The translations under genes and the position numbers were made by a program. Of a stretch of DNA of 64,000 nt, positions 1-64,000 are shown one piece after another (positions within the stretch are counted from its first letter, which is position 1; the number at the start of each line of letters is the position of its first letter). Under the pieces are notes generated by a model. It was not told where the DNA came from. It saw nothing but the letters and a program-made list of their open reading frames with translations, and did not search any database. The stretch is from Aurantimonas manganoxydans SI85-9A1 (GTDB taxonomy: Bacteria > Pseudomonadota > Alphaproteobacteria > Rhizobiales > Rhizobiaceae), in NCBI RefSeq assembly GCF_000153465.1, contig NZ_CH672387.1, forward strand, positions 1,868,046-1,932,045, in the 5' to 3' direction.

Positions 1-3000
1 TTCTCGATCGCCACGAGCTGCGCGCCGGCATTGATGGCGATGTCGTCGCCGAAGGACTGGGTCCGATCGGCCATTTCCTGGCGCAGGCGCTCGGTCTGGC
101 TGTCGACGTCGCCGACGATCGCGGAACGCGAATCCTCGACCACGCTGCGCAGGGCCTGAACCCGCTCCGACAGGTCGTCGGCGACCTGGCGGACGGCGTC
201 GTCAAACCCGCCGGTGATACCCGCGATGCGCTCGTCGAGCGCCGAAAGCAGGGCGCTGTGGGTTTCCTCCGACAGCGAGCGCAGGACGCTGGTGCGCTCG
301 TCGAGGGTGGTGCGGATGGCGGCGTGGCGGTCGTCGAGACCGGCAAGCAGGGCATCCTGTGCGCTGGCCATCTGGGTCTGGTTGGCAGCAATGCGATCGG
401 CGAGGCCGGCGGTCAAATTGCCGGTCCGGGCGTCGATGTCGCCGATGAGGCGGCCGCCCTGTTCCTCCAGCCCGCTGATGAAGCGGACGGATTCCGATTG
501 CAGCGACTGGTGGAAGCGGCCGACCCGGTCGGCCAGAAGGCTGGCGATGGCGTCGATGCGCTGGTCGAGCCCGTTGACCAGGCCGTCACGACTGTCGGCT
601 ACGAGGGTCTCAATGGCCTCGCGGCGCTCGTCGAGAAGACGGGCCATTTCGCGGGTTTTCTCGTCGACGCCCTCGGCCATGGCGCCCTGGGCGTTGCCGA
701 CGAGGCTTTCCAGCTTGGCGACGGTCGCCTCGATGGCCTGGGTGAGTGAGGCTCCGCGATCGTCCAGGCTGCCGATGAGGCTCTGCTGGGAGAAGGCGAA
801 GGCGGCTTCGATGTCCTCGCTGTGGTCCGCGATGCTCTTCTCGATGGCGCCGACGCGCCCGTCGAGGGCGGCGCGCAGGCCTTCGGCGCTGCGTTCGACC
901 ATGGCCTCGATCTCTTCGCGGCGCTGCCCGAGCAGTTCTTCGAGGCGCGCGGCGGTCCGCTCGAGCGCGGCATCCATTTCGCCGGTCCGCGCCTGGATGT
1001 TCTCGACGCGGCTGTCGCTGGCGAGATCGAAGGCGAGAAGGCGATCGTCGAGCGTTCCGGCAAGCATGCCGGCGCGCTCGTCCATGATGGCTTTGAGGCC
1101 CGCAATGCGCTCGTCGAAGAGGGTGCGGAGATGGCCGGTGCGCTCCTCCAGCGCCGACTGGCTCAGCGTCACGGCGTCGCCGGCGCGCATCGTCAGTTCG
1201 GTATGGCCGCGCTCGAAGGCGTCCATGATCTCGCGCGAGCGCTCGGCGAGGGCGCCGGCAAACTCCTGCGAGCGTTCGGCCAGCACCTGCGACACGCGGT
1301 CGGTCGACCGGTCGACGGCCTCGGCCCGCGCCTCGATGGTGGCAACCAGCGAACCGCCGGTCTCGGTCAGCGTGTGATCGATCGCCGCCAAGCGGCTGTC
1401 GAGGTCGCCGAGAGTGCGGCTGGACGTGTCGGACAGCATCCGCGCGGCCTGTTCCGTGCGCTCGCCGAGGCTGGATTCCAAGGTCTGCAGGAAACGGCCG
1501 GATTCCTCTTCGAGTCGGTTGCGGCGGCTGTCGATGTCCTCGGTCAGGCTGGACAGGAAGAGACCGTTCTTCTCGCCGATCTCGCGCATGCGGGTCTCGA
1601 ACGCCTCGTCGAGGCTCGACAGGAAGGTCTGGCTGTCCATCGCGAGACCGAGCGAACGGTCGTCGAGGATGCTGGTGAGATCGGCGAGGAACTTCTCGCT
1701 TTCGCCGGCAACCGCTTCGCCGCGGGCCTTGAGGAGGCCGCTGACCGCATCGCCCGAGGCGGAGAGGCGGGCAGTGATGTCGTTGCCGACGTCGGACAGG
1801 CGGCCGACGAAGCCGTTCGAGCGCTCGTCGATCTCGCGCAGGCGTTCCTCGAACGCGCCGTCGAGGCTCGACAGGAAGGTCTCGCCGTTCATGGCGATGC
1901 CGATGGCGCGGTCGTCGAGAACGCCGGTGAGGTCGGCGAGGAACTTTTCGCTCTCGCCGGCGACCGCGTCGCCCTGCGCCTTGAGGAGGCCGGTGACCGC
2001 ATCGCCCGATGCGGACAGGCGGGCGGTGATGTCGTAACCGACGTCGGACAGGCGACCGACGAAGCCGTTCGAGCGCTCGTCGATCTCGCGCAGGCGTTCC
2101 TCGAATGCGCCGTCGAGGCTGGACAGGAAGGTCTCGCCATTCATGGCGATGCCGATGGCGCGATCATCGAGAACACCGGTGAGGTCGGCGAGGAACTTCT
2201 CGCTCTCGCCGGCGACCGCTTCGCCGCGCGCCTTGAGGAGGCCGGTGACCGCGTCGCCGGATGCGGACAGGCGGGCGGTGATGTCGTTACCGACGTCGGA
2301 CAGACGGCCGACGAAGCCGTTCGAGCGCTCGTCGATCTCGCGCAGGCGTTCCTCGAACGCTCCGTCGAGGCTGGACAGGAAGGTCTCGCCATTCATGGCG
2401 ATGCCGATGGCACGGTCGTCGAGAACGCCGGTCAGGTCGGTGAGGAATTTCTCGCTGTCGCCGGCCAGCGTCTCGCCGCGCGTCTGCAGCAGGCCGGAGA
2501 TCGCTTCGCCTGCGACGGAGATGCGCTCGATCAGATTGCGGCTGCGGTCGTCAAGATCGGCCGTGCGCAGTTCGATCAGCCGGGCGACTTCGTCGCCGCT
2601 CTCGCTCAGGCGGCTGGTCGCGTCGTCGGCACTCTTGGCGATGCGCGCGATCAGGCTGTCGCTGTCCTTCGCCAGGCTCTCGCGTGCATTGCGGGTGTGC
2701 TCGTCCACCAGGCTGACGAACTCGTCGCTGCGCCGGGTGTAGTCGCGGGCGAGGGCGTCGCCGCGCTCGTCGAGCAGCGTGGTGAAGCGCCGGGAGGCGT
2801 CCTCGATCCGCGACAGGATGTGATCGGAAGCGCCGTCGACATCCTCGACCAGACGCTGATGCGAGCCGACGACGGCCGAGCGCAGGCGCTCGGCATGGGA
2901 CAGCATCGCGTCGCGCTCGGCGCCGAGATCGTTGACGAGGCCGCGGATCTTGGCCTCGTTGTCGGCATAGGCGCGCTCCAGCGAGCTCACCTCGTTGTGG

Positions 3001-4040
3001 ACGACATTCTCCAGTTCGGCGGTGCGCGCCAAAGCGCGCTCGACGCCTTCGCCGAGGGCGGCGACCTCGCGGCGCACCGCCTGGCCGACGCTCATGACGC
3101 GCTCGGTGGCGATGGATTCCGGCTCGGCCAGTCGCAGGGCGACTTCCGCCATGGACCGGCTCATCAGGCGCATGTCGGCCGACCGGCGGACCATGACGGC
3201 GAAGGCCATGATCAGCAGCACCGGGATGACCAGCACGGCGGCCATGATCGCCAGTTCCGACTGGCGGAACGGGTCGGCAATGCCATCCGAAAGGATCGCG
3301 ATGTCCGAGCCGAGGAGATCGTAGCTGATATAGCCGACGATGCCGACCCAGGCGGCCGAGACGGCGGCACCGATCCAGATCGGCAGCATCGACGCGCGAC
3401 GGCTGAGGAGGGCGTCCGCCATCACCGAGGTGCGGCGTTCCTCGTCATTGGCCGCGGGCTGGGAATAGGCGCGGGGCGCTTCGCTCGTCTCGGCGCGACG
3501 TTCGGTCGATTCCGTGCGCGGCGCGGCCTGCGCGGCCGGACGTTCACGGGCGGGAGCGGAAGCGGAAGCTGCAGAAGGTGATGGCGACGGCGCTGCCTTC
3601 TGGCGCGGCACGTCGGCGGCAGGCTGGCGGGCCGGGCGCGATGCGGCCGGCGGTGCCTGGCGGGGCGTGGGGGCAGGGTTGCGCCGGGGCGCCGGACGGG
3701 CCGTATGCGGCTCGTACTCGGTCTCGGTGCGCGGCGCCTGCTCCTCGGTCGGCGTGTCGAAGGCGACGAAATCGGCCAGCGAGGCGCGGCGCACACCCGT
3801 CGCGGGCCTGGCCTCGGCGCTCTCGGTCCTCAGTTCGCCCGCGGTCTCGCTGATCTGCCGTTCGAAATCATCGAAGGAGAACTCGACATCGGTGCGGTCG
3901 GCGGCGGAGGGGTGGTCGAGCTGTCCCGAAGCGACTGTCGCGCCATCGTCGGAGCCGGCCTCGAAATCCTCACGCAGCGCTTCCTCGATCTCGTTGACCG
4001 TGTCGTCTGAAAGCTGGTCGATGGATTTGGTCTGGGACAT
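1..4040 (-). CDS. gpr: Giant membrane-anchored repeat helical protein, Growth Pole Ring (GPR)-like (C-terminus beyond window)
   Basis: The frame is open from the ATG at 4040-4038 to the left edge, giving at least 1346 codons; the C-terminus is outside the window. Residues 1-210 are acidic, then rich in Pro, Ala and Arg (likely disordered). Two hydrophobic segments follow at about 217-240 (PIWIGAAVSAAWVGIVGYI) and 260-282 (LAIMAAVLVIPVLLIMAFAV). The rest is long, charged and helical, and includes an 84-residue tandem repeat. This matches the Hyphomicrobiales-specific GPR protein of Agrobacterium, an apolipoprotein-A1/A4/E-like giant of about 2,000 residues that forms a ring at the growing pole. 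Similar proteins are often annotated as kinesin-like or apolipoprotein-domain proteins. Assignment rests on size, architecture and lineage, not alignment. The opposite strand is also open over long stretches, which is a codon-bias shadow. Confidence 0.75.
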   Translation of the reverse strand, partial: MSQTKSIDQLSDDTVNEIEEALREDFEAGSDDGATVASGQLDHPSAADRTDVEFSFDDFERQISETAGELRTESAEARPATGVRRASLADFVAFDTPTEEQAPRTETEYEPHTARPAPRRNPAPTPRQAPPAASRPARQPAADVPRQKAAPSPSPSAASASAPARERPAAQAAPRTESTERRAETSEAPRAYSQPAANDEERRTSVMADALLSRRASMLPIWIGAAVSAAWVGIVGYISYDLLGSDIAILSDGIADPFRQSELAIMAAVLVIPVLLIMAFAVMVRRSADMRLMSRSMAEVALRLAEPESIATERVMSVGQAVRREVAALGEGVERALARTAELENVVHNEVSSLERAYADNEAKIRGLVNDLGAERDAMLSHAERLRSAVVGSHQRLVEDVDGASDHILSRIEDASRRFTTLLDERGDALARDYTRRSDEFVSLVDEHTRNARESLAKDSDSLIARIAKSADDATSRLSESGDEVARLIELRTADLDDRSRNLIERISVAGEAISGLLQTRGETLAGDSEKFLTDLTGVLDDRAIGIAMNGETFLSSLDGAFEERLREIDERSNGFVGRLSDVGNDITARLSASGDAVTGLLKARGEAVAGESEKFLADLTGVLDDRAIGIAMNGETFLSSLDGAFEERLREIDERSNGFVGRLSDVGYDITARLSASGDAVTGLLKAQGDAVAGESEKFLADLTGVLDDRAIGIAMNGETFLSSLDGAFEERLREIDERSNGFVGRLSDVGNDITARLSASGDAVSGLLKARGEAVAGESEKFLADLTSILDDRSLGLAMDSQTFLSSLDEAFETRMREIGEKNGLFLSSLTEDIDSRRNRLEEESGRFLQTLESSLGERTEQAARMLSDTSSRTLGDLDSRLAAIDHTLTETGGSLVATIEARAEAVDRSTDRVSQVLAERSQEFAGALAERSREIMDAFERGHTELTMRAGDAVTLSQSALEERTGHLRTLFDERIAGLKAIMDERAGMLAGTLDDRLLAFDLASDSRVENIQARTGEMDAALERTAARLEELLGQRREEIEAMVERSAEGLRAALDGRVGAIEKSIADHSEDIEAAFAFSQQSLIGSLDDRGASLTQAIEATVAKLESLVGNAQGAMAEGVDEKTREMARLLDERREAIETLVADSRDGLVNGLDQRIDAIASLLADRVGRFHQSLQSESVRFISGLEEQGGRLIGDIDARTGNLTAGLADRIAANQTQMASAQDALLAGLDDRHAAIRTTLDERTSVLRSLSEETHSALLSALDERIAGITGGFDDAVRQVADDLSERVQALRSVVEDSRSAIVGDVDSQTERLRQEMADRTQSFGDDIAINAGAQLVAIE
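1639..2394 (-). repeat. Tandem 252-bp (84-codon) repeats inside the GPR-like gene
   Basis: Three full units lie at 1639-1890, 1891-2142 and 2143-2394. A diverging partial unit continues to about 2530, and a fragment of another precedes at about 1560-1638. The period is exactly 252 bases, so the reading frame is kept. The second and third units are nearly identical, with only scattered, mostly silent differences. The first is more diverged. Each encodes a helical segment containing the phrases FLSSLDGAFEERLREIDERS and KFLADLTGVLDDRAIGIAMN. Confidence 0.9.
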
Positions 4041-4457
4041 TTCCGTCGCGCCTCAATACTCGTTACTCTGGACCCGCTCGGCATATGGGCCACCGAAGCG
4101 GCGACAGGTTTTCAGGCCTCGCCGAATTCGGACGCAGTCAACCGTCAACACCCGGCCAGAGGCCATCGGACAGTTTCGCACGATTGATGCTAGTTAGCGA
4201 CCGCATCGAAAGAAACCGTAAAAGGGCCCGATCCCTACAAGTTTAAACATAAGGTTAACGATAAACCGAAATTCGCGCCGGGCCCGCTGGAGTCCAATTC
4301 TAGGCCGACATGGCACATCTGCAACGCTTTGGGGCAGGTTCCGGTCAGCGCGCTTAACGCTTCCTCCATTCCGGCGGCGGATGATCGAAGCTGCGTCCAG
4401 GACGGAGCTCAATGTTACGGGTTCCGGACCGCATCGCTCGATTGTTCGGATGGTCCC
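4041..4457. other. Intergenic region between divergent GPR-like and Hpt genes
   Basis: This 417-base gap separates two divergent starts, so promoters for both genes are expected here. An A/T-rich patch at 4240-4265 contains GTTTAAAC and GGTTAACG. No gene with a convincing start and ribosome binding site is visible. A reading frame in phase with the Hpt gene extends upstream to 4329, but its residues look non-coding and are not counted. Confidence 0.5.
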
Positions 4458-4841
4458 ATGGTCTCGCTTGCGCATTCACTTCCCGACGATGCTTTCCCCC
4501 CGGCAGGCGAGGGCGCTCTGCGTTCACCCTCCGGTCAGCGCCCGATCGATCTGGTGCATCTCGCCCGGCAGACGGCCGGCGACCGCAGCCTAGAGCGTGA
4601 GGTGCTCGGGCTGTTCGTGCGGCACCTGCAGCTGGTCGGCGTCCGGCTGGAGACCGCCGGCGGGCTGGAGCTGCGGCAGATCGCCCATACGCTGAAAGGG
4701 GCGTGCCGCAATGTCGGGGCGTTTCCGCTGGCGGACGCCGCCGAGGCGAGCGAGCGATCGGGCTTCGACGCCGCCAGTCTGGCGGCGCTTCGGGCCGAAG
4801 TGGACGAGACGCTCGGCTTCGTCACGCGCCTCGCACGATAG
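4458..4841 (+). CDS. Hpt (histidine phosphotransfer) domain protein
   Basis: A 127-residue protein whose C-terminal two thirds form an Hpt four-helix domain. The motif AHTLKGACRNVGAFPLA carries the expected phospho-accepting His at about residue 77. Known Hpt proteins relay phosphoryl groups between the receiver domains of two-component phosphorelays. No kinase or receiver gene is adjacent, so the partner is unknown; DivK and PleD lie about 6 kb away but nothing ties them together here. The start at 4458 is preferred over the in-frame upstream ATG at 4329, because the upstream residues look non-coding. The gene is divergent from the GPR-like gene and upstream of a ferredoxin. Confidence 0.75.
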   Translation: MVSLAHSLPDDAFPPAGEGALRSPSGQRPIDLVHLARQTAGDRSLEREVLGLFVRHLQLVGVRLETAGGLELRQIAHTLKGACRNVGAFPLADAAEASERSGFDAASLAALRAEVDETLGFVTRLAR

Positions 4842-5009
4842 GTCGCCAACGCCTCTTCGAGAGGCGCAGCGGCACCGGGACCGGTTGACTTCCGACCCGT
4901 GCGAACTCTAACCAAGCGCGACCATCAGCGGCGGCGCTGGCCATGCCCGTTCGGCCCTTGCCACCACGGCCCGCCGCCGACCCGACCCCGCAAGCCGAAA
5001 GCCTCATTC

Positions 5010-5330
5010 ATGCCCAAGCTCGTTTTCCTCACCCCCGAGGGTGAACGCTTCGAGATCGATGCGCCGAACGGCACGACCGCCATGGAGAACGCGGTCAAGC
5101 ACGACGTGCCCGGCATTGAGGCGGAATGCGGCGGTGCCTGCGCCTGTGCCACCTGCCATGTCTATGTCGACGAGGCCTGGACGGCGAAGACCGGCGAGCC
5201 GGAGCCAATGGAAGAAGACATGCTGGACTTCGCCTACGAACCGCAGCCGAATTCCCGTCTCTCCTGCCAGATCAAGATGCGCGACGATCTGGACGGTCTC
5301 GTCCTGACGGTCCCGGCACAGCAGGCCTGA
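5010..5330 (+). CDS. [2Fe-2S] ferredoxin, adrenodoxin/Isc type
   Basis: A 106-residue plant/vertebrate-type ferredoxin. The cluster ligands fit Cys40-x5-Cys46-x2-Cys49 and Cys86 in RLSCQI, the adrenodoxin-like spacing. Such ferredoxins carry electrons for iron-sulfur assembly or cytochrome P450 and ring-hydroxylating enzymes; nothing nearby says which. The start at 5010 ([11 protein letters not shown]) matches the usual family N-terminus; the frame runs further upstream to 4899 but with proline/arginine-rich non-coding-like sequence. It is convergent with the DUF922 gene. Confidence 0.9.
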
Positions 5331-5357
5331 TCAAGATTTTCACCGCACGTGTGGTGG

Positions 5358-5463
5358 GCTCGCCAGACGCGGCCGCACGTCCAGACTCGATAAGGGCTCG
5401 CGGCTTCGTGGTCGCGGGCACTCTCGGTGACCGCCTGTCTATACCCGGTTGAGTCTGGCGAGC
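5358..5463. repeat. Long inverted repeat between convergent ferredoxin and DUF922 genes
   Basis: GCTCGCCAGAC at 5358-5368 is matched perfectly by its reverse complement at 5453-5463, just outside the DUF922 stop codon. A second, competing partner, CCAGACTC at 5381-5388, can pair with GAGTCTGG at 5451-5458. There is no T-tract, so this is not a standard terminator. It may be an RNA structure protecting or ending convergent transcripts. Confidence 0.5.
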
Positions 5464-5465
5464 GA

Positions 5466-6071
5466 TCAGCGCCGGTAGTCGGACACGGCCCGGCTGAGCG
5501 CCCGGCGCAGGCGGAAATTGACCTCGCGCCCCTCGATGGTGTCAAACTCGACCTGGGCCCGCTCGTGGCCGGCCAGATAGCGCTGGGTCACCTGGTTGAC
5601 CAGCGCCTCCATCCGGGCGCAGCTCGGCTCGGGTCGCAGGTTGCGCAGCGCCATCTCCATGCGTTTCAGCCAGCTCTTGGCGATGTCCGCATGATGCTTC
5701 TCATGGCGCTCGATATCCGATTCCAGCGTTTGCCAGATCAGGATCGTCTCCGGCGCGACACCGCGGGGCGGCGCCCATTTCGGCAGAAGCATGTTGAGCG
5801 TCAACTTCACATTGGCCATGTCGACGGCGCAGCCTTCCGCGACCCGCTTGTAGGTGACGTGCCCGTCGAACTTCACCTCCGTCGCGCCGGGATGGCGTAG
5901 TCCGGTTTCAGCGACGAAGGGACCGCGGCGATTGAGATCGCGGTCGAGCTCAGCCAGCGTCGTGCCGCGGATGGCGAAGTAGCGCGTCGTCTCGTCCAGC
6001 GTCTCGGCCGTTGCCGACGCGCCCGCAAGGACGGCGAGGCCGGCCAGCAGCAAGATTGCCCTACGCGTCAT
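5466..6071 (-). CDS. DUF922 family secreted putative Zn-dependent protease
   Basis: A 201-residue protein with a signal peptide (RRAILLLAGLAVLAGASATA) and a motif H123-E124-K-H-H127 that fits the HExxH zinc-metalloprotease signature. This agrees with the DUF922 family, predicted periplasmic or secreted metalloproteases with no known substrate. The start at 6071 is chosen because it begins the signal peptide and has GAGGAAGAG just upstream. An upstream in-frame extension to 6326 would place non-coding-like residues before the signal peptide and would overlap the SOS-controlled micropeptide. The pairing of two Cys (about 81 and the C-terminal PSCAR) suggests a possible disulfide. Confidence 0.8.
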   Translation of the reverse strand: MTRRAILLLAGLAVLAGASATAETLDETTRYFAIRGTTLAELDRDLNRRGPFVAETGLRHPGATEVKFDGHVTYKRVAEGCAVDMANVKLTLNMLLPKWAPPRGVAPETILIWQTLESDIERHEKHHADIAKSWLKRMEMALRNLRPEPSCARMEALVNQVTQRYLAGHERAQVEFDTIEGREVNFRLRRALSRAVSDYRR

Positions 6072-6212
6072 CTCTTCCTCACCATGTCGAAGGTCGCCGT
6101 TCGTCCACGCTAACCGTTTGGCGCGGCGACACAAGTCTCCTGCCTGAAGGAGGGGCGCGACGGATGCACGCCCGTCGTTCCGTCCGGAAGGTTGACAATC
6201 TGGAACAAACGA

Positions 6213-6227
6213 GAACATATAAGGAAC
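6213..6227 (+). promoter_or_regulatory. LexA (SOS) box
   Basis: GAACATATAAGGAAC is an exact match to the alphaproteobacterial LexA operator GAAC-N7-GAAC. It lies just downstream of a TTGACA at 6192-6197, over the expected -10 region, and ends 21 bases before the 28-codon micropeptide start. An extra GAAC sits at 6203-6206 and another at 6231-6234, both out of the required spacing. The lexA promoter in this window carries the same kind of box (56994-57008). Confidence 0.85.
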
Positions 6228-6248
6228 ACAGAACATAGGAGGAACATC

Positions 6249-6335
6249 ATGCTCAATATCGCCAAGGACCTGTTGTCGCTCGCCGTCGTCTCCGGTTTCG
6301 TGTTCAGCCTCAGCCTTCTCGTTCACGTGGTGTAG
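6249..6335 (+). CDS. 28-residue single-span membrane micropeptide under SOS control
   Basis: ATG at 6249 to TAG at 6335 encodes 28 residues: a short amphipathic start (MLNIAKD), then a hydrophobic stretch (LLSLAVVSGFVFSLSLLV) long enough for one membrane span, ending in His-Val-Val. A perfect AGGAGG lies six bases before the ATG, and a consensus LexA box covers the promoter. Small size, SOS box and one span recall SidA of Caulobacter, a 29-residue SOS-induced inner-membrane inhibitor of the divisome. Homology is not shown, so the function is inferred from setting only. dnaE follows 160 bases later on the same strand. Confidence 0.75.
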   Translation: MLNIAKDLLSLAVVSGFVFSLSLLVHVV

Positions 6336-6448
6336 ACACCGCTTTCCTGTGCACCGTTGCGGGTCGGCGGTTCCCTCCGGCGGCCACTCGGCCTAGTCGT
6401 TGGGATGCCTTGACGGGGGGCGGCCCGATGGCCCTGCGCCGGGAGGCG

Positions 6449-6475
6449 GAGCCGGCCGCGGTGGATGGCCGGCTC
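6449..6475 (+). other. Hairpin in the dnaE leader
   Basis: GAGCCGGCC and GGCCGGCTC form a perfect 9-bp stem with a 9-base loop, ending 20 bases before the dnaE ATG. It has no T-tract, so it is more likely a leader structure than an intrinsic terminator. Its position would affect read-through from the SOS promoter or initiation of dnaE translation. Confidence 0.5.
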
Positions 6476-6495
6476 GGGAATGATGGAGCAGCAGC

Positions 6496-9400
6496 ATGGC
6501 GTCGGATACCAAACCTAAATTCGTCCATCTGCGGGTCCACAGCGCCTTCTCACTGCTCGAAGGCGCGCTGAAGCTCGACCAGATCATCAAGTTCGCGAAG
6601 GGCGACGACGCGCCGGCGATCGGCATCTGCGATACCAACAATCTGTTCGGCGCCCTGGAGTTTTCCGAGAAGGCGTCGAAGGCCGGCATCCAGCCGATCA
6701 CCGGCTGCCAGATCGACGTCGAGTTCTCCGATTGCGAGGAGAGCCGGGGCGGGCGCCGCGAACGAAGCCTGTCCTCGATCGCGCCGCTGGTGCTGATCGC
6801 GGCGACGGAAGCCGGATACGCCAATCTCGTGGAGATCGTCTCGCTCGCCTATCTCGGGCATGCCGACAATCCGCGCCCGCATGTGCTGTTCGAATGGCTG
6901 GAAACGCGGTCCGAGGGAATCATCGCCCTGACCGGCGGGCCGCTCGGTCCGATCGGCTCGGCGATCGCGGCGGATCGGTCCGATCTCGCCCGCAGCCGCA
7001 TGGAGCGGATGGCGCCGGTCTTCGGCGACCGGCTCTATGTCGAACTGCAACGCCACGAGGGACGCAGCCGCAAGGTCGAGGCCGACACGCTGCAACTCGC
7101 CTACGACATGGCGCTGCCGCTGGTGGCGACGAACGAGCCGTTCTTCCTGAAGGCCGATGATTTCGAAGCCCATGACGCCCTGATTGCCGTCGCCGGTAAC
7201 CGTCTGGTCAGCCAGGAGGATCGGCGCCGGCTGTCGCGCGACCACAGCCTGAAGTCCCAGAACGAGATGTCGGTCCTGTTCGCCGACCTTCCCGAAGCCC
7301 TGCACAACACGGTCGAGATCGCCCAGCGCTGCAGCTACCGGCCACGGACCCGCGCGCCGATCCTGCCGCGCTTTGCCGGCGCCGATGCGGACGCGGCGGA
7401 AGCCGAGGCGGCTGAGGTCGCCGAATTGCGGCGCCAGGCCATCGAGGGGCTGGAGGCGCGGCTTGCCGCGCATGGACTGGCACCCGGCGAAACCGCCGAA
7501 AGCTATCGTGAGCGGCTCGAATTCGAGCTGTCGATCATCGAGCGGATGAAGTTCCCGGGCTACTTCCTGATCGTTGCCGACTTCATCAAATGGGCCAAGG
7601 CGCAGGGCATTCCCGTCGGTCCCGGCCGTGGTTCGGGCGCGGGCTCGCTGGTCGCCTATGCGCTGACGGTCACCGACCTCGACCCGCTGCGCTTCTCGCT
7701 GCTGTTCGAGCGCTTCCTCAATCCCGAACGCGTGTCGATGCCCGACTTCGACATCGATTTCTGCCAGGACCGGCGCGAGGAGGTGATCCGCTACGTCCAG
7801 GAGAAATACGGGCGCGAGCAGGTCGGCCAGATCATCACCTTCGGAACGCTGCAGGCGCGCGCCGTGCTGCGCGACGTCGGCCGCGTCCTCGAAATGTCCT
7901 ACGGCCAGGTCGACAAGCTCTGCAAGCTGGTGCCGCAGAACCCGGCCAATCCGGTGACGCTGGCGCAGGCCCTGGTGGAAGAGCCGCGTCTTCAGGAGGC
8001 GCGCGAGAAGGAAGAGATCGTCGACCGGCTGATCTCGATCGCGCTGAAGCTCGAGGGGCTCTACCGCCACGCCTCGACCCATGCGGCGGGTATCGTGATC
8101 GGCGACCGGCCGCTGTCGCAACTCGTGCCGATGTACCGCGATCCGCGCTCGGACATGCCGGTCACCCAGTTCAACATGAAATGGGTCGAACCGGCCGGTC
8201 TGGTGAAGTTCGACTTCCTTGGCCTGAAGACCCTGACCGTGTTGCAGAAGGCGGTCGAACTGATCGCCCGCACCGGGCCGACCATCGATCTGTCGGCCAT
8301 CCCGCTGGATGATGCCAGGACCTACGAGATGATGACCCGCGGCGAGACCGTGGGCGTGTTCCAGGTGGAATCGGTCGGCATGCGCAAGGCGCTGATCGGC
8401 ATGCGCCCGGACCGGTTCGAGGACATCATCGCGCTGGTGGCGCTCTATCGGCCGGGCCCGATGGAGAACATTCCGACCTACAATGCGCGCAAGCACGGCG
8501 AGGAAGAGCCGGACTTCATCCACGACAAGATCGCGCCGATCCTGAAGGAGACCCAGGGCGTCATCATCTATCAGGAACAGGTGATGCAGATCGCCCAGGT
8601 CCTGTCGGGATACTCGCTCGGCGAAGCCGATCTCCTGCGCCGCGCCATGGGCAAGAAGATCCGCGCCGAGATGGACAAGCAGCGGGTCCGCTTCGTCGAG
8701 GGCGCGGTCGCCAACGGCCTCGACAAGACCCAGTCGAACATGATCTTCGACCTTCTGGCGAAGTTCGCCGACTACGGCTTCAACAAGAGCCACGCGGCCG
8801 CCTATGCGCTGGTCGCCTACCAGACGGCCTATCTGAAGGCGAACCACCCGGTCGAGTTCCTCGCCGCGTCGATGACGCTGGACGCGGGCAATACCGAAAA
8901 GCTCAACGATTTCCGCATGGACGCCATGCGGCTGGGCATCAAGATCGTGCCGCCGTCGGTGCAGACCTCGTTCCGGCAGTTCGAGGTCGGCGAGAACAAG
9001 ATCTTCTACGCGCTGGCCGCCATCAAGGGCGTCGGCGAGCAGGCGGTCGACCACATCGTGGCGACGCGGGGCGATGGCAGCTTCCAGTCGCTTGAGGATT
9101 TCTGCGCCCGCATCGACCCGAAGATCGTCAACAAGCGGACACTCGAATTCCTCATCGCCGCCGGCGCGCTGGACTGTTTCGGCCACGAGCGGGCGCTGCT
9201 GTGCGCCAATATCGACCTGATGGCGTCCTATGCCCTGCGGGTGCACGAAGGCCGCGCATCCGGCCAGCACGACATGTTCGGCGGGGCCGGCAGCGAGCCC
9301 GAGCCGCTGCATCTCAATCCCGCGCAACTCTGGACCTCGTCCGAAAAGCTGCTGCGCGAATTCCAGGCGATCGGCTTCTATCTCTCGGCGCATCCGCTCG

Positions 9401-9957
9401 ACGAGTACAAGACGACGCTGAAGCGTCTGCGGGTACAGACCCATGCTGAGGTGATCCATGCGGTCAAGCGCGGCGCCACCGCCGGCAAGCTGGCCGGGAC
9501 GGTGACCTCGCGCCAGGAGCGCAAGACCCGCAGCGGCGGCAAGCTCGGTATCATCCAGTTGTCCGATCCGAGCGGCCAGTACGAGGTCGTCTTGTTCTCC
9601 GAAGCGCTCTATGCCTTTCGCGACCAGCTCGAGCCGGGCTCCTCGGTGATCGTCGGCGTGTCGGCCGAGGAGCGACCGGAAGGGGTCTCGTTCCGCGTCC
9701 AGTCGGTGCAGTCGCTGGAGGACGAGGCCGTGCGCATGCAGAAGGCGCTGCGGGTGTTCATGCGGGACGCCAACCCGCTGCAGGCCTTCAGAAGCCAGTT
9801 GCGCGCCGACGGCGACAGCGAGATTTCGCTGGTTCTGGTCCGCGACGGCGGCGAACGGGAGGTGGAGATCACGCTGCCAGGCCGCTACCGGGTCTCGCCG
9901 CAGATGGCGAGTGTGGTGAAGGCGGCGCCCGGCGTCCTCGACGTCGAGCTTCTATAG
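6496..9957 (+). CDS. dnaE: DNA polymerase III alpha subunit, replicative type (DnaE1)
   Basis: The 1153-residue catalytic subunit of the replicative polymerase. The N-terminal PHP domain (HLRVHSAFSLLEG) is followed by the C-family polymerase core. The catalytic acidic residues are in PDFDIDF (D417, D419) and KFDFLGL (D573). The beta-clamp-binding motif QHDMFG is at about 924-929, and a C-terminal OB-fold (GTVTSRQERKT region) follows. Length, N-terminus and the OB-fold fit DnaE1, not the shorter error-prone DnaE2/ImuC. It lies downstream of the SOS-controlled micropeptide with no clear terminator between, so partial SOS co-transcription is possible but unproven. Confidence 0.97.
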   Translation: MASDTKPKFVHLRVHSAFSLLEGALKLDQIIKFAKGDDAPAIGICDTNNLFGALEFSEKASKAGIQPITGCQIDVEFSDCEESRGGRRERSLSSIAPLVLIAATEAGYANLVEIVSLAYLGHADNPRPHVLFEWLETRSEGIIALTGGPLGPIGSAIAADRSDLARSRMERMAPVFGDRLYVELQRHEGRSRKVEADTLQLAYDMALPLVATNEPFFLKADDFEAHDALIAVAGNRLVSQEDRRRLSRDHSLKSQNEMSVLFADLPEALHNTVEIAQRCSYRPRTRAPILPRFAGADADAAEAEAAEVAELRRQAIEGLEARLAAHGLAPGETAESYRERLEFELSIIERMKFPGYFLIVADFIKWAKAQGIPVGPGRGSGAGSLVAYALTVTDLDPLRFSLLFERFLNPERVSMPDFDIDFCQDRREEVIRYVQEKYGREQVGQIITFGTLQARAVLRDVGRVLEMSYGQVDKLCKLVPQNPANPVTLAQALVEEPRLQEAREKEEIVDRLISIALKLEGLYRHASTHAAGIVIGDRPLSQLVPMYRDPRSDMPVTQFNMKWVEPAGLVKFDFLGLKTLTVLQKAVELIARTGPTIDLSAIPLDDARTYEMMTRGETVGVFQVESVGMRKALIGMRPDRFEDIIALVALYRPGPMENIPTYNARKHGEEEPDFIHDKIAPILKETQGVIIYQEQVMQIAQVLSGYSLGEADLLRRAMGKKIRAEMDKQRVRFVEGAVANGLDKTQSNMIFDLLAKFADYGFNKSHAAAYALVAYQTAYLKANHPVEFLAASMTLDAGNTEKLNDFRMDAMRLGIKIVPPSVQTSFRQFEVGENKIFYALAAIKGVGEQAVDHIVATRGDGSFQSLEDFCARIDPKIVNKRTLEFLIAAGALDCFGHERALLCANIDLMASYALRVHEGRASGQHDMFGGAGSEPEPLHLNPAQLWTSSEKLLREFQAIGFYLSAHPLDEYKTTLKRLRVQTHAEVIHAVKRGATAGKLAGTVTSRQERKTRSGGKLGIIQLSDPSGQYEVVLFSEALYAFRDQLEPGSSVIVGVSAEERPEGVSFRVQSVQSLEDEAVRMQKALRVFMRDANPLQAFRSQLRADGDSEISLVLVRDGGEREVEITLPGRYRVSPQMASVVKAAPGVLDVELL

Positions 9958-10028
9958 GCGAGAGCGCGGATGCGGGCACCGCCTGCCGCGGCCTCGGCGC
10001 TTGGAAATGGCCGGGGGAACGACGCGGA

Positions 10029-10050
10029 TCGCGATCGTCGGGGATCGCGA
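10029..10050. terminator. Hairpin between convergent dnaE and HAD genes
   Basis: TCGCGATC and GATCGCGA form a perfect 8-bp stem with a GTCGGG loop in the 151-base gap between two convergent genes. There is no T-tract on either strand. It may help end transcription from both sides, but it is not a textbook intrinsic terminator. Confidence 0.35.
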
Positions 10051-10108
10051 CGGTCAGTGCGCGCAGTGGCGTTCCGTTCCCACGCGGTGGACTGAGCCGG
10101 GCGGAAGC

Positions 10109-10771
10109 TCAGACGGCGGCGCCGAGAATTTCGTCGATGATGCCGCTCGCCTCCTGCCAATTGGTCGCGGCGCGGGCGCCGGTCGGCAGGGCCGGCAGAT
10201 GCTGGCGGAAGACGTCGTTGGCCATGAGGTGGAGGAGATGGGTATCGGGCGCACTCTTGCGGACCGAGGCGAGATTGGGCGGCAGATCGTCGACGAAGAT
10301 GCTGGTGCCGCGCCAGCGCTGGCGCAGTTCGGCGACGACGGCGCCCTTGGAGCGCTCGGTGGCGATCATCGGATAGGCAAGGCCCTCCCGATCGAGAAGG
10401 GCGCGGCGCACATCATAGTAGCTCGGTGTCATGGCCGTCAGGAACAGGATGTCGGTGCGGCGAGCCAGTTGGCGCAGCGTGTCGGACACGCCGGCGACGG
10501 GACGCTGGCGGGTTTCCTGCTCTTCGTAGAGCCGGACGGTCAGCTGGTCGAGTTCGTGGCCGGTGAGTGCGGTCCCGGTCGAGATCGAGCGCACATTGCC
10601 GGTCAGCTTGAAGCTCTCCGGGTGGAGACGCGCGCCGTGTTCCTCCAGCAGGGCCCCGAAGGGCGCGATGAACTCCAGCACCACCTCGTCGATGTCGAGG
10701 ATCAGCAGCGAATCGCTTCGCTGCTCGAGACTGGCGATGGCCGGACCTGCGGTAACGAGGGGGCGGCTCAT
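10109..10771 (-). CDS. HAD-superfamily hydrolase-like protein
   Basis: A 220-residue cytosolic protein with HAD motifs in order. Motif I is LLILDIDEV (Asp26 and Asp28), a motif II-like Thr is in LFLTAMTPS, and a motif IV acidic pair is in SIFVDDLPPN. HAD enzymes usually transfer phosphate through the first Asp; the substrate here cannot be told. Its ATG overlaps the stop of the DUF3572 gene by four bases (ATGA), so the two are probably co-translated. The upstream in-frame extension overlaps that gene and is rejected. Confidence 0.75.
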   Translation of the reverse strand: MSRPLVTAGPAIASLEQRSDSLLILDIDEVVLEFIAPFGALLEEHGARLHPESFKLTGNVRSISTGTALTGHELDQLTVRLYEEQETRQRPVAGVSDTLRQLARRTDILFLTAMTPSYYDVRRALLDREGLAYPMIATERSKGAVVAELRQRWRGTSIFVDDLPPNLASVRKSAPDTHLLHLMANDVFRQHLPALPTGARAATNWQEASGIIDEILGAAV

Positions 10772-11043
10772 TCGGTCGGCTCGCCCGGACCGGCGAGCGC
10801 CTGCCGCGCGGCCACGACCCGGGCCGGATCGATCTCGGCATCCTCGGCGAAGGCGATGAGCGTCGGCTCGTGGCCGAGAATGAAGTCGAAGACGCCGAGC
10901 AGGAAGCCGGGGGAGGCGGCCACCTGGCGAATCGCGCCGATCTCGATGCCGGTCAGAGCAAGGAACCGGTCGAAGAGTTTCGGGTCGGCGGCAAGGAACG
11001 AGAGGGCCGTGACGGCGAGCGTCTCGGCCGCCGCCCGGTCCAT
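10768..11043 (-). CDS. DUF3572 family protein
   Basis: A 91-residue helical protein (ETLAVTALSFLAADPKLFDR) of the DUF3572 family, a small alphaproteobacterial family of unknown function usually found beside divK-pleD, as here. The start at 11043 matches the usual length. The frame continues to an ATG at 11106 and a GTG at 11112, the latter behind AAGAAG, so a version about 21-23 residues longer cannot be excluded. It overlaps the HAD gene by four bases and is divergent from divK. Confidence 0.7.
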   Translation of the reverse strand: MDRAAAETLAVTALSFLAADPKLFDRFLALTGIEIGAIRQVAASPGFLLGVFDFILGHEPTLIAFAEDAEIDPARVVAARQALAGPGEPTE

Positions 11044-11189
11044 TGCAGGCGCTCGCGCGCCGGTCCGCAACCATTTGTTATCGTTAAGAGATGGCAACCT
11101 GTCCATTCCCACTTCTTAAATCAAATCCGAGTAGAAGAGGCCATCGATAGCCGAAGCATGAGGGCTGGTCGAGGCAAGGAGTGCCGTCA

Positions 11190-11561
11190 ATGGCGAAAAC
11201 CGTGATGATCGTCGAGGACAACGAGCTGAACATGAAGCTCTTCCGCGATCTGGTCGAGGCGCACGGCTATCGGACGGTCCAGACCCGTAGCGGGCTGACC
11301 GCCACGGAGCTGGCCCGCGAACATCGACCCGACCTGATCCTGATGGACATCCAGCTGCCGGAGATTTCCGGGCTGGACGTGACCCGTCAGCTCAAGGAGG
11401 ACCCCGAGCTGTTTCGCATCCCCGTGATCGCCGTCACCGCCTTCGCGATGAAGGGCGACGAGGAACGGATCCGCCAGGGGGGCTGCGAAGCCTATATTTC
11501 CAAGCCGATCTCCGTGACCAAGTTCATCGAGACGATCCGCTCGTTTCTCGGCGACGCCTGA
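11190..11561 (+). CDS. divK: Single-domain response regulator DivK
   Basis: A 123-residue receiver domain with the acidic pocket in MIVEDNE, the phospho-acceptor Asp53 in [10 protein letters not shown], Thr in AVTAF, and Lys in ISKPIS. DivK controls the cell-cycle kinase circuit that sets CtrA phosphorylation, with DivJ and PleC as partners in alphaproteobacteria. AAGGAG precedes the ATG at 11190; the frame's earlier GTG at 11181 lies in that ribosome binding site and is not used. pleD follows after nine bases, so the two form an operon. Confidence 0.95.
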
Positions 11562-11570
11562 GGAGTTGTC

Positions 11571-12935
11571 ATGACCGCACGGATCCTGATCGTCGACGAC
11601 CTCGAGATCAATCTCCGGGTCCTGGAAGCGCGCCTGACGGCCGAATATTACGACGTGGTGACCGCCACCAGCGGGGCCGCCGCGCTGGAGATCTGCCGCA
11701 ACCAGAGCATCGACCTCGTTCTTCTTGACGTGATGATGCCGGAGATGGACGGTTTCGAGGTATGCCGGCTGATGAAGAACGATCCGGAGATGATGCATCT
11801 TCCGATCGTCCTGATCACGGCGCTGGACCAGCCGTCCGACCGTGTGGCGGGGCTGGAAGCCGGCGCCGATGATTTTCTGACCAAGCCCGTTCGGGATCTG
11901 CCGCTGTTTTCGCGCGTGCGCAGCCTGACGCGGCTGAAGCTGACCACTGACGAACTGCGCCGGCGCGCCGAGACCGCGGCCAGCCTGGTGAGCCGGGACG
12001 ATGGGGGCGGCGGCGTCTTTCCGCCATCGACGCGGCTGGCCCTCTTCGCCGACAGTGCCGACGAGGTGCGTCGCCTGCAGAAGCATCTCAAGGGAATCGC
12101 GACCGTCGAGGTCACCGACGACGCAGCGGCCATGCTGGCGGCTGCCACCGCCGGCCAGGTGGACGTCATCCTCGTCGATCTGGCGGCCAGCGCGGGCGAT
12201 CCGCTGCGTCTCGTCTCGCAGTTCCGATCCAATGCGGCGACCCGCCATCTGCCGGTCATCGGCATTGCGGCCGCCGGCGACGATGTCGGCGCGGCCAAGG
12301 CCCTGGAACTCGGCGCCAACGACTATCTGCAGCGGCCGCTCGACCGCAACGAGCTGGTCGCGCGCATCCGCACGCAGCTCCGCCGCCGTCGCTACGACGA
12401 TTGCCTGCGGCGCTCCGTCGAGGAGACGCTCGCCATGGCGCTGTCCGATCCGCTGACGGGGCTGCACAACCGGCGTTTCATGGAAACGCATCTGGACAAG
12501 GCGGTGGTGCGGGCGCGCGAGACCGGGGTCGGCTTTTCCGTGCTGATGGCGGATATCGACCATTTCAAGCGCATCAATGACGGCTGGGGCCATGGGGCCG
12601 GGGACCTGGTGCTCAAGGACTTCGCCCGGCGGCTCAGCGGCTCCCTGCGGGCCAGCGATCTCGCCTGTCGGTTCGGCGGCGAGGAATTCGCCGTGCTGAT
12701 GATCGGCGCCGACGAGACCACCGCAATGGCGGTGGCCGACCGGATCCGACGGAGCGTGTGCGACCTGCCGTTCCAGATTGCCGGCGAACTTCTGACGGTG
12801 ACGGTCAGCGAAGGGCTCGCGGTCTTCGACGCGAGGCGTGACAATGCCGCCACGCTGATCGAACGGGCCGACCAGGCGCTGTACGAAGCCAAGCGCGATG
12901 GGCGGAACCGGGTCGGGCTGGCGAAAGCGGCCTGA
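11571..12935 (+). CDS. pleD: Response regulator/diguanylate cyclase PleD
   Basis: 454 residues in the order receiver, degenerate receiver-like adaptor, GGDEF. The first receiver has Asp53 in LVLLDVMMPEMDG. The cyclase signature GGEEF is at 369-373, and an RxxD inhibitory site (RASD) sits five residues before it, so product inhibition by c-di-GMP is expected. PleD makes c-di-GMP when phosphorylated and drives the motile-to-sessile transition during the alphaproteobacterial cell cycle. It is in an operon with divK. Confidence 0.95.
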   Translation: MTARILIVDDLEINLRVLEARLTAEYYDVVTATSGAAALEICRNQSIDLVLLDVMMPEMDGFEVCRLMKNDPEMMHLPIVLITALDQPSDRVAGLEAGADDFLTKPVRDLPLFSRVRSLTRLKLTTDELRRRAETAASLVSRDDGGGGVFPPSTRLALFADSADEVRRLQKHLKGIATVEVTDDAAAMLAAATAGQVDVILVDLAASAGDPLRLVSQFRSNAATRHLPVIGIAAAGDDVGAAKALELGANDYLQRPLDRNELVARIRTQLRRRRYDDCLRRSVEETLAMALSDPLTGLHNRRFMETHLDKAVVRARETGVGFSVLMADIDHFKRINDGWGHGAGDLVLKDFARRLSGSLRASDLACRFGGEEFAVLMIGADETTAMAVADRIRRSVCDLPFQIAGELLTVTVSEGLAVFDARRDNAATLIERADQALYEAKRDGRNRVGLAKAA

Positions 12936-13333
12936 GTCGGGCTACGCGACGCTTTGCGGCGGGCACGGCCTCCACGAAGCGCAGCGGCGCAGGCGTCTTA
13001 ACCAATGTTTAAAACTTCATGCGCGGTGAGCATGTGATGTCGTTGCATTTGGCGAGGTTCTGGGCGAACCTGCGTTTACACCGAAGGTCAAGGGGTTAGC
13101 CCGGCATCTTCGCAGTTACCCCATGGAATGCTCAGGTCCGCCGCATCTCCTGGGTCCCGTGGGGCGGTCGGTCGGTCAAGTGCAATGGCGGTTTCCTCGT
13201 ACCGTCGCACGAAGACCGGCCGGCCACTTTCGTGTCTGGTCAGGGACCGTCTCTCTTCATCTGGAAATCTTTTGTCATGCGATTTGCGCGATGCGGTCGC
13301 GCGGGTCGATGATGCTCGCAGACTGTCTCGGCC
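12936..13333. other. Intergenic region downstream of pleD
   Basis: A 398-base gap between pleD and the convergent cyclase gene. It holds a CtrA-type box (12998-13012) near its left end. A 26-codon frame (13019-13099) is present but has no ribosome binding site and lies too close to the box. Many relatives carry rpmG (ribosomal protein L33) here; it is absent. No RNA gene is recognised. Confidence 0.5.
12998..13012. promoter_or_regulatory. CtrA-type binding site
   Basis: TTAACCAATGTTTAA is an exact TTAA-N7-TTAA match to the CtrA operator. It lies 63 bases after the pleD stop. All-A/T pairs at this spacing should be rare in DNA this rich in G+C. No gene start is obviously placed to use it, so it may serve an unrecognised transcript or be chance. 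Confidence 0.5.
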
Positions 13334-14284
13334 TCAGGCGGCGATCTCGGTTTCGCCGATGATGATTCGGTCGCGGCCGAGCTGCTTGGCGCGGTAGAGC
13401 GAGGCGTCGGCGGCGGCGATGAGCGCGTCGGGCGTGACGGAGCGATCGCTGCGGCAGGCCGCGCCGATGCTCAGCGAGACCAAGGGCGGGCAGGACGGGC
13501 ACGGATGCTCGATCGCCGCCCGCTTCAGGGCCGCGAGGATCCGCCGGGCAACCGCAAGGGCGATCTGCATATCGGCATGGGGCAGGATCACCGCGAATTC
13601 CTCGCCGCCGTATCGGGCCACCAGATCACATTCCTGCCGGGTCTCCGAGACGATGAGATCGGCGATGCGCCGCAGGCATTCGTCGCCGCGCTGATGGCCG
13701 AGGGCATCGTTGTAGGGCTTGAAGTGATCGATATCGATCATCAGCAGCGACAGATGCGCCGGGTGCTGCCATTCGGCGGCCAGCCGCTGGTCGAACATGC
13801 GGCGATTGGCGACGCCGGTGAGCCCGTCCTGGCTGGCGAGAGTCTCGAGCGCGGTCTGGGCTTCCTTCTGGGAGGTGATGTCGCGCAGGGTTTCGACGAC
13901 GGCGATCAGAGAGCCGCTCGGCGAATAGATCGGGCCTGCGTCGATCGCCAGATAGCGGCGGGCGCCGCATTGCGGCAGGACGCACCAGTTCTCCGCGGAC
14001 AGCGCGCCATGCTGGTAGGTTTCGCTGCGATTGGCCAGATAGAGTTTGTCGACCAGATCGTCCTCGCCATTGAGGACGAGATCGGCGAGGCACGGACGGG
14101 CGCTCTCGTAGAAGCCGCTCCAGTGCAGCTTGGTCCCGATCACCTCCGCGGCGCGGACTCCGGTCAGCCGCTCACAGGCGCGATTCCAGATCGTGACATG
14201 TCCGCTGGCATCCAGGACGAAGGTGGGAACAACCAGGTGTTCCATCAACTGGACGGCGAACCCTTGCTCGCGATACTCCAACAT
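13334..14284 (-). CDS. PAS-GGDEF diguanylate cyclase
   Basis: 316 residues: an N-terminal PAS domain (about 14-140, including VPTFVLDASG and the PAC-like ETLRDITSQK), then a GGDEF domain with LTGVANRR, MIDIDHFKPYND and the active-site GGEEF at 226-230. The inhibitory RxxD is missing (QECD in its place), so feedback by c-di-GMP is not expected, unlike PleD next door. No transmembrane segment is seen, so a soluble sensor-cyclase is likely. The ATG at 14284 has no clear ribosome binding site, and Met14 is an alternative start just before the PAS core. Confidence 0.9.
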   Translation of the reverse strand: MLEYREQGFAVQLMEHLVVPTFVLDASGHVTIWNRACERLTGVRAAEVIGTKLHWSGFYESARPCLADLVLNGEDDLVDKLYLANRSETYQHGALSAENWCVLPQCGARRYLAIDAGPIYSPSGSLIAVVETLRDITSQKEAQTALETLASQDGLTGVANRRMFDQRLAAEWQHPAHLSLLMIDIDHFKPYNDALGHQRGDECLRRIADLIVSETRQECDLVARYGGEEFAVILPHADMQIALAVARRILAALKRAAIEHPCPSCPPLVSLSIGAACRSDRSVTPDALIAAADASLYRAKQLGRDRIIIGETEIAA

Positions 14285-14628
14285 TATGATCTACACCAAT
14301 TTTTCGTGCCCCTGAAACTTCCGTAAAGGGAAGATAGTGGCCCTTTCCTAACGAGCGGTAACCAACTTGTTCGAATATAAAGATTCCTGACGAATTAATT
14401 GTTCTGCACAATACTTTTGCAATGCAGCAAGTCTGCGGCCTGCCACGTTGCAGGCAGAATGCGCCCTTGTCTCGCCATCCGCTTGAGTTTGAAGCAAATT
14501 TGAAAGAAACGCCGCCGGTTTTCGTGGCTATTCTCATTGCCAGGCCGGGGATGGTTGGCGTTGCCGCAACCCGTTGACAGGGCAGGCGGTTCGCACGCGG
14601 AACTTGCGGGCGCGATTGTCGCTTCGCG
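14285..14628. other. A/T-rich intergenic region upstream of the PAS-GGDEF gene
   Basis: This 344-base gap is richer in A+T than its surroundings and should hold the cyclase promoter on the minus strand. A short dyad TTGC-AATGCA-GCAA lies at 14417-14430. AAAGGG and CCCTTT at about 14325-14346 can form a weak stem. No gene is recognised. Confidence 0.5.
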
Positions 14629-15081
14629 TCAGTTGCGGACGGGCGGCCGTCGCAGGATCTGGTCGAGGCTCTGCAGAAAGCGGGAGCGGTCGGCGTTGGT
14701 GAAGGAGGCGTTGTAGCCCTTGCTCTCGCCGGTCTCGCGCAGATGCTGCTTGAAGGCGCGCATCGACAGCGCCGTGCCGATCGACTCGGGCGTGAATTCG
14801 CGGCCGGTGGGCCCGAGGGCGGCGGCGCTCTTCTCCAGGGCGCGCGCCGCGAGCGGAATGTCGGCGGTGACAACAACGTCGCCGGCCTCGATCGCCTCAA
14901 CGATCCAGTCGTCCGCGGCGTCGGGGCCCTCGGGCACCGTCACGATCCGCGCGTCGGGATAGCGGGACGGGCGCATGCCGCCATTCGACACCAGCACGGC
15001 TTCGGCGCCGTAGCGCCCGGCGACCTCGATGGCTTCGTCCTTGACCGGACAGGCGTCGGCGTCGATCAGCACCTTGATCAT
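14629..15081 (-). CDS. UPF0178/DUF188 (YaiI/YqxD) family protein
   Basis: A 150-residue cytosolic protein starting MIKVLIDADACPVKDEAI, the signature N-terminus of the UPF0178 family. The conserved VVTADIPLAARAL and SIGTALSMRAFKQHLR segments are present. The family has a PIN-like fold with conserved Asp residues, but no reaction is established. The start at 15081 gives exactly the family length; the frame extends to 15291 as sequence antisense-like to the next gene and is rejected. Confidence 0.88.
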   Translation of the reverse strand: MIKVLIDADACPVKDEAIEVAGRYGAEAVLVSNGGMRPSRYPDARIVTVPEGPDAADDWIVEAIEAGDVVVTADIPLAARALEKSAAALGPTGREFTPESIGTALSMRAFKQHLRETGESKGYNASFTNADRSRFLQSLDQILRRPPVRN

Positions 15082-15154
15082 CGGGACAGGGATCCGCGGG
15101 AGGACATCTGCGCGGCGCCGCAGGGGGTCGCTCGTTGCGACGGGGAGACGGCCG

Positions 15155-15511
15155 TCATGCGGATGCGCCCGCCATGGCGGCTTCCAGCCGGGCGATCTCA
15201 CGATCGAGCACATCGCGCCGGGCGCGCAGATTGTCCAGCCGGGCGGCCATGCCGTTCTCGTCGAGATCGACGGTGTCGGGAACCTCGCCATAGCCGCCGA
15301 GCAGCCAGGCCGGGCTGACGCCGAGGATGCCGGAGAGAGTGATCAGGCGGTTGGCCCGCGGCTCGGACCGGTCGCGCTCCCAGCCGCGCATGGTCTCCGG
15401 CTTCACGCCGAGACGCGCCGCGAGTTCGGCGGTGGTGATGCCCAGCGATTCGCGGCCGCGCTGTATGCGCCCGCCCATCGTGTCGCCATCCATCTGCATG
15501 ATATCCGTCAT
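15155..15511 (-). CDS. XRE-family helix-turn-helix regulator
   Basis: 118 residues: an N-terminal helix-turn-helix of the Cro/CI type (TTAELAARLGVKPETMRGWE at about 25-44) and a charged C-terminal coiled coil (ARLDNLRARRDVLDREIARL). It is divergent from pccA with 173 bases between starts, a common regulator-target layout. It is much shorter than PccR/ScfR-type regulators of propionyl-CoA carboxylase, so it is not simply that protein. The start at 15511 is chosen over longer frames because earlier residues look non-coding. Confidence 0.8.
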   Translation of the reverse strand: MTDIMQMDGDTMGGRIQRGRESLGITTAELAARLGVKPETMRGWERDRSEPRANRLITLSGILGVSPAWLLGGYGEVPDTVDLDENGMAARLDNLRARRDVLDREIARLEAAMAGASA

Positions 15512-15684
15512 CGGGCCCTTGCTTCCTTCCTGGCGCGGTTCGCATCCGGACCCGTCGCAGCGCTGCCGCCCGCAGGCGAGGTCCGCGGCGCGGACGGGGC
15601 CATGCGGCTTGCAGTCGGACGGCCCAGAGGTCAAAACGGACGCGATTGCAGGATGCACGATCTGTTCCGGAGTAGCACCCCATC

Positions 15685-17700
15685 ATGTTCAAGAAGATTC
15701 TGGTCGCCAATCGCGGTGAGATCGCCTGCCGGGTCATCAAGACGGCGCGGGCGATGAACATCGCCACCGTGGCGGTCTATTCCGATGCGGATCGCCGTGC
15801 GGTCCATGTGGGGATGGCCGACGAGGCCGTGCATGTGGGCCCGTCGCCGGCCGGCGAGAGCTATCTCGTCGCCGAGAAAATCCTGGAGGCCTGCCGCGCC
15901 ACCGGCGCCGAAGCGGTGCATCCGGGCTACGGCTTCCTGTCCGAGCGGGCCAGCTTCTGCGAACTCCTCGAGGAGAACGGCATCGTCTTCATCGGCCCCA
16001 AGCCGAAGGCGATCCGGGCGATGGGCGACAAGATCGAATCGAAGCTCTTCGCCGAGAAGGCCGGCGTGAACATCGTCCCCGGCCATATGGGGATCATCGA
16101 GGATCCGGCCGAGGCGGTGCGGATTGCCGGCGAGATCGGCTACCCGGTGATGATCAAGGCGTCTGCCGGTGGCGGCGGCAAGGGCATGCGGATCGCCTGG
16201 AACGACGCCGAATGCCGCGACGGTTTCGACCGGGCGCGATCGGAGGCAAGCTCCTCGTTCGGCGACGACCGCGTCTTCATCGAGAAGTTCATCGTCGATC
16301 CGCGCCATATCGAGATCCAGGTGCTGGCTGATTCCCATGGCAACGCGATCCATCTGGGCGAGCGGGAATGCTCGATCCAGCGGCGCAACCAGAAGGTCGT
16401 GGAGGAGGCGCCGTCGCCCTATCTCGACGCCGAGACGCGGCGCGCCATGGGCGAGCAGGCGGTCGCACTGGCCCAGGCCGTCGATTACCAGAGCGCCGGC
16501 ACGGTGGAGTTCATCGTCGATGCGGAGCGCAATTTCTACTTCCTCGAAATGAACACCCGGCTGCAGGTCGAGCATCCGGTAACCGAACTCGTCACCGGGA
16601 TCGACCTCGTCGAGCAGATGATCCGCGTTGCGGCGGGCGAGACGCTGCAGATCGCGCAGGACGCGGTGCGGCTGGAGGGCTGGGCCGTCGAGAGTCGGAT
16701 CTACGCGGAAGACCCGTTCCGCGGCTTCCTGCCGTCGATCGGGCGTCTGGCCCGCTACCGGCCGCCGCAGGAGGGGCCGCTCGGCGACGCCACCGTGCGC
16801 AACGACACCGGCGTCACCGAGGGCTCCGAGATCGCCATGTTCTACGATCCGATGATCGCCAAGCTCTGTACCCACGCGGCGACGCGCGAGGCGGCGATCG
16901 ACGCGATGAGCGTCGCGCTGTCGCGTTTCGAGATCGAGGGCATCGAACACAACATTCCGTTCCTCGCTGCGCTGATGGAGCATCCGCGCTGGCGCGAGGG
17001 CCGGTTGTCGACGGCGTTCATCGCCGAGGAATATCCCGACGGCTTCGCGCGGCCGACCCCTTCGGCGGAAACGCTTCGCCGGGCAGCGCTGGTGGCCACC
17101 ACCATCGAGATGGCGCGCAAGGCCCGGCTCGACAGGCACATTGATCGTCTGCGGGTCCATTCCGGTGCCATCCAGCGCGACTGGGTTGCCAAGATCGACG
17201 GCGAATATCTGGCGGTGACCGTCGTGCCGGAGGCCGGTACCGCGGGTGGACCGGTGCAGTACCGCATGAGCGTCGATGGCGCCGAATGGGTGCTCGCGAC
17301 CGACTACGAGCCGGGCCAGTCGCCCTGGATCGGGACGCTCGACGGTGTGGAACTCGCCGCACAGGTGCGTTCGCGCGAGAACGTGACGGCGATCTTCGTC
17401 GACGGGTTGTGGGTCGAGGCCAAGGTCCTGTCGCCGGCCATTGCCGAGCTCGACCGGCTGATGCCGGAGAAGACGCCGCCGGACACCTCGAAGATGCTGC
17501 TCTGCCCGATGCCGGGCCTCGTCGTCTCGATCGCCGTCTCGGAGGGGCAGGAGGTCAAGGCCGGCGAGACGCTGGCCGTCGTCGAGGCGATGAAGATGGA
17601 GAACATCCTGCGCGCCGAGCGCGACGCGACGGTGACCAGGCTGAACGCCAAGCCAGGCGACAGCCTCGCCGTCGACGCGGTCATCATGGAGTTCGAGTAG
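15685..17700 (+). CDS. pccA: Propionyl-CoA carboxylase alpha subunit (biotin carboxylase/biotin carrier)
   Basis: 671 residues. The biotin carboxylase module starts FKKILVANRGEIACRV. It has the ATP-grasp glycine loop ASAGGGGKGMRIAW near residue 165 and ECSIQRRNQKVVEE. The C-terminal biotinyl domain carries EAMKMEN with Lys637 as the biotin site. The alpha subunit carboxylates biotin, and the beta subunit (not in this window) transfers the carboxyl to propionyl-CoA, feeding methylmalonyl-CoA. The middle segment with EEYPDGFARPTPS and the overall length fit PccA; a methylcrotonyl-CoA carboxylase alpha subunit is the main alternative. Confidence 0.9.
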   Translation: MFKKILVANRGEIACRVIKTARAMNIATVAVYSDADRRAVHVGMADEAVHVGPSPAGESYLVAEKILEACRATGAEAVHPGYGFLSERASFCELLEENGIVFIGPKPKAIRAMGDKIESKLFAEKAGVNIVPGHMGIIEDPAEAVRIAGEIGYPVMIKASAGGGGKGMRIAWNDAECRDGFDRARSEASSSFGDDRVFIEKFIVDPRHIEIQVLADSHGNAIHLGERECSIQRRNQKVVEEAPSPYLDAETRRAMGEQAVALAQAVDYQSAGTVEFIVDAERNFYFLEMNTRLQVEHPVTELVTGIDLVEQMIRVAAGETLQIAQDAVRLEGWAVESRIYAEDPFRGFLPSIGRLARYRPPQEGPLGDATVRNDTGVTEGSEIAMFYDPMIAKLCTHAATREAAIDAMSVALSRFEIEGIEHNIPFLAALMEHPRWREGRLSTAFIAEEYPDGFARPTPSAETLRRAALVATTIEMARKARLDRHIDRLRVHSGAIQRDWVAKIDGEYLAVTVVPEAGTAGGPVQYRMSVDGAEWVLATDYEPGQSPWIGTLDGVELAAQVRSRENVTAIFVDGLWVEAKVLSPAIAELDRLMPEKTPPDTSKMLLCPMPGLVVSIAVSEGQEVKAGETLAVVEAMKMENILRAERDATVTRLNAKPGDSLAVDAVIMEFE

Positions 17701-17754
17701 GGCCGGTTTTTCGGCCGGAGATTGCCCTGATCCGCAAGCACTGACGAGGCGCCC

Positions 17755-18030
17755 ATGACATCCGTTCACGTAACCGTCGTCGGCGGGGTCCAGGGCGTCG
17801 GCTACCGCGCCTGGTGCCGGGACGAGGCGGTGCGGCGTGGCCTGTCCGGCTGGGTCCGCAACCGCCCGTCGGGCGACGTCGAAGCCGTCATTGCCGGCGA
17901 GCCCGCGATCGTCGACGACATGCTGGCGGCTCTGTGGACGGGGCCGTCCAGCGCATCCGTGTCATCGATCGATGTTGCGGAGAGCGATGAGGCGCCGGAC
18001 GGAGAATTCACTGTGCGCGCGACGGCGTAG
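17755..18030 (+). CDS. acyP: Acylphosphatase
   Basis: A 91-residue acylphosphatase with the signature GGVQGVGYRAWCR (catalytic Arg at about 19) and GWVRNRPSGDVEAVI (catalytic Asn). The enzyme hydrolyses carboxyl-phosphate bonds of small acyl phosphates in the cytosol. It follows pccA by 54 bases on the same strand, so co-transcription is possible. Confidence 0.93.
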   Translation: MTSVHVTVVGGVQGVGYRAWCRDEAVRRGLSGWVRNRPSGDVEAVIAGEPAIVDDMLAALWTGPSSASVSSIDVAESDEAPDGEFTVRATA

Positions 18031-18156
18031 GGCAGGGGCGTTCGAACGTATTCCGGTGGTCCGGCAGGATGTCGTCACGTTGCCGCGTTGGTCGTGGCGG
18101 TGGCTGTGGCTGTGGTTTGGCATGGGTCCTCGGAAGCGCGCCAGACGCCCCAATGC

Positions 18157-18909
18157 CTAGCGCTGCGCGTTCGCCGTGTCCCCGAACACCGCATCGAACT
18201 GCGCGCGCAGCATCGTGTCGACCTCCGGCATGGAGACGAGAATGCCGAGATCGGCGAGGCTGGTGATGCCGTGGCCGCGAATGCCGCAAGGCACGATGCC
18301 GGTGAAGTGGTCGAGGTCGGGGTCGACGTTCAGCGAAATGCCGTGGAAGGTCACCCAGCGGCGCACCCGGATGCCGATGGCGGCGATCTTGTCCTCGGCG
18401 ATTGTGCCATCGGCAGCGGGCGGGCGCTCCGGCCGTTGCACCCAGACGCCGACGCGGTCCTCGCGGCGCTCGCCGCGGACCTGGAAACCGTCGAGCGTGC
18501 CGATGATCCAGGCTTCCAGCGCGGCGACGAAGGCGCGGACATCCTCGCGGCGGCGCTTCAGGTCGAGCAGCACATAGGCCACACGTTGGCCGGGGCCGTG
18601 ATAGGTGTATTCGCCGCCGCGCCCGGCCTTGAACACGGGAAACCGCCGGGCATCGACGAGATCGTCATCATGGGCGCCGGTGCCGGCGGTATAAAGCGGC
18701 GGATGTTCGACCAGGAGCACGGTCTCGGGCGCCGTGCCTGCCGCGATCTCGGCAACCCGGCGTTCCATCATCTCCAGCGCGTCCGGATAGGGTAGAAGAC
18801 CGTCGACGACGCGCCATTCGACCGGGCCCGATCCGGGCCGGGCGGCAAATCGGCGGGTCGTGGTGGCAAGGCGGGGGATCGCCGGCGGGGCTTCGGAAGA
18901 GGTCGTCAT
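18157..18909 (-). CDS. lipB: Lipoyl(octanoyl) transferase
   Basis: 250 residues. LipB moves the octanoyl group from acyl carrier protein to lipoyl-dependent enzymes, the first step of protein lipoylation. The family motifs are seen in order: [20 protein letters not shown], the conserved Lys in [19 protein letters not shown], and the acyl-thioester Cys in GIVPCGI. It is convergent with acyP. The 18-residue N-terminal lead before the conserved part is normal for the family. Confidence 0.95.
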
Positions 18910-19077
18910 GGCTGCTATGTAGCGGCTCGGAGAGGGCGCGAAAAGCAGGCCCGGGGCGGCGACCTGCGACGATCCGACAAATGCCGGTGTCGCGATAGGA
19001 AAAGCCCTTGTGCGGGTCCGCGACTCTTGTTACATGCCCGCCACCGACGGCATTACCGGCCCTCGGTTACACGGCGT

Positions 19078-19162
19078 GCGGTCGTGGCGGAATTGGTAGA
19101 CGCGCAGCGTTGAGGTCGCTGTGGGGCAACCCGTGGAAGTTCGAGTCTTCTCGACCGCACCA
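19078..19162 (+). tRNA. tRNA-Leu (anticodon GAG)
   Basis: The acceptor stem GCGGTCG (19078-19084) pairs with CGACCGC (19152-19158) and is followed by an encoded ACCA. The D-loop TTGGTAGACG is present. The anticodon stem CAGCG/CGCTG encloses the loop TTGAGGT, giving anticodon GAG at 19112-19114. A long variable arm (GGGGCAACCC) confirms a class II tRNA, and the T arm contains GTTCGAGTC. It reads CUC and CUU leucine codons. Confidence 0.95.
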
Positions 19163-19189
19163 GCCTTCTCTCGACAATCGGACAGTCAT

Positions 19190-19352
19190 GCGGCTTCGCC
19201 GCCCCGGTCTGCGACGCCCTCGGTCGCGACCTGACGACTGGTTTCGTTTGCGGCACTCGTCGGAATGCCTGCCGCTGGCGGCTTCCGAATGACGGACATT
19301 TCCTCTAGACGCGTCTCGACCGTCCCTGCCGACGGGTTTCTCTGGTAACCCC
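19190..19352 (+). promoter_or_regulatory. Structured 5' leader of mgtE
   Basis: The 206 bases between the tRNA and mgtE contain a series of stems: GCGGC/GCCGC at 19190-19202; TCGGAA/TTCCGA at 19260-19288 with an inner GCCGC/GCGGC; CCGTC/GACGG at 19320-19335; and GGGTT/AACCC at 19334-19351. The last two share bases and exclude each other just before the GGAGGG ribosome binding site. This could be a control leader. It matches no riboswitch class I can name. Confidence 0.4.
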
Positions 19353-19368
19353 AAGAATCGGAGGGTGC

Positions 19369-20781
19369 ATGGCTGACACACAGCTCACAAGCGATGTGCC
19401 CGAGGCCGTGGCACCGTCGGGCGTCTACGATGCGGATGGTTTCGTCGACGGGGCGTTTCTCGAACGCGTCGAAGCGGCCATCGAGGGCGAGAACCCCGCC
19501 TATCTGCGCGAGGAAGTCGGCCGGCTGCACGAATCCGAGCTCGGCGACCTCCTCGAAGCGCTCGACAACGACGCCCGGCAGTCGCTCGTCCGGCTCATGG
19601 GCGACGAGTTCGACTACACCGCGCTCACCGAGGTGGACGAGGCGATCCGCCTGTCCATCGTCGACGCGATGCCGAACGCCCAGGTGGCCGAGGCGCTGCG
19701 CGAGCTGGATTCCGACGACGCCGTCTACATCCTGGAGGATCTGGACGAGGAGGACCGCAAGGAAATCCTCGACCGGCTGCCGTTTCGCGAACGCATCCGG
19801 CTGCGGCGCTCGCTGGAATACCCCGAGGAATCGGCCGGCCGGCGCATGCAGACGGAATTCGTCGCGGTGCCGCCGTTCTGGACCGTCGGCCAGACCATCG
19901 ACTACATGCGCGACGAGGAGGAGCTTCCCGAATCCTTCGCGCAGATCTTCGTCATCGATCCCAGCTTCAAGCTGCAGGGCGCCGTCGATCTCGACCGCAT
20001 CCTGCGGGCCAAGCGGCCGGAGAAGATCGAAGACATCATGCACGAGACGCGGCATGCGATCCCGGCCGAGATGGACCAGGAAGAAGCCGCCCAGATCATC
20101 GAGCAGTACGATCTCCTGTCGGCCGCGGTCGTCGACGAGAACGAGCGTCTCGTCGGCATCCTGACCATCGACGACGTCATCGACATCCTGCAGCAGGAAG
20201 CCGACGAGGACATCAAGCGCCTCGGCGGTGTCGGCGACGAAGAGATTTCCGATACGGTGCTGACGGCGGCACGGTCGCGCTTCTCCTGGCTGCTGATCAA
20301 CCTGGCGACGGCAATCCTGGCGTCCTGCGTCATCGGCCTGTTCGACGCCACGATCGAGCAGATGGTGGCCTTGGCGATCCTGATGCCCATCGTCGCCTCG
20401 ATGGGCGGCAATGCCGGCACCCAGACCATGACGGTCGCGGTGCGCGCGCTCGCGGCACGCGACATCGACCTCTACAATGCCGGCCGGATCATCCGACGCG
20501 AGGCGTTGGTGGGGCTCCTCAACGGTGTGCTCTTCGCCCTGATCATCGGGCTCGTCGCCGCCGTCTGGTTCGAAAGCGCCGGGCTCGGCGGGGTGATCGC
20601 GGTCGCCATGGTGGTCAACATGATGGCCGCCGCGCTCGCCGGTATTCTGATTCCGTTGGTTCTCGACCGGTTCGGCGCCGATCCGGCGATCGCGTCGGGT
20701 ACCTTCGTGACCACCGTCACAGACGTGGTGGGATTTTTCGCCTTTCTTGGGCTGGCCGCCTTCTGGTTCGGCCTCGGCTGA
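19369..20781 (+). CDS. mgtE: Magnesium transporter MgtE
   Basis: 470 residues with the MgtE layout. A cytoplasmic superhelical N domain rich in LLEALD-type repeats spans about 40-150. Two CBS domains span about 150-275 and include IFVIDPSFKLQGAVDL and LSAAVVDENERLVGILTIDD. A five-helix membrane domain runs from about 300 to the end and includes GGNAGTQTMTVAVRAL, which lines the pore. MgtE imports Mg2+ and is gated by Mg2+ bound between its cytosolic domains. GGAGGG sits just before the ATG. Confidence 0.95.
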   Translation: MADTQLTSDVPEAVAPSGVYDADGFVDGAFLERVEAAIEGENPAYLREEVGRLHESELGDLLEALDNDARQSLVRLMGDEFDYTALTEVDEAIRLSIVDAMPNAQVAEALRELDSDDAVYILEDLDEEDRKEILDRLPFRERIRLRRSLEYPEESAGRRMQTEFVAVPPFWTVGQTIDYMRDEEELPESFAQIFVIDPSFKLQGAVDLDRILRAKRPEKIEDIMHETRHAIPAEMDQEEAAQIIEQYDLLSAAVVDENERLVGILTIDDVIDILQQEADEDIKRLGGVGDEEISDTVLTAARSRFSWLLINLATAILASCVIGLFDATIEQMVALAILMPIVASMGGNAGTQTMTVAVRALAARDIDLYNAGRIIRREALVGLLNGVLFALIIGLVAAVWFESAGLGGVIAVAMVVNMMAAALAGILIPLVLDRFGADPAIASGTFVTTVTDVVGFFAFLGLAAFWFGLG

Positions 20782-20790
20782 CGTCAGAGA

Positions 20791-20817
20791 TGCCCCAGGT
20801 CAGGTAACCATGGGGCA
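20791..20817 (+). terminator. Hairpin after mgtE, possible terminator
   Basis: TGCCCCAGGT pairs with ACC-A-TGGGGCA (one bulged A), giving a strong stem ten bases after the mgtE stop. The following GTTCCC is not a T-tract, so termination efficiency is uncertain. Confidence 0.4.
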
Positions 20818-20826
20818 GTTCCCGGA

Positions 20827-20857
20827 TTGACTTTTACGTAAATCTGGCGGCATGCAT
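20827..20857 (+). promoter_or_regulatory. Promoter with palindromic operator of the MerR-family gene
   Basis: TTGACT (20827-20832) is followed at once by the perfect palindrome TTTACGTAAA (20833-20842) and, after a 19-base spacer, ATGCAT (20852-20857). A long spacer containing a dyad is typical of MerR-regulated promoters. The palindrome resembles sites described for LiuR-type MerR regulators. The regulator probably controls its own gene. Confidence 0.5.
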
Positions 20858-20895
20858 CACCCTGGGGGCGCCGACCGAGGGATACGGAACGTCGA

Positions 20896-21297
20896 ATGCG
20901 AGACTATTACACGATCACGGAGCTCACCCGTGAGTTCGGCATTTCGACGCGGACGATCCGCTTCTACGAGGACGAGGGGCTGCTGGCGCCGATCCGTCGC
21001 GGGCGTACCCGGCTCTTCCGGCATTCCGACCGCCAGCTCCTGAAGAACATCCTGCGCGGCAAGCGCCTCGGCTTCTCAATCGCGGAAATCCGCGAAATCA
21101 TGAGCATGTACAAGAGCCCGCCCGGTGAGGCGGGCCAGCTCAAGGCGATCATCGGGCGGGTCAGCGACAAGCGGCGCGAGCTCGAGCAGAAGCGCCGCGA
21201 CATCGAGGACCTGCTGCGCGAGCTCGACGCCGCCGAGGAAGCCTGCCTTACCCGCATGGCCGAGCTGGGCGTCGGCCAGAGCGTGCGAACCGGCTGA
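20896..21297 (+). CDS. MerR-family transcriptional regulator (LiuR-like)
   Basis: 133 residues: a winged helix-turn-helix (YTITELTREFGISTRTIRFY and GLLAPIRRGRTRLF) and a C-terminal dimer coiled coil (RELEQKRRDIEDLLRELDA). There is no cysteine pattern for a metal. Proteins of this length and N-terminus in alphaproteobacteria are usually regulators of branched-chain amino acid or acyl-CoA breakdown (LiuR type), but no such catabolic genes are adjacent, so the regulon is unknown. A palindromic operator lies just upstream. Confidence 0.85.
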   Translation: MRDYYTITELTREFGISTRTIRFYEDEGLLAPIRRGRTRLFRHSDRQLLKNILRGKRLGFSIAEIREIMSMYKSPPGEAGQLKAIIGRVSDKRRELEQKRRDIEDLLRELDAAEEACLTRMAELGVGQSVRTG

Positions 21298-21309
21298 TTG
21301 TGCCTCCGG

Positions 21310-22272
21310 TCACTCCGACCGGAACGAACACTCGCGGGTCACGTCGCGGATGGCCGTCATCTGCGTCTCGCTCGGATCGCCGCCCATCAACACATCGAAC
21401 AGGTCCCGACGCTGCAATTCGCGTTCGGCGCAGCCGCAATAGCGTTCGCAAAAGGCCGCGTCGCGCTCGGCGATGCAGGAGCGCTGGCAGTCGGCACGGA
21501 AGACCGCGGTGCGATCGGCCGGCGCGATCTGGGCGAAGACGAAGACCAGCCCGAACAGGATCGGCTGGTGCAAGAGGTAGAACAGCAGCGAGTGGCGTCC
21601 GATCGCAGCCAGCGGCGAAAACGGCGCCAGACCCGGATTCCACGTGCGCATGCGCGCCACCCAACCGTGGTCGACGGCCAGCCGCGCGGCGGCGATCCCG
21701 GCGAGCACCGCACCGAAGAACGGGAACATCGGCACGAAGTCGTTGGAGAGCGGCGGGGTCTGGAACAGGCCGATCCAGTTGAGCCATTTCGGATCGAGCA
21801 GCGGCGTCGCGACGAAGCTGCGCAGGGCAACGACCGCGATGGCCAGCGCCGCCGTGACGAACCAGGGCAACCGCAGGAAAAGCAGGCCCAGCACGCTGGC
21901 GACCGCGATGTGGTGCAGGATGCCGAAATAGACGAAGCTGTTGGGTGTCGCGAAGTACGTTGCCACGGTGATGGCGAGCGCGCCGGCCACGACCTGCAGC
22001 AGGCGCTTGCCGACGGGCTGCCAGCGAATGCCGCGGCCATTGGCCAGCACCAGGCTGACGCCGACCAGGAACAGGAAGGACGATGCGATGGCGCGCGCGA
22101 AGATGCGCCAGCCGCCATGGCCCGTCAGCCCGCGCTCGACATAATTGAAGAACTCCAGATCCCAGGTGAAGTGGTAGATCACCATCGCGAACAGCGCGAC
22201 GGCGCGTGCGATGTCGATGATGTCGATGCGCCCGCGGCTGACGGGCGGGTTGTCTATCTGGCTCACGCGCAT
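21310..22272 (-). CDS. DUF1624 family multispan membrane protein with cysteine-rich tail
   Basis: 320 residues. An N-terminal DUF1624/heparan-alpha-glucosaminide N-acetyltransferase-like membrane domain is recognised by RGRIDIIDIARAVALFAMVIYHF and by seven to eight hydrophobic segments up to about residue 250. Members are thought to move acetyl groups across membranes, but bacterial substrates are not known. After the last span there is a soluble tail with seven cysteines (CQRSC, CERYCGC and a late ECSF). It is divergent from the aldo/keto reductase with 93 bases between starts. Confidence 0.8.
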   Translation of the reverse strand: MRVSQIDNPPVSRGRIDIIDIARAVALFAMVIYHFTWDLEFFNYVERGLTGHGGWRIFARAIASSFLFLVGVSLVLANGRGIRWQPVGKRLLQVVAGALAITVATYFATPNSFVYFGILHHIAVASVLGLLFLRLPWFVTAALAIAVVALRSFVATPLLDPKWLNWIGLFQTPPLSNDFVPMFPFFGAVLAGIAAARLAVDHGWVARMRTWNPGLAPFSPLAAIGRHSLLFYLLHQPILFGLVFVFAQIAPADRTAVFRADCQRSCIAERDAAFCERYCGCAERELQRRDLFDVLMGGDPSETQMTAIRDVTRECSFRSE

Positions 22273-22365
22273 TCCTTGACGCTGGACACACTAGCCGTCC
22301 GCCTATCTTTCAGGACGGACAGCGGCCGGAGCGACCCGGCACGCCGCAATCCGGAAAGGCAGTTC

Positions 22366-23196
22366 ATGAAGATCATCGAGGCAGGCGGAGCCCGCATCCC
22401 CGCAATCGGATTTGGCACATTTACACTCGAAGGCCAGACTTGCGTCGATATGGTGGCAAAGGCCATCGATGCCGGTTACCGCCATATCGATACCGCCCGC
22501 ATGTACGGGAACGAAAAGGAGGTCGGCGCCGGCATCGCGGCCAGCGGGATCGCCCGCGAGGAGCTGTTTGTGACCTCCAAGATCTGGTGGACGGATATCG
22601 CCGAGGACAAGCTGATGGACAGCGCCCGGGCGGCGGTGGACGCGATCGGTCAGGGTCCGGTCGACCTCCTGCTGATTCATTGGCCCAACACCGACGTGCC
22701 GCTGGAAGAATCGATCGGTGCGCTGAACGCGACGATCGGCGAGGGGCTCACTCGCCATATCGGCGTCGCCAATTTCACCAGCGCGATGGTGGACGAGGCG
22801 GCCGCCATGTCCTCGGCGCCGCTGGTCTGCAATCAGGTGGAGTATCATCCCTATCTCAGCCAGGAGAACATCCTCGCGGCCTGCCGCCGCCACGACATGG
22901 CGATGATCGCCTATTCGCCGATCGGCAAGGGCGGCGAACTGCTGGCCGATCCGGTCATCACCGAAGCGGCAAAGGCCCACGGCAAGAGCCCCGCACAGAT
23001 CGTCTTGCGCTGGGAGGTCGAGCAGGACATCGTCGGCGCGATCCCGCGCACGAGCACGCCGGAGCGGCTCAGCGAGAATCTCGACATCTTCGATTTCGAG
23101 CTGACCGAGACCGAGCGGACGGCGCTGAACCAGCTGACCCTGCAGCGCAAACGCCTGATCGATCCCTCCTTCGCACCCCACTGGGACCGCGCCTGA
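22366..23196 (+). CDS. Aldo/keto reductase
   Basis: A 276-residue NADPH-dependent reductase of the AKR fold. The catalytic tetrad is visible: Asp42 (HIDTARMYGNE), Tyr47, Lys72 (VTSKIW) and His105 (LLIHWPN). The cofactor-binding end has GAIPRTSTPERL. It resembles 2,5-diketo-gluconate reductase-type enzymes acting on small aldehydes or ketones; the substrate is unknown. The upstream frame to 21298 runs antisense to DUF1624 and is not coding. The stop overlaps the start of the mscS gene (TGATG), so the two are translationally coupled. Confidence 0.92.
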   Translation: MKIIEAGGARIPAIGFGTFTLEGQTCVDMVAKAIDAGYRHIDTARMYGNEKEVGAGIAASGIAREELFVTSKIWWTDIAEDKLMDSARAAVDAIGQGPVDLLLIHWPNTDVPLEESIGALNATIGEGLTRHIGVANFTSAMVDEAAAMSSAPLVCNQVEYHPYLSQENILAACRRHDMAMIAYSPIGKGGELLADPVITEAAKAHGKSPAQIVLRWEVEQDIVGAIPRTSTPERLSENLDIFDFELTETERTALNQLTLQRKRLIDPSFAPHWDRA

Positions 23197-24539
23197 TGGA
23201 TGAGGCGGCGCTGCGGCGGACTGGCGCGTCGCTCGCCGACTGGGCGGGCGATGCGCTCGGCTTCTTCTACGAGCCGTCATCGCTGTTCCAGATCGCCGTC
23301 GTCGTCGCCTGCCTCGGCCTTGCCTGGGTGCTTGATCGCCTGACCCGCGAACCGATCGAGGTTCAAGCCCGCAGGATCAAGGGCGCGCCCCGGATTCTGC
23401 GGCTGGTCGCCGCCGTGCGCCGCCGCATGGGGTTGATCTTCTTCGTGCTGCTTCTGTGGCTGGCCACCCGGATCGATATGGCGGCCGGCGGGCCGCGCTC
23501 GCAGATCATCGCCGTCATCTTCGACCTGTCGCTGGCCTATCTGGTGATCGCCGTCGCCTCGCGCATCGTGCGCAACCGGCTCCTGGCCCGGCTGATCACC
23601 ATTGTCGCCTCGATACTCGCCGGGCTCTCGATCCTCGACCTTCTGGAACCTGTGGCCACTGTCCTGGAGGATTCGGCGATCACCGTCGGCCAGAGCCGGA
23701 TCTCGGCGCTGCTGGTGATCAAGGCGATCGCGGTGATCGGCATCACGCTGTGGCTCGCCTCGGTCGCCGGCAACTTTCTCGACACCCGCGTCCAGCGCAA
23801 TCAGGAATTGACGCCGACCCTCAGGGTGCTGATCGGCAAGTTCCTGAAGATCGGCCTCATCCTGGTGGCGCTGGCCATCGCGCTTGCCTCGATCGGCGTC
23901 GACCTGACAGCGCTGACCGTTCTGTCGGGTGCCATCGGCGTCGGGCTTGGCTTCGGCCTGCAGAAGGTCGTCTCGAACTTCATCTCGGGAATCATCATTC
24001 TCCTCGATCGCTCGATCAAGCCGGGCGATACGATCTCGCTGGACGATACCTTCGGCTGGATCCGCGAATTGCGGGCGCGCTTCGTCTCGGTGGTGACCCG
24101 CGACGGCCGCGAATATCTGATCCCGAACGAGGACTTCATCACCAACCAGGTGATCAACTGGTCGTTTTCGAACGACCTGGTGCGGATCGATGTGGAGTTC
24201 GGCGTCGCCTATGACAGCGATCCGCATGCGGTGATCCAGATCGCCAAGGAGGCCGCGGAGAGCTGCAATCGCGTGGTGTCCCACAAGCCGGCGGTCTGCT
24301 GGATGACCGGCTTCGGGGCGTCGTCGATCGACTTCGTCGTGCGGTTCTGGATCCGCGATCCGCAGGCCGGCCTCACCAATGTCAGGGGTGACGTGCTGCT
24401 GGCGCTGTGGGATGCCTTCAAGGCGAACGGCATCGCCATCCCGTTTCCGCATCGAGAGATCCTCATGCGCACGCCGGTCGTCGTGCAGACGGAGCCGCCC
24501 GAGGACGCGCCGGTGCCCGCGCGCCAGGATCAGAGCTGA
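23196..24539 (+). CDS. MscS-family mechanosensitive ion channel
   Basis: 447 residues with about five to six transmembrane helices. The pore helix and beta domain signature is GAIGVGLGFGLQKVVSNFIS followed by GIIILLDRSIKPGDTI, and then a soluble alpha/beta vestibule. MscS channels open under membrane tension to release solutes on osmotic downshock. The ATG overlaps the aldo/keto reductase stop by one base. Extra N-terminal helices place it among the larger MscS paralogues, not the minimal three-helix form. Confidence 0.92.
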   Translation: MDEAALRRTGASLADWAGDALGFFYEPSSLFQIAVVVACLGLAWVLDRLTREPIEVQARRIKGAPRILRLVAAVRRRMGLIFFVLLLWLATRIDMAAGGPRSQIIAVIFDLSLAYLVIAVASRIVRNRLLARLITIVASILAGLSILDLLEPVATVLEDSAITVGQSRISALLVIKAIAVIGITLWLASVAGNFLDTRVQRNQELTPTLRVLIGKFLKIGLILVALAIALASIGVDLTALTVLSGAIGVGLGFGLQKVVSNFISGIIILLDRSIKPGDTISLDDTFGWIRELRARFVSVVTRDGREYLIPNEDFITNQVINWSFSNDLVRIDVEFGVAYDSDPHAVIQIAKEAAESCNRVVSHKPAVCWMTGFGASSIDFVVRFWIRDPQAGLTNVRGDVLLALWDAFKANGIAIPFPHREILMRTPVVVQTEPPEDAPVPARQDQS

Positions 24540-24556
24540 CCGGAGAGGGCCCGCCA

Positions 24557-25348
24557 TTGTTCTTCTATGCCGCCAAGATCGGCTGGTTCGTGCTGCAGCC
24601 GCTGGCGGCCATCCTGCTTGTCGCCATTCTCGGGCTTTTGGCCGGCTGGCTCGGCCGGCCACGAATCGCGGCAGGTCTGTTTGTGCTGGCGACAGCGACG
24701 CTGGCGGTGTGCAGCCTGACGCCGCTGGGCCTCGTGATGACGGCGGTGCTGGAGGACCGGTTTCCCCGTCCCGACCTGCCGCCGGCGATCGACGGGATCA
24801 TCGTCCTCGGCGGAGCCTTCGACACGCGGGTGGCGCGCACGCGGGGCATGAACGAGCTGAATGACGCTGCCGACCGGGTTACGGCGGGCATGGAACTGGC
24901 ACAGCGCTATCCGAAGGCGAAGCTGCTGTTCAGCGGCGGCGTCGCGGCGCTTCTGGAAGAGGACATTCCCGAGACCGAGGCCGCCGAGGCGCTCTACAGG
25001 GGGCTGGGGCTCGCGCCGGACCGCCTACTTCTCGACGGGCGGGCGCGCGACACCTTCGAGAACGCCGTCTTCGCCAAGGAGCTTGCGCAGCCGAAGCCGG
25101 GCGAGGTGTGGGTGCTGGTCACCTCGGCGTCGCACATGCCGCGTGCCGTCGGCTGCTTCCGCGTCGCCGGCTTCGACATCGTCCCCTATCCGGTCGATTA
25201 CCGCACGCCGTCGGGGCCGGCGCTGTGGCGACCCTCCAGCACGACGACCCGCAACCTGGAAAAGGTCCACTTCGCCATTCGCGAATATCTGGGGCTCGTC
25301 GCCTACCGCCTGAGCGGACGCACCGACGCGCTGTTTCCGGCGCCCTGA
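24557..25348 (+). CDS. YdcF/ElyC-type DUF218 membrane protein
   Basis: 263 residues starting at TTG 24557, chosen because GGAGAGG precedes it and two transmembrane helices follow at once (WFVLQPLAAILLVAILGLLA; FVLATATLAVCSLTPLGL). The DUF218 domain shows IIVLGGAFD, LLFSGGV and VTSASHMPRAVGCF. ElyC-type members affect cell-envelope integrity and undecaprenyl-phosphate metabolism in E. coli; whether this one does so is inferred. It lies 17 bases after mscS, so it is probably in the same operon. Confidence 0.85.
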   Translation: MFFYAAKIGWFVLQPLAAILLVAILGLLAGWLGRPRIAAGLFVLATATLAVCSLTPLGLVMTAVLEDRFPRPDLPPAIDGIIVLGGAFDTRVARTRGMNELNDAADRVTAGMELAQRYPKAKLLFSGGVAALLEEDIPETEAAEALYRGLGLAPDRLLLDGRARDTFENAVFAKELAQPKPGEVWVLVTSASHMPRAVGCFRVAGFDIVPYPVDYRTPSGPALWRPSSTTTRNLEKVHFAIREYLGLVAYRLSGRTDALFPAP

Positions 25349-25364
25349 GGCGGCAGCGGTCCGC

Positions 25365-26048
25365 TTAATCCAACAACGCCCGGCGGGCGTTCGACATGAA
25401 CTGCCGGTGGGCGAGAATCACCACGACAAGGATCGTCGCGGCGACGAGAGCCGTCGGGCCGAGAAACCAGCCGAGATAGGCGATGGCGAAGAAGACCGCG
25501 CGCAGTCCGGAGTTGAAGTGCTTGCCGGCGAGCTGGTTCAGCCGCGTGGCCTTGGCGAGGGCCCGCTCCGCGGCGTCCGGGTCGAGATCGGCTTCCGCGC
25601 GCATGGGAATCGCGCCGATCAGGATCGAGCAATAGTTGAACAGCCGGTAGGCCCAGCCGAACTTGAAGAAGGCATAGGCGAAGATCGTCACGAGGCCGAG
25701 CAGCTTGATCTCCACCAGCGCACGGTCGAGCCGGGCATGGAAGGGCAGTTCGGCGGAGATGGTGGCAATCTGGTCGGCCGAGCTGAACAGGGCGAAGCAA
25801 CCGCCGATGGCGAAGATGCAGGCGGAGGCGAAGAAGGCGGTGCCCTGCTGGAGCCCGGCCATGATCGCCGTATCGATCATCCGCAGATCGCGCAGCAGCA
25901 TCACCTGCATCCAGCATTCGCGCTGCCGGTTCATCGCCTGGGACAGGCCGCGGGCCGCCAGCGGCCCGTGCTCCGTCACGATATTGTAGACGAGCCACAC
26001 CGCCAGAAAGAATGCGAGTGCGGCGCCGTCCCCCGTATCGATTGTCAC
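25365..26048 (-). CDS. DUF599 family membrane protein
   Basis: 227 residues with four or so transmembrane segments (ALAFFLAVWLVYNIV; FFASACIFAIGGCFALFSS; LLGLVTIFAYAFFKFGWAY; GWFLGPTALVAATILVVVIL). It matches DUF599, a bacterial membrane family of unknown function. The conserved RECWMQVMLLRDLRMIDTAI segment links the first spans. The start codon is GTG at 26048 with GCGAGG about seven bases upstream. It is convergent with the DUF218 gene. Confidence 0.85.
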   Translation of the reverse strand: MTIDTGDGAALAFFLAVWLVYNIVTEHGPLAARGLSQAMNRQRECWMQVMLLRDLRMIDTAIMAGLQQGTAFFASACIFAIGGCFALFSSADQIATISAELPFHARLDRALVEIKLLGLVTIFAYAFFKFGWAYRLFNYCSILIGAIPMRAEADLDPDAAERALAKATRLNQLAGKHFNSGLRAVFFAIAYLGWFLGPTALVAATILVVVILAHRQFMSNARRALLD

Positions 26049-26230
26049 AATGCCTCGCCCCGCTTGGCCCTCCGCGGTTAGGGCCGGATTTCCATGAGGT
26101 TTTCATAGCGCGGCAACGGGACGCAGGCCAGATGGCGCGCCACACGCCGGCTTCAGTCCGGGACAAGGTTGCCGTGGAACATAGCAGCCATGAGGAAATA
26201 TGCATCGCACCCGCCTTGTGGCGTCATCGC

Positions 26231-26245
26231 TTAACGGATATTTAA
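26231..26245 (+). promoter_or_regulatory. CtrA-type binding site upstream of the 41-residue micropeptide
   Basis: TTAACGGATATTTAA is an exact TTAA-N7-TTAA match. It ends 68 bases before the ATG at 26314. If it overlaps the -35 region, as CtrA activation sites usually do, transcription would start near 26275-26285 and leave a normal leader. It may instead act on the divergent DUF599 gene, whose start is 183 bases away. Confidence 0.55.
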
Positions 26246-26313
26246 GAGCTGCAGCCGCTGGACGGGGGTCATGACCGGTTCGCAAGCCATCTCGATTCAG
26301 GATATTCAGTTAC

Positions 26314-26439
26314 ATGGATGACAGCGTGCGCAAGTCGTGCTGGGGCGTGACCGTATGGACGGTCGCGATCTTCTCTACGCTCCTCGTTCTCGGTTTCCTC
26401 TTCACGGTTCCCGAGACCGTCGCCATCGCCGCCAGCTGA
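26314..26439 (+). CDS. 41-residue single-span membrane micropeptide
   Basis: ATG at 26314 to TGA at 26439 encodes 41 residues: a short charged N-terminus (MDDSVRKSCWG), one hydrophobic span (VTVWTVAIFSTLLVLGFLFT) and a short tail (VPETVAIAAS). AGGA lies about ten bases before the ATG. A CtrA-type box is upstream. The layout is that of a real membrane micropeptide, but no family is recognised and the ribosome binding site is modest. Confidence 0.55.
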   Translation: MDDSVRKSCWGVTVWTVAIFSTLLVLGFLFTVPETVAIAAS

Positions 26440-26682
26440 CCGAACCGGTCGGCGCCAGGCGCCCACCGACGCAGACCTTTTCCCGACAGATCCGTTCCGC
26501 TTCGCTTCGGCACGTCAGTGCCGGGCCGTCTTTGGCCTTGCCGACGCTTTCGTTCGGCACCGCCGGGCGGGGTGTGGCGTGTCGGCGTCTCGCCCGGAAT
26601 CCGTCCCGCGGCGGCCCGAGGTCGCAGGTGTGGACGCCCGATCCGGCTTGACGCGGTGGGCCGTTTGCTTCGAGAAGCACCC

Positions 26683-27120
26683 ATGCCTTTGCATCTGATC
26701 AAGCTGTGCGTCGGAATCGGCAGCGTCGAGGAACTCGAGGAGCATGTCGCCGCGCGTCTCGATGCGGCGCGTCTTCAGGGGCGGCCTGCCGAACAGGCGC
26801 ATGTGACGCGCATGGTTCCCAAGCGGGTGGACGAACTGCTCGATGGCGGGTCGCTCTACTGGGTGATCAAGGGCCAGATCCAGGTCCGGCAGCCGCTCGT
26901 CGCCGTCACACCGTTCAAGGATGCCGAAGGCGTCGGGCGTTGCCGGCTCGTTCTGGAGCCGACTTTCGTGCGGACCGCCCGCCAGCCGCGCCGCCCGTTT
27001 CAGGGCTGGCGCTACCTGACGCCCGACGACGTGCCCCGGGACATCGGAACCGGAGATGCGGCCGAGGGCGATCTGCCGGTGGACATGCAGCGCGAGCTCA
27101 TCGAGCTCGGACTGTTCTGA
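26683..27120 (+). CDS. DUF1489 family protein
   Basis: A 145-residue cytosolic protein matching DUF1489 (COG5458), a conserved alphaproteobacterial family with no known function. Recognisable family parts are MPLHLIKLCVG at the start, VTRMVPKRVDELLDGGSLYW, and RRPFQGWRYLTPDDVPRD near the end. The ATG at 26683 is the conserved start; earlier in-frame sequence is not coding-like. Confidence 0.88.
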   Translation: MPLHLIKLCVGIGSVEELEEHVAARLDAARLQGRPAEQAHVTRMVPKRVDELLDGGSLYWVIKGQIQVRQPLVAVTPFKDAEGVGRCRLVLEPTFVRTARQPRRPFQGWRYLTPDDVPRDIGTGDAAEGDLPVDMQRELIELGLF

Positions 27121-27167
27121 GGCGCCCCCGAAACCGAGCTGTCGCCTGATGCTCCGATCGTCCGTCT

Positions 27168-27437
27168 TCAGCCGAAGCGCATGTGGATCGCCGTGTGCCC
27201 CTCGGGCGCGATGGTCCTGATCCGCGTGTAGGCGATCGGCTGGGAGGCCCGCCAGGCGCGGGCGCCATGGGACAGAAGCAGCCCCACGAGATCCTTTGCC
27301 TTCAGCCGCGAACGGCCGTCGCGGGCTTCGCCGAGGCGCAGTGCGGCCTGCTGCAGCGGGTGGGGATTGGCGGCCCGCGCGCTGCCGGCGAAGGCGAGCG
27401 TGTTGGCGAAGCTGGCTGCCTGGTGCTCGGTCGTCAT
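27168..27437 (-). CDS. Hypothetical small basic protein
   Basis: An 89-residue frame rich in Ala, Arg and His, with no domain I recognise. GGAAGGG lies about eleven bases before the ATG at 27437. It fills the gap between DUF1489 and dacA and has no close overlap with either. Codon third positions look normal for this genome. It could be a real lineage-specific protein, but the evidence is weak. Confidence 0.45.
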   Translation of the reverse strand: MTTEHQAASFANTLAFAGSARAANPHPLQQAALRLGEARDGRSRLKAKDLVGLLLSHGARAWRASQPIAYTRIRTIAPEGHTAIHMRFG

Positions 27438-27552
27438 GCTGGAACCCTTCCTACGCGATACATCTTAGGGTCCGTCTGAACGGACGGGCTGGTCGGTCGC
27501 ACGGCGGCGACAAGGAGGTCGGCGGCCCGGAACAAGGGCCGCCGGACCGGTG

Positions 27553-29031
27553 TCAGTTGGCGACGGCGTAGCAGCTGTACGAGCTGCGCTTGAGCGCGGC
27601 ACAGGCCGACCAGGCCTGGTCCTTGCTGGCAAATCCGGCGAAGCGGGCGCGGTAGAGCGTCTGCGAACCGCTCTTCACCGTCTCGGTGAAGGGCTCGGCA
27701 TCCGCCAGCTCGCCGCCGACCTTGCGCTTGGCGGTGGCCAGCATCTCCATGGCGGCATCGGCTTCCGGCGTGGCGGCGATTTGGACCACCCAGGGGGAGG
27801 TCGGCGTGCGAACGGTCTGCGAGACGCTGGCAACCTTTATTGCACCGGTCGTCGAGGGATCGAGATCGCGGCCACCCGGGACGGCTGCCGGCGGCAGGCG
27901 GACGCCGGCGCTGGGCACGCGGCTGGCGGCCGGGATCGGCATGCGCACAGACGGACGCTCGGCGACGAGAGCCGCCTTCAGGGCGTCACGGCCGACGATC
28001 GGACGCGACTGCGGCTGGACCATGCGGGCCACGGCCGGGGCGGCCTCGGAGCCGTAGGCCATTGCGATGCGCTGGTCGATCTCGGTCATGGCCGGGCGGG
28101 AATCGGGAACCGGGCCCTGCTTGGGAAGCGCGGCGACGATGGCCGGGCTGGCCGAGCGGGCGGCGAGCAACATGCCGGCATCGCGGGTGCTGGCCTTCGG
28201 CAGATAGCGCGTAAGCAACTCGACCATGTGATCGTCGCGCGAACGACCGGAGCGACCGCCCATGACCACGGCGACGAGGCTCTTGCCGTCCCGTTCGATC
28301 GAGGTGACGAGGTTGAAGCCAGAGGCGTTGATGTAGCCGGTCTTGATGCCGTCGACGCCCTTCACCCGGCCCAGGACCCGGTTGTGGTTGCCGAGCCGGC
28401 GGCCACGGAAGCTGTAGGAGCGGGTCGAGAAGATCTTGTAATATTCCGGAAAATGCTCGCGCAGGGCGATGCCGAGGGTCGCCATGTCCCGGGCCGTGGT
28501 CTTCTGCTCGGAATCCGGCAGGCCGTTGGCATTGCGGAAGGTGGTCTTCGGCATGCCGATCTGACGCGCCTTGGCGGTCATGCGGGCGGCAAAGGCCGAT
28601 TCGGAGCCGGCCTGGAACTCGCCCAGCACCACGGCCGCGTCATTGGCCGACTTGGTGACCAGCGAATAGACAGCCTCCTCGACGGTGAGGGTCGAGCCGG
28701 CCTTCAGGCCGATCTTCGACGGCGGACGCGCGGCCGCATAGGCCGAGACCGGCATTTTGTCGCTCATCGAGATCCGACCGCTCTTCAGCGCGTCGAAGGT
28801 CATGTAGAGCGTCATCATCTTGGTGAGCGACGCGGGGTAGCGGTACTCGTCGGCCCGGTCGTTGTAGAGGACCTGGCCATTGTTGGCGTCGATCACGAAG
28901 CCGGCATATTTGTCGTTGGCTTCGACATGACCGACCGCGGACAGCAGCATGCCGGCGCCGATGGCGACGACGCCTGCGAACCTGCTCAGCGTTCTGGCGG
29001 CGGTGGTGAGGCGGGGGAACGGGTTACGCAC
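27553..29031 (-). CDS. D-alanyl-D-alanine carboxypeptidase with C-terminal SPOR domain
   Basis: 492 residues. The start is GTG at 29031, chosen because it begins a signal peptide (FAGVVAIGAGMLLSAVGHVEA) behind GAGAGTT. The S11 peptidase motifs are present: SLTK (Ser68, Lys71), SAN (128-130) and KTG (230-232). The enzyme trims the terminal D-Ala from peptidoglycan stem peptides in the periplasm. A Pro/Ala/Arg-rich linker (about 310-410) leads to a C-terminal SPOR domain (PWVVQIAATPEADAAMEMLA). SPOR domains bind denuded glycans at division sites, so septal targeting is inferred. Confidence 0.92.
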   Translation of the reverse strand: MRNPFPRLTTAARTLSRFAGVVAIGAGMLLSAVGHVEANDKYAGFVIDANNGQVLYNDRADEYRYPASLTKMMTLYMTFDALKSGRISMSDKMPVSAYAAARPPSKIGLKAGSTLTVEEAVYSLVTKSANDAAVVLGEFQAGSESAFAARMTAKARQIGMPKTTFRNANGLPDSEQKTTARDMATLGIALREHFPEYYKIFSTRSYSFRGRRLGNHNRVLGRVKGVDGIKTGYINASGFNLVTSIERDGKSLVAVVMGGRSGRSRDDHMVELLTRYLPKASTRDAGMLLAARSASPAIVAALPKQGPVPDSRPAMTEIDQRIAMAYGSEAAPAVARMVQPQSRPIVGRDALKAALVAERPSVRMPIPAASRVPSAGVRLPPAAVPGGRDLDPSTTGAIKVASVSQTVRTPTSPWVVQIAATPEADAAMEMLATAKRKVGGELADAEPFTETVKSGSQTLYRARFAGFASKDQAWSACAALKRSSYSCYAVAN

Positions 29032-29292
29032 GCAGCAACTCTCTGGCTCGGGCAATGGGCGAGGAAGCCGGTCGATATCGTCGCAGCGCTTGGAAAGGCC
29101 GTGCAATATCAGCAGACAACTCCCTCGGGTGTCGATCCGCAGATTAATGCCGGCGGGCTTACCAATCGGTTTATGGTTGCCGGACCGTTCCCATCCCGGA
29201 TCGAAATTTCTCGTACCCTGCCAATCGAAACGGGCAGGAGTGAGGTGAATTTCCGTATGGGAAGCGTGCGGCGCGGCATTCCGCTTGAATTT

Positions 29293-29309
29293 TATTGTGC
29301 AGTGCAATA
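29293..29309. promoter_or_regulatory. Dyad in the dacA-phasin intergenic region, possible PhaR operator
   Basis: TATTG-TGCAGTG-CAATA is a 5-bp dyad containing two TGC triplets, 95 bases upstream of the phasin start. PhaR repressors of polyhydroxyalkanoate genes bind TGC-rich dyads, so this is a candidate site. The whole intergenic region (29032-29404, 373 bases) is otherwise A/T-richer than its flanks and must hold promoters for both divergent genes; no other gene is seen in it. Confidence 0.35.
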
Positions 29310-29404
29310 TCTTCGGGCGGGGCGCAGCTCAGGGCACCGGTCGAGCCGGCACTTCCTGCTGAATGGACGTCCTTCCAGAAGCCACCAATCCGAGGGAAAT
29401 CCAG

Positions 29405-29800
29405 ATGAACGCATATGAAGATGCCAGCAAGTTCTCGAAGGACGCGATGGACAGCGCGCTGAAGTCGGTGTCGGCCATGACCAGGGGATTCCAGCAGGTC
29501 GCGTCGGAAACGTCCGAATTCGCCAAGCGCGCCTATGAGCAGCAGACCGAGTTCATGGAGAAGCTCTTCCAGGTGCGTTCGCCGGACAAGGCCATCGCGC
29601 TCCAGAGCGAATACGCCAAGACCGCCTATCAGGGCTGGGTCAGCCAGGCGACGCGCATGGGCGAAATCTGCACCGACGTCGCCAAGGAGACCTACAAGCC
29701 GTTCGAGCAGTCGCTCGCGACGCTGTCGGCCGCCGGGACGTCCGTGGCAACCAAGCCGGCCGCTGCCGCCAAGCAGGCCGCCGAGACCAAGGCTGCCTGA
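29405..29800 (+). CDS. Phasin family protein
   Basis: A 131-residue helical protein of the phasin_2 type. It has the typical FQQVASETSEFAKRAYEQQT and YAKTAYQGWVSQATRMGEI segments and an Ala/Lys-rich C-terminus. Phasins coat polyhydroxyalkanoate granules; some related proteins have stress roles. The start at 29405 has GAGGGAAATCC upstream. A strong terminator follows. Confidence 0.9.
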   Translation: MNAYEDASKFSKDAMDSALKSVSAMTRGFQQVASETSEFAKRAYEQQTEFMEKLFQVRSPDKAIALQSEYAKTAYQGWVSQATRMGEICTDVAKETYKPFEQSLATLSAAGTSVATKPAAAAKQAAETKAA

Positions 29801-29851
29801 TCAGCGCCTCGGTTGTCCCGCGGCCACGGGTACCACATATTCGGTACGAGG

Positions 29852-29880
29852 AAAAGCCCGGCTCTCCCGCCGGGCTTTTT
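29852..29880 (+). terminator. Rho-independent terminator of the phasin gene
   Basis: AAAAGCCCGGC pairs perfectly with GCCGGGCTTTT around a TCTCCC loop, and the stem runs into a T-tract. It lies 52 bases after the phasin stop and separates it from clpS. Confidence 0.93.
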
Positions 29881-29935
29881 CATGTCCGGGCCGTGCCTAG
29901 GGGCGGGCAGGGACGAGACGCCGCACGATGATGCT

Positions 29936-29963
29936 TTGTCATGCCCGCGTTGCGTCTTAAAAT
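29936..29963 (+). promoter_or_regulatory. Sigma-70-type promoter of clpS-clpA
   Basis: TTGTCA (29936-29941) and TAAAAT (29958-29963) are separated by 16 bases. They lie about 55 bases upstream of the chosen clpS start and just downstream of the phasin terminator. Confidence 0.6.
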
Positions 29964-30015
29964 CCGTGCCACGGCACATACATACAGAGCGATGACGAAG
30001 GTGGTTGAATTGAGC

Positions 30016-30384
30016 ATGCACGCGTTTCCCGGCAACGGCGCTCCTGCCGTGCGGTCCCAGGCCGGGAAGGACGACGATCAGGTCCCCGATCGCGGGACCG
30101 AGGTCATCACGCGAACGAAACCCAAAACCCAGAAGCCGAGCCTTTACAGAGTGCTCCTTCTGAACGACGATTACACTCCGATGGAGTTCGTCATCCACGT
30201 CCTCGAGCGGTTCTTCCAGAAGGACCGCGAGGCAGCCACCAGAATCATGTTGCATGTGCACAACCACGGCGTTGGCGAATGCGGAGTGTTCACCTACGAG
30301 GTCGCCGAGACCAAGGTGACCCAGGTCATGGACTTCGCCCGCCAGCACCAGCATCCGCTGCAATGCGTGATGGAAAAGAACTGA
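30016..30384 (+). CDS. clpS: ATP-dependent Clp protease adaptor ClpS
   Basis: 122 residues. ClpS delivers N-degron substrates to ClpAP. The conserved core is [31 protein letters not shown] and [20 protein letters not shown], including the Asn-Asp pair that binds the N-terminal residue. The ATG at 30016 is preferred because AAGGTGG lies about eleven bases upstream; an in-frame ATG at 29992 would add eight residues but lacks a ribosome binding site. clpA starts eight bases after the stop. Confidence 0.93.
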
Positions 30385-30392
30385 GGTGAAGC

Positions 30393-32855
30393 TTGCCGAC
30401 ATTTTCGCAAAGCCTTGAGAAGTCGCTGCACTCTGCCCTGACGCTCGCAAACGACCGGCAACAGGAATTTGCGACGCTGGAGCATCTGCTGCTGGCGCTT
30501 CTCGACGACAAGGACGCGGCGGCGGTGATGCAGGGATGCAGTGTCGACCTCGACATCCTGCGCCGCAATCTGACGACCTACATCGACAGCGAACTCTCAA
30601 ACCTCGTCACCGGACATGACGAGGATTCCAAGCCGACGGCCGGATTCCACCGGGTGATCCAGCGCGCGGTGATCCATGTCCAGTCGTCGGGCCGCGAAGA
30701 GGTGACCGGCGCCAACGTGCTCGTGGCGATCTTCGCCGAGCGCGAGAGCCATGCTGCTTATTTCCTGCAGGAGCAGGAGATGACGCGCTACGATGCGGTG
30801 AACTTCATATCGCACGGAATCTCCAAGCGCCCCGGCGCCTCCGAGACCAGACCGCTGCGCGGCGCCGAGGATGAGCAGTCGACAGTGGGACAGGATGACG
30901 AGGGCAAGCGCAAGAACGCCCCTGATGCGCTCACGGCCTATTGCAGCAATCTCAACGAGAAGGCGCGCAACGGGAAGATCGATCCGCTGATCGGGCGGGC
31001 CGAGGAGATCAACCGCACGATCCAGGTGCTGTGTCGCCGGTCCAAGAACAACCCGCTCTATGTGGGTGATCCGGGCGTCGGCAAGACGGCGATCGCGGAA
31101 GGGCTCGCCAAGCGCGTCGTCGAAGGCGACGTGCCCGACGTCCTGGCCGACGCGACGATCTTCGCGCTCGACATGGGCACGCTGCTCGCCGGCACCCGCT
31201 ATCGCGGCGATTTCGAAGAGCGGCTGAAGCAGGTGATGAAGGAGCTCGAGGAATATCCGGGCGCCGTCCTGTTCATCGACGAGATCCACACGGTGATCGG
31301 CGCAGGCGCCACCTCGGGCGGCGCGATGGACGCGTCGAACCTGTTGAAGCCGGCGCTGTCCTCCGGGGCGATCCGCTGCATCGGCTCGACCACCTACAAG
31401 GAGTACCGGCAGTTCTTCGAGAAGGACCGGGCGCTGGTGCGCCGGTTCCAGAAGATCGACGTCAAGGAGCCGTCCATCGACGACGCCGTGTCGATCCTGA
31501 AGGGCCTGAAGCCCTATTTCGAGGATTTCCACCGGGTCAAATACACCAACGAGGCGATCAAGTCGGCAGTCGAGTTGTCGGCCCGCTTCATCAACGACCG
31601 CAAGCTGCCGGACAAGGCGATCGACGTGATCGACGAGACCGGTGCGTCGCAGATGCTGCTGGCGGCCGGCAAGCGGAAGAAGCAGATCGGCGTCAAGGAG
31701 ATCGAGGCGACCATCGCCACCATGGCGCGGATTCCGCCCAAGGCCGTCTCCAAGGACGATGCCGAGGTGCTGGAGCATCTCGACGCCCAGCTCAAGCGGG
31801 TCGTCTACGGCCAGGATGCCGCTATCGGCAGCCTTGCCTCGGCGATCAAGCTGGCCCGTGCCGGCCTGCGCGAGCCGGACAAGCCGATCGGCTCCTACCT
31901 GTTCTCCGGCCCGACCGGCGTCGGCAAGACCGAGGTGGCCCGCCAGCTTGCGGCGGCCCTCGGGGTCGAGCTGCTCCGCTTCGACATGTCGGAATACATG
32001 GAGCGGCACACCGTCTCGCGGCTGATCGGCGCGCCTCCGGGCTATGTCGGCTTCGACCAGGGCGGCCTGCTGACCGATGGCGTCGACCAGCATCCGCATT
32101 GCGTGCTGCTGCTGGACGAGGTCGAGAAGGCGCATCCGGATCTGTTCAACATCCTCCTGCAGGTGATGGACCACGGCAAGCTGACCGATCACAACGGCAA
32201 GCAGATCGATTTCCGGAATGTCATCCTGATCATGACGACCAATGCCGGTGCGTCGGAGATGGCCAAGGCGACGATCGGCTTCGGTCACTCCAAGCGCACC
32301 GGGGCCGACGAGGAGGCGATCAACCGCCTGTTCACGCCGGAATTCCGCAACCGTCTCGATGCGACGATCCCGTTCGGCCCGCTGCCGACGCCGGTCATCC
32401 ACCAGGTGGTGCAGAAGTTCGTCATGCAGCTCGAGGCGCAGCTGTCCGAACGCGGCGTGACCTTCGAACTGTCGGAGGACGCGATCACGTGGCTCGCCGA
32501 CAAGGGCTACGACGAGGCGATGGGCGCGCGGCCCCTGGGCCGGGTGATCCAGGAGCACATCAAGAAGCCGCTGGCCGACGAGGTGCTCTTCGGCAAGCTG
32601 AAGCACGGTGGCACGGTGAAGGTGTCCGTCGTCGATGGCGAGGATGGCGCCAGGGCGCTGCATCTGGAAGCCCTTGCCGACGAACTGCCGCCGAAGCCCA
32701 AGAAGCCCGCAGCCAGGAAGCGTGCCAAGGTGGCGCCGGACGGCTCGGACATCGAGGACGACGAGCCGGCGGGCGTTGCGCCTGAGGCAGGCTCCACGGG
32801 GTCTGCCGCAAAGCGGGCAGGCACCGTTCCCAAGGTCCCGCGCAAGTCGCGCTGA
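30393..32855 (+). CDS. clpA: ATP-dependent Clp protease ATP-binding subunit ClpA
   Basis: 820 residues, with a TTG start at 30393 behind GAGGTGA. The order is N domain (1-150, for ClpS binding), AAA-1 with Walker A GDPGVGKT (225-232), and AAA-2 with GPTGVGKT (506-513) and Walker [14 protein letters not shown] charged Lys/Arg/Pro-rich tail of about 70 residues follows the AAA-2 domain and is longer than in E. coli ClpA. ClpA unfolds substrates for ClpP. It forms an operon with clpS. Confidence 0.97.
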
Positions 32856-32865
32856 TCGAAACAGA

Positions 32866-32895
32866 AAGGGCCGTCCCTCGGGGCGGCCCTATTTC
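32866..32895 (+). terminator. Terminator after clpA
   Basis: AGGGCCG (32867-32873) pairs with CGGCCCT (32884-32890), with further inner C-G pairs closing the loop, followed by ATTTCGTT. It starts eleven bases after the clpA stop. The T-tract is imperfect. Confidence 0.7.
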
Positions 32896-32933
32896 GTTCT
32901 ACCACGTTGTGCCGCGGGGCCCGGCGGCCGAAC

Positions 32934-33356
32934 TCAGTCGAGGGCGGCGCGGATCAGGGCCGCGTGCTCGGCCAGCATGTCCGGATCGGCCATGCCGTCG
33001 GAGTGCTTTTTCAGCGGCACGCCGGCATAGACCGGCAGCACATGGAAATGCAGGTGAAACACGGTCTGCCCGCCGGCGGTTTCGTTGAACTGGGCGATGC
33101 GGACGCCATCGGCATCGAAGGCTTTCTTCACCGCACGCGCCAGCTTGGCGACCACCGGCATGACCGCGCCGAGCGTCTCGTCCGCCGCATCGAGAATGTT
33201 GCGCGAGGGCGCCTTCGGAATGACGAGGCAATGGCCTTTCGATTCCGGCATCACGTCCATGATCGCCAGCGCCGTGTCGTCCTCGTAGAGTTTCTGGCTC
33301 GGGATCTCGCCACGCAGGATCTTGGCGAAGATGTTGCCGTCGTCGTAGCCGCTCAT
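32934..33356 (-). CDS. HIT-family nucleotide hydrolase/transferase
   Basis: 140 residues with the histidine triad HLHFHVLP and the upstream NETAGGQTVFH, fitting the HINT/HIT branch that cleaves nucleoside phosphoramidates or AMP-linked substrates. The N-terminal GNIFAKILRGEIPSQKLYED is typical. The start at 33356 is chosen because the upstream frame is non-coding-like. It is convergent with clpA. Confidence 0.92.
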   Translation of the reverse strand: MSGYDDGNIFAKILRGEIPSQKLYEDDTALAIMDVMPESKGHCLVIPKAPSRNILDAADETLGAVMPVVAKLARAVKKAFDADGVRIAQFNETAGGQTVFHLHFHVLPVYAGVPLKKHSDGMADPDMLAEHAALIRAALD

Positions 33357-33432
33357 GGTGTCCGGTCCTTCACAATCAGAATCAGACCGGACGATAGGCA
33401 GATTGCCGCGATTGTCGACGGCTGAGCCGCCG

Positions 33433-34662
33433 TCAGCCGCCCTTCTTGTAGGGCGTATGCTCGGACAGAACGTCGCTGACATGGGCGATTTCGGCGCGTT
33501 CGGCGTCCAGGTAATCGTCGACGGCACGGCGCAGGCCCGGATGCGCGATCCAGTGCGCCGAATGTGTGGTCACAGGTTCGTAGCCGCGGGCCAGCTTGTG
33601 CTGTCCCTGCGCACCCGCCTCGACGAGGCCGAGGCCACGGGCGATCGCGAAGTCGATGGCCTGGTGGTAGCAGACCTCGAAATGCAGGAAGGGATGGTCC
33701 TCGATACAACCCCAGTTGCGCCCGAAGATCGTGTCGGCGCCGATGAAGTTCAGCGCCCCGGCGATGTAGCGACCGTTTCGCGACGCCATGACAAGCAGCG
33801 TCTGGTCGGCCATGCGCTCGCCGATCAGGCTGAAGAACGCGCGATTGAGATAGGGCCGGCCCCATTTGCGGCTGCCGGTGTCCATGTAGAACTCGTAGAA
33901 GGCGTCCCAGGCCGCCTCTGTAAGGTCGCTGCCGGTCAGCCAGGAAATGGAGATGTCGTTGGCCAGCGCCTCGCGGCGCTCCTTGCGCAAAGCCTTGCGC
34001 TTGCGCGACGCCAGCGTCTCCAGAAACTCCTCGTAGGTCGCATAGCCGCGATTGCGGAAATGGAACTGCTGGTCGGTGCGGTGCAGCCAGCCTGCCTCGG
34101 TCAGGACGTCGCGGTCCGCGGGCTTGAGGAAGGTGGCGTGGACCGAGGAGACGCCGGTCTGGGCCGCATAGGTCCTGGCGCCCTCGGCCAGCGCCTGCCG
34201 CCGGATCGTCGCGCCGGGTGCGGTTCCTACCAGGAGCCGCGGCCCGGTGGCCGGGGTGAAGGGCACCGACATCTGCAGCTTCGGATAATAGCGCCCGCCG
34301 GCGCGCTCGAAGGCGTCCGCCCAGCCCTGGTCGAAGACATACTCGCCCTGGCTGTGGCCCTTCAGATAGGCCGGGGCGGCTGCGATCGCCGCGCCCTGCG
34401 GATCTTCCAGTACCAGGTGCTGGGGCAGCCAGCCGGTCGCTTCGCCGACGCAGCCGCTATCCTCCAGCGCGGAGAGAAAGTCGTGCGATACGAAGGGGTT
34501 GGCGACGCCCGATGGAGTCGCGGTGGAGGCGGGCGACGCCGGCGCGGGCTCCACGGCCAGCGCGTCCCAGCGCGCGGCGTCGATCGCGCTGAGCCCATCG
34601 ACCACCCGGATCGTGAAGCTCTCTTCGCTGGTGGTCGGGGCGGCGGCGGATTCGCGTGTCAT
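33433..34662 (-). CDS. DUF482 GNAT-fold acyltransferase (COG3146)
   Basis: 409 residues of the DUF482/COG3146 family, with a FemAB-like GNAT fold. Family marks are NPFVSHDFLSALEDSGCVG, YVFDQGWADAFERAGGRYYP, and FEVCYHQAIDFAIARGLGLV with EAGAQGQHKLARGY near the end. Members are thought to act on peptidoglycan or related acceptors, but no reaction is proven. The first 15 residues are Ala/Thr-rich and may not all be translated. Confidence 0.85.
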   Translation of the reverse strand: MTRESAAAPTTSEESFTIRVVDGLSAIDAARWDALAVEPAPASPASTATPSGVANPFVSHDFLSALEDSGCVGEATGWLPQHLVLEDPQGAAIAAAPAYLKGHSQGEYVFDQGWADAFERAGGRYYPKLQMSVPFTPATGPRLLVGTAPGATIRRQALAEGARTYAAQTGVSSVHATFLKPADRDVLTEAGWLHRTDQQFHFRNRGYATYEEFLETLASRKRKALRKERREALANDISISWLTGSDLTEAAWDAFYEFYMDTGSRKWGRPYLNRAFFSLIGERMADQTLLVMASRNGRYIAGALNFIGADTIFGRNWGCIEDHPFLHFEVCYHQAIDFAIARGLGLVEAGAQGQHKLARGYEPVTTHSAHWIAHPGLRRAVDDYLDAERAEIAHVSDVLSEHTPYKKGG

Positions 34663-34700
34663 GCGATGAATTTATGCCGGTCCTGCGGCAGCGCAAGGCG

Positions 34701-35429
34701 TCATTGCTGCGGCGCAATGCCTTCGAAGGTCATCTGATCGCAATGGTCCCGGCTGATGCGGATCTGCGCCTCGGTGCGCACGGTCCAGGAGATCAACGGT
34801 GCGCCCTTGCCGCGGACCCATTCGGTGAACGGGTTCGGCACATGGTGGATGTCATAGGACGAGAAATCGCAGCCGCGTTCGAACACCTGCCGATGGGCGG
34901 CGAAGGCGTCCGGCGTGTGTCCCGTCGCGGTCAGCCCGATGGGACGGCCGGGGCGGGCCGCCAGCATCTGGTCGATAAGCCAGGGATCGAATGACATCAG
35001 GGCCAGCTCGCCGCGGTAGGATTCGAGAACCGGCTGCAGACGGGCGAAATAGTCCGCATCGACGTCCGGGGCGATGCCCTTCAGTTCCATGACCACCGGC
35101 ACGCGCCCGGCGACCGTCGCAAGAAAGTCCGCGACGGTCGGGATGACGGCCTTTGTGCCGGCAAGCCGCAGGCCGGCAATCGCTTCATCGCCAAGCGCGC
35201 GAAAGTCCGCCTCGCGGCCGGTCAGCCGTTCCAGCGTGTGATCATGGAAGATGAAGGGCGTGCCGTCGGCCGAAAGCTGCACGTCGCATTCGATCGCGTA
35301 GCCGGCGGCGATCGCTGCTTCGGCGGCGGGAATCGAGTTCTCCGCCACCGTCTTGTTGCCGTCATGGAGCCCGCGATGGGCGATCGGGTTCGCGGTCAGC
35401 CAGCCGAGCGCGCCATCGAAGGCCGCCAT
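34701..35429 (-). CDS. Glycerophosphodiester phosphodiesterase
   Basis: 242 residues of the GDPD TIM-barrel family. AHRGLHD carries the catalytic His, and IECDVQLSADGTPFIFHDHT carries the metal-binding Glu/Asp and second His. It lacks a signal peptide, so a cytosolic enzyme is likely, releasing glycerol-3-phosphate from deacylated phospholipids. The ATG at 35429 sits one base after the RidA stop, suggesting an operon with that gene. Confidence 0.92.
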   Translation of the reverse strand: MAAFDGALGWLTANPIAHRGLHDGNKTVAENSIPAAEAAIAAGYAIECDVQLSADGTPFIFHDHTLERLTGREADFRALGDEAIAGLRLAGTKAVIPTVADFLATVAGRVPVVMELKGIAPDVDADYFARLQPVLESYRGELALMSFDPWLIDQMLAARPGRPIGLTATGHTPDAFAAHRQVFERGCDFSSYDIHHVPNPFTEWVRGKGAPLISWTVRTEAQIRISRDHCDQMTFEGIAPQQ

Positions 35430-35430
35430 G

Positions 35431-35898
35431 TCAGGCGACCTCGAACAGGGCTTCGATCTCGACGGCGGCATCCATCGGCAGCGCCGGTACGCCGACCGCC
35501 GAACGGGAATGGCGGCCGTTCTCGCCGAGGATCTCGACCAGGAAATCCGACGCGCCGTTGGCGACCTTGTGCTGCTCGGTGAAGCCGGCGTCGCTGGCGA
35601 CGAAGACGGTGAGCTTCAGAAGGCGGCCGAGGCGGCTCCAGTCGCCGGAGACGGCCGATTTCGCCTGGGCGAGGATGTTGATGGCGCACAGCCGCGCGGC
35701 CTTCTGGCCGTCTTCCAGCGAGACGCCGGCGCCGAGCTTGCCGGACACGGCCAGCTTGCCGCCGTCGAGCGGCAACTGGCCCGAGGTCTGCAGCAGCCCG
35801 CCATAGCTGACGCTCGGCACGTAGTTGGCGGCGGGCGCCGCCGCTTCGGGGAGGGTGACGCCGGCGGCTTCGAGGCGGCTTGCGATGGTATCGGCCAT
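35431..35898 (-). CDS. RidA family protein (YjgF/YER057c/UK114)
   Basis: 155 residues with the RidA fold. VSYGGLLQTSGQLPL and the terminal SRSAVGVPALPMDAAVEIEA carry the conserved Arg that binds enamine/imine intermediates. RidA enzymes deaminate reactive 2-aminoacrylate-type intermediates. AAAGGAAG lies well placed before the ATG at 35898. The form with a longer N-terminus (VTLPEAAAPAANYVP) belongs to a RidA subgroup often next to GDPD genes. Confidence 0.9.
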   Translation of the reverse strand: MADTIASRLEAAGVTLPEAAAPAANYVPSVSYGGLLQTSGQLPLDGGKLAVSGKLGAGVSLEDGQKAARLCAINILAQAKSAVSGDWSRLGRLLKLTVFVASDAGFTEQHKVANGASDFLVEILGENGRHSRSAVGVPALPMDAAVEIEALFEVA

Positions 35899-36036
35899 GT
35901 TGTTGTCTTCCTTTAGCTCGACGGATAGGAGCGCCGGGGAGGGGCTGTGCCAGCCAGATGGCCGCAAGCCCGTTCCGGACGCGCCGTTCCGCAGAGGCGT
36001 AGCCCATCCGCAGACCCAGTGAAAGATCGTCCCGCC

Positions 36037-36963
36037 ATGCGCGCCAGCCTCGTAGCCCCTCTCGCGATCGGCCTTGTCGCCGGACCGGCTCTTGCGGCCG
36101 CCGCGACGATCGCACCGCATCGCGCCTCCTACGAACTGGCGATGGACGGCAGTGGTGATCTGGTCGACGCCCAGGCGCGGATCGCCGTCGAGATCACGCG
36201 GCCGGACTGCGACAGCTACGACATCGACTACCGCTTCGTGGCCCGGTTCCAACAGGAGCAGGAACTGGTGGTCACCGACCAGCAGACCCAGACGCTGGAA
36301 AACCTCGCGGACGGAACGCTCGCCTTCAAAACGCGGACGCTGGTCGACGGCACAGAGCAACAGGTCGTGCGGGGCACCGCCGTCAATACGGGGGAGGAGA
36401 CGCATGTCGCCTTCGTCGAACCGGAGAGCCGCTCGGTGAGCGTGCCGCTGGCGGCCTTTCCGATGCAGCATACGCTGGCATTGATCGAGAAGGCGGAGGC
36501 CGGCGAGCGGATCGTGCAGTCGCCGCTCTATGACGGCGACCCGGCACCGGAAAAGGGCCTGTCCACGACCGCGATCATCGGGCCGGCGCCGGACAACCGG
36601 GCAGAGCCCGAGGATGCGGAGGAAGGCGCGCCGCTCGCGGATGAAACGTCACCGGCGGCGGACATGCGATCAGAGACCGCCGAGGGCGACACGCGCGACG
36701 ACGACGACGACCGCGGCGAAGCCGAAGACCCGATGGCAGCCGATATGTCCCCGGCCAGCCAGCTGTCGGGTCTGCGCTCCTGGCGGATCAGCGAATCCTT
36801 CTATGACAGCGACAGCGATGCCGACGGCATGCCGGTCTTCGAGACGGCCTATACGCTCTACGAGAACGGCATCTCGGACGATATGGTGCTCAGCTTCGAC
36901 GGCTACCGCCTGGCCGGCGGCCTTGCGAGCCTCGATCTTCTGGACGTGCCCACCTGTCCCTGA
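36037..36963 (+). CDS. eipB: EipB-family periplasmic envelope-integrity protein (DUF1849)
   Basis: 308 residues: a signal peptide (LVAPLAIGLVAGPALAAAA), then the DUF1849 beta-spiral domain starting IAPHRASYELAMDG. EipB of Brucella maintains the cell envelope and is stabilised by a disulfide; matching cysteines are here at 58 (RPDCDSYD) and 307 (DVPTC). Between about 187 and 238 there is an acidic, low-complexity insertion with a run of five Asp that interrupts the domain. The ATG at 36037 is chosen because it begins the signal peptide. Confidence 0.88.
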   Translation: MRASLVAPLAIGLVAGPALAAAATIAPHRASYELAMDGSGDLVDAQARIAVEITRPDCDSYDIDYRFVARFQQEQELVVTDQQTQTLENLADGTLAFKTRTLVDGTEQQVVRGTAVNTGEETHVAFVEPESRSVSVPLAAFPMQHTLALIEKAEAGERIVQSPLYDGDPAPEKGLSTTAIIGPAPDNRAEPEDAEEGAPLADETSPAADMRSETAEGDTRDDDDDRGEAEDPMAADMSPASQLSGLRSWRISESFYDSDSDADGMPVFETAYTLYENGISDDMVLSFDGYRLAGGLASLDLLDVPTCP

Positions 36964-37173
36964 CGGGGCTGGTACCGTGCGCCCCCGATCCCCATATCGA
37001 CCCTGAACGCCGCCGCCATGTTGCCTCGCGCGGGCTTTTGGTGTATCGGCGCTTCCATTCCACACACGGAACTCGGGTTTCGACGTTCGGGCTTGTCCCG
37101 ACGCCGCGATCCACCGGTGGCGGCATTCGGCCGCTTCTTTTCCGTGGAGGCTCAACCGGTAAAGGAAAAAACC

Positions 37174-38028
37174 ATGGCATTGCCAGACTATTCCATGCGC
37201 CAGCTGCTCGAGGCAGGCGTGCATTTCGGTCACCAGACGCATCGCTGGAACCCGAAAATGTCATCCTACATCTTCGGGGCGCGCAACAACATCCACATCC
37301 TCGACCTCGGCCAGACCGTGCCGCTGCTGCATCGTGCGCTGCAGGCCGTCTCCGACACCGTGGCCCGTGGCGGCCGTGTGCTGTTCGTCGGCACCAAGCG
37401 CCAGGCATCCGACATCGTCGCTGATGCGGCGAACCGTTCGGCCCAGTACTACGTCAACGCCCGCTGGCTCGGCGGCATGCTGACCAACTGGAAGACCATC
37501 TCCAACTCGATCCAGCGCCTGCGCAAGCTCGACGAGATGCTGGCCGGCGAAGCCCAGGGCTTCACCAAGAAGGAGCGCCTGACGCTGCAGCGCGAGCGCG
37601 ACAAGCTCGACCGCGCCCTCGGCGGCATCAAGGACATGGGCGGCGTGCCGGACATGATCTTCATCATCGACACCAACAAGGAGTCGATCGCGATCGAGGA
37701 AGCCAAGCGCCTGCACATCCCGATCGTCGCCGTCGTCGATTCGAACTGCGATCCCGCACCGATCGACTACCCGATCCCGGGCAATGACGACGCAGCTCGC
37801 GCCATCACCCTGTACTGCGACCTGATCGCCCGCGCCGCCGTCGACGGCATCGCGCGCCAGCAGGGCGATTCCGGCATGGATATCGGTGCGATGGAAGAAG
37901 CGCCGGTGGAAGAGGCCGTCGAGGCCGAGCCGGTCGCCGAGGAAGCACCGGCTGCCGAAGCCGAGGCTCCGGCCGCGGAAGCTCCGGCTGCCGAGGCTCC
38001 GGCCGAGAACGCAACGCCCGCCGCCTGA
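37174..38028 (+). CDS. rpsB: 30S ribosomal protein S2
   Basis: 284 residues. The start [20 protein letters not shown] and [14 protein letters not shown] are typical. The S2 core ends near residue 235 and is followed by an Ala/Glu/Pro-rich tail of repeated EAPAAEA units, as in many alphaproteobacteria. AAAGGA precedes the ATG. A 210-base leader upstream holds a small stem (TCGGG/CCCGA at about 37087-37101). It is followed by tsf. Confidence 0.97.
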
Positions 38029-38046
38029 GGCGAGGCGGCGAACGGC

Positions 38047-38070
38047 GCGGTCGGGCTGGTGTCCGACCGC
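38047..38070 (+). other. Hairpin in the rpsB-tsf intergenic region
   Basis: GCGGTCGG and CCGACCGC form a perfect 8-bp stem with an 8-base loop, 18 bases after the rpsB stop. There is no T-tract, so it is more likely an RNA-stability or attenuation element that sets the S2/EF-Ts ratio than a full terminator. Confidence 0.45.
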
Positions 38071-38169
38071 CGCCCGCGCCCGTCTCCGGCGCCGTAATCA
38101 CGGCGTCACAATTCTGGCGCACCCGTTCCATCCGAGCCGGTGCGCCCAATCATTTCTGAAGAGGCAAAA

Positions 38170-39096
38170 ATGGCAATTACCGCTTCGATGGTGAAGGAAC
38201 TGCGCGACAAGACCGGCGCAGGCATGATGGACTGCAAGACCGCGCTGTCCGAGACCGACGGCAACATGGAAGAGGCCATCGACTGGCTGCGCGCCAAGGG
38301 CATTGCCAAGGCCGACAAGAAGTCCGGCCGTACCGCGGCCGAGGGTCTCGTCGGTTCGGCGTCCGAGGGCACTAAGGCCGTCGTCGTCGAGGTCAATTCC
38401 GAGACTGACTTCGTCGCCCGCAACGATGCCTTCCAGGGCCTCGTGCGCGACGTCGCATCGGTCGCTCTGACCACCGACGGCAGCGTCGAGGCGGTCGGCA
38501 GCGCTGCCTATCCGGGCGGCACCAAGAGCGTCAACGACACGATCAAGGACACGATCGGCACCATCGGCGAGAACCTGACCCTGCGCCGTTCGGCCATGCT
38601 GAGCGTCAATGACGGCGTCGTGGCGTCCTACATCCACAATCAGGTCGTGGACGGCCTCGGCAAGCTCGGCGTGCTCGTCGCGATCGAATCTTCCGGCGAC
38701 AAGGCTGCGCTGGCGCAGTTCGGCCGCCAGGTCGCCATGCACATCGCCGCGACCAACCCGCTGGCGCTGACCGCCGAGGAAGTCGACGCGGCCACCGTCG
38801 AGCGCGAGAAGGCGATCTTCAGCGATTCGGCACGCCAGTCGGGCAAGCCGGAGAACATCATCGAGAAGATGGTCGAGGGCCGCCTGCGCAAGTTCTACGA
38901 GGAAGTCGTTCTTCTGAAGCAGAACTTCGTCATCAATCCCGACCTGACCGTCGAGAAGGCGCTGGCCGAGGCCGAAGGCAGCTTCGGCGCGCCGGCCAAG
39001 ATCACCGGCTTCGTGCGCTTCGCCCTCGGCGAAGGCGTCGAGAAGGAAGAGAGCGACTTCGCAGCCGAAGTCGCCGCAGCCGCCGGCAAGAAGTAA
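38170..39096 (+). CDS. tsf: Translation elongation factor Ts
   Basis: 308 residues, the guanine-nucleotide exchange factor for EF-Tu. The N-terminal UBA-like module contains [19 protein letters not shown], and the core has [14 protein letters not shown] and [16 protein letters not shown] precedes the ATG at 38170. It ends in a strong terminator, so rpsB-tsf is a closed unit. Confidence 0.97.
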
Positions 39097-39144
39097 GTTC
39101 CGCGCGCCGGACGCCTGTCCGGCGGCGACACGACAGACCGATCG

Positions 39145-39178
39145 AGGGCGTCCGCTTCACAAGCGGGCGCCCTTATTG
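39145..39178 (+). terminator. Terminator of rpsB-tsf
   Basis: AGGGCGTCCGCTT pairs with AAGCGGGCGCCCT (one G-T wobble) around a CAC loop, followed by TTATTGT. It lies 49 bases after the tsf stop. Confidence 0.88.
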
Positions 39179-39350
39179 TATCGCATCCCCAAGCGCGGCA
39201 GGCATTTGCGAGAGCGACTTGCTGCCGGATTTCCACATGCGCCCGCCGGTTCGGCGTGGCGTCGTCCGAAGACGCCCTCCCGGCAGCACGGCTTCGTCGC
39301 CGTCGCCGCTGCCTTGACGGGCGGGCCGCCGGACGCAGGCAAGGTGAGCA

Positions 39351-40070
39351 ATGGCCTCCGAGATTCGATACCCGCGGGTGCTTCTGAAGGTATCCGGTGA
39401 AGCTTTGATGGGGTCGCAGGGCTTCGGGATCGACGTCGCGGTGGCCGATCGCATCGCCTCCGACATCGCCGAGGCGCACCGGCTGGGCGTCCAGGTCTCG
39501 GTCGTCGTCGGCGGCGGCAACATCTTCCGCGGCGTGGCGGTGGCCTCCAAGGGGGGCGACCGCGTCACCGGCGACCACATGGGCATGCTCGGCACCGTCA
39601 TCAACGCGCTGGCCCTGCGCACCTCGCTGATCAAGATGGGCGTCGACACCATCGTCCTGTCGGCGATCGCGATGCCCGAAATCTGCGAGAGCTTCTCCCA
39701 GCGCAGCGCGCTGGCGCATCAGGCTGCGGGCCGGGTGGTGATCTTCGCCGGCGGGACCGGCAATCCGTTCTTCACCACCGATTCCGCCGGCGCGCTGCGC
39801 GCAGCCGAGATGGGGGCGGCGGCCCTGTTCAAGGGCACCCAGGTCGACGGCATCTATTCCGCCGATCCCAAGAAGCACCCCGACGCGGTGCGCTACGACA
39901 CGCTGACCCACGACGAGGTTCTGCAGAAGGGCCTGGCCGTTATGGACGTGGCGGCCGTTGCGCTGTCGCGCGAGAACGACATCCCGATCGTCGTCTTCTC
40001 GATCCACGAGAAGGGCGAGTTCGCCAAGATCCTGTCCGGCGGCGGCCGGGCGACGATCGTCACCGAATAA
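39351..40070 (+). CDS. pyrH: UMP kinase
   Basis: A 239-residue amino-acid-kinase-fold enzyme that makes UDP from UMP. The phosphate-binding [22 protein letters not shown] and [16 protein letters not shown] are the PyrH marks. Frr follows after 37 bases, the usual bacterial order. The G+C-rich 254-base gap upstream holds the tsf terminator and the pyrH promoter. Confidence 0.97.
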
Positions 40071-40107
40071 CTGCGTCCGCGCAGTCGAGAGCCGAAAAGA
40101 GGACATC

Positions 40108-40665
40108 ATGGCCGACATGGATCTGAACGAACTGAAGCGCCGCATGGATGGCGCGATCACCAGCCTGAAGAGCGACCTGACGGGCCTTCGCACCGGCCGC
40201 GCCTCGCCGAGCCTGCTCGATCCGATCTATGTCGACGCCTACGGCTCGAAGATGCCGCTCAACCAGGTGGCCAACGTCTCGGTGCCGGAGCCGCGCATGG
40301 TCACCGTCACCGTCTGGGACAAGCAGATGGTGGGCAAGGTCGAGCGCGCGATCCGCGAGAGCAATCTCGGCCTGAACCCGATCACCGACGGCGCGACGCT
40401 GCGCATTCCGTTGCCGGAGCTGAACGAGCAGCGCCGCAAGGAGCTGGTCAAGGTGGCGCACCAGTATGCCGAGGGTGCCAAGGTCGCGGTTCGCCATGTC
40501 CGGCGCGACGGCATGGAAACCTTGAAAAAGCTGGAAAAGGACGGCGATATCGGTCAGGACGAGAGCCGTCAGCAGTCGGACCGCGTCCAGAAGATGACCG
40601 ACGAGACGATCTCCGAGATCGACTCGGCGCTTGCCGTCAAGGAAGCGGAAATCATGCAGGTCTAG
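40108..40665 (+). CDS. frr: Ribosome recycling factor
   Basis: 185 residues. RRF releases ribosomes after termination with EF-G. Family marks are [25 protein letters not shown]-like [16 protein letters not shown], and [27 protein letters not shown] lies before the ATG at 40108. The frame extends upstream to 39958 inside pyrH and is not used. Confidence 0.97.
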
Positions 40666-40700
40666 CCTGCCTTGGGCGTCGACCTCGTCGTCGCGGCGGA

Positions 40701-41441
40701 ATGATCGAGGGAAGGGCTGATACGGTGCGGGATCTCCAACACGTCGCCATCATCATGGACGGCAATGGTCGCTGGGCGAATGCCCGCGGCCTGCCGCGCA
40801 GCATGGGGCACCGTCGGGGCGTCGAGGCCGTGCGCGAGGCGGTCCGCGCGGCGGGCGAGCTTGGCATCCAGTATCTGACCCTGTTCGCCTTCTCCTCGGA
40901 GAACTGGCGCCGTCCCGAGGCCGAGGTCGAGGAGCTGATGGGGCTGTTGAAGCACTTCATCCGCCGCGACCTCGCCGAACTGCACAAGGAGGGCGTGCGC
41001 GTCCGGGTGATCGGCGAGCGCGAGAACCTGTCGTCGGACATCCGCGCGCTGCTCGAGGAAGCCGAGAACCTGACGCGCGACAACCAGCGCCAGACCCTGG
41101 TGGTCGCCTTCAATTACGGAGCCCGCGACGAGGTCGCCCGGGCCATGCGCCGCGTCGCCGCCAAGTACGCGGCGGGCGAGGTCGAGCTCGAAGGGCTGAC
41201 TGCCGAGTATCTCGACGAGCATCTCGACACGGCCGGCATTCCCGATCCCGATCTGATCATCCGCACCAGCGGCGAGCTGCGGCTGTCCAATTTCCTGCTC
41301 TGGCAGGCGGCCTATTCCGAATTCGTCTTCCTGCCCTGCCTGTGGCCCGATTTCGACCGCAAGGCGTTCGAGGAGGCCATCGCCGATTATTTCAGCCGGG
41401 ATCGTCGCTACGGCGGATTGTCGCGCGAAATCGCTTCCTGA
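40701..41441 (+). CDS. uppS: Undecaprenyl (isoprenyl) diphosphate synthase
   Basis: A 246-residue cis-prenyltransferase with the catalytic Asp20 in [19 protein letters not shown], and [15 protein letters not shown] near the end. It makes the C55 lipid carrier for peptidoglycan and O-antigen. cdsA follows after four bases. Confidence 0.96.
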
Positions 41442-41445
41442 TCCG

Positions 41446-42297
41446 ATGGGCCTGGAACTTCGACGGTTCTTTCTCGCCGGCAGCTGGTCCGACCTGAAGT
41501 CGCGCGTCATCTCCGCGCTGATCCTCGGCGTCATCGTCATCGCCCTGACCGCCATCGGCGGCTGGCCGTTCCGGGTGCTCTGCGCGCTCACCGGCATCAT
41601 CGTCTTCGACGAATGGGCCCGCATGACACGCGCCAAGCGGGTCCGGCCGATCTATGATTTCGCCCGTGGCGCCCTGATCGTCGCCGTCGTCGCGCTGGTC
41701 TTCGATCTCGGCCTGCTGGCTGTGGCGATCGTTGGTGCGGCGATGGTCTTCATCGCCGCGACGGATCGCGACGAGCGCAGCGCGCGTTGGGTGCATTGGG
41801 GCTTGTTCTACGCGGGCGCCGCGGCGCTGGCCCCCGGCATGCTGCGCGGCTCCGATCCCGCTGGCCTCACGACGCTCGGCTTCATCATCGTCGTCGTGTG
41901 GTCGACGGACATCTTCGCCTATTTCACCGGTCGCACGCTCGGCGGGCCGAAGCTGCTGCCGGCGGTGTCACCGAAGAAGACGCTGTCGGGAGCGGCCGGG
42001 GGGCTCCTGGCCGGGACGATCCTCGGTGCGGTCTACGCCCATCTCGTCAGCGGCGAGGTCGGCGCCTTCATCATCATCCTGGCGGCGATCCTGTCGGTGG
42101 TCGGGCAGGCGGGCGACCTGTTCGAATCCTGGATCAAGCGGCGTTTCGGCGTGAAGGATTCGGGCCGTCTCATCCCCGGCCATGGCGGGCTGATGGACCG
42201 TATCGACGCGCTCGTCGTGGCGATGGCCGTGACCTGGGCGGTCGGCGTGGCGATCGCCGGATTCGGCGAACCGGCCCGTGGCATATTTGCCCTCTGA
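41446..42297 (+). CDS. cdsA: Phosphatidate cytidylyltransferase
   Basis: 283 residues with about seven to eight membrane spans and the C-terminal CDP-diglyceride synthetase signature in SVVGQAGDLFESWIKRRFG followed by KDSGRLIPGHGGLMDRIDAL. It makes CDP-diacylglycerol for phospholipid synthesis. A 194-base gap without a gene follows; dxr, usual here in several relatives, is missing. Confidence 0.95.
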   Translation: MGLELRRFFLAGSWSDLKSRVISALILGVIVIALTAIGGWPFRVLCALTGIIVFDEWARMTRAKRVRPIYDFARGALIVAVVALVFDLGLLAVAIVGAAMVFIAATDRDERSARWVHWGLFYAGAAALAPGMLRGSDPAGLTTLGFIIVVVWSTDIFAYFTGRTLGGPKLLPAVSPKKTLSGAAGGLLAGTILGAVYAHLVSGEVGAFIIILAAILSVVGQAGDLFESWIKRRFGVKDSGRLIPGHGGLMDRIDALVVAMAVTWAVGVAIAGFGEPARGIFAL

Positions 42298-42491
42298 GCG
42301 CATCGATTTCAGCGCGGGCGCCGTCATCATTGCGACTTGTTCGTCAACTGCTATGGAAGAGATCCCCGCGGCGCCGCTCGAAGCGCGCAGCCACGGGCAT
42401 TGTCTGATCATTTGAATGCGGCATCGTCTCGACCGGATGTCGATGCCGGTCCGGAACCAGCGGTCCGGGATGGAACGCGAAAGGGTGCGGA

Positions 42492-43631
42492 ATGGAATCG
42501 CCTGTCGGGCTCTCCCAGATCTGGAGCGGAGGCCTCATCTACATCGTCCCGTTCCTCTTCGTCCTGACGATCATCGTCTTCTTCCATGAGCTCGGGCATT
42601 TCCTCGTCGGCCGCTGGTGCGGCATCAAGGCGCTGGTCTTCTCGGTCGGCTTCGGGCCGGAACTGATCGGCTTCAACGACCGGCGCGGCACGCGCTGGAA
42701 GCTCGCGGCCGTGCCGCTGGGTGGCTACGTCAAATTCCTCGGGGACGAGAACGCGGCTTCGGTGCCGGACCGTGCCGCGATGGACGCAATGTCGGACGCC
42801 GAGCGCAGCGGGGCGTTTCCGGCCAAGAGCGTCGGCCGCCGCGCCGCCACGGTGGCTGCGGGCCCCATCGCCAACTTCATCCTGGCGATCGTGATCTTCG
42901 CCGGCGTCGCCTATGTCGAGGGACGCGTCGTCGGCGACCCGGTCGTGGCCGAGGTGAGGGACGGTTCGCCTGCCGCGGCCGCCGGCTTCAAGGCGGGCGA
43001 CAAGGTGCTGTCCGCCGACGGCGAGACGATCCGCTATTTCTCCGACCTGCAACGCTATGTGTCCTCGCGGGCCGACACGCCGATCCGCATGACGGTGGAG
43101 CGCAACGGCTCGCCCGTCGAACTGACGGTGACGCCGCGCAGCGAGGTTCAGACGGACGGGTTCGGCAACGAGTTCAACGTGCCGGTCGTCGGACTGGTGG
43201 CCAACAATGACGGCTCGTCGTTCCGGGTGGAGAGCCTGTCGCCGGTGGAGGCCGTGGCCTACGGCGTCTCGCAGACCTGGTTCGTGACGACGCGGACCGT
43301 GGACTTCATGGGCGAGGTGATCACCGGTCGCCAGAACGCCGACCAGATCGGCGGCCCGATCCGAATCGCGCAAGTGTCGAGTCAGGTTTCGACGATAGGA
43401 CTGGGCGCGCTGCTCAATCTGGCGGCGCTGCTGTCGGTCTCCATCGGGTTGCTCAACCTTCTGCCGATTCCGATGCTGGACGGCGGGCATCTGCTGTTCT
43501 ACGCATTCGAGGCGATCCGTGGCCGACCCCTGAGCGAACAGGTGCAGGAAGTCGGCTTCCGAATTGGGCTCGCACTGGTGATGCTGCTTATGGTATTCGC
43601 CTTCTGGAACGATATTTCGGGACTCGTCTGA
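42492..43631 (+). CDS. rseP: RIP metalloprotease RseP
   Basis: A 379-residue membrane site-2 protease. The zinc motif H32-E33-L-G-H36 is in the first span, LLPIPMLDGGHLLFY is in the last, and one PDZ domain (VRDGSPAAAAGFKAGDKVLS) sits between. RseP cuts anti-sigma factors and signal-peptide remnants within the membrane. The ATG at 42492 begins the first hydrophobic segment. bamA is next. Confidence 0.95.
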   Translation: MESPVGLSQIWSGGLIYIVPFLFVLTIIVFFHELGHFLVGRWCGIKALVFSVGFGPELIGFNDRRGTRWKLAAVPLGGYVKFLGDENAASVPDRAAMDAMSDAERSGAFPAKSVGRRAATVAAGPIANFILAIVIFAGVAYVEGRVVGDPVVAEVRDGSPAAAAGFKAGDKVLSADGETIRYFSDLQRYVSSRADTPIRMTVERNGSPVELTVTPRSEVQTDGFGNEFNVPVVGLVANNDGSSFRVESLSPVEAVAYGVSQTWFVTTRTVDFMGEVITGRQNADQIGGPIRIAQVSSQVSTIGLGALLNLAALLSVSIGLLNLLPIPMLDGGHLLFYAFEAIRGRPLSEQVQEVGFRIGLALVMLLMVFAFWNDISGLV

Positions 43632-43835
43632 TGAGTCCCGCCGGGTCGGGGGACTTGGGGGCTTGCAAACTGTTAACCAAAGCGACGATGTCCGTGACAA
43701 CGTTGCAACGGCTTTTCCGATTCCTAAAGGGACTCGGGCCAGTTTGCTTGAACGGACACGGAAAGCCGGTACAAGGCAACGATGCGCATTGCTCCCACTG
43801 CGTCTCGATACAATGATGAAAAGGTGGCTGGGCCA

Positions 43836-46292
43836 ATGAGGGCTGGAACGAATATCATGCGCGCGGTCTCCGCTGTCGCGCTCTCCTCGACGGTTCTTGC
43901 AGCTGCGACCCTCGGGGCCCAGCTTGCCGCTGTCACGGTCGCCGAGGCGGCTGTCGTCAATCGCATCGACGTTCGCGGCAACAGCCGGGTGGAAGCGGAC
44001 ACGGTCCGCGGCTTCATGCAGATCTCGGCCGGGCAGAACGTCACCGAAGCCGATCAGGATCAGGCGGTCCGTCGCCTGTTCTCCACCGGCCTCTTCTCGG
44101 ATGTGCGCATCAGCCAGTCCGGCGGCACGCTGATCGTGCAGGTCGACGAGAACCAGATCGTCAACCAGGTGCTCTTCCAGGGCAATTCCAAGGTGAAGGA
44201 CGAGCAGCTTATCGCCGCCGTCCAGACGCAGCCGCGCGCCGCCTATTCGAGCGCGACCACGCAGGCCGACGTCGAAGCCATTCAGGCCGCCTACACCAGC
44301 ATCGGCCGCAGCGACGCCATCGTCTCCGTACGCACGCAGGAGATCGGCGAGAACCGCGTCAATGTCATCTACGACATCCAGGAAGGCGACCGCACCAAGA
44401 TCGAAAGCATCAGCTTCGTCGGCAACAACGCCTTCGGCGACAGCCGGCTGAAGCAGGTCATCGCGCTGCGCGAGAGCGGCATCCTCAGCTTCATTCAGCG
44501 CAACGACATCTACGATCCGGAGCGCCTGCGCACCGACGAAGAGACGCTGCGCCGCTTCTACTACAATCGCGGTTATGCGGATTTCCGCATCGTGTCCTCG
44601 GTGGCCGAGCTCGACGAGAGCCAGAACAGCTATTTCATCACGATCACCGTCGACGAGGGTGAGCGCTACAGCTTCGGCAACGTGACGATCGACAGCACCG
44701 TTGCCGGCGTCGACACCGAGTCGCTCTATGGCGAGATCGAGACCCAGACGGGTGAGGTCTACAGCGCCAAGGATGTCGAGGACACGCTGGTCAACCTGAC
44801 CAACAGCCTTGCCAATGCCGGCTTCGCCTTCGCGCAGGTCACCCCGCGCGGCGATCGCGACTTCGCCAGCCGCACGATCGCCATCGACTACGTCATCGAC
44901 CAGGGTCCGCGGGCTTATGTCGAGCGTCTGGAGATCCGCGGCAACACCAAGACCCGCGACTATGTCATTCGCCGCGAGTTCGACGTGTCCGAAGGCGACG
45001 CCTTCAACCAGGTGCTGGTGCAGCGCGCCAAGCAGCGCCTCGAGGACCTGAAGTATTTCGATAAGGTCTCGGTCTCGACAGCGCCCGGCGCGGAGCCGGA
45101 CCGCGTCATCGTGATCGTCGACGTGGTCGAGAAGGCCACCGGTGAGCTGTCGCTGGGCGGTGGCTACACGACTGGTGGCGAAAGCTCCGGCCCGGTCGCC
45201 GAGATTGGCGTCACCGAGCGCAACTTCCTCGGCCGCGGCCAGTTCATCAAGGTCTCTGCCGGATTCGGTGCCGACACCCGGAACTACAGCCTGTCCTTCA
45301 CCGAGCCCTATTTCCTCGGGCGGCGTCTGGCGGCTGGCTTCGACGTCTATCGCAGCGAGAGCAGCTCGGGCGATTACGACTCCGAGCGCACCGGCGGCGA
45401 CATTCGTATTGCGGCGCCGATCACCGAGGATCTGACGGCCCAGATCGCCTACAACATCAAGCAGGAAAAGTTCGGCGACGATAACGGCACGACCTACAAC
45501 CAGTTCAGCAATTCGCAGCTGGTCGACGGAAGCGGCAATGTCTTCGAAAGCACCTGCGGCAATCCTGACCCGAATAACAATATCGTCGATCCAAACGGCA
45601 GACCGGCCGTCGCGCCGCCCTATACGGACTCGCCGATCATCAACCAGGCGATCTGCGAAAGCCCGTACCTGACGTCGTCGGTGTCCTACGCGCTGACCTA
45701 CAACACGCTCGACAACACCAACGATCCGCGCAACGGCTTCTTCATCCAGGCCGGGCAGGAGTTCGCCGGTGTCGGCGGCGATGCGAACTTCGTCAAGACG
45801 ACCGGCAAGGCCAGCTACTTCCACCTCCTGAACGAGGAATACGACGTGATCGGCTCGCTCAATGCGGGCGGCGGCAACGTCACCTCGTTCGGCGGCGACG
45901 GCCTGCGGGTGTTCGACAACTTCTTCAAGGGCCAGGACATCGTTCGCGGCTTCGACTACAAGGGCATCGGCCCGCGCCAGAACGGTGTGTCGATTGGCGG
46001 CAACAACTATGCCAACGCCTCGGCGGAAGCGACCTTCCCGCTGCCGGGTATCTCACGTGATCTCGGGTTCCGTGGTGCGGTCTTCGCGGATGCCGGTTCG
46101 CTCTGGGGCAGCGAGTACGAGAACGACCCGGGTGTGATCGGCGTCGATGCCTCGCTGCGCGCTTCGGCGGGCGTCGGCCTGATCTGGGCGTCGCCCTTCG
46201 GTCCGCTGCGGGTGAACTACGCCCATCCGCTGGCCAAGGAAGATTTCGACGAGCTGCAGGAATTCTCCTTCGGATTCTCGTCCCGCTTCTGA
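43836..46292 (+). CDS. bamA: Outer membrane protein assembly factor BamA
   Basis: 818 residues: a signal peptide (AVALSSTVLAAATLGAQLAA), five POTRA domains from VVNRIDVRGNSRVEADTV to about 415, then a 16-strand beta barrel ending in Phe (FSFGFSSRF), the outer-membrane insertion signal. BamA folds outer-membrane proteins. The ATG at 43836 is chosen because AAGGTGG precedes it and the signal peptide follows; an earlier ATG at 43782 would add 18 residues. Confidence 0.96.
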   Translation: MRAGTNIMRAVSAVALSSTVLAAATLGAQLAAVTVAEAAVVNRIDVRGNSRVEADTVRGFMQISAGQNVTEADQDQAVRRLFSTGLFSDVRISQSGGTLIVQVDENQIVNQVLFQGNSKVKDEQLIAAVQTQPRAAYSSATTQADVEAIQAAYTSIGRSDAIVSVRTQEIGENRVNVIYDIQEGDRTKIESISFVGNNAFGDSRLKQVIALRESGILSFIQRNDIYDPERLRTDEETLRRFYYNRGYADFRIVSSVAELDESQNSYFITITVDEGERYSFGNVTIDSTVAGVDTESLYGEIETQTGEVYSAKDVEDTLVNLTNSLANAGFAFAQVTPRGDRDFASRTIAIDYVIDQGPRAYVERLEIRGNTKTRDYVIRREFDVSEGDAFNQVLVQRAKQRLEDLKYFDKVSVSTAPGAEPDRVIVIVDVVEKATGELSLGGGYTTGGESSGPVAEIGVTERNFLGRGQFIKVSAGFGADTRNYSLSFTEPYFLGRRLAAGFDVYRSESSSGDYDSERTGGDIRIAAPITEDLTAQIAYNIKQEKFGDDNGTTYNQFSNSQLVDGSGNVFESTCGNPDPNNNIVDPNGRPAVAPPYTDSPIINQAICESPYLTSSVSYALTYNTLDNTNDPRNGFFIQAGQEFAGVGGDANFVKTTGKASYFHLLNEEYDVIGSLNAGGGNVTSFGGDGLRVFDNFFKGQDIVRGFDYKGIGPRQNGVSIGGNNYANASAEATFPLPGISRDLGFRGAVFADAGSLWGSEYENDPGVIGVDASLRASAGVGLIWASPFGPLRVNYAHPLAKEDFDELQEFSFGFSSRF

Positions 46293-46334
46293 TCGACAAT
46301 GTGGGGGCCGGCTTGTCCGGCCCAGACCGTCCCG

Positions 46335-47393
46335 ATGCATGAATTGACTTTCTTCCCGCGCGGCGACGGTCTCACCCTTGCGGAGCTGGCAAGCCTGACG
46401 GGCGCCAGCCTGGGCGAAGGGGCCGACCCGGCTCTGCGGATCGCAGGCATCGCTGCCCTGTCCGAGGCAGGGCCGCAGGACCTGTCCTTCTTCGACAGCA
46501 AGCGCTACAGCGCCGAGCTCTCGGCAACGCGGGCCGGCTGCGTTCTCGTCTCTCCCAAGAATGTCGGGCTGTTGCCGTCGGGCATGCCGGCACTGGTGAC
46601 CGCCAGTGCCGCGATCGCCTTCACCGAGGCGGGCCGGGCGCTGTTTCCCGGCGCCGTCCTGCCGACGCCGGCCACCGGATCGCACGGTGTCTCACTCAAG
46701 GCCGACATCCACCGCGAAGCCCGGCTTGAAGACGGCGTGACGGTGGAAGCGTTCGCGTCGATCGGTCCCGGCGTCGAGATCGGCCGCGGAACGATCGTGG
46801 GTGCGGGCGCCGTCATCGGCGCCGGCTGCCGCATCGGCCGCAATTGCCGGATCGGTTCGAACGTGACCTTGACCCATGCGCTGGTCGGCGATCGGGTGAT
46901 CCTGCACCCCGGCGTACGGATCGGGCAGGACGGCTTCGGCTACACGGCGGGACCCGCGGGCCTCGTCAAGGCGGTGCAGATCGGCCGTGTCATCATCCAG
47001 GACGATGTCGAGATCGGCGCGAACACGACCGTCGATCGGGGCGGCGTTCGCGATACGGTGATCGGCGAAGGAACCAAAATCGACAACCAGGTCCAGATTG
47101 CCCACAATGTGCGGATCGGGCGGCACTGCGTAATCGTCGCGCAGGTCGGCATTTCCGGCAGCACGACACTCGGCGACGGCGTGATGATCGGCGGTCAGAC
47201 CGGCATCAACGGCCATCTGACGATTGCGGACGGCGCCCAGATCGCGGCCGTGTCGTCGGTTGCCGGCGACGTGCCGAAGGGCGCGCGCTGGGGCGGCACG
47301 CCCGCAAAACCCGTTCGGGACTGGTTTCGTGAGCTCATGACGTTATCTGAGCTTGCGCAACGGGGACGTTCTCCAAGGAAGACAGATGAGTGA
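46335..47393 (+). CDS. lpxD: UDP-3-O-acylglucosamine N-acyltransferase
   Basis: 352 residues. LpxD adds the second hydroxyacyl chain in lipid A synthesis. An N-terminal uridine-binding domain is followed by hexapeptide-repeat left-handed helix turns, with the catalytic His at about 257 (QIAHNV). The start at 46335 ([18 protein letters not shown]) matches the family. A 7-bp stem (GGGCCGG/CCGGCCC, 46305-46323) lies just upstream, between bamA and lpxD, and may tune translation. The stop overlaps fabZ. Confidence 0.95.
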
Positions 47394-47853
47394 CGACGCG
47401 ATGGTACTCGAAAGCGCCGATATCCTGGAGATCATGGAGCTTCTACCCCACCGCTATCCGTTCCTGCTGGTCGATCGCATCATCGACATCGACGGGGACC
47501 GCAGCGCGATCGGGATCAAGAACGTCACCGCGAACGAGCCGCATTTCCAGGGACATTTCCCGACGGCTCCGGTGATGCCGGGTGTGCTCATTCTCGAGGG
47601 CATGGCCCAGACCGCCGGCGCGATCTGCACCCGGGCGACCGGCGGTGGCACGCCGCAACTCGTCTATCTGATGACCATCGACGGCGCCAAGTTCCGCAAG
47701 CCGGTGGTTCCGGGTGACCGGATCGAATACCACGTGACCCAGTCCAAGAAGCGCGGCAGCATCTGGAAGTTCGACTGCGTTGCGCAGGTCGACGGGGTCA
47801 AGGTGGCCGAGGCGGTCGTCAGCGCAATGTTGTCGCCCCGCGGCCCGAGCTGA
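47386..47853 (+). CDS. fabZ: 3-hydroxyacyl-ACP dehydratase FabZ
   Basis: 155 residues, hot-dog fold. The catalytic His57 is in [15 protein letters not shown] and Glu71 in [12 protein letters not shown]. It dehydrates 3-hydroxyacyl-ACP in fatty acid synthesis and competes with LpxA and LpxD for the same substrates. AAGGAAG precedes the ATG at 47386, which overlaps the lpxD stop by eight bases. Confidence 0.96.
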
Positions 47854-47855
47854 CC

Positions 47856-48662
47856 ATGGCCGAGACGACCATTCATCCGAGCGCCGTCATCGAGGACGGC
47901 GCGGTGATCGGTGACGGCTGCGAGATCGGCCCGTTCTGCCATGTCGGGCCGCAGGTGCAGCTCGGGGCCAACAGCCGCCTGCGCTCGCATGTGGCGCTGT
48001 GGGGCAATACGGTGATCGGCGAGAACGCGCAGATCTGGCCGTTCGCCTCGCTTGGCCATGCGCCGCAGCATCTGAAATATCGCGGCGAGGACACCAGGCT
48101 GGTGATCGGTCGCGACTGCCTGATCCGCGAACATGTGACGATGAACCCCGGCACCGTGCAGGGACGCTCCGAGACGACGATCGGCGACAATTGCGCCTTC
48201 TTCACCGGTGCCCATGTCGCCCATGACTGCATCGTCGGGCGCAATGTCACGGTGATCAACAACGTCATGCTCGCCGGTCACTGCACGATCGGCGACTATG
48301 CCACGATCGCCGGCGGCTCGGGCATTCACCAGTTCACCCGGATCGGCCACCATGCCTATGTGGGGGGCCTGGCGGCGGTCGAGGGGGACGTCATCCCCTT
48401 CGGCATGGTGCTGGGCAACCGTGCCTATCTGTCGAGCCTCAACGTCATCGGCATGAAGCGGGCCGGCTTCGATCGCGAAGCCATCCGCAATGTGCGCCGC
48501 GCCTACCGGATGCTGTTTTCCTTCGATCTGACATTCAAGGAGAACATGGACGAGGTGCAGAGCGAGTTCCCCAACGATCCCCTCGTTCAGGATCTCCTCG
48601 GGTTCATCCGCTCGGGGGGCGATCGCGCTTTGTGCTTTCCGCGCCATCCCCAGCTGAGCTGA
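47856..48662 (+). CDS. lpxA: UDP-N-acetylglucosamine acyltransferase
   Basis: 268 residues of left-handed beta-helix repeats with the catalytic His123 in GAHVAHDCIVG and a C-terminal helical cap (IRNVRRAYRMLFSFDLTFKE). First step of lipid A synthesis. It starts two bases after fabZ. Confidence 0.96.
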   Translation: MAETTIHPSAVIEDGAVIGDGCEIGPFCHVGPQVQLGANSRLRSHVALWGNTVIGENAQIWPFASLGHAPQHLKYRGEDTRLVIGRDCLIREHVTMNPGTVQGRSETTIGDNCAFFTGAHVAHDCIVGRNVTVINNVMLAGHCTIGDYATIAGGSGIHQFTRIGHHAYVGGLAAVEGDVIPFGMVLGNRAYLSSLNVIGMKRAGFDREAIRNVRRAYRMLFSFDLTFKENMDEVQSEFPNDPLVQDLLGFIRSGGDRALCFPRHPQLS

Positions 48663-48664
48663 CA

Positions 48665-49564
48665 ATGCCCGGACTGGCTCCCGATCGGCCGGGCGACGCT
48701 CTCGGTCTGGTAGCGGGAGGCGGATCGCTGCCGCGACTGGTGGCCGAAGCGGCCCGCGCATCGGGCTGGCGGGTGGTCGTGGTGCGGATCGGCGACGGCA
48801 TGGCCGACGACTGGTCGGGTTACGAAGGGGGCGCCTATCCCTGGGGCCGTACGGGCGATGCGATCGCCTACATGAAGTCCTGCGGTGTCCAGCGGATGGT
48901 GTTCTGCGGCACCGTCAGCCACCGTCCCGATTTCCGCTCGCTCATTCCCAGTTTCCAGACCCTGATCCGGCTGCCGGCGGCGCTGAAGATCGTGCGCGGC
49001 GGCGACGACCGGCTGTTGCGTGCCCTGTCTCGCTACATGGAGCGTCAGGGTTTCGAGATGCTGGCGGTACAGGACATCGTTCCGCAGCTCCTGACCCCCG
49101 GGGGCACGCTGACCCGTCGCATGCCCGACGCCGACGAAGAGCAGGCGCTGGTGCTCGCCGCCCGGGCCGCGGGACGGCTGGGCGAGCTCGATATCGGACA
49201 GGCCGTCGTCGCGTCCCGGGACCGGGTGATCGCGCTGGAAGGGATCGAGGGTACGCGGGAGATGCTGCAAAGGGTCGCCGATCTGAAGAGTCGCGGCCGC
49301 ATCGGACGTTCCGAGCGCTGCGTGCTGGTGAAGAGCGTCAAGCCGACCCAGGACGAACGCTTCGACCTGCCGAGCATCGGCGGCGCCACCATCGAGGAGG
49401 CTGCCGTTGCCGGCATCACGGTGATCGGGGCCACGGCCGGGCGCAGTCTGGTCCTCGGGATCGACGACGTGCTCGAGGCCGCCGAAGCCGCGGGCATCGC
49501 CATTGTCGGGCTCGAACCGGACCCCGGCACCGCAAACGGCGACCACGGCGGAGACCGACCATGA
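48665..49564 (+). CDS. lpxI: UDP-2,3-diacylglucosamine pyrophosphatase LpxI
   Basis: 299 residues of the DUF1009/LpxI family, the alphaproteobacterial replacement for LpxH. It has GLVAGGGSLPRLVAEAARAS at the start and RCVLVKSVKPTQDERFDLPS near the end. It cleaves UDP-diacylglucosamine to lipid X. The ATG at 48665 follows the lpxA stop; a GTG at 48632 would overlap it. The stop overlaps the lpxB ATG (ATGA). Confidence 0.94.
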   Translation: MPGLAPDRPGDALGLVAGGGSLPRLVAEAARASGWRVVVVRIGDGMADDWSGYEGGAYPWGRTGDAIAYMKSCGVQRMVFCGTVSHRPDFRSLIPSFQTLIRLPAALKIVRGGDDRLLRALSRYMERQGFEMLAVQDIVPQLLTPGGTLTRRMPDADEEQALVLAARAAGRLGELDIGQAVVASRDRVIALEGIEGTREMLQRVADLKSRGRIGRSERCVLVKSVKPTQDERFDLPSIGGATIEEAAVAGITVIGATAGRSLVLGIDDVLEAAEAAGIAIVGLEPDPGTANGDHGGDRP

Positions 49565-50736
49565 CGACCATCGCCTTCGTGGTGGGGGAAGCGTCAGGGG
49601 ACCGGATCGGTGCCGATCTCATCCGCGCTCTTCGACCGAAACTCGGCGACGAGTTGCAACTGGTGGGGCTCGGCGGCGAGGCGATGCAAGCCGAGGGCCT
49701 CGACAGCCTCTTCGATATCGATGAATTGTCGATCATCGGGATCGGCGCGATCCTGGCGCGACTGCCGCAGCTGATGCGACGACTGTCGCAAGTGGCCGAT
49801 GCGGTGATCGCCGCGCGTCCCGATATCCTCGTCATCATCGACAGCCCGACCTTCTCCCACCGGGTGGCGAAGCGGGTGCGCGACAAGCTGCCCGACGTGC
49901 CGATCGTCAATTACGTGCCGCCGACGGTCTGGGCCTGGCGCGAGGAGCGGGCACAGAAGATGCGGGCCTATGTGGACCACGCCATCTGTATCCTGCCCTT
50001 CGAGCCCGCGACCATGAAACGGCTGGCTGGACCGCCGTCGACCTATGTGGGCCATCCGCTGATGCGGGTGCCGGCGCTGGCGCAGATGATTGCGGACCCT
50101 GCGCGCACCGCGCCGGAGCGTACTCCGGCAGCGCCGCCGCGTCTCCTGATCCTGCCGGGGTCGCGCCGCGGCGAGATCAACCGGCTGATCGACGATTTCG
50201 GCCGCACCTTCGATGTCCTGCGCGGGCGTATGCCGGGCGTCACGGCCGTCATTCCGGCGCTCGAACGGCATCGTCCTCTGATTGAACAGAAGATTGCCGG
50301 TTGGGAGGTGAAGCCTAAGATCGTCACCGGTGAGGCGGCAAAGTGGGCGGCCTTCGCCGAAGCCGACGCGGCGCTGGCGGCCTCCGGCACGGTATCGCTG
50401 GAGCTGGCGCTCGCTGACGTGCCGATGGCGCTGGCCTACCGGCTCGACCCGGTCGCCTACCAGTTCCGCCATCTGATCTCGGCATGGACGGCGGCGATGC
50501 CGAATTTCATCGTCGGGCACGCGCTGGTGCCGGAACATTTCCACGAATTCGTGCGGCCGGAAATGCTGGCCCGCCGGCTCGAGCGGCTGATGACGCCGAC
50601 GCCGGAGCGTGCGGCGCAGCGCGCCGGCTTTGCCGACATTCGCGAGATGATGCGGATCGATGTGGCGCCGGGCGAGGCGGCCGCCGCGATCGTCGTCGAT
50701 TGCATCGCGCGCGGCAGGACGTTCACCCAGACATAG
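49561..50736 (+). CDS. lpxB: Lipid A disaccharide synthase
   Basis: 391 residues, a GT19 glycosyltransferase that joins lipid X and UDP-diacylglucosamine. Family marks are VVGEASGDRIGADLIRAL, VNYVPPTVWAWREERAQKM, and LPGSRRGEINRLIDDF. It overlaps lpxI by four bases and ends the lipid A gene run with a terminator. Confidence 0.96.
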   Translation: MTTIAFVVGEASGDRIGADLIRALRPKLGDELQLVGLGGEAMQAEGLDSLFDIDELSIIGIGAILARLPQLMRRLSQVADAVIAARPDILVIIDSPTFSHRVAKRVRDKLPDVPIVNYVPPTVWAWREERAQKMRAYVDHAICILPFEPATMKRLAGPPSTYVGHPLMRVPALAQMIADPARTAPERTPAAPPRLLILPGSRRGEINRLIDDFGRTFDVLRGRMPGVTAVIPALERHRPLIEQKIAGWEVKPKIVTGEAAKWAAFAEADAALAASGTVSLELALADVPMALAYRLDPVAYQFRHLISAWTAAMPNFIVGHALVPEHFHEFVRPEMLARRLERLMTPTPERAAQRAGFADIREMMRIDVAPGEAAAAIVVDCIARGRTFTQT

Positions 50737-50737
50737 A

Positions 50738-50764
50738 AACGGGCGCCGCAGCGCCCGTTGTTTT
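50738..50764. terminator. Bidirectional terminator between lpxB and gltA
   Basis: AACGGGCGC pairs perfectly with GCGCCCGTT around a CGCA loop, followed by GTTTTC. It lies directly after lpxB and 26 bases before the convergent gltA stop, so it can serve both genes. Confidence 0.88.
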
Positions 50765-50789
50765 CGTTGATCTCGAAGCCGGATACGCC

Positions 50790-52082
50790 TCAGCCGCGCT
50801 CGTCGACGGCGACGTAGTCGCGCATCTCGGCGCCCGTATAGAGCTGGCGGGGACGGCCGATCCGCTGATGCGGGTCCTCGATCATCTCCTTCCACTGGGC
50901 GATCCAGCCGACCGTGCGCGCCACGGCGAAGAGCACCGTGAACATGGTGGTCGGGAAGCCGAGTGCCTTCAGGGTGATGCCCGAGTAGAAGTCGACATTC
51001 GGGTAGAGCTTCTTCTCGATGAAATACTCGTCGGTCAGCGCGATGCGCTCGAGCTCCATCGCCACTTCGAGCAGCGGATCGTCCTTGATGCCGAGCTCGT
51101 CGAGGACCTCGTGGCAGGTCTGCTGCATGATCTTGGCGCGCGGATCGTAGTTCTTGTAGACCCGGTGGCCGAAGCCCATCAGGCGGAACGGATCGTTCTT
51201 GTCCTTGGCCCGCGCGATGAACTCGGGGATGCGGTCCTTGGTGCCGATCTCCATCAGCATGTTGAGCGCGGCCTCGTTGGCGCCGCCATGGGCCGGGCCC
51301 CAGAGGCAGGCGATGCCGGCGGCGACGCAGGCAAACGGGTTGGCGCCCGAGGAGCCGGCGAGGCGGACCGTCGAGGTCGAGGCGTTCTGCTCGTGATCGG
51401 CGTGGAGGATGAAGATCCGGTCCATGGCCCGCGCCAGCACCGGGTTGATCCGGTAGGGCTCGCACGGCACCGCGAAGCACATGTGCAGGAAGTTCTCGGC
51501 ATAGGCGAGATCGTTGCGCGGATACACGAAGGGCTGGCCGATATGGTACTTGTAAGCCATCGCCGCGATGGTCGGCATCTTGGCGACCATGCGCAGGCTC
51601 GCCACCATCCGCTGGTGCGGATCGGCGATATCGGTCGAGTCGTGGTAGAAGGCCGACAGGGCGCCGACCGATCCGACCATGACGGCCATCGGATGCGCGT
51701 CACGGCGGAAGCCCGTGTAGAACCGGCTCATCTGCTCGTGGACCATGGTGTGCCGGGTCACGCGGTAGACGAAATCGTCCTTCTCGCGGGTCGTCGGCAG
51801 TTCGCCGTAGAGCAGCAGGTAGCAGGTCTCGAGGAAGTCACCACGCTCGGCGAGCTGGTCGATCGGGTAGCCGCGATGCAGCAGCACGCCTTCGTCGCCG
51901 TCGATATAGGTGATCTTGGATTCGCAGGACGCCGTCGAGGAGAAGCCCGGGTCGTAGGTGAAGAGACCGGTCTGCTTGTACAGCGCGGTGACGTCGACGA
52001 CGTCCGGTCCGATGCTGCCGCTGCGAACGGCCAGATCCGCATCTTTCTGACCCAATGTGAGCTTCGCCGACTGTTCTGTCAT
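50790..52082 (-). CDS. gltA: Citrate synthase (type II)
   Basis: 430 residues. It condenses acetyl-CoA and oxaloacetate. An N-terminal beta domain is followed by the catalytic core with [20 protein letters not shown] and [13 protein letters not shown] (catalytic His), [13 protein letters not shown], and the late [20 protein letters not shown]. The start at 52082 ([19 protein letters not shown]) matches alphaproteobacterial GltA. It is followed upstream on the same strand by gltX. Confidence 0.97.
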
Positions 52083-52226
52083 GCGTTTTCCCTTCGATGA
52101 TAGCCGCTCAGGTATCGACCTCTCGCAGCGCACACAGATTGTTCAGATGCCTGACTACTCCAAACCCGGGAGTGCGACAAGTTTCCGATCACGCAATGTG
52201 TTGCGCCGCAACAGTCCTGTCCCTGG

Positions 52227-53648
52227 TCAGGCCGACTGGTCGCCCAGCCGTGCCAGCGATTCGTCCCGGCCGAGCACGGCCAGTACATCGAACACGCCCG
52301 GGGAGGTGGTGCGGCCGGTGAGGGCCGCCCGCAGGGGCTGTGCCGCCTTGCCCAGCTTCAGACCGTTCTCCTCGGCATAGGCGCGTACTATGGCCTCCAG
52401 CTCCGCCGCAGACCAGTCCGGGGCTGCCTCGAAGCGCTTGGCGAGCGCGCCGACGATCTGGCGGCCGCCATCGTCGAGAATCGCCGCCGCCTTGTCCTCG
52501 AACGACAACGGCCGGTCGGCGAAAAGATAGGCGGTGCTCTCGGTGAGCTCGAGGAGGGTCTTGGCGCGTTCCTTCAGACCTGGCATGGCCGCGGTCAGCT
52601 TGCATCGGATCTCGTCGTCGGAGCGGGCCTTCAGGATACCGCCATTGGGCAGCACGTCGCGCTCGGCCATCAGCATGTCGACCAGATCGGCGTCGTCGCT
52701 GCGCCGGATCCAGTGGCCGTTGAGGGCTTCCAGCTTGGCGAAGTCGAAGCGCGCGGCGCCCTTGTTGATCTCGCCGAGATCGAACCATTCGATCATCTCC
52801 TCGGTGGAGATGATCTCGGAATCGCCATGGCTCCAGCCGAGCCGCACGAGGTAGTTGCGCAGCGCCACCGGCAGATAGCCCATGGCCTGATAGGCCTCGA
52901 TGCCCAGTGCGCCGTGGCGCTTCGACAGCTTGGCGCCGTCGGCGCCATGGATCAGCGGGATGTGCGCCATGACGGGCACGTCCCAGCCCATCGCCTTGTA
53001 GATCAGCGTCTGGCGCCCGGCATTGGTCAGGTGGTCGTCGCCGCGGATGATGTGAGTGACGCCCATGTCGTGGTCGTCAACGACCACGGCGAGCATGTAG
53101 GTCGGGCTGCCGTCGGAGCGCAGCAGCACCAGATCGTCGAGGTCCTTGTTGGGGAAGCGGACGTCGCCCTGCACCTTGTCGTGGACGATCGTCTCGCCCT
53201 CCAGCGGTGCCCGCAGGCGGATCACCGGCTTGACGCCTTCGGGGGCCTCTGAGGGATCGCGGTCGCGCCAGCGGCCGTCATAGCGCGGCGGACGCTTCTC
53301 GGCGCGTGCGGTCTCGCGCATCTCTTCCAGTTCGGCCTGGCTGGCATAGCAGCGATACGCCTCGCCCTTGGCCAGCATCTCCTCGACCACCTCGCGGTGA
53401 CGCGCGGCGCGCTCATACTGCGACACCGGCGGCTCGTCGGCGGTCAGACCCATCCAGTCGAGGCCGTCGATGATGGCCTTCACCGCCGGCTCGGTCGAGC
53501 GGGCGCGGTCGGTGTCCTCGATCCGCAGCAGCATCTTGCCGCCCGTCGCCCTGGCGTAGAGCCAGTTGAACAGCGCCGTGCGCGCGCCACCGATATGCAG
53601 GAAGCCCGTCGGCGAGGGGGCAAAGCGGGTCACGACGGCGTCCGTCAT
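52227..53648 (-). CDS. gltX: Glutamyl-tRNA synthetase
   Basis: 473 residues, class I synthetase. It has the HIGH-type motif [20 protein letters not shown] at 11-30 and the KMSKS-type AKLSKRHG at about 245. It charges tRNA-Glu, and possibly tRNA-Gln if GatCAB is present. The start at 53648 ([16 protein letters not shown]) is conserved; the frame continues far upstream antisense to comEC and is not coding. It is divergent from comEC with 113 bases between starts. Confidence 0.96.
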
Positions 53649-53761
53649 GGTCTCTCCGATATAGATACGCTGAGTAATGGGAGCGATCGGCATGGATCGC
53701 TTTCGCATGGCGGCTGTGTACCATAGGCGAGGGGAGAGACAAGCCGACGGGACCGGACGGC

Positions 53762-56137
53762 ATGGACAGCGCCAGCGACCGCAACGAACGCGCAGGCGCG
53801 GCCTTCGGGCGGCGCGACGCCGTTCGGGCAGCGTTCCGGCGCTGGCGAGCGGCGATCGCGCTGCCGCCGCGTGCCCGCTGGCGCCATCTCGGCCGGGAAT
53901 GGCTTGCCGACCAGCTTGCCGCCGAGACCCGCAACCGGACGGGTTTTCTCCTGGTTCCGCTTGGCCTGATGATCGGCGTAGCGCTCGTCCACGCCGCCGG
54001 CTGGGCCCCGAATATCTGGCTGACCGTCTTTGCCGCCATCGCCAGCCTCGGCCTCGCGCTGCGCAGGATGGGGCGCCCCGTTCTGCACCCGATGCTGATC
54101 CTGGCCGGCTTCGCCCTGATCGGCGCCGCCCTTGCGATCGGCGAGATCCAGCGCACCGAAACGACGATCCTGTCGGGCCAGGCGACGGTGCGCATTGCCG
54201 GTCCCGTCGTCTCGCGGGAGCGGACGGAGGACGGACGCTATCGCTATGTGATCGCGGTCGCCGAGACGGAGCGACCGATCCTGTCGCGACCGCCCGAACG
54301 GGTGCGTATCGTCGTCGGTAGCCGGCATGAGCCGATCGCGCCCGGTGGCCTGTATCGCGGCCTCGTCCGGCTCGGACCACCGTCCGGTCCGGCCTTTCCC
54401 GGCAGCTACGATTTTGCCATGGCGCCGTTCTTTGCGGGGATCGGCGCCTATGGCTATTCGCTCGGCGCGCCGGAGGCCGAGCCGATGCCGGCCCCGACGA
54501 CCGGCGAGGGGGGCGGCCTTCTGGCCGACCTGCGGCATGTGCAGACCGAGACGCGCCTCGTCCTGACCGAGCGCATCAGCACGGTGATCGGCGGCCGCGA
54601 GGGCGCCATCGCCGCGGCCCTCATCACCGGCGAGCGCGCCGGTATCCCCGACGATGCCCGCGAGTGGCTGCGCGGCACCGGGCTCGCCCATGTCCTGTCA
54701 ATCTCGGGCCTGCACATGGCGATCGTCGCCGGCTTCGCCATGCTGGCCGTTCGGTCGTCGCTGTCCCTCGTGCCGGCCATCTCGCTGCGCCTGCCGGCCA
54801 AGAAGATCGCCGCCCTCGTCGCGCTCGTCGTCGCGGCGATCTACCTGGCGATCTCGGGCGCCAATGTCGCGACCCAGCGCTCCTTCGTGATGCTGGCGAT
54901 CATGCTCGGAGCGGTGCTGATCGACCGACCCGCCTTGACCCTTCGCAACGTGGCGATCGCCGCCATCGTCGTCATCCTCGTCGCGCCGCATGCGGTGATG
55001 ACCGCCAGCTTCCAGATGAGCTTTGCGGCAACCGTGGCGCTGATCGGCGGTTATGCGGTCTTGTCGCAGTGGCGGGCGCGGCGAAAACGTGGCCGCGAGA
55101 CGGACAGGGGCGTCGCCGGCAAGATCATCGTCGCACTCTCCGCGATCATGGTCACCTCGATCCTCGCGGGATCCGCGACGGCGCCCTATGCCGCCTATCA
55201 TTTCCACCGGCTGGCGACCTTCGGCTTCGTCGCCAACCTCCTGACCATGCCGCTGTTCACGCTCTGGATCATGCCCCTGGCATTGGTCGGAACGCTGCTG
55301 ATTCCGTTCGGGCTCGATGCCTGGCCGTACCAGGCGATGGGCGCCGGCCTCTGGCTGGTCCTCGAGATCGCCCGCAACGTCTATGCCTGGCTGCCCGACC
55401 AGGCGATCGGACGCATGACCGCATCGGGGCTTCTGCTGCTGACGGCGGCGATCCTTACAGCGTCCTGCCTCGCGAGCCGGCTGCGTTGGCTTGGCCTGCC
55501 GCTGGCACTGGCCGGACTCGTCGCCGCGCCCGACAGGACGGCTCCACCGGAGCTCCTGGTCTTCGAGGATGGCAAGGAGGTTGCGACGCTCGCGGCAGAC
55601 GGCCAGCTTGCCTTCCTGCGTCCACGGCCCAGCAGTTTCATCGCGGAACAATGGGAACGGGCTTTCGAGGCGCGGGCGCCGCGGGGCGCGGACACCGAAC
55701 GGATCCGGGCGACCATTTCCGCGGAGTGCGCGGCCAAATACTGCCGCTTCACCACGCGCGGCGGCCTGCGTGTGATCTGGACGGAGGATTATGCCCGCAC
55801 GGGCGATGCCTGCGACGAGGCAGACGTCGCCATCGTTTCGCGCGCGATCCGGCTTGCCGAATGCCGATCCGGCGCCGTTCTGGTAACGCTGCGCACGCTG
55901 CGGCGGACCGGCTCGCTGGCGATCAGCCGGGAGGCGGCGACGGGCCGGCCCCGTATCGTGAAGGCGGTCCGCGATCCGCCCGAACGCTGGAACGTCCACC
56001 GGCTGGCGCCCTGGCCGGAATATTGGCGTAAGCCCGCCGTGTCGGAACCACCGGTACCCGTCACGCAACCGGCGTCGGCGACCGCCACCAACGGAGCCGA
56101 AGTCAGCGCAGGTCGAACCGTGTCGGCTGCGCCCTGA
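53762..56137 (+). CDS. comEC: ComEC/Rec2-family DNA-uptake channel protein
   Basis: 791 residues with about ten membrane spans. An N-terminal DUF4131 soluble domain is followed by the competence domain ([20 protein letters not shown]). The C-terminal soluble region (about 600-790) takes the place of the beta-lactamase-like domain but shows no metal-binding HxHxDH; it carries four Cys ([22 protein letters not shown]). In competent bacteria ComEC forms the inner-membrane pore for single-stranded DNA. Whether this species is competent is unknown. Confidence 0.9.
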
Positions 56138-56233
56138 ACGAGGACGGGCCGGTTTCGGACTTCGTCGCCTTGGGCCGCGAGTCGCGAGGGGCCTCTTGCT
56201 GGTCCTGCGCCGACCGCGTTCCGTTGGAAGCGG

Positions 56234-56953
56234 TCAGTAGCGGCGGATCAGGCCGATCAGCTTGCCCTGGACCTTGACCCGGTCCGAGCCGAAGATCCGG
56301 GTTTCGTAGGCCGGGTTGGCCGCCTCCAGCGCGATGGTATCGCCGCGACGGCGGAAGCGCTTCAGGGTCGCTTCTTCGTCGTCGACGAGCGCGACCACGA
56401 TCTCGCCCGGCGTCGCCGTGTCGCCCCGGCGGATGACCACGGTGTCACCGTCGAGAATGCCCGCCTCGATCATTGAATCGCCCTTCACTTCGAGGGCGTA
56501 GTGCTCGCCGCTGCCCAGCATGTCCGGCGGAACGACGATGGAATGGGTGTTGTGCTGGATGGCCGAGATCGGCACGCCGGCGGCGATGCGCCCCATGACC
56601 GGAATGGCCGTCGAGGCGGACGCCTTGGCCGGCGACGGCTGCGACGCAGGGGCTGGACGGGCGGTGTCGCGACTGCCTTCGATCACACTCGGCTTGAAGC
56701 CGGTGCGCCCGACGGGGGCCGGGCGGTTGCCCTGGATCGATTCAGGAAGTTTCAGGATTTCCAGTGCGCGGGCACGATTGGGCAGGCGGCGGATGAAGCC
56801 CCGTTCCTCGAGCGCGGTGATCAGGCGGTGAATGCCGGACTTGGACCGCAGATCCAGCGCGTCCTTCATTTCATCGAAGGACGGGGGCACACCAGTCTCG
56901 CGCACCCGATCGTTCACGAAGACCAGAAGATCGTGCTGCTTGCGCGTCAGCAT
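56234..56953 (-). CDS. lexA: SOS repressor LexA
   Basis: 239 residues. A winged helix-turn-helix ([20 protein letters not shown] and [18 protein letters not shown]) is followed by the self-cleaving S24 peptidase domain. The scissile Ala125-Gly126 is in MGRIAAGVP, Ser160 in KGDSMIEAG, and Lys198 in EATLKRF. The long linker (about 70-115) is typical of alphaproteobacteria. GAGGAG precedes the ATG, and an SOS box lies upstream, so it regulates itself. Confidence 0.97.
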
Positions 56954-56993
56954 CCGGGCGACTCCTCAAAACAAAACCTGAACAAACCTATCT

Positions 56994-57008
56994 GTTCTAG
57001 TTGTGTTC
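56994..57008 (-). promoter_or_regulatory. LexA box of the lexA promoter
   Basis: On the minus strand this is GAACACAACTAGAAC, an exact GAAC-N7-GAAC match, ending 41 bases before the lexA ATG. It sits between TTGCGG and TAGGTT, which are 17 bases apart and fit -35 and -10. The box overlaps the last codon and stop of moeA. Confidence 0.93.
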
Positions 57009-58238
57009 CGCAAGTGGCTCCAGCGTCGTCAGGGGGACGTAATCGCAGGGATCGCCCGCTTCGGCCGGTGCGGCTGCGACCGGGCGCACGAGCAGCGCAT
57101 CGGCCGCGGCATAGATCGACAGCAGCGAGGAATCCTGTCTCGACAACGGCACGATGCGGGGCAGGCCGGCGCCGTCCGGCTCGATCCGTGCACGCACGAA
57201 ATCCGTGCGGTCGCCATTGTCCGGCATCGGCGCGGCGAGAACGCCCCGGCGGTAGAGCGGACGCGCGGGACGGCCCGCGAGGCGCCGGACCAGCGGGCCG
57301 AGGAACAGGGTCGCGGCGACCATGGAGGAGGCCGGATTGCCCGGCAGGCCGACGACCCGCATGTCGCCCAGCCTGCCAGCCATCAGCGGCTTGCCGGGAC
57401 GCATCGCCACCTTCCAGAAGTCGAGGGAGACGCCATGGGCGGCGAACACCTTGCCGACGAGATCGTGGTCGCCGACCGATGCGCCGCCGATGGTGACGAA
57501 GATGTCGGCGCCCTCAGTGATCGCCTGCGTCAGCTGGGCATCGATGGCGGCTTCCCGGTCGGGCGCGATCCCGCAATTCAGCGGCAGGCCGCCGGCCTCG
57601 CGCACCAGCGCGGCGACACCGAAGGTGTTGGAAGCGACAATCTGCGAGGGGCCGATGGCCTCTCCGGGCAGGACGAGTTCGTCGCCGGTCGCCAGGATCG
57701 CCACACGGGGCCGGCTGCGAACCGGGATCGCCGGATGGCCGCCACTGGCGGCGAGCGCGATGGCGCCCGGGGTGAGCACGGTGCCGGCGGTCAGAAGCGG
57801 CGTGCCCGCCGCAAAATCGATTCCCGCCGGACGGATGTGCTGGCCGACGGCGACCGGCGCCGTCGCCGTGACGGTGCCGTCCCGGCGGTCGGCATTCTCC
57901 TGGATCAGGATGGCGTCGGCGCCAGTGGGAACCGGCGCCCCGGTGGAGATGCGGATGGTCTCGCCCGGCTGCAGCGTGCCTTCAAAGGCGTGGCCGGCGG
58001 CCGATTCGCCGACGAGCCGCAGCGAGGGGAAGGGCGCTTTGTCCCCAAGGTCGGCGGCGCGGACCGCGTAGCCGTCCATGGCGGAGGCGTCGAAGGCCGG
58101 CTGGGTGCGCAGCGAGGCAAGGTTCGCAGCCAGAATGCGGCCCGAGGCGTCGCGCAGGGGCAGAGTCTCGGTTCGGGCAAGGGGGCGGGCGTCCTCGACG
58201 AGGAGACGATAGGCCTCCTCGACGGGGATGAGACTCAC
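56997..58238 (-). CDS. moeA: Molybdopterin molybdenumtransferase MoeA
   Basis: 413 residues. MoeA inserts molybdate into adenylated molybdopterin. The N-terminal lever domain contains [20 protein letters not shown], and the MoCF-type domain contains [13 protein letters not shown]-like [20 protein letters not shown] and [13 protein letters not shown]. Its ATG overlaps the moaC stop by four bases. The lexA operator overlaps its 3' end. Confidence 0.95.
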
Positions 58239-58735
58239 GACGCGGCGTCCGCCGACCAGTCGCCGGAGCGGCCGCCGGATTTCGCCAGAAGGCGGATGCC
58301 GCTGATGGTCATGGAGCGGTCGACCGCCTTGGCCATGTCGTAGATGGTGAGGCAGGCGACCGAAACGGCCATCAGCGCTTCCATTTCCACGCCGGTCTTG
58401 CCGCCGACGCGCGCCGTCGCCGTGACCCGCAGGCCGGGCAATGCGGGCTCGGCGGCGATCTCGACACCGATCTTCTCCAGCATCAGCGGATGGCAGAGCG
58501 GGATCAGCTCGTGGGTCTTTTTGGCGCCCATGATGCCGGCGATGCGGGCAATGCCGATGACGTCGCCCTTCTTGGCCTCGCCGGCCAGGATCAGGTCAAG
58601 CGTTGCCGGCTCCATCATCACGAAGCCTTCGGCCTCGGCGACGCGGCGCGTGCGGTCCTTGTCGCCGACATCAACCATCGACGCGGCGCCGGTGGCGTCG
58701 AGATGCGTCAGCGTGGCATCGCGCGGATTGCTCAT
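58235..58735 (-). CDS. moaC: Cyclic pyranopterin monophosphate synthase MoaC
   Basis: 166 residues. MoaC converts the MoaA product into cyclic pyranopterin monophosphate. Marks are [30 protein letters not shown] and the catalytic Lys region [20 protein letters not shown]. It overlaps trpC and moeA by four bases each, so the run is translationally coupled. Confidence 0.96.
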
Positions 58736-59547
58736 GCGGGCACCGTGACGGCAGGATCGCCGCCGATCAGCGCCCGCGTCGCCGCCTCGACATCGTCCTG
58801 ACGCATCAGGCTCTCGCCGACGAGGAAGGTGCGGATGCCGTGTCCGGCGAGGCGCTGGCAGTCGGCATGGGTGAAGATGCCGCTTTCACCGACCAGGACG
58901 CGATCGTCGGGCACGAGGGCGGCGAGCCGCTCGGCGGTGTCCAGCGAAGTCTCGAAGGTGCGCAGATTGCGGTTGTTGATGCCCAGAAGCGGCGAGGCGA
59001 GGGCAAGCGCCCGCTCGGTCTCGGCCTCGTCATGCACCTCGACCAGCACATCCAGGCCATAGGCGACGGCCGCGGCTTCGAGGTCGCGGGCGAGCGCGTC
59101 GTCGACAGCGGCCATGATGATCAGGATGGCGTCGGCGCCCCAGGCCCGGGCCTCGGTCACCTGATAGGTGTCGTAGAGAAAATCCTTGCGTAGCGCGGGC
59201 AGGCTCGTCGCCGCGCGCGCCGCCGTCAGGAAGGACGGATCGCCCTGAAAGGACGGCGCATCGGTGAGGACGCTGAGACAGGCGGCGCCGCCGCGTTCAT
59301 AGGCGGCAGCGAGGGCGGGCGGATCGAAATCCTCGCGGATCAGGCCCTTGGACGGACTTGCCTTCTTCACTTCGGCGATGAGCGCAAACTCGCCTGCGCT
59401 ATGACGCGCGCCGAGCGCCGCCGCAAAGCCGCGCGGCGGCTCGACGGACGCGAACTGCCCTTCGAGATCCGCCTGCGAGATCCGCCCCTTGGCGGCGGCG
59501 ATCTCCTCGCGCTTGTAAGCTTCGATCCGCTGCAGGATGTCGCTCAT
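58732..59547 (-). CDS. trpC: Indole-3-glycerol phosphate synthase
   Basis: A 271-residue TIM-barrel enzyme of tryptophan synthesis. [12 protein letters not shown] carries the catalytic Lys, and [28 protein letters not shown] and LVGESGIFT follow. The ATG at 59547 overlaps the trpD stop by four bases. The upstream frame extension is inside trpD and rejected. Confidence 0.96.
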
Positions 59548-60575
59548 TTGGTTTCCCCCGCAATTGCCTGGGTGACCGCCGCAAGCCGCTCCAGCGCGGC
59601 GCGGGCGCGGCCGCTGTCGATGGCGTCGGCCGCCTTGGCGATGCCTTCGCGCAGATCGGCCGAATGGCCCGACATGACCAGTGCGCCGGCCGCGTTGAGG
59701 AGGACGATCTCGCGATAGGCGTTGTCGGACCCGTCGAGAACGCCGCGCAAGGCGGTCGCGTTGGTCGCGGCGTCGCCGCCTTTGATGTCGGCCAGCGGCC
59801 AGCGGCGCAGGCCGACATCCTCCGGCTCGATGGCGAACTGGCGGATCTCGCCATTCTCGAGCGCCGCGACTTCGGTCGTGCCGCAGACCGTCATCTCGTC
59901 CAGACCCTCGCCATGGACGAGCCAGGCGGATTCGGTGCCGAGCGCGCGCAGCGTCTCGGCCATCGGCACCAGCCATTCACGCGAGAACGAGCCCAACAGC
60001 AGCTTGCCGACACCGGCCGGGTTGGACATCGGTCCGAGCAGGTTGAAGATCGTGCGGGTGCCGAGCTCGACGCGGCTCGGCCCGACGAACCGCATGGCGG
60101 CGTGGTGGGTCGGCGCGAACATGAAACAGATGCCGGCGTCCGCGAGGGCCCGCGAAATGGCGTCCGGCTTCAGGTCGACATTGACCCCGAGCGCCATCAG
60201 GACATCGGCCGCGCCGGATTTCGACGACAGGGCGCGGTTGCCGTGCTTGGCGACGACGAGGCCGCAGCCGGCCAGAACGAAGGCCGAGCAGGTGGACACG
60301 TTCAGCGTGCCAGCGTGATCGCCGCCGGTGCCGACGATGTCGACGGCCCCCGCCGGCGCCTCGACCCGCAACATGTTGGCGCGCATGACATCCACCGCGC
60401 CGGCCATCTCGTCGACGGTTTCGCCGCGCACGCGCAGCGCCATCAGGAAGCCGCCGATCTGCGACGGCGTCGCTTCGCCGGACATCATGACCGAAAAGGC
60501 CTCGCCGGCCTCGGCACGGTCCAGCGTCTCGCCCGCCGCGACCTTGGCGATGAAGGGTTTCAGGCTCTGGCTCAA
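59544..60575 (-). CDS. trpD: Anthranilate phosphoribosyltransferase
   Basis: 343 residues. It transfers phosphoribose to anthranilate. The PRPP loop is [20 protein letters not shown], and [19 protein letters not shown] follows. The start codon is TTG at 60575, overlapping the ppiD stop (TTGA). trpE and trpG are not nearby, as expected where trpEG lies elsewhere. Confidence 0.95.
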
Positions 60576-62461
60576 CGGATCAGGGCCTTCGCCCGCTCGA
60601 TGCCCGCCGGGTGAACGGCGATGGCGGTGTCGTTCTGGAGCAGCGACACATAGGTCTCCAGAATGTCGTTCTCGAGCATGCCGGTCATCTGGCTGCGCTC
60701 GTTGGCGGCGACGTTGGCCGCCGGGTCCGCCGGGGGCGCAACCTCGACGACGCGCAGGACGATCTGCGAGCCGGCCTCGCGACCGGCCGCCGTGGCGACC
60801 GTGCCGGTTCCGCCGGAGAACGCCGCGTTCACGCCGGCCTGGCCGAGTTCCGACACGCCGGACTGGCGCGAGACCGCCGCTGCCGTGCGGGCTTCGGCGC
60901 CGGCCGCGGCCGCAGCATCCGCCATGCTCCGGCCGGCCTGCAGCTCGGTCTTCATCTGCTCGGCGCGCTCGGCGAGCTGCCTGTCCGTCTCGGCGGCCTT
61001 CCAGTCGGCCAGTACCCGGTCGCGCACCTCGTCGAGGGTACGGTCGCGGGCGGGGTCGATGCTGATCACGTCATAGAAGACGTAGCCGTTGGACTGGAAG
61101 TTGATCGGCACATTGTCGAGGCCGGGCTCGGTCTCGAAGACGCCGGGCAGGAATTCCTGCGCCGACGGCTGTTCGGCGACGGGCTGGCCGTCCGGACCGT
61201 TGCCCTCGCGGTCGACGGCCGGGATCGTCTGCACCGTCAGACCGGCACTCTGCGCCCCTTCGGCGAAGGTCGCGCCGCCGGCGCGGGCATCCTCGAAGGC
61301 GTTGTAGGCGCTGTTGGCCGTATCGCTGGCCGCCACGAGTGCCAGTGCGGAGCGAATCTCGTCGGAGACCTCTTCCAGCGTCTGCACGGTTTCCGGCTGG
61401 ATTTCGGTAACCTGCAGGAGCACCGGGCCGAAGGCGCCGCTGACCACGTCCGACACGTCGCCCTCGGCGAGGGAGAAGGCCGCCTCGGCGACCGTCGCAT
61501 CGGGGATCTGCGACCGGGTGACGAGGCCGAGGTCGATATCGGTCGGGCTGCGGCCGGCCTCGCTCGCGACATCGGCAAAGCTGGTGCCCGCTTCGAGCTT
61601 GGCCTTGCCAGCTTGCGCAGCCGCCTCGTCGGGGAAGGCGATCTGCTGCACCCGGCGCTGCTCGGCAGTGGTGTAGCGCTCCTTGTACTGCTCGTAATCC
61701 GCCGCGACCGCCTCGTCGGTGATCGTCGTCGGGTCCGCCATCGCCTCGGGCGTCAGCACCGCGTAGGCCACCGAGCGATATTCCGGCGCGGCGTAGGTCT
61801 CGATATTTTCCTGGAAATAGGTCGTCAGAACCTCGTCCGACGGGTCGGCGACGGGAGGAATGGTGGCGGGGGTCAGCGTCACATACTCGATCGTGCGCCG
61901 CTCGCCATTGTAGAGACCGAGCGCCGTGGAGAAGGCGTCGGGAATGGCGATGCCTTCGGAGACCGCGTCGACGATCTGGCTGCGCACCGCCTGGTTCTCC
62001 TGGCCGCGAATGTAATCGGTCTCGCTGATCCGGGCGTTGTAGAGCGCATTCTGGAACTGGGCGCGGGAGAAATTGCCCGAGGCATCCTGGAAGGTCGGGT
62101 CCTCGGCGATGACCTGGGCAAGGCGGTCCTGCGACAGGCCGAGATCGATGCGACGTCCCTGTTCGTCGAGGACGGCGCCGGCGACGAGTTGGCTGATGAC
62201 GGACTGGCCGACGCCAAACATCTCGGCTTCCTCGGCGGTGGGCCGGCGGCCGATCTGCTGGGCGAGGCGGGATTGAGCCCGGTTGTACGCCAGTGCATAG
62301 TCCTGCAGCGACACTTCGGTCTCGCCAGCGGTCAGCACGGCATTCGCCACCCCGCCGCGAAAGACGTCGCCGATGCCCCAGACGGCAAAGCTGAGCACGA
62401 GAAGGCCGAGCAGGATCTTGGCCGTCCAGCCGGAAATGCTGCCGCGGAGCGTGTTGAGCAT
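60572..62461 (-). CDS. PpiD-like periplasmic peptidyl-prolyl isomerase/chaperone
   Basis: 629 residues. A short cytosolic lead ([12 protein letters not shown]) and one membrane span ([20 protein letters not shown]) precede a SurA-like N-terminal chaperone domain, a parvulin-like domain (about 240-370, [20 protein letters not shown]), and a C-terminal helical part. PpiD-type proteins sit at the SecYEG exit and help fold envelope proteins. GGGAGA precedes the ATG at 62461. It heads the ppiD-trpD-trpC-moaC-moeA run and is divergent from tpiA. Confidence 0.9.
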
Positions 62462-62576
62462 GATGGTCTCCCGTTCGCCCGACAAGGATCGCCGCGCGAG
62501 AGGCGATCCTGGGCATTCTGTTCCGTGCCTTTTAGGAAACCGGGCCCGTCGGACGCAAGCGACCCGCACGATTGAT

Positions 62577-62596
62577 TTACGCCCTTCGATGCGTAA
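62577..62596. promoter_or_regulatory. Dyad in the tpiA-ppiD promoter region
   Basis: TTACGC and GCGTAA form perfect 6-bp arms separated by eight bases, 47 bases before the tpiA start and adjacent to a TTGATT (62572-62577). The shape fits a regulator-binding site, but the regulator is unknown. Confidence 0.35.
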
Positions 62597-62643
62597 GGTC
62601 CGCGCCGGGCCCTGGGCGCCTGACAAAGAGCTGAGGAAACACG

Positions 62644-63399
62644 ATGGCACCGACGCCGCTGATTGCCGGAAACTGGAAGATGAACGGGCTCCTGAAGGAG
62701 CTGGGTGAGCTGCAGACGCTGGCCGAAGCCGCCGGCGCGGGTCTCAACCAGGGCCGCGACATCCTGATCTGCCCGCCGGCCACGATGCTGTCGGCGAGCT
62801 TCGGCATTCTCGGCAATCATGTCGCCGTGGGCGGGCAGGATTGCCATTCGGCCGAAAGCGGCGCCCATACCGGCGACATTTCCGCCGCCATGCTGAAGGA
62901 TGTCGGCGCGCGTTACGTGATCGTCGGCCATTCCGAGCGCCGCGCCGATCACGGCGAGAGCGACGAACTGGTCCGCGCCAAGGCCGAGGCGGCGATGGCC
63001 GCCGGCCTGATCGCGGTGATCTGCATCGGCGAGACCGAAGCGGAACGCGATGCCGACGCGACGATCGACGTCCTAGCGCGGCAACTGGCCAGCTCGCTGC
63101 CGGACGACATGGACGGCAACCGGGTCGTCGTCGCTTACGAGCCGGTCTGGGCGATCGGCACCGGCAAGACGCCGACGGCAGACGATGTGCGGCACATCCA
63201 CGACTTCATCCGCCGGACGCTGGTCGAGCGTTTCGGCGACGCCGGAAACGGCGTCCGCATCCTGTATGGCGGGTCGGTGAAACCTGGCAATGCGGCCGAA
63301 CTCCTGGCGATCGACAATGTCGACGGAGCCCTTGTCGGCGGAGCCAGCTTGAAGGCGTCGGACTTCATCGCGATATGTCAGGCGTCGCCGACAGCCTGA
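62644..63399 (+). CDS. tpiA: Triosephosphate isomerase
   Basis: A 251-residue TIM barrel. Catalytic Lys12 is in GNWKMNG, His96 in IVGHSERR, and Glu166 in [13 protein letters not shown]. It interconverts dihydroxyacetone phosphate and glyceraldehyde-3-phosphate. It is followed by secG, a common order. Confidence 0.97.
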
Positions 63400-63515
63400 C
63401 CGGAACGACACGGGCCGCGCGCCCAATCGCCCGCAAATGCCGAATACGGTTGGAAAGCGGGCGTCGCTTCTGTAGAAGGCGCGCAATTATCGAATAGACG
63501 CGTTGCGAAAGTTCC

Positions 63516-64000
63516 ATGGAAACCATTCTTATCATCATCCACTTGATGATCGTCGTGACGCTCGTCGTCGTCGTTCTGTTGCAGCGCTCCGAAGGCGGTG
63601 CGCTTGGCATCGGTGGCGGTGGCGGCGGCATGATGTCAGCCCGCGGTGCCGCCAATGCGCTGACCCGCACGACCGGCATCCTGGCGGCGGCGTTCTTCGT
63701 CACCTCGCTGTCCCTCGGCATCCTGGCCCGCTACGGCGCCCAGCCGACCGACATCCTGGACCGCCTGCCGGCCAATCAGAGCGACCAGAGCGCGCCGGCC
63801 GGTGACGGCAGCGATCAGGGCGGCAGCCTCCTGGATCAGCTGGGCGGTCTTCCCGAGCAGCCGCAGGCTCCCGCTGGCGGCGCCGCGACCGAGACGGCAC
63901 CGGTCGCCGCCGACGCACCGAGCGCGGCTCCGTCGCTGCCCGACGAGGCACCGGCGGCCCCGACCGGCGAGACCACCGCGGCTCCGGCGCAGCCGGCACC
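63516..64000 (+). CDS. secG: Protein translocase subunit SecG (C-terminus beyond window)
   Basis: The first 161 codons are present. Two spans (ILIIIHLMIVVTLVVVVLLQ and NALTRTTGILAAAFFVTSLS) flank the conserved cytosolic loop RSEGGALGIGGGGGGMM. SecG is the small partner of SecYE in protein export. A long Ala/Pro/Gln-rich tail follows and is still open at the window edge; such tails are usual in alphaproteobacterial SecG. Confidence 0.93.
   Translation, partial: METILIIIHLMIVVTLVVVVLLQRSEGGALGIGGGGGGMMSARGAANALTRTTGILAAAFFVTSLSLGILARYGAQPTDILDRLPANQSDQSAPAGDGSDQGGSLLDQLGGLPEQPQAPAGGAATETAPVAADAPSAAPSLPDEAPAAPTGETTAAPAQPA

Follow-up and report, generated by a model that had tools for sequence, protein, structure and literature searches.

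A 28-codon gene preceded by LexA-type boxes upstream of dnaE1 in Aurantimonas manganoxydans, a probable divergent orthologue of Caulobacter sidA

Structure of the locus upstream of dnaE1

The window analysed in this study is a 64,000-nt stretch of the genome of Aurantimonas manganoxydans SI85-9A1. It contains a sidA-like gene of 28 codons plus a stop codon (MLNIAKDLLSLAVVSGFVFSLSLLVHVV; 6249 to 6335, plus strand), which sits between a minus-strand DUF922 gene and dnaE1. The product has one predicted membrane span with a maximum 19-residue hydropathy of 2.16 (2.06 for SidA), in agreement with the initial annotation, which had read the frame as a 28-residue membrane micropeptide. The dnaE1 gene for the DNA polymerase III alpha subunit (6496 to 9957, plus strand; NF004226, 1479.7 bits, cut-off 1002) starts 160 bp 3' of the peptide frame on the same strand and is a syntenic neighbour and a separate gene; dnaE was found in 25 of 31 homologue loci tested. 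The window DnaE is 99.6% identical to the DnaE of A. coralicida DSM 14790 across 946 residues.

On the plus strand, a probable -35 element, TTGACA (6192 to 6197), is followed by an exact GAACN7GAAC box (GAACATATAAGGAAC; box 1, 6213 to 6227), both of them where the initial annotation had placed them; that annotation had overlooked a second exact box (GAACATAGGAGGAAC; box 2, 6231 to 6245), which lies 18 bp from the first. The AGGAGG ribosome-binding site (6237 to 6242), which had also been read correctly, is located inside box 2, six bases before the ATG. A promoter scan returned no consensus -10 element at 16 to 18 nt from TTGACA. The association of the -35-like motif with the box recurs elsewhere: TTGAC is present at most 45 nt upstream of the box in 62 of 90 exact-box loci, and the reversed control CAGTT in 2 of 90. 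Within the Aurantimonas group, 5 other loci share the 18-bp tandem spacing, as do 3 loci of Caulobacter's family. At 6203 to 6216, an extra GAAC half-site precedes box 1 with a gap of six bases where a box has seven; what survives here may be a vestige of an ancestral box at the more usual site behind TTGAC.

The boxes have counterparts at SOS-type genes of the same genome. GAACN7GAAC precedes lexA, the divergent uvrA/ssb pair, dinB and an imuA-like gene; the dinB match exceeds the curated cut-off, the ImuA-like gene falls below its cut-off, and the uvrA piece is cut by the end of the stretch. The same motif on the opposite strand, GTTCN7GTTC, is the motif given for Caulobacter in PMC12700426. 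The boxes inspected comprised 20 stretches picked by eye, many of them for AT-rich boxes, and three further window boxes, and at the remaining boxes no SOS-type gene was recognised by eye (one stretch was scanned). Genome-wide, the motif has 110 occurrences and the reversed pattern 41. The window holds 5 exact boxes, compared with a shuffle mean of 1.48 (3 of 100 shuffles reached 5); two precede the peptide frame and one precedes lexA. Elsewhere in the genome, near 3297624 (L249), a glycosyltransferase-like frame of 178 residues with a weak NCBIfam match, possibly a further SOS gene, begins about 50 nt after GAACAAGACAAGAAC.

The lexA gene, which presumably encodes the repressor (56234 to 56953, minus strand; TIGR00498, 185 bits, cut-off 110.95), has its own box (GAACACAACTAGAAC; 56994 to 57008, minus strand), so that gene and box together extend from 56234 to 57008, about 50 kb from the peptide gene. 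A table in PMC1839093 gives Caulobacter lexA as CC1902 and dnaE1 as CC1926. Because of this numbering and the distance in the window, the lexA and peptide/dnaE1 loci may be anciently linked.

Conservation of the frame and relation to SidA

The frame was compared across 14 sequences: that of the window, 11 records from Aurantimonas, Jiella and Fulvimarina, and two from further genomes. All 14 retain 28 codons and are free of indels; pairwise differences average 7.7, 3.8 and 12.7 of 27 sites at codon positions 1, 2 and 3. An intact frame with change biased to third codon positions is what marks a protein-coding gene. One or more exact boxes occur within 62 nt 5' of the ATG in 14/14, and two boxes 18 bp apart are present in 6/14. 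Direct peptide matching recovered the frame in all 8 genomes of the genus searched (the own genome included) and in 3 of 28 other genomes of the family; conservation in close relatives, which the initial annotation had itself proposed as a check, is thus borne out in the genus. A twelfth match, in a genome of another family (G042, locus L012), was rejected as spurious (E = 0.249, an internal stop and no box).

Caulobacter sidA is designated CCNA_02004 in a preprint (PMC10769358). Its product is described as a peptide of the inner membrane that is induced in the SOS response, interacts with FtsW and blocks division but not Z-ring formation (PMC4211646, PMC13396833). Caulobacter genomes were located via CtrA, and the region upstream of dnaE1 was read in 30 genomes of Caulobacter's order, 28 of them in Caulobacter's family. 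An exact box lies on the dnaE strand in 20 of the 30 and is followed in every case by a small membrane frame. The frame upstream of dnaE1 in the Caulobacter genome G726, which also follows such a box, encodes 29 residues and is identified as SidA because it matches the curated model NF033228 with 72.3 bits (cut-off 35). Several SidA-like frames of Caulobacter's family (L131, L133, L139-L143, L148 and L149) have no exact upstream GAACN7GAAC box and may possess degenerate operators.

The window peptide aligns with the G726 SidA without gaps, with 9 of 28 residues identical, and with the SidA-like frame of another genus of Caulobacter's family (L131) the figure is 12 of 28. Residues [DE]7, [SA]10 and F17 are common to the window peptide and SidA. 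An hhalign comparison with SidA of Caulobacter's family gave a probability of 94.3% and an E-value of 1e-7 over 20 ungapped columns. Among the 1216 stop-to-stop segments, the window frame ranked first with two Aurantimonas-free profiles, one from Caulobacter's family (E = 0.034) and one from dnaE1-upstream frames of other genera of the window's order (E = 0.031). The latter was built from 42 of 45 box-anchored frames, hand-trimmed to an internal Met, after removal of two near copies (L178 and L237) and one frame that was not alike (L179). The statistics for so short a peptide are weak, with window-wide E-values of about 0.03, and a search of the complete own genome with the Caulobacter-family profile missed the window frame at E ≤ 10.

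The curated model does not reach this peptide. NF033228 gave no match to the window peptide, none in the own genome at E ≤ 1, and none over the cut-off in the 160 genomes of the window's order, while 1 of 14 control genomes was over it. At E ≤ 10, it matched 7 of 39 members of the peptide family, a set in which six of the 39 come from Caulobacter's family. NCBIfam likewise gave matches far below cut-off for 2 of 4 close homologues and none for the window peptide, and Pfam holds no family for four window-type peptides or four others. The peptide therefore falls outside the SidA family as NCBI defines it. The assignment to SidA is supported by register, locus and operator taken together, all read from sequence, and the proposal of a SidA-type peptide, which had been based on size and topology, gains from the sequence register, the dnaE1 locus and the LexA-type boxes. 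The idea of a new inhibitor stands only in part: the gene is outside the curated model, but appears to be the sidA orthologue itself in diverged form.

Distribution in the family, order and class

The family and order names used above the genus for the surveyed genomes, Aurantimonadaceae among them, are ones that we take to apply. A family profile drew on the Aurantimonas group and on a small number of further members, picked in part for having a box. At E ≤ 0.05, it matched 171 of 199 genomes in the window's family (95 of 109 genera), where about 10 genomes would be expected by chance. The 85 loci examined were all of the matches at E ≤ 2.6e-4, and at least 3 of them had supplied the profile. 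An exact box lies within 110 nt in 80/85 and one with at most one mismatch in 85/85, as opposed to 0/85 for the reversed control. F17 does not vary among the 75 different members of 28 residues; position 7 holds D in 74 of them and E in the remaining one, and every one has S or A at position 10. In a phylum draw of 200 searched with the family profile (A6), 7 matches outside the family were obtained at E ≤ 0.05 and none below 0.005. Since this is chance level, the family profile alone does not extend to other families.

The members of the window's family vary in arrangement. One large branch (L265-L270, L272, L274-L280 and L284-L289) shows no dnaE in the stretch read and keeps both box and frame; its members mostly carry Q6-D7, as in MTDLVQDVVSLVCMSTFLISMAMWIGAL. 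Many family members (L265, L267, L272, L279, L280 and others) have overlapping exact boxes 11 bp apart, with three GAAC half-sites at an 11-bp period, in contrast to the 18-bp tandem of Aurantimonas. Locus L050 lies close to frames named by eye as lipB-like and lolC-like. Six small genomes (1.1 to 1.5 Mb; G013, G199, G783, G811, G827 and G845) gave no family-profile match, as if the division brake had been lost with genome reduction, but a match is missing from 28 of the 199 genomes in all, several of which measure 3.5 to 4.9 Mb.

In the wider order, a dnaE match was present in 153 genomes, and up to 700 nt upstream of dnaE1 was read in 89 of these, a non-random set drawn mostly from the top DnaE scorers; fewer than 700 nt were readable in two of them (L162 and L195). 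An exact box was found on the dnaE strand in 49/89 and on the other strand in 11/89, and the reversed patterns in 1/89 and 3/89, respectively. After the box, a short hydrophobic frame was scored in 45 of the 49 by the criterion of the script, as a raw count. With 5-fold cross-validation, in which sister genomes leak between folds, a SidA-like frame was detected at E ≤ 0.1 on the dnaE strand in 50 of the 89 genomes and on the opposite strand in 2. An exact box accompanies the frame in 44 of the 50; a box alone occurs in 5 genomes and neither feature in 34. The boxes that lack a SidA-like frame by this test are at L164, L179, L210, L211 and L220; L210 and L220 have 24-residue frames (..CALL..), which may constitute a further branch.

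The order profile recognised frames at 26 of the 30 loci of Caulobacter's order (E < 0.005). Elsewhere in the class, 40 genomes were chosen from among those with at least two dnaE-type genes out of 142 searched (only 199 nt being available for L090), and box plus frame were present in 7/40, a box on the other strand in 4/40 and the reversed control in 1/40. A profile built from a single group (A3) and run over 397 genomes of the order gave strong matches only in the own genome (G000) and in G027, and its weak matches looked real only where they were backed by a box.

From these surveys, we consider it likely that SidA-type peptides form, beyond Caulobacter, an SOS division checkpoint that is ancestral in much of Alphaproteobacteria. 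By the same reading, they would be fast-diverging LexA-controlled membrane peptides of about 28 to 40 residues, present in the majority of genomes in the window's family and frequently next to dnaE1; one large branch would have relocated them along with the box, and the curated model would overlook them. The window gene is genuine and of a kind that is already known; the interesting part is the wide distribution that the curated model misses. Among the literature matches listed, no title or abstract dealt with SidA outside Caulobacter, nor with division arrest by a SidA peptide after DNA damage in non-Caulobacter Alphaproteobacteria; key subscription papers lie outside that scope, and the negative is no proof of novelty.

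Proposed function and comparison with known systems

Our preferred reading makes the frame an orthologue of Caulobacter sidA that has diverged, is repressed by LexA and most likely acts by holding FtsW inactive; we assign this reading a probability of about 0.8. The proximity of dnaE1, which lies immediately downstream on the same strand, raises the alternative that the boxes drive damage induction of dnaE1, the short frame being a leader peptide or incidental. A terminator scan 3' of the frame gave one weak match, and the folding energies after the frame in the 14 sequences are mostly not beyond those of shuffles, so that read-through into dnaE1 is possible. This alternative is nevertheless highly improbable. 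In the family-wide set of 85 loci, reading of at least 1300 nt downstream revealed no dnaE in 41, and an exact box is kept in 40 of these 41, as it is in 40 of the 44 loci with dnaE. Related genomes in these counts are not independent, which makes the Fisher values for them too small. Retention of the box where dnaE is absent indicates that the operator belongs to the peptide and is the strongest argument against the dnaE-promoter explanation, which also leaves aside the conserved amino-acid sequence of the frame in the 14 sequences and the match of the Caulobacter frame at the same place to the curated SidA model. As for a chance open frame beside a chance box, the motif is frequent enough in the genome for the thought to arise, but frame and box are both conserved, and the reading is refuted.

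An SOS-induced membrane micropeptide with another action, either a depolariser of the TisB/DinQ type or a regulator of another membrane protein, has more in its favour and is still unlikely. TisB and DinQ of E. coli are LexA-controlled single-span peptides with a length similar to that of the window peptide, and they belong to the same size and topology class. Moreover, the window peptide and SidA diverge over the C-terminal half, Trp19 included; this divergence and the loss of Trp19 leave room for another target. However, the register, locus and operator of the window frame all match SidA, and a strong ribosome-binding site directly precedes the ATG. TisB is under antisense RNA control, as is described for DinQ, and Rfam yielded nothing relevant at 5400 to 7000, where a single chance-level match lay downstream; RNAs that have yet to be described would escape such a search.

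For the divergent sidA orthologue, the following sequence of events is proposed. LexA bound to the two tandem operators would silence the promoter in undamaged cells. RecA-triggered cleavage of LexA is the established SOS pathway, and DNA damage would, through active RecA and LexA cleavage, release the peptide promoter. The short leader with AGGAGG would then be translated at once because of its strong ribosome-binding site, and the 28-residue peptide is predicted to insert into the inner membrane. There, it would most likely bind the septal peptidoglycan synthase FtsW (in the FtsW/I/N complex) and keep it inactive, so that division would be halted during DNA repair. For Caulobacter SidA, TM7 is the site predicted in PMC13396833, at low confidence. 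The locus offers a concrete small gene that can be deleted or expressed across many genera. Dozens of diverged natural sequences expose the constraint on the peptide ([DE]7, [SA]10 and F17) and could serve to map its contact with FtsW, and a regulon gene that was overlooked because of its short length now becomes visible.

Other small inhibitors of division resemble the window peptide to differing degrees. DidA is described as a damage-induced one-span division inhibitor of 71 residues that is SOS-independent (DriD) and interacts with FtsN (PMC4211646). It is alike in being small and in having one span and different in its length and SOS independence, as against 28 residues and LexA-type boxes in the window. 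YneA, SosA and ChiZ are longer proteins of other lineages and are set apart from the window peptide by their descriptions. They are presented as SOS-induced small membrane inhibitors, with YneA acting on FtsW (PMC13396833). SidA itself differs in having W at position 19, where the window peptide has F, and in extending one residue further at the C-terminus; the C-terminal halves of the two diverge. Upstream, the window frame has a tandem pair of boxes with 18-bp spacing, of which the second covers the ribosome-binding site, whereas the Caulobacter locus L125 has one exact box. In other respects, the two agree: 28 residues in the window peptide and 29 in SidA with one span, the pattern [RK][DE]..[SA][LF].....F in register, a LexA-type box, and dnaE1 downstream on the same strand.
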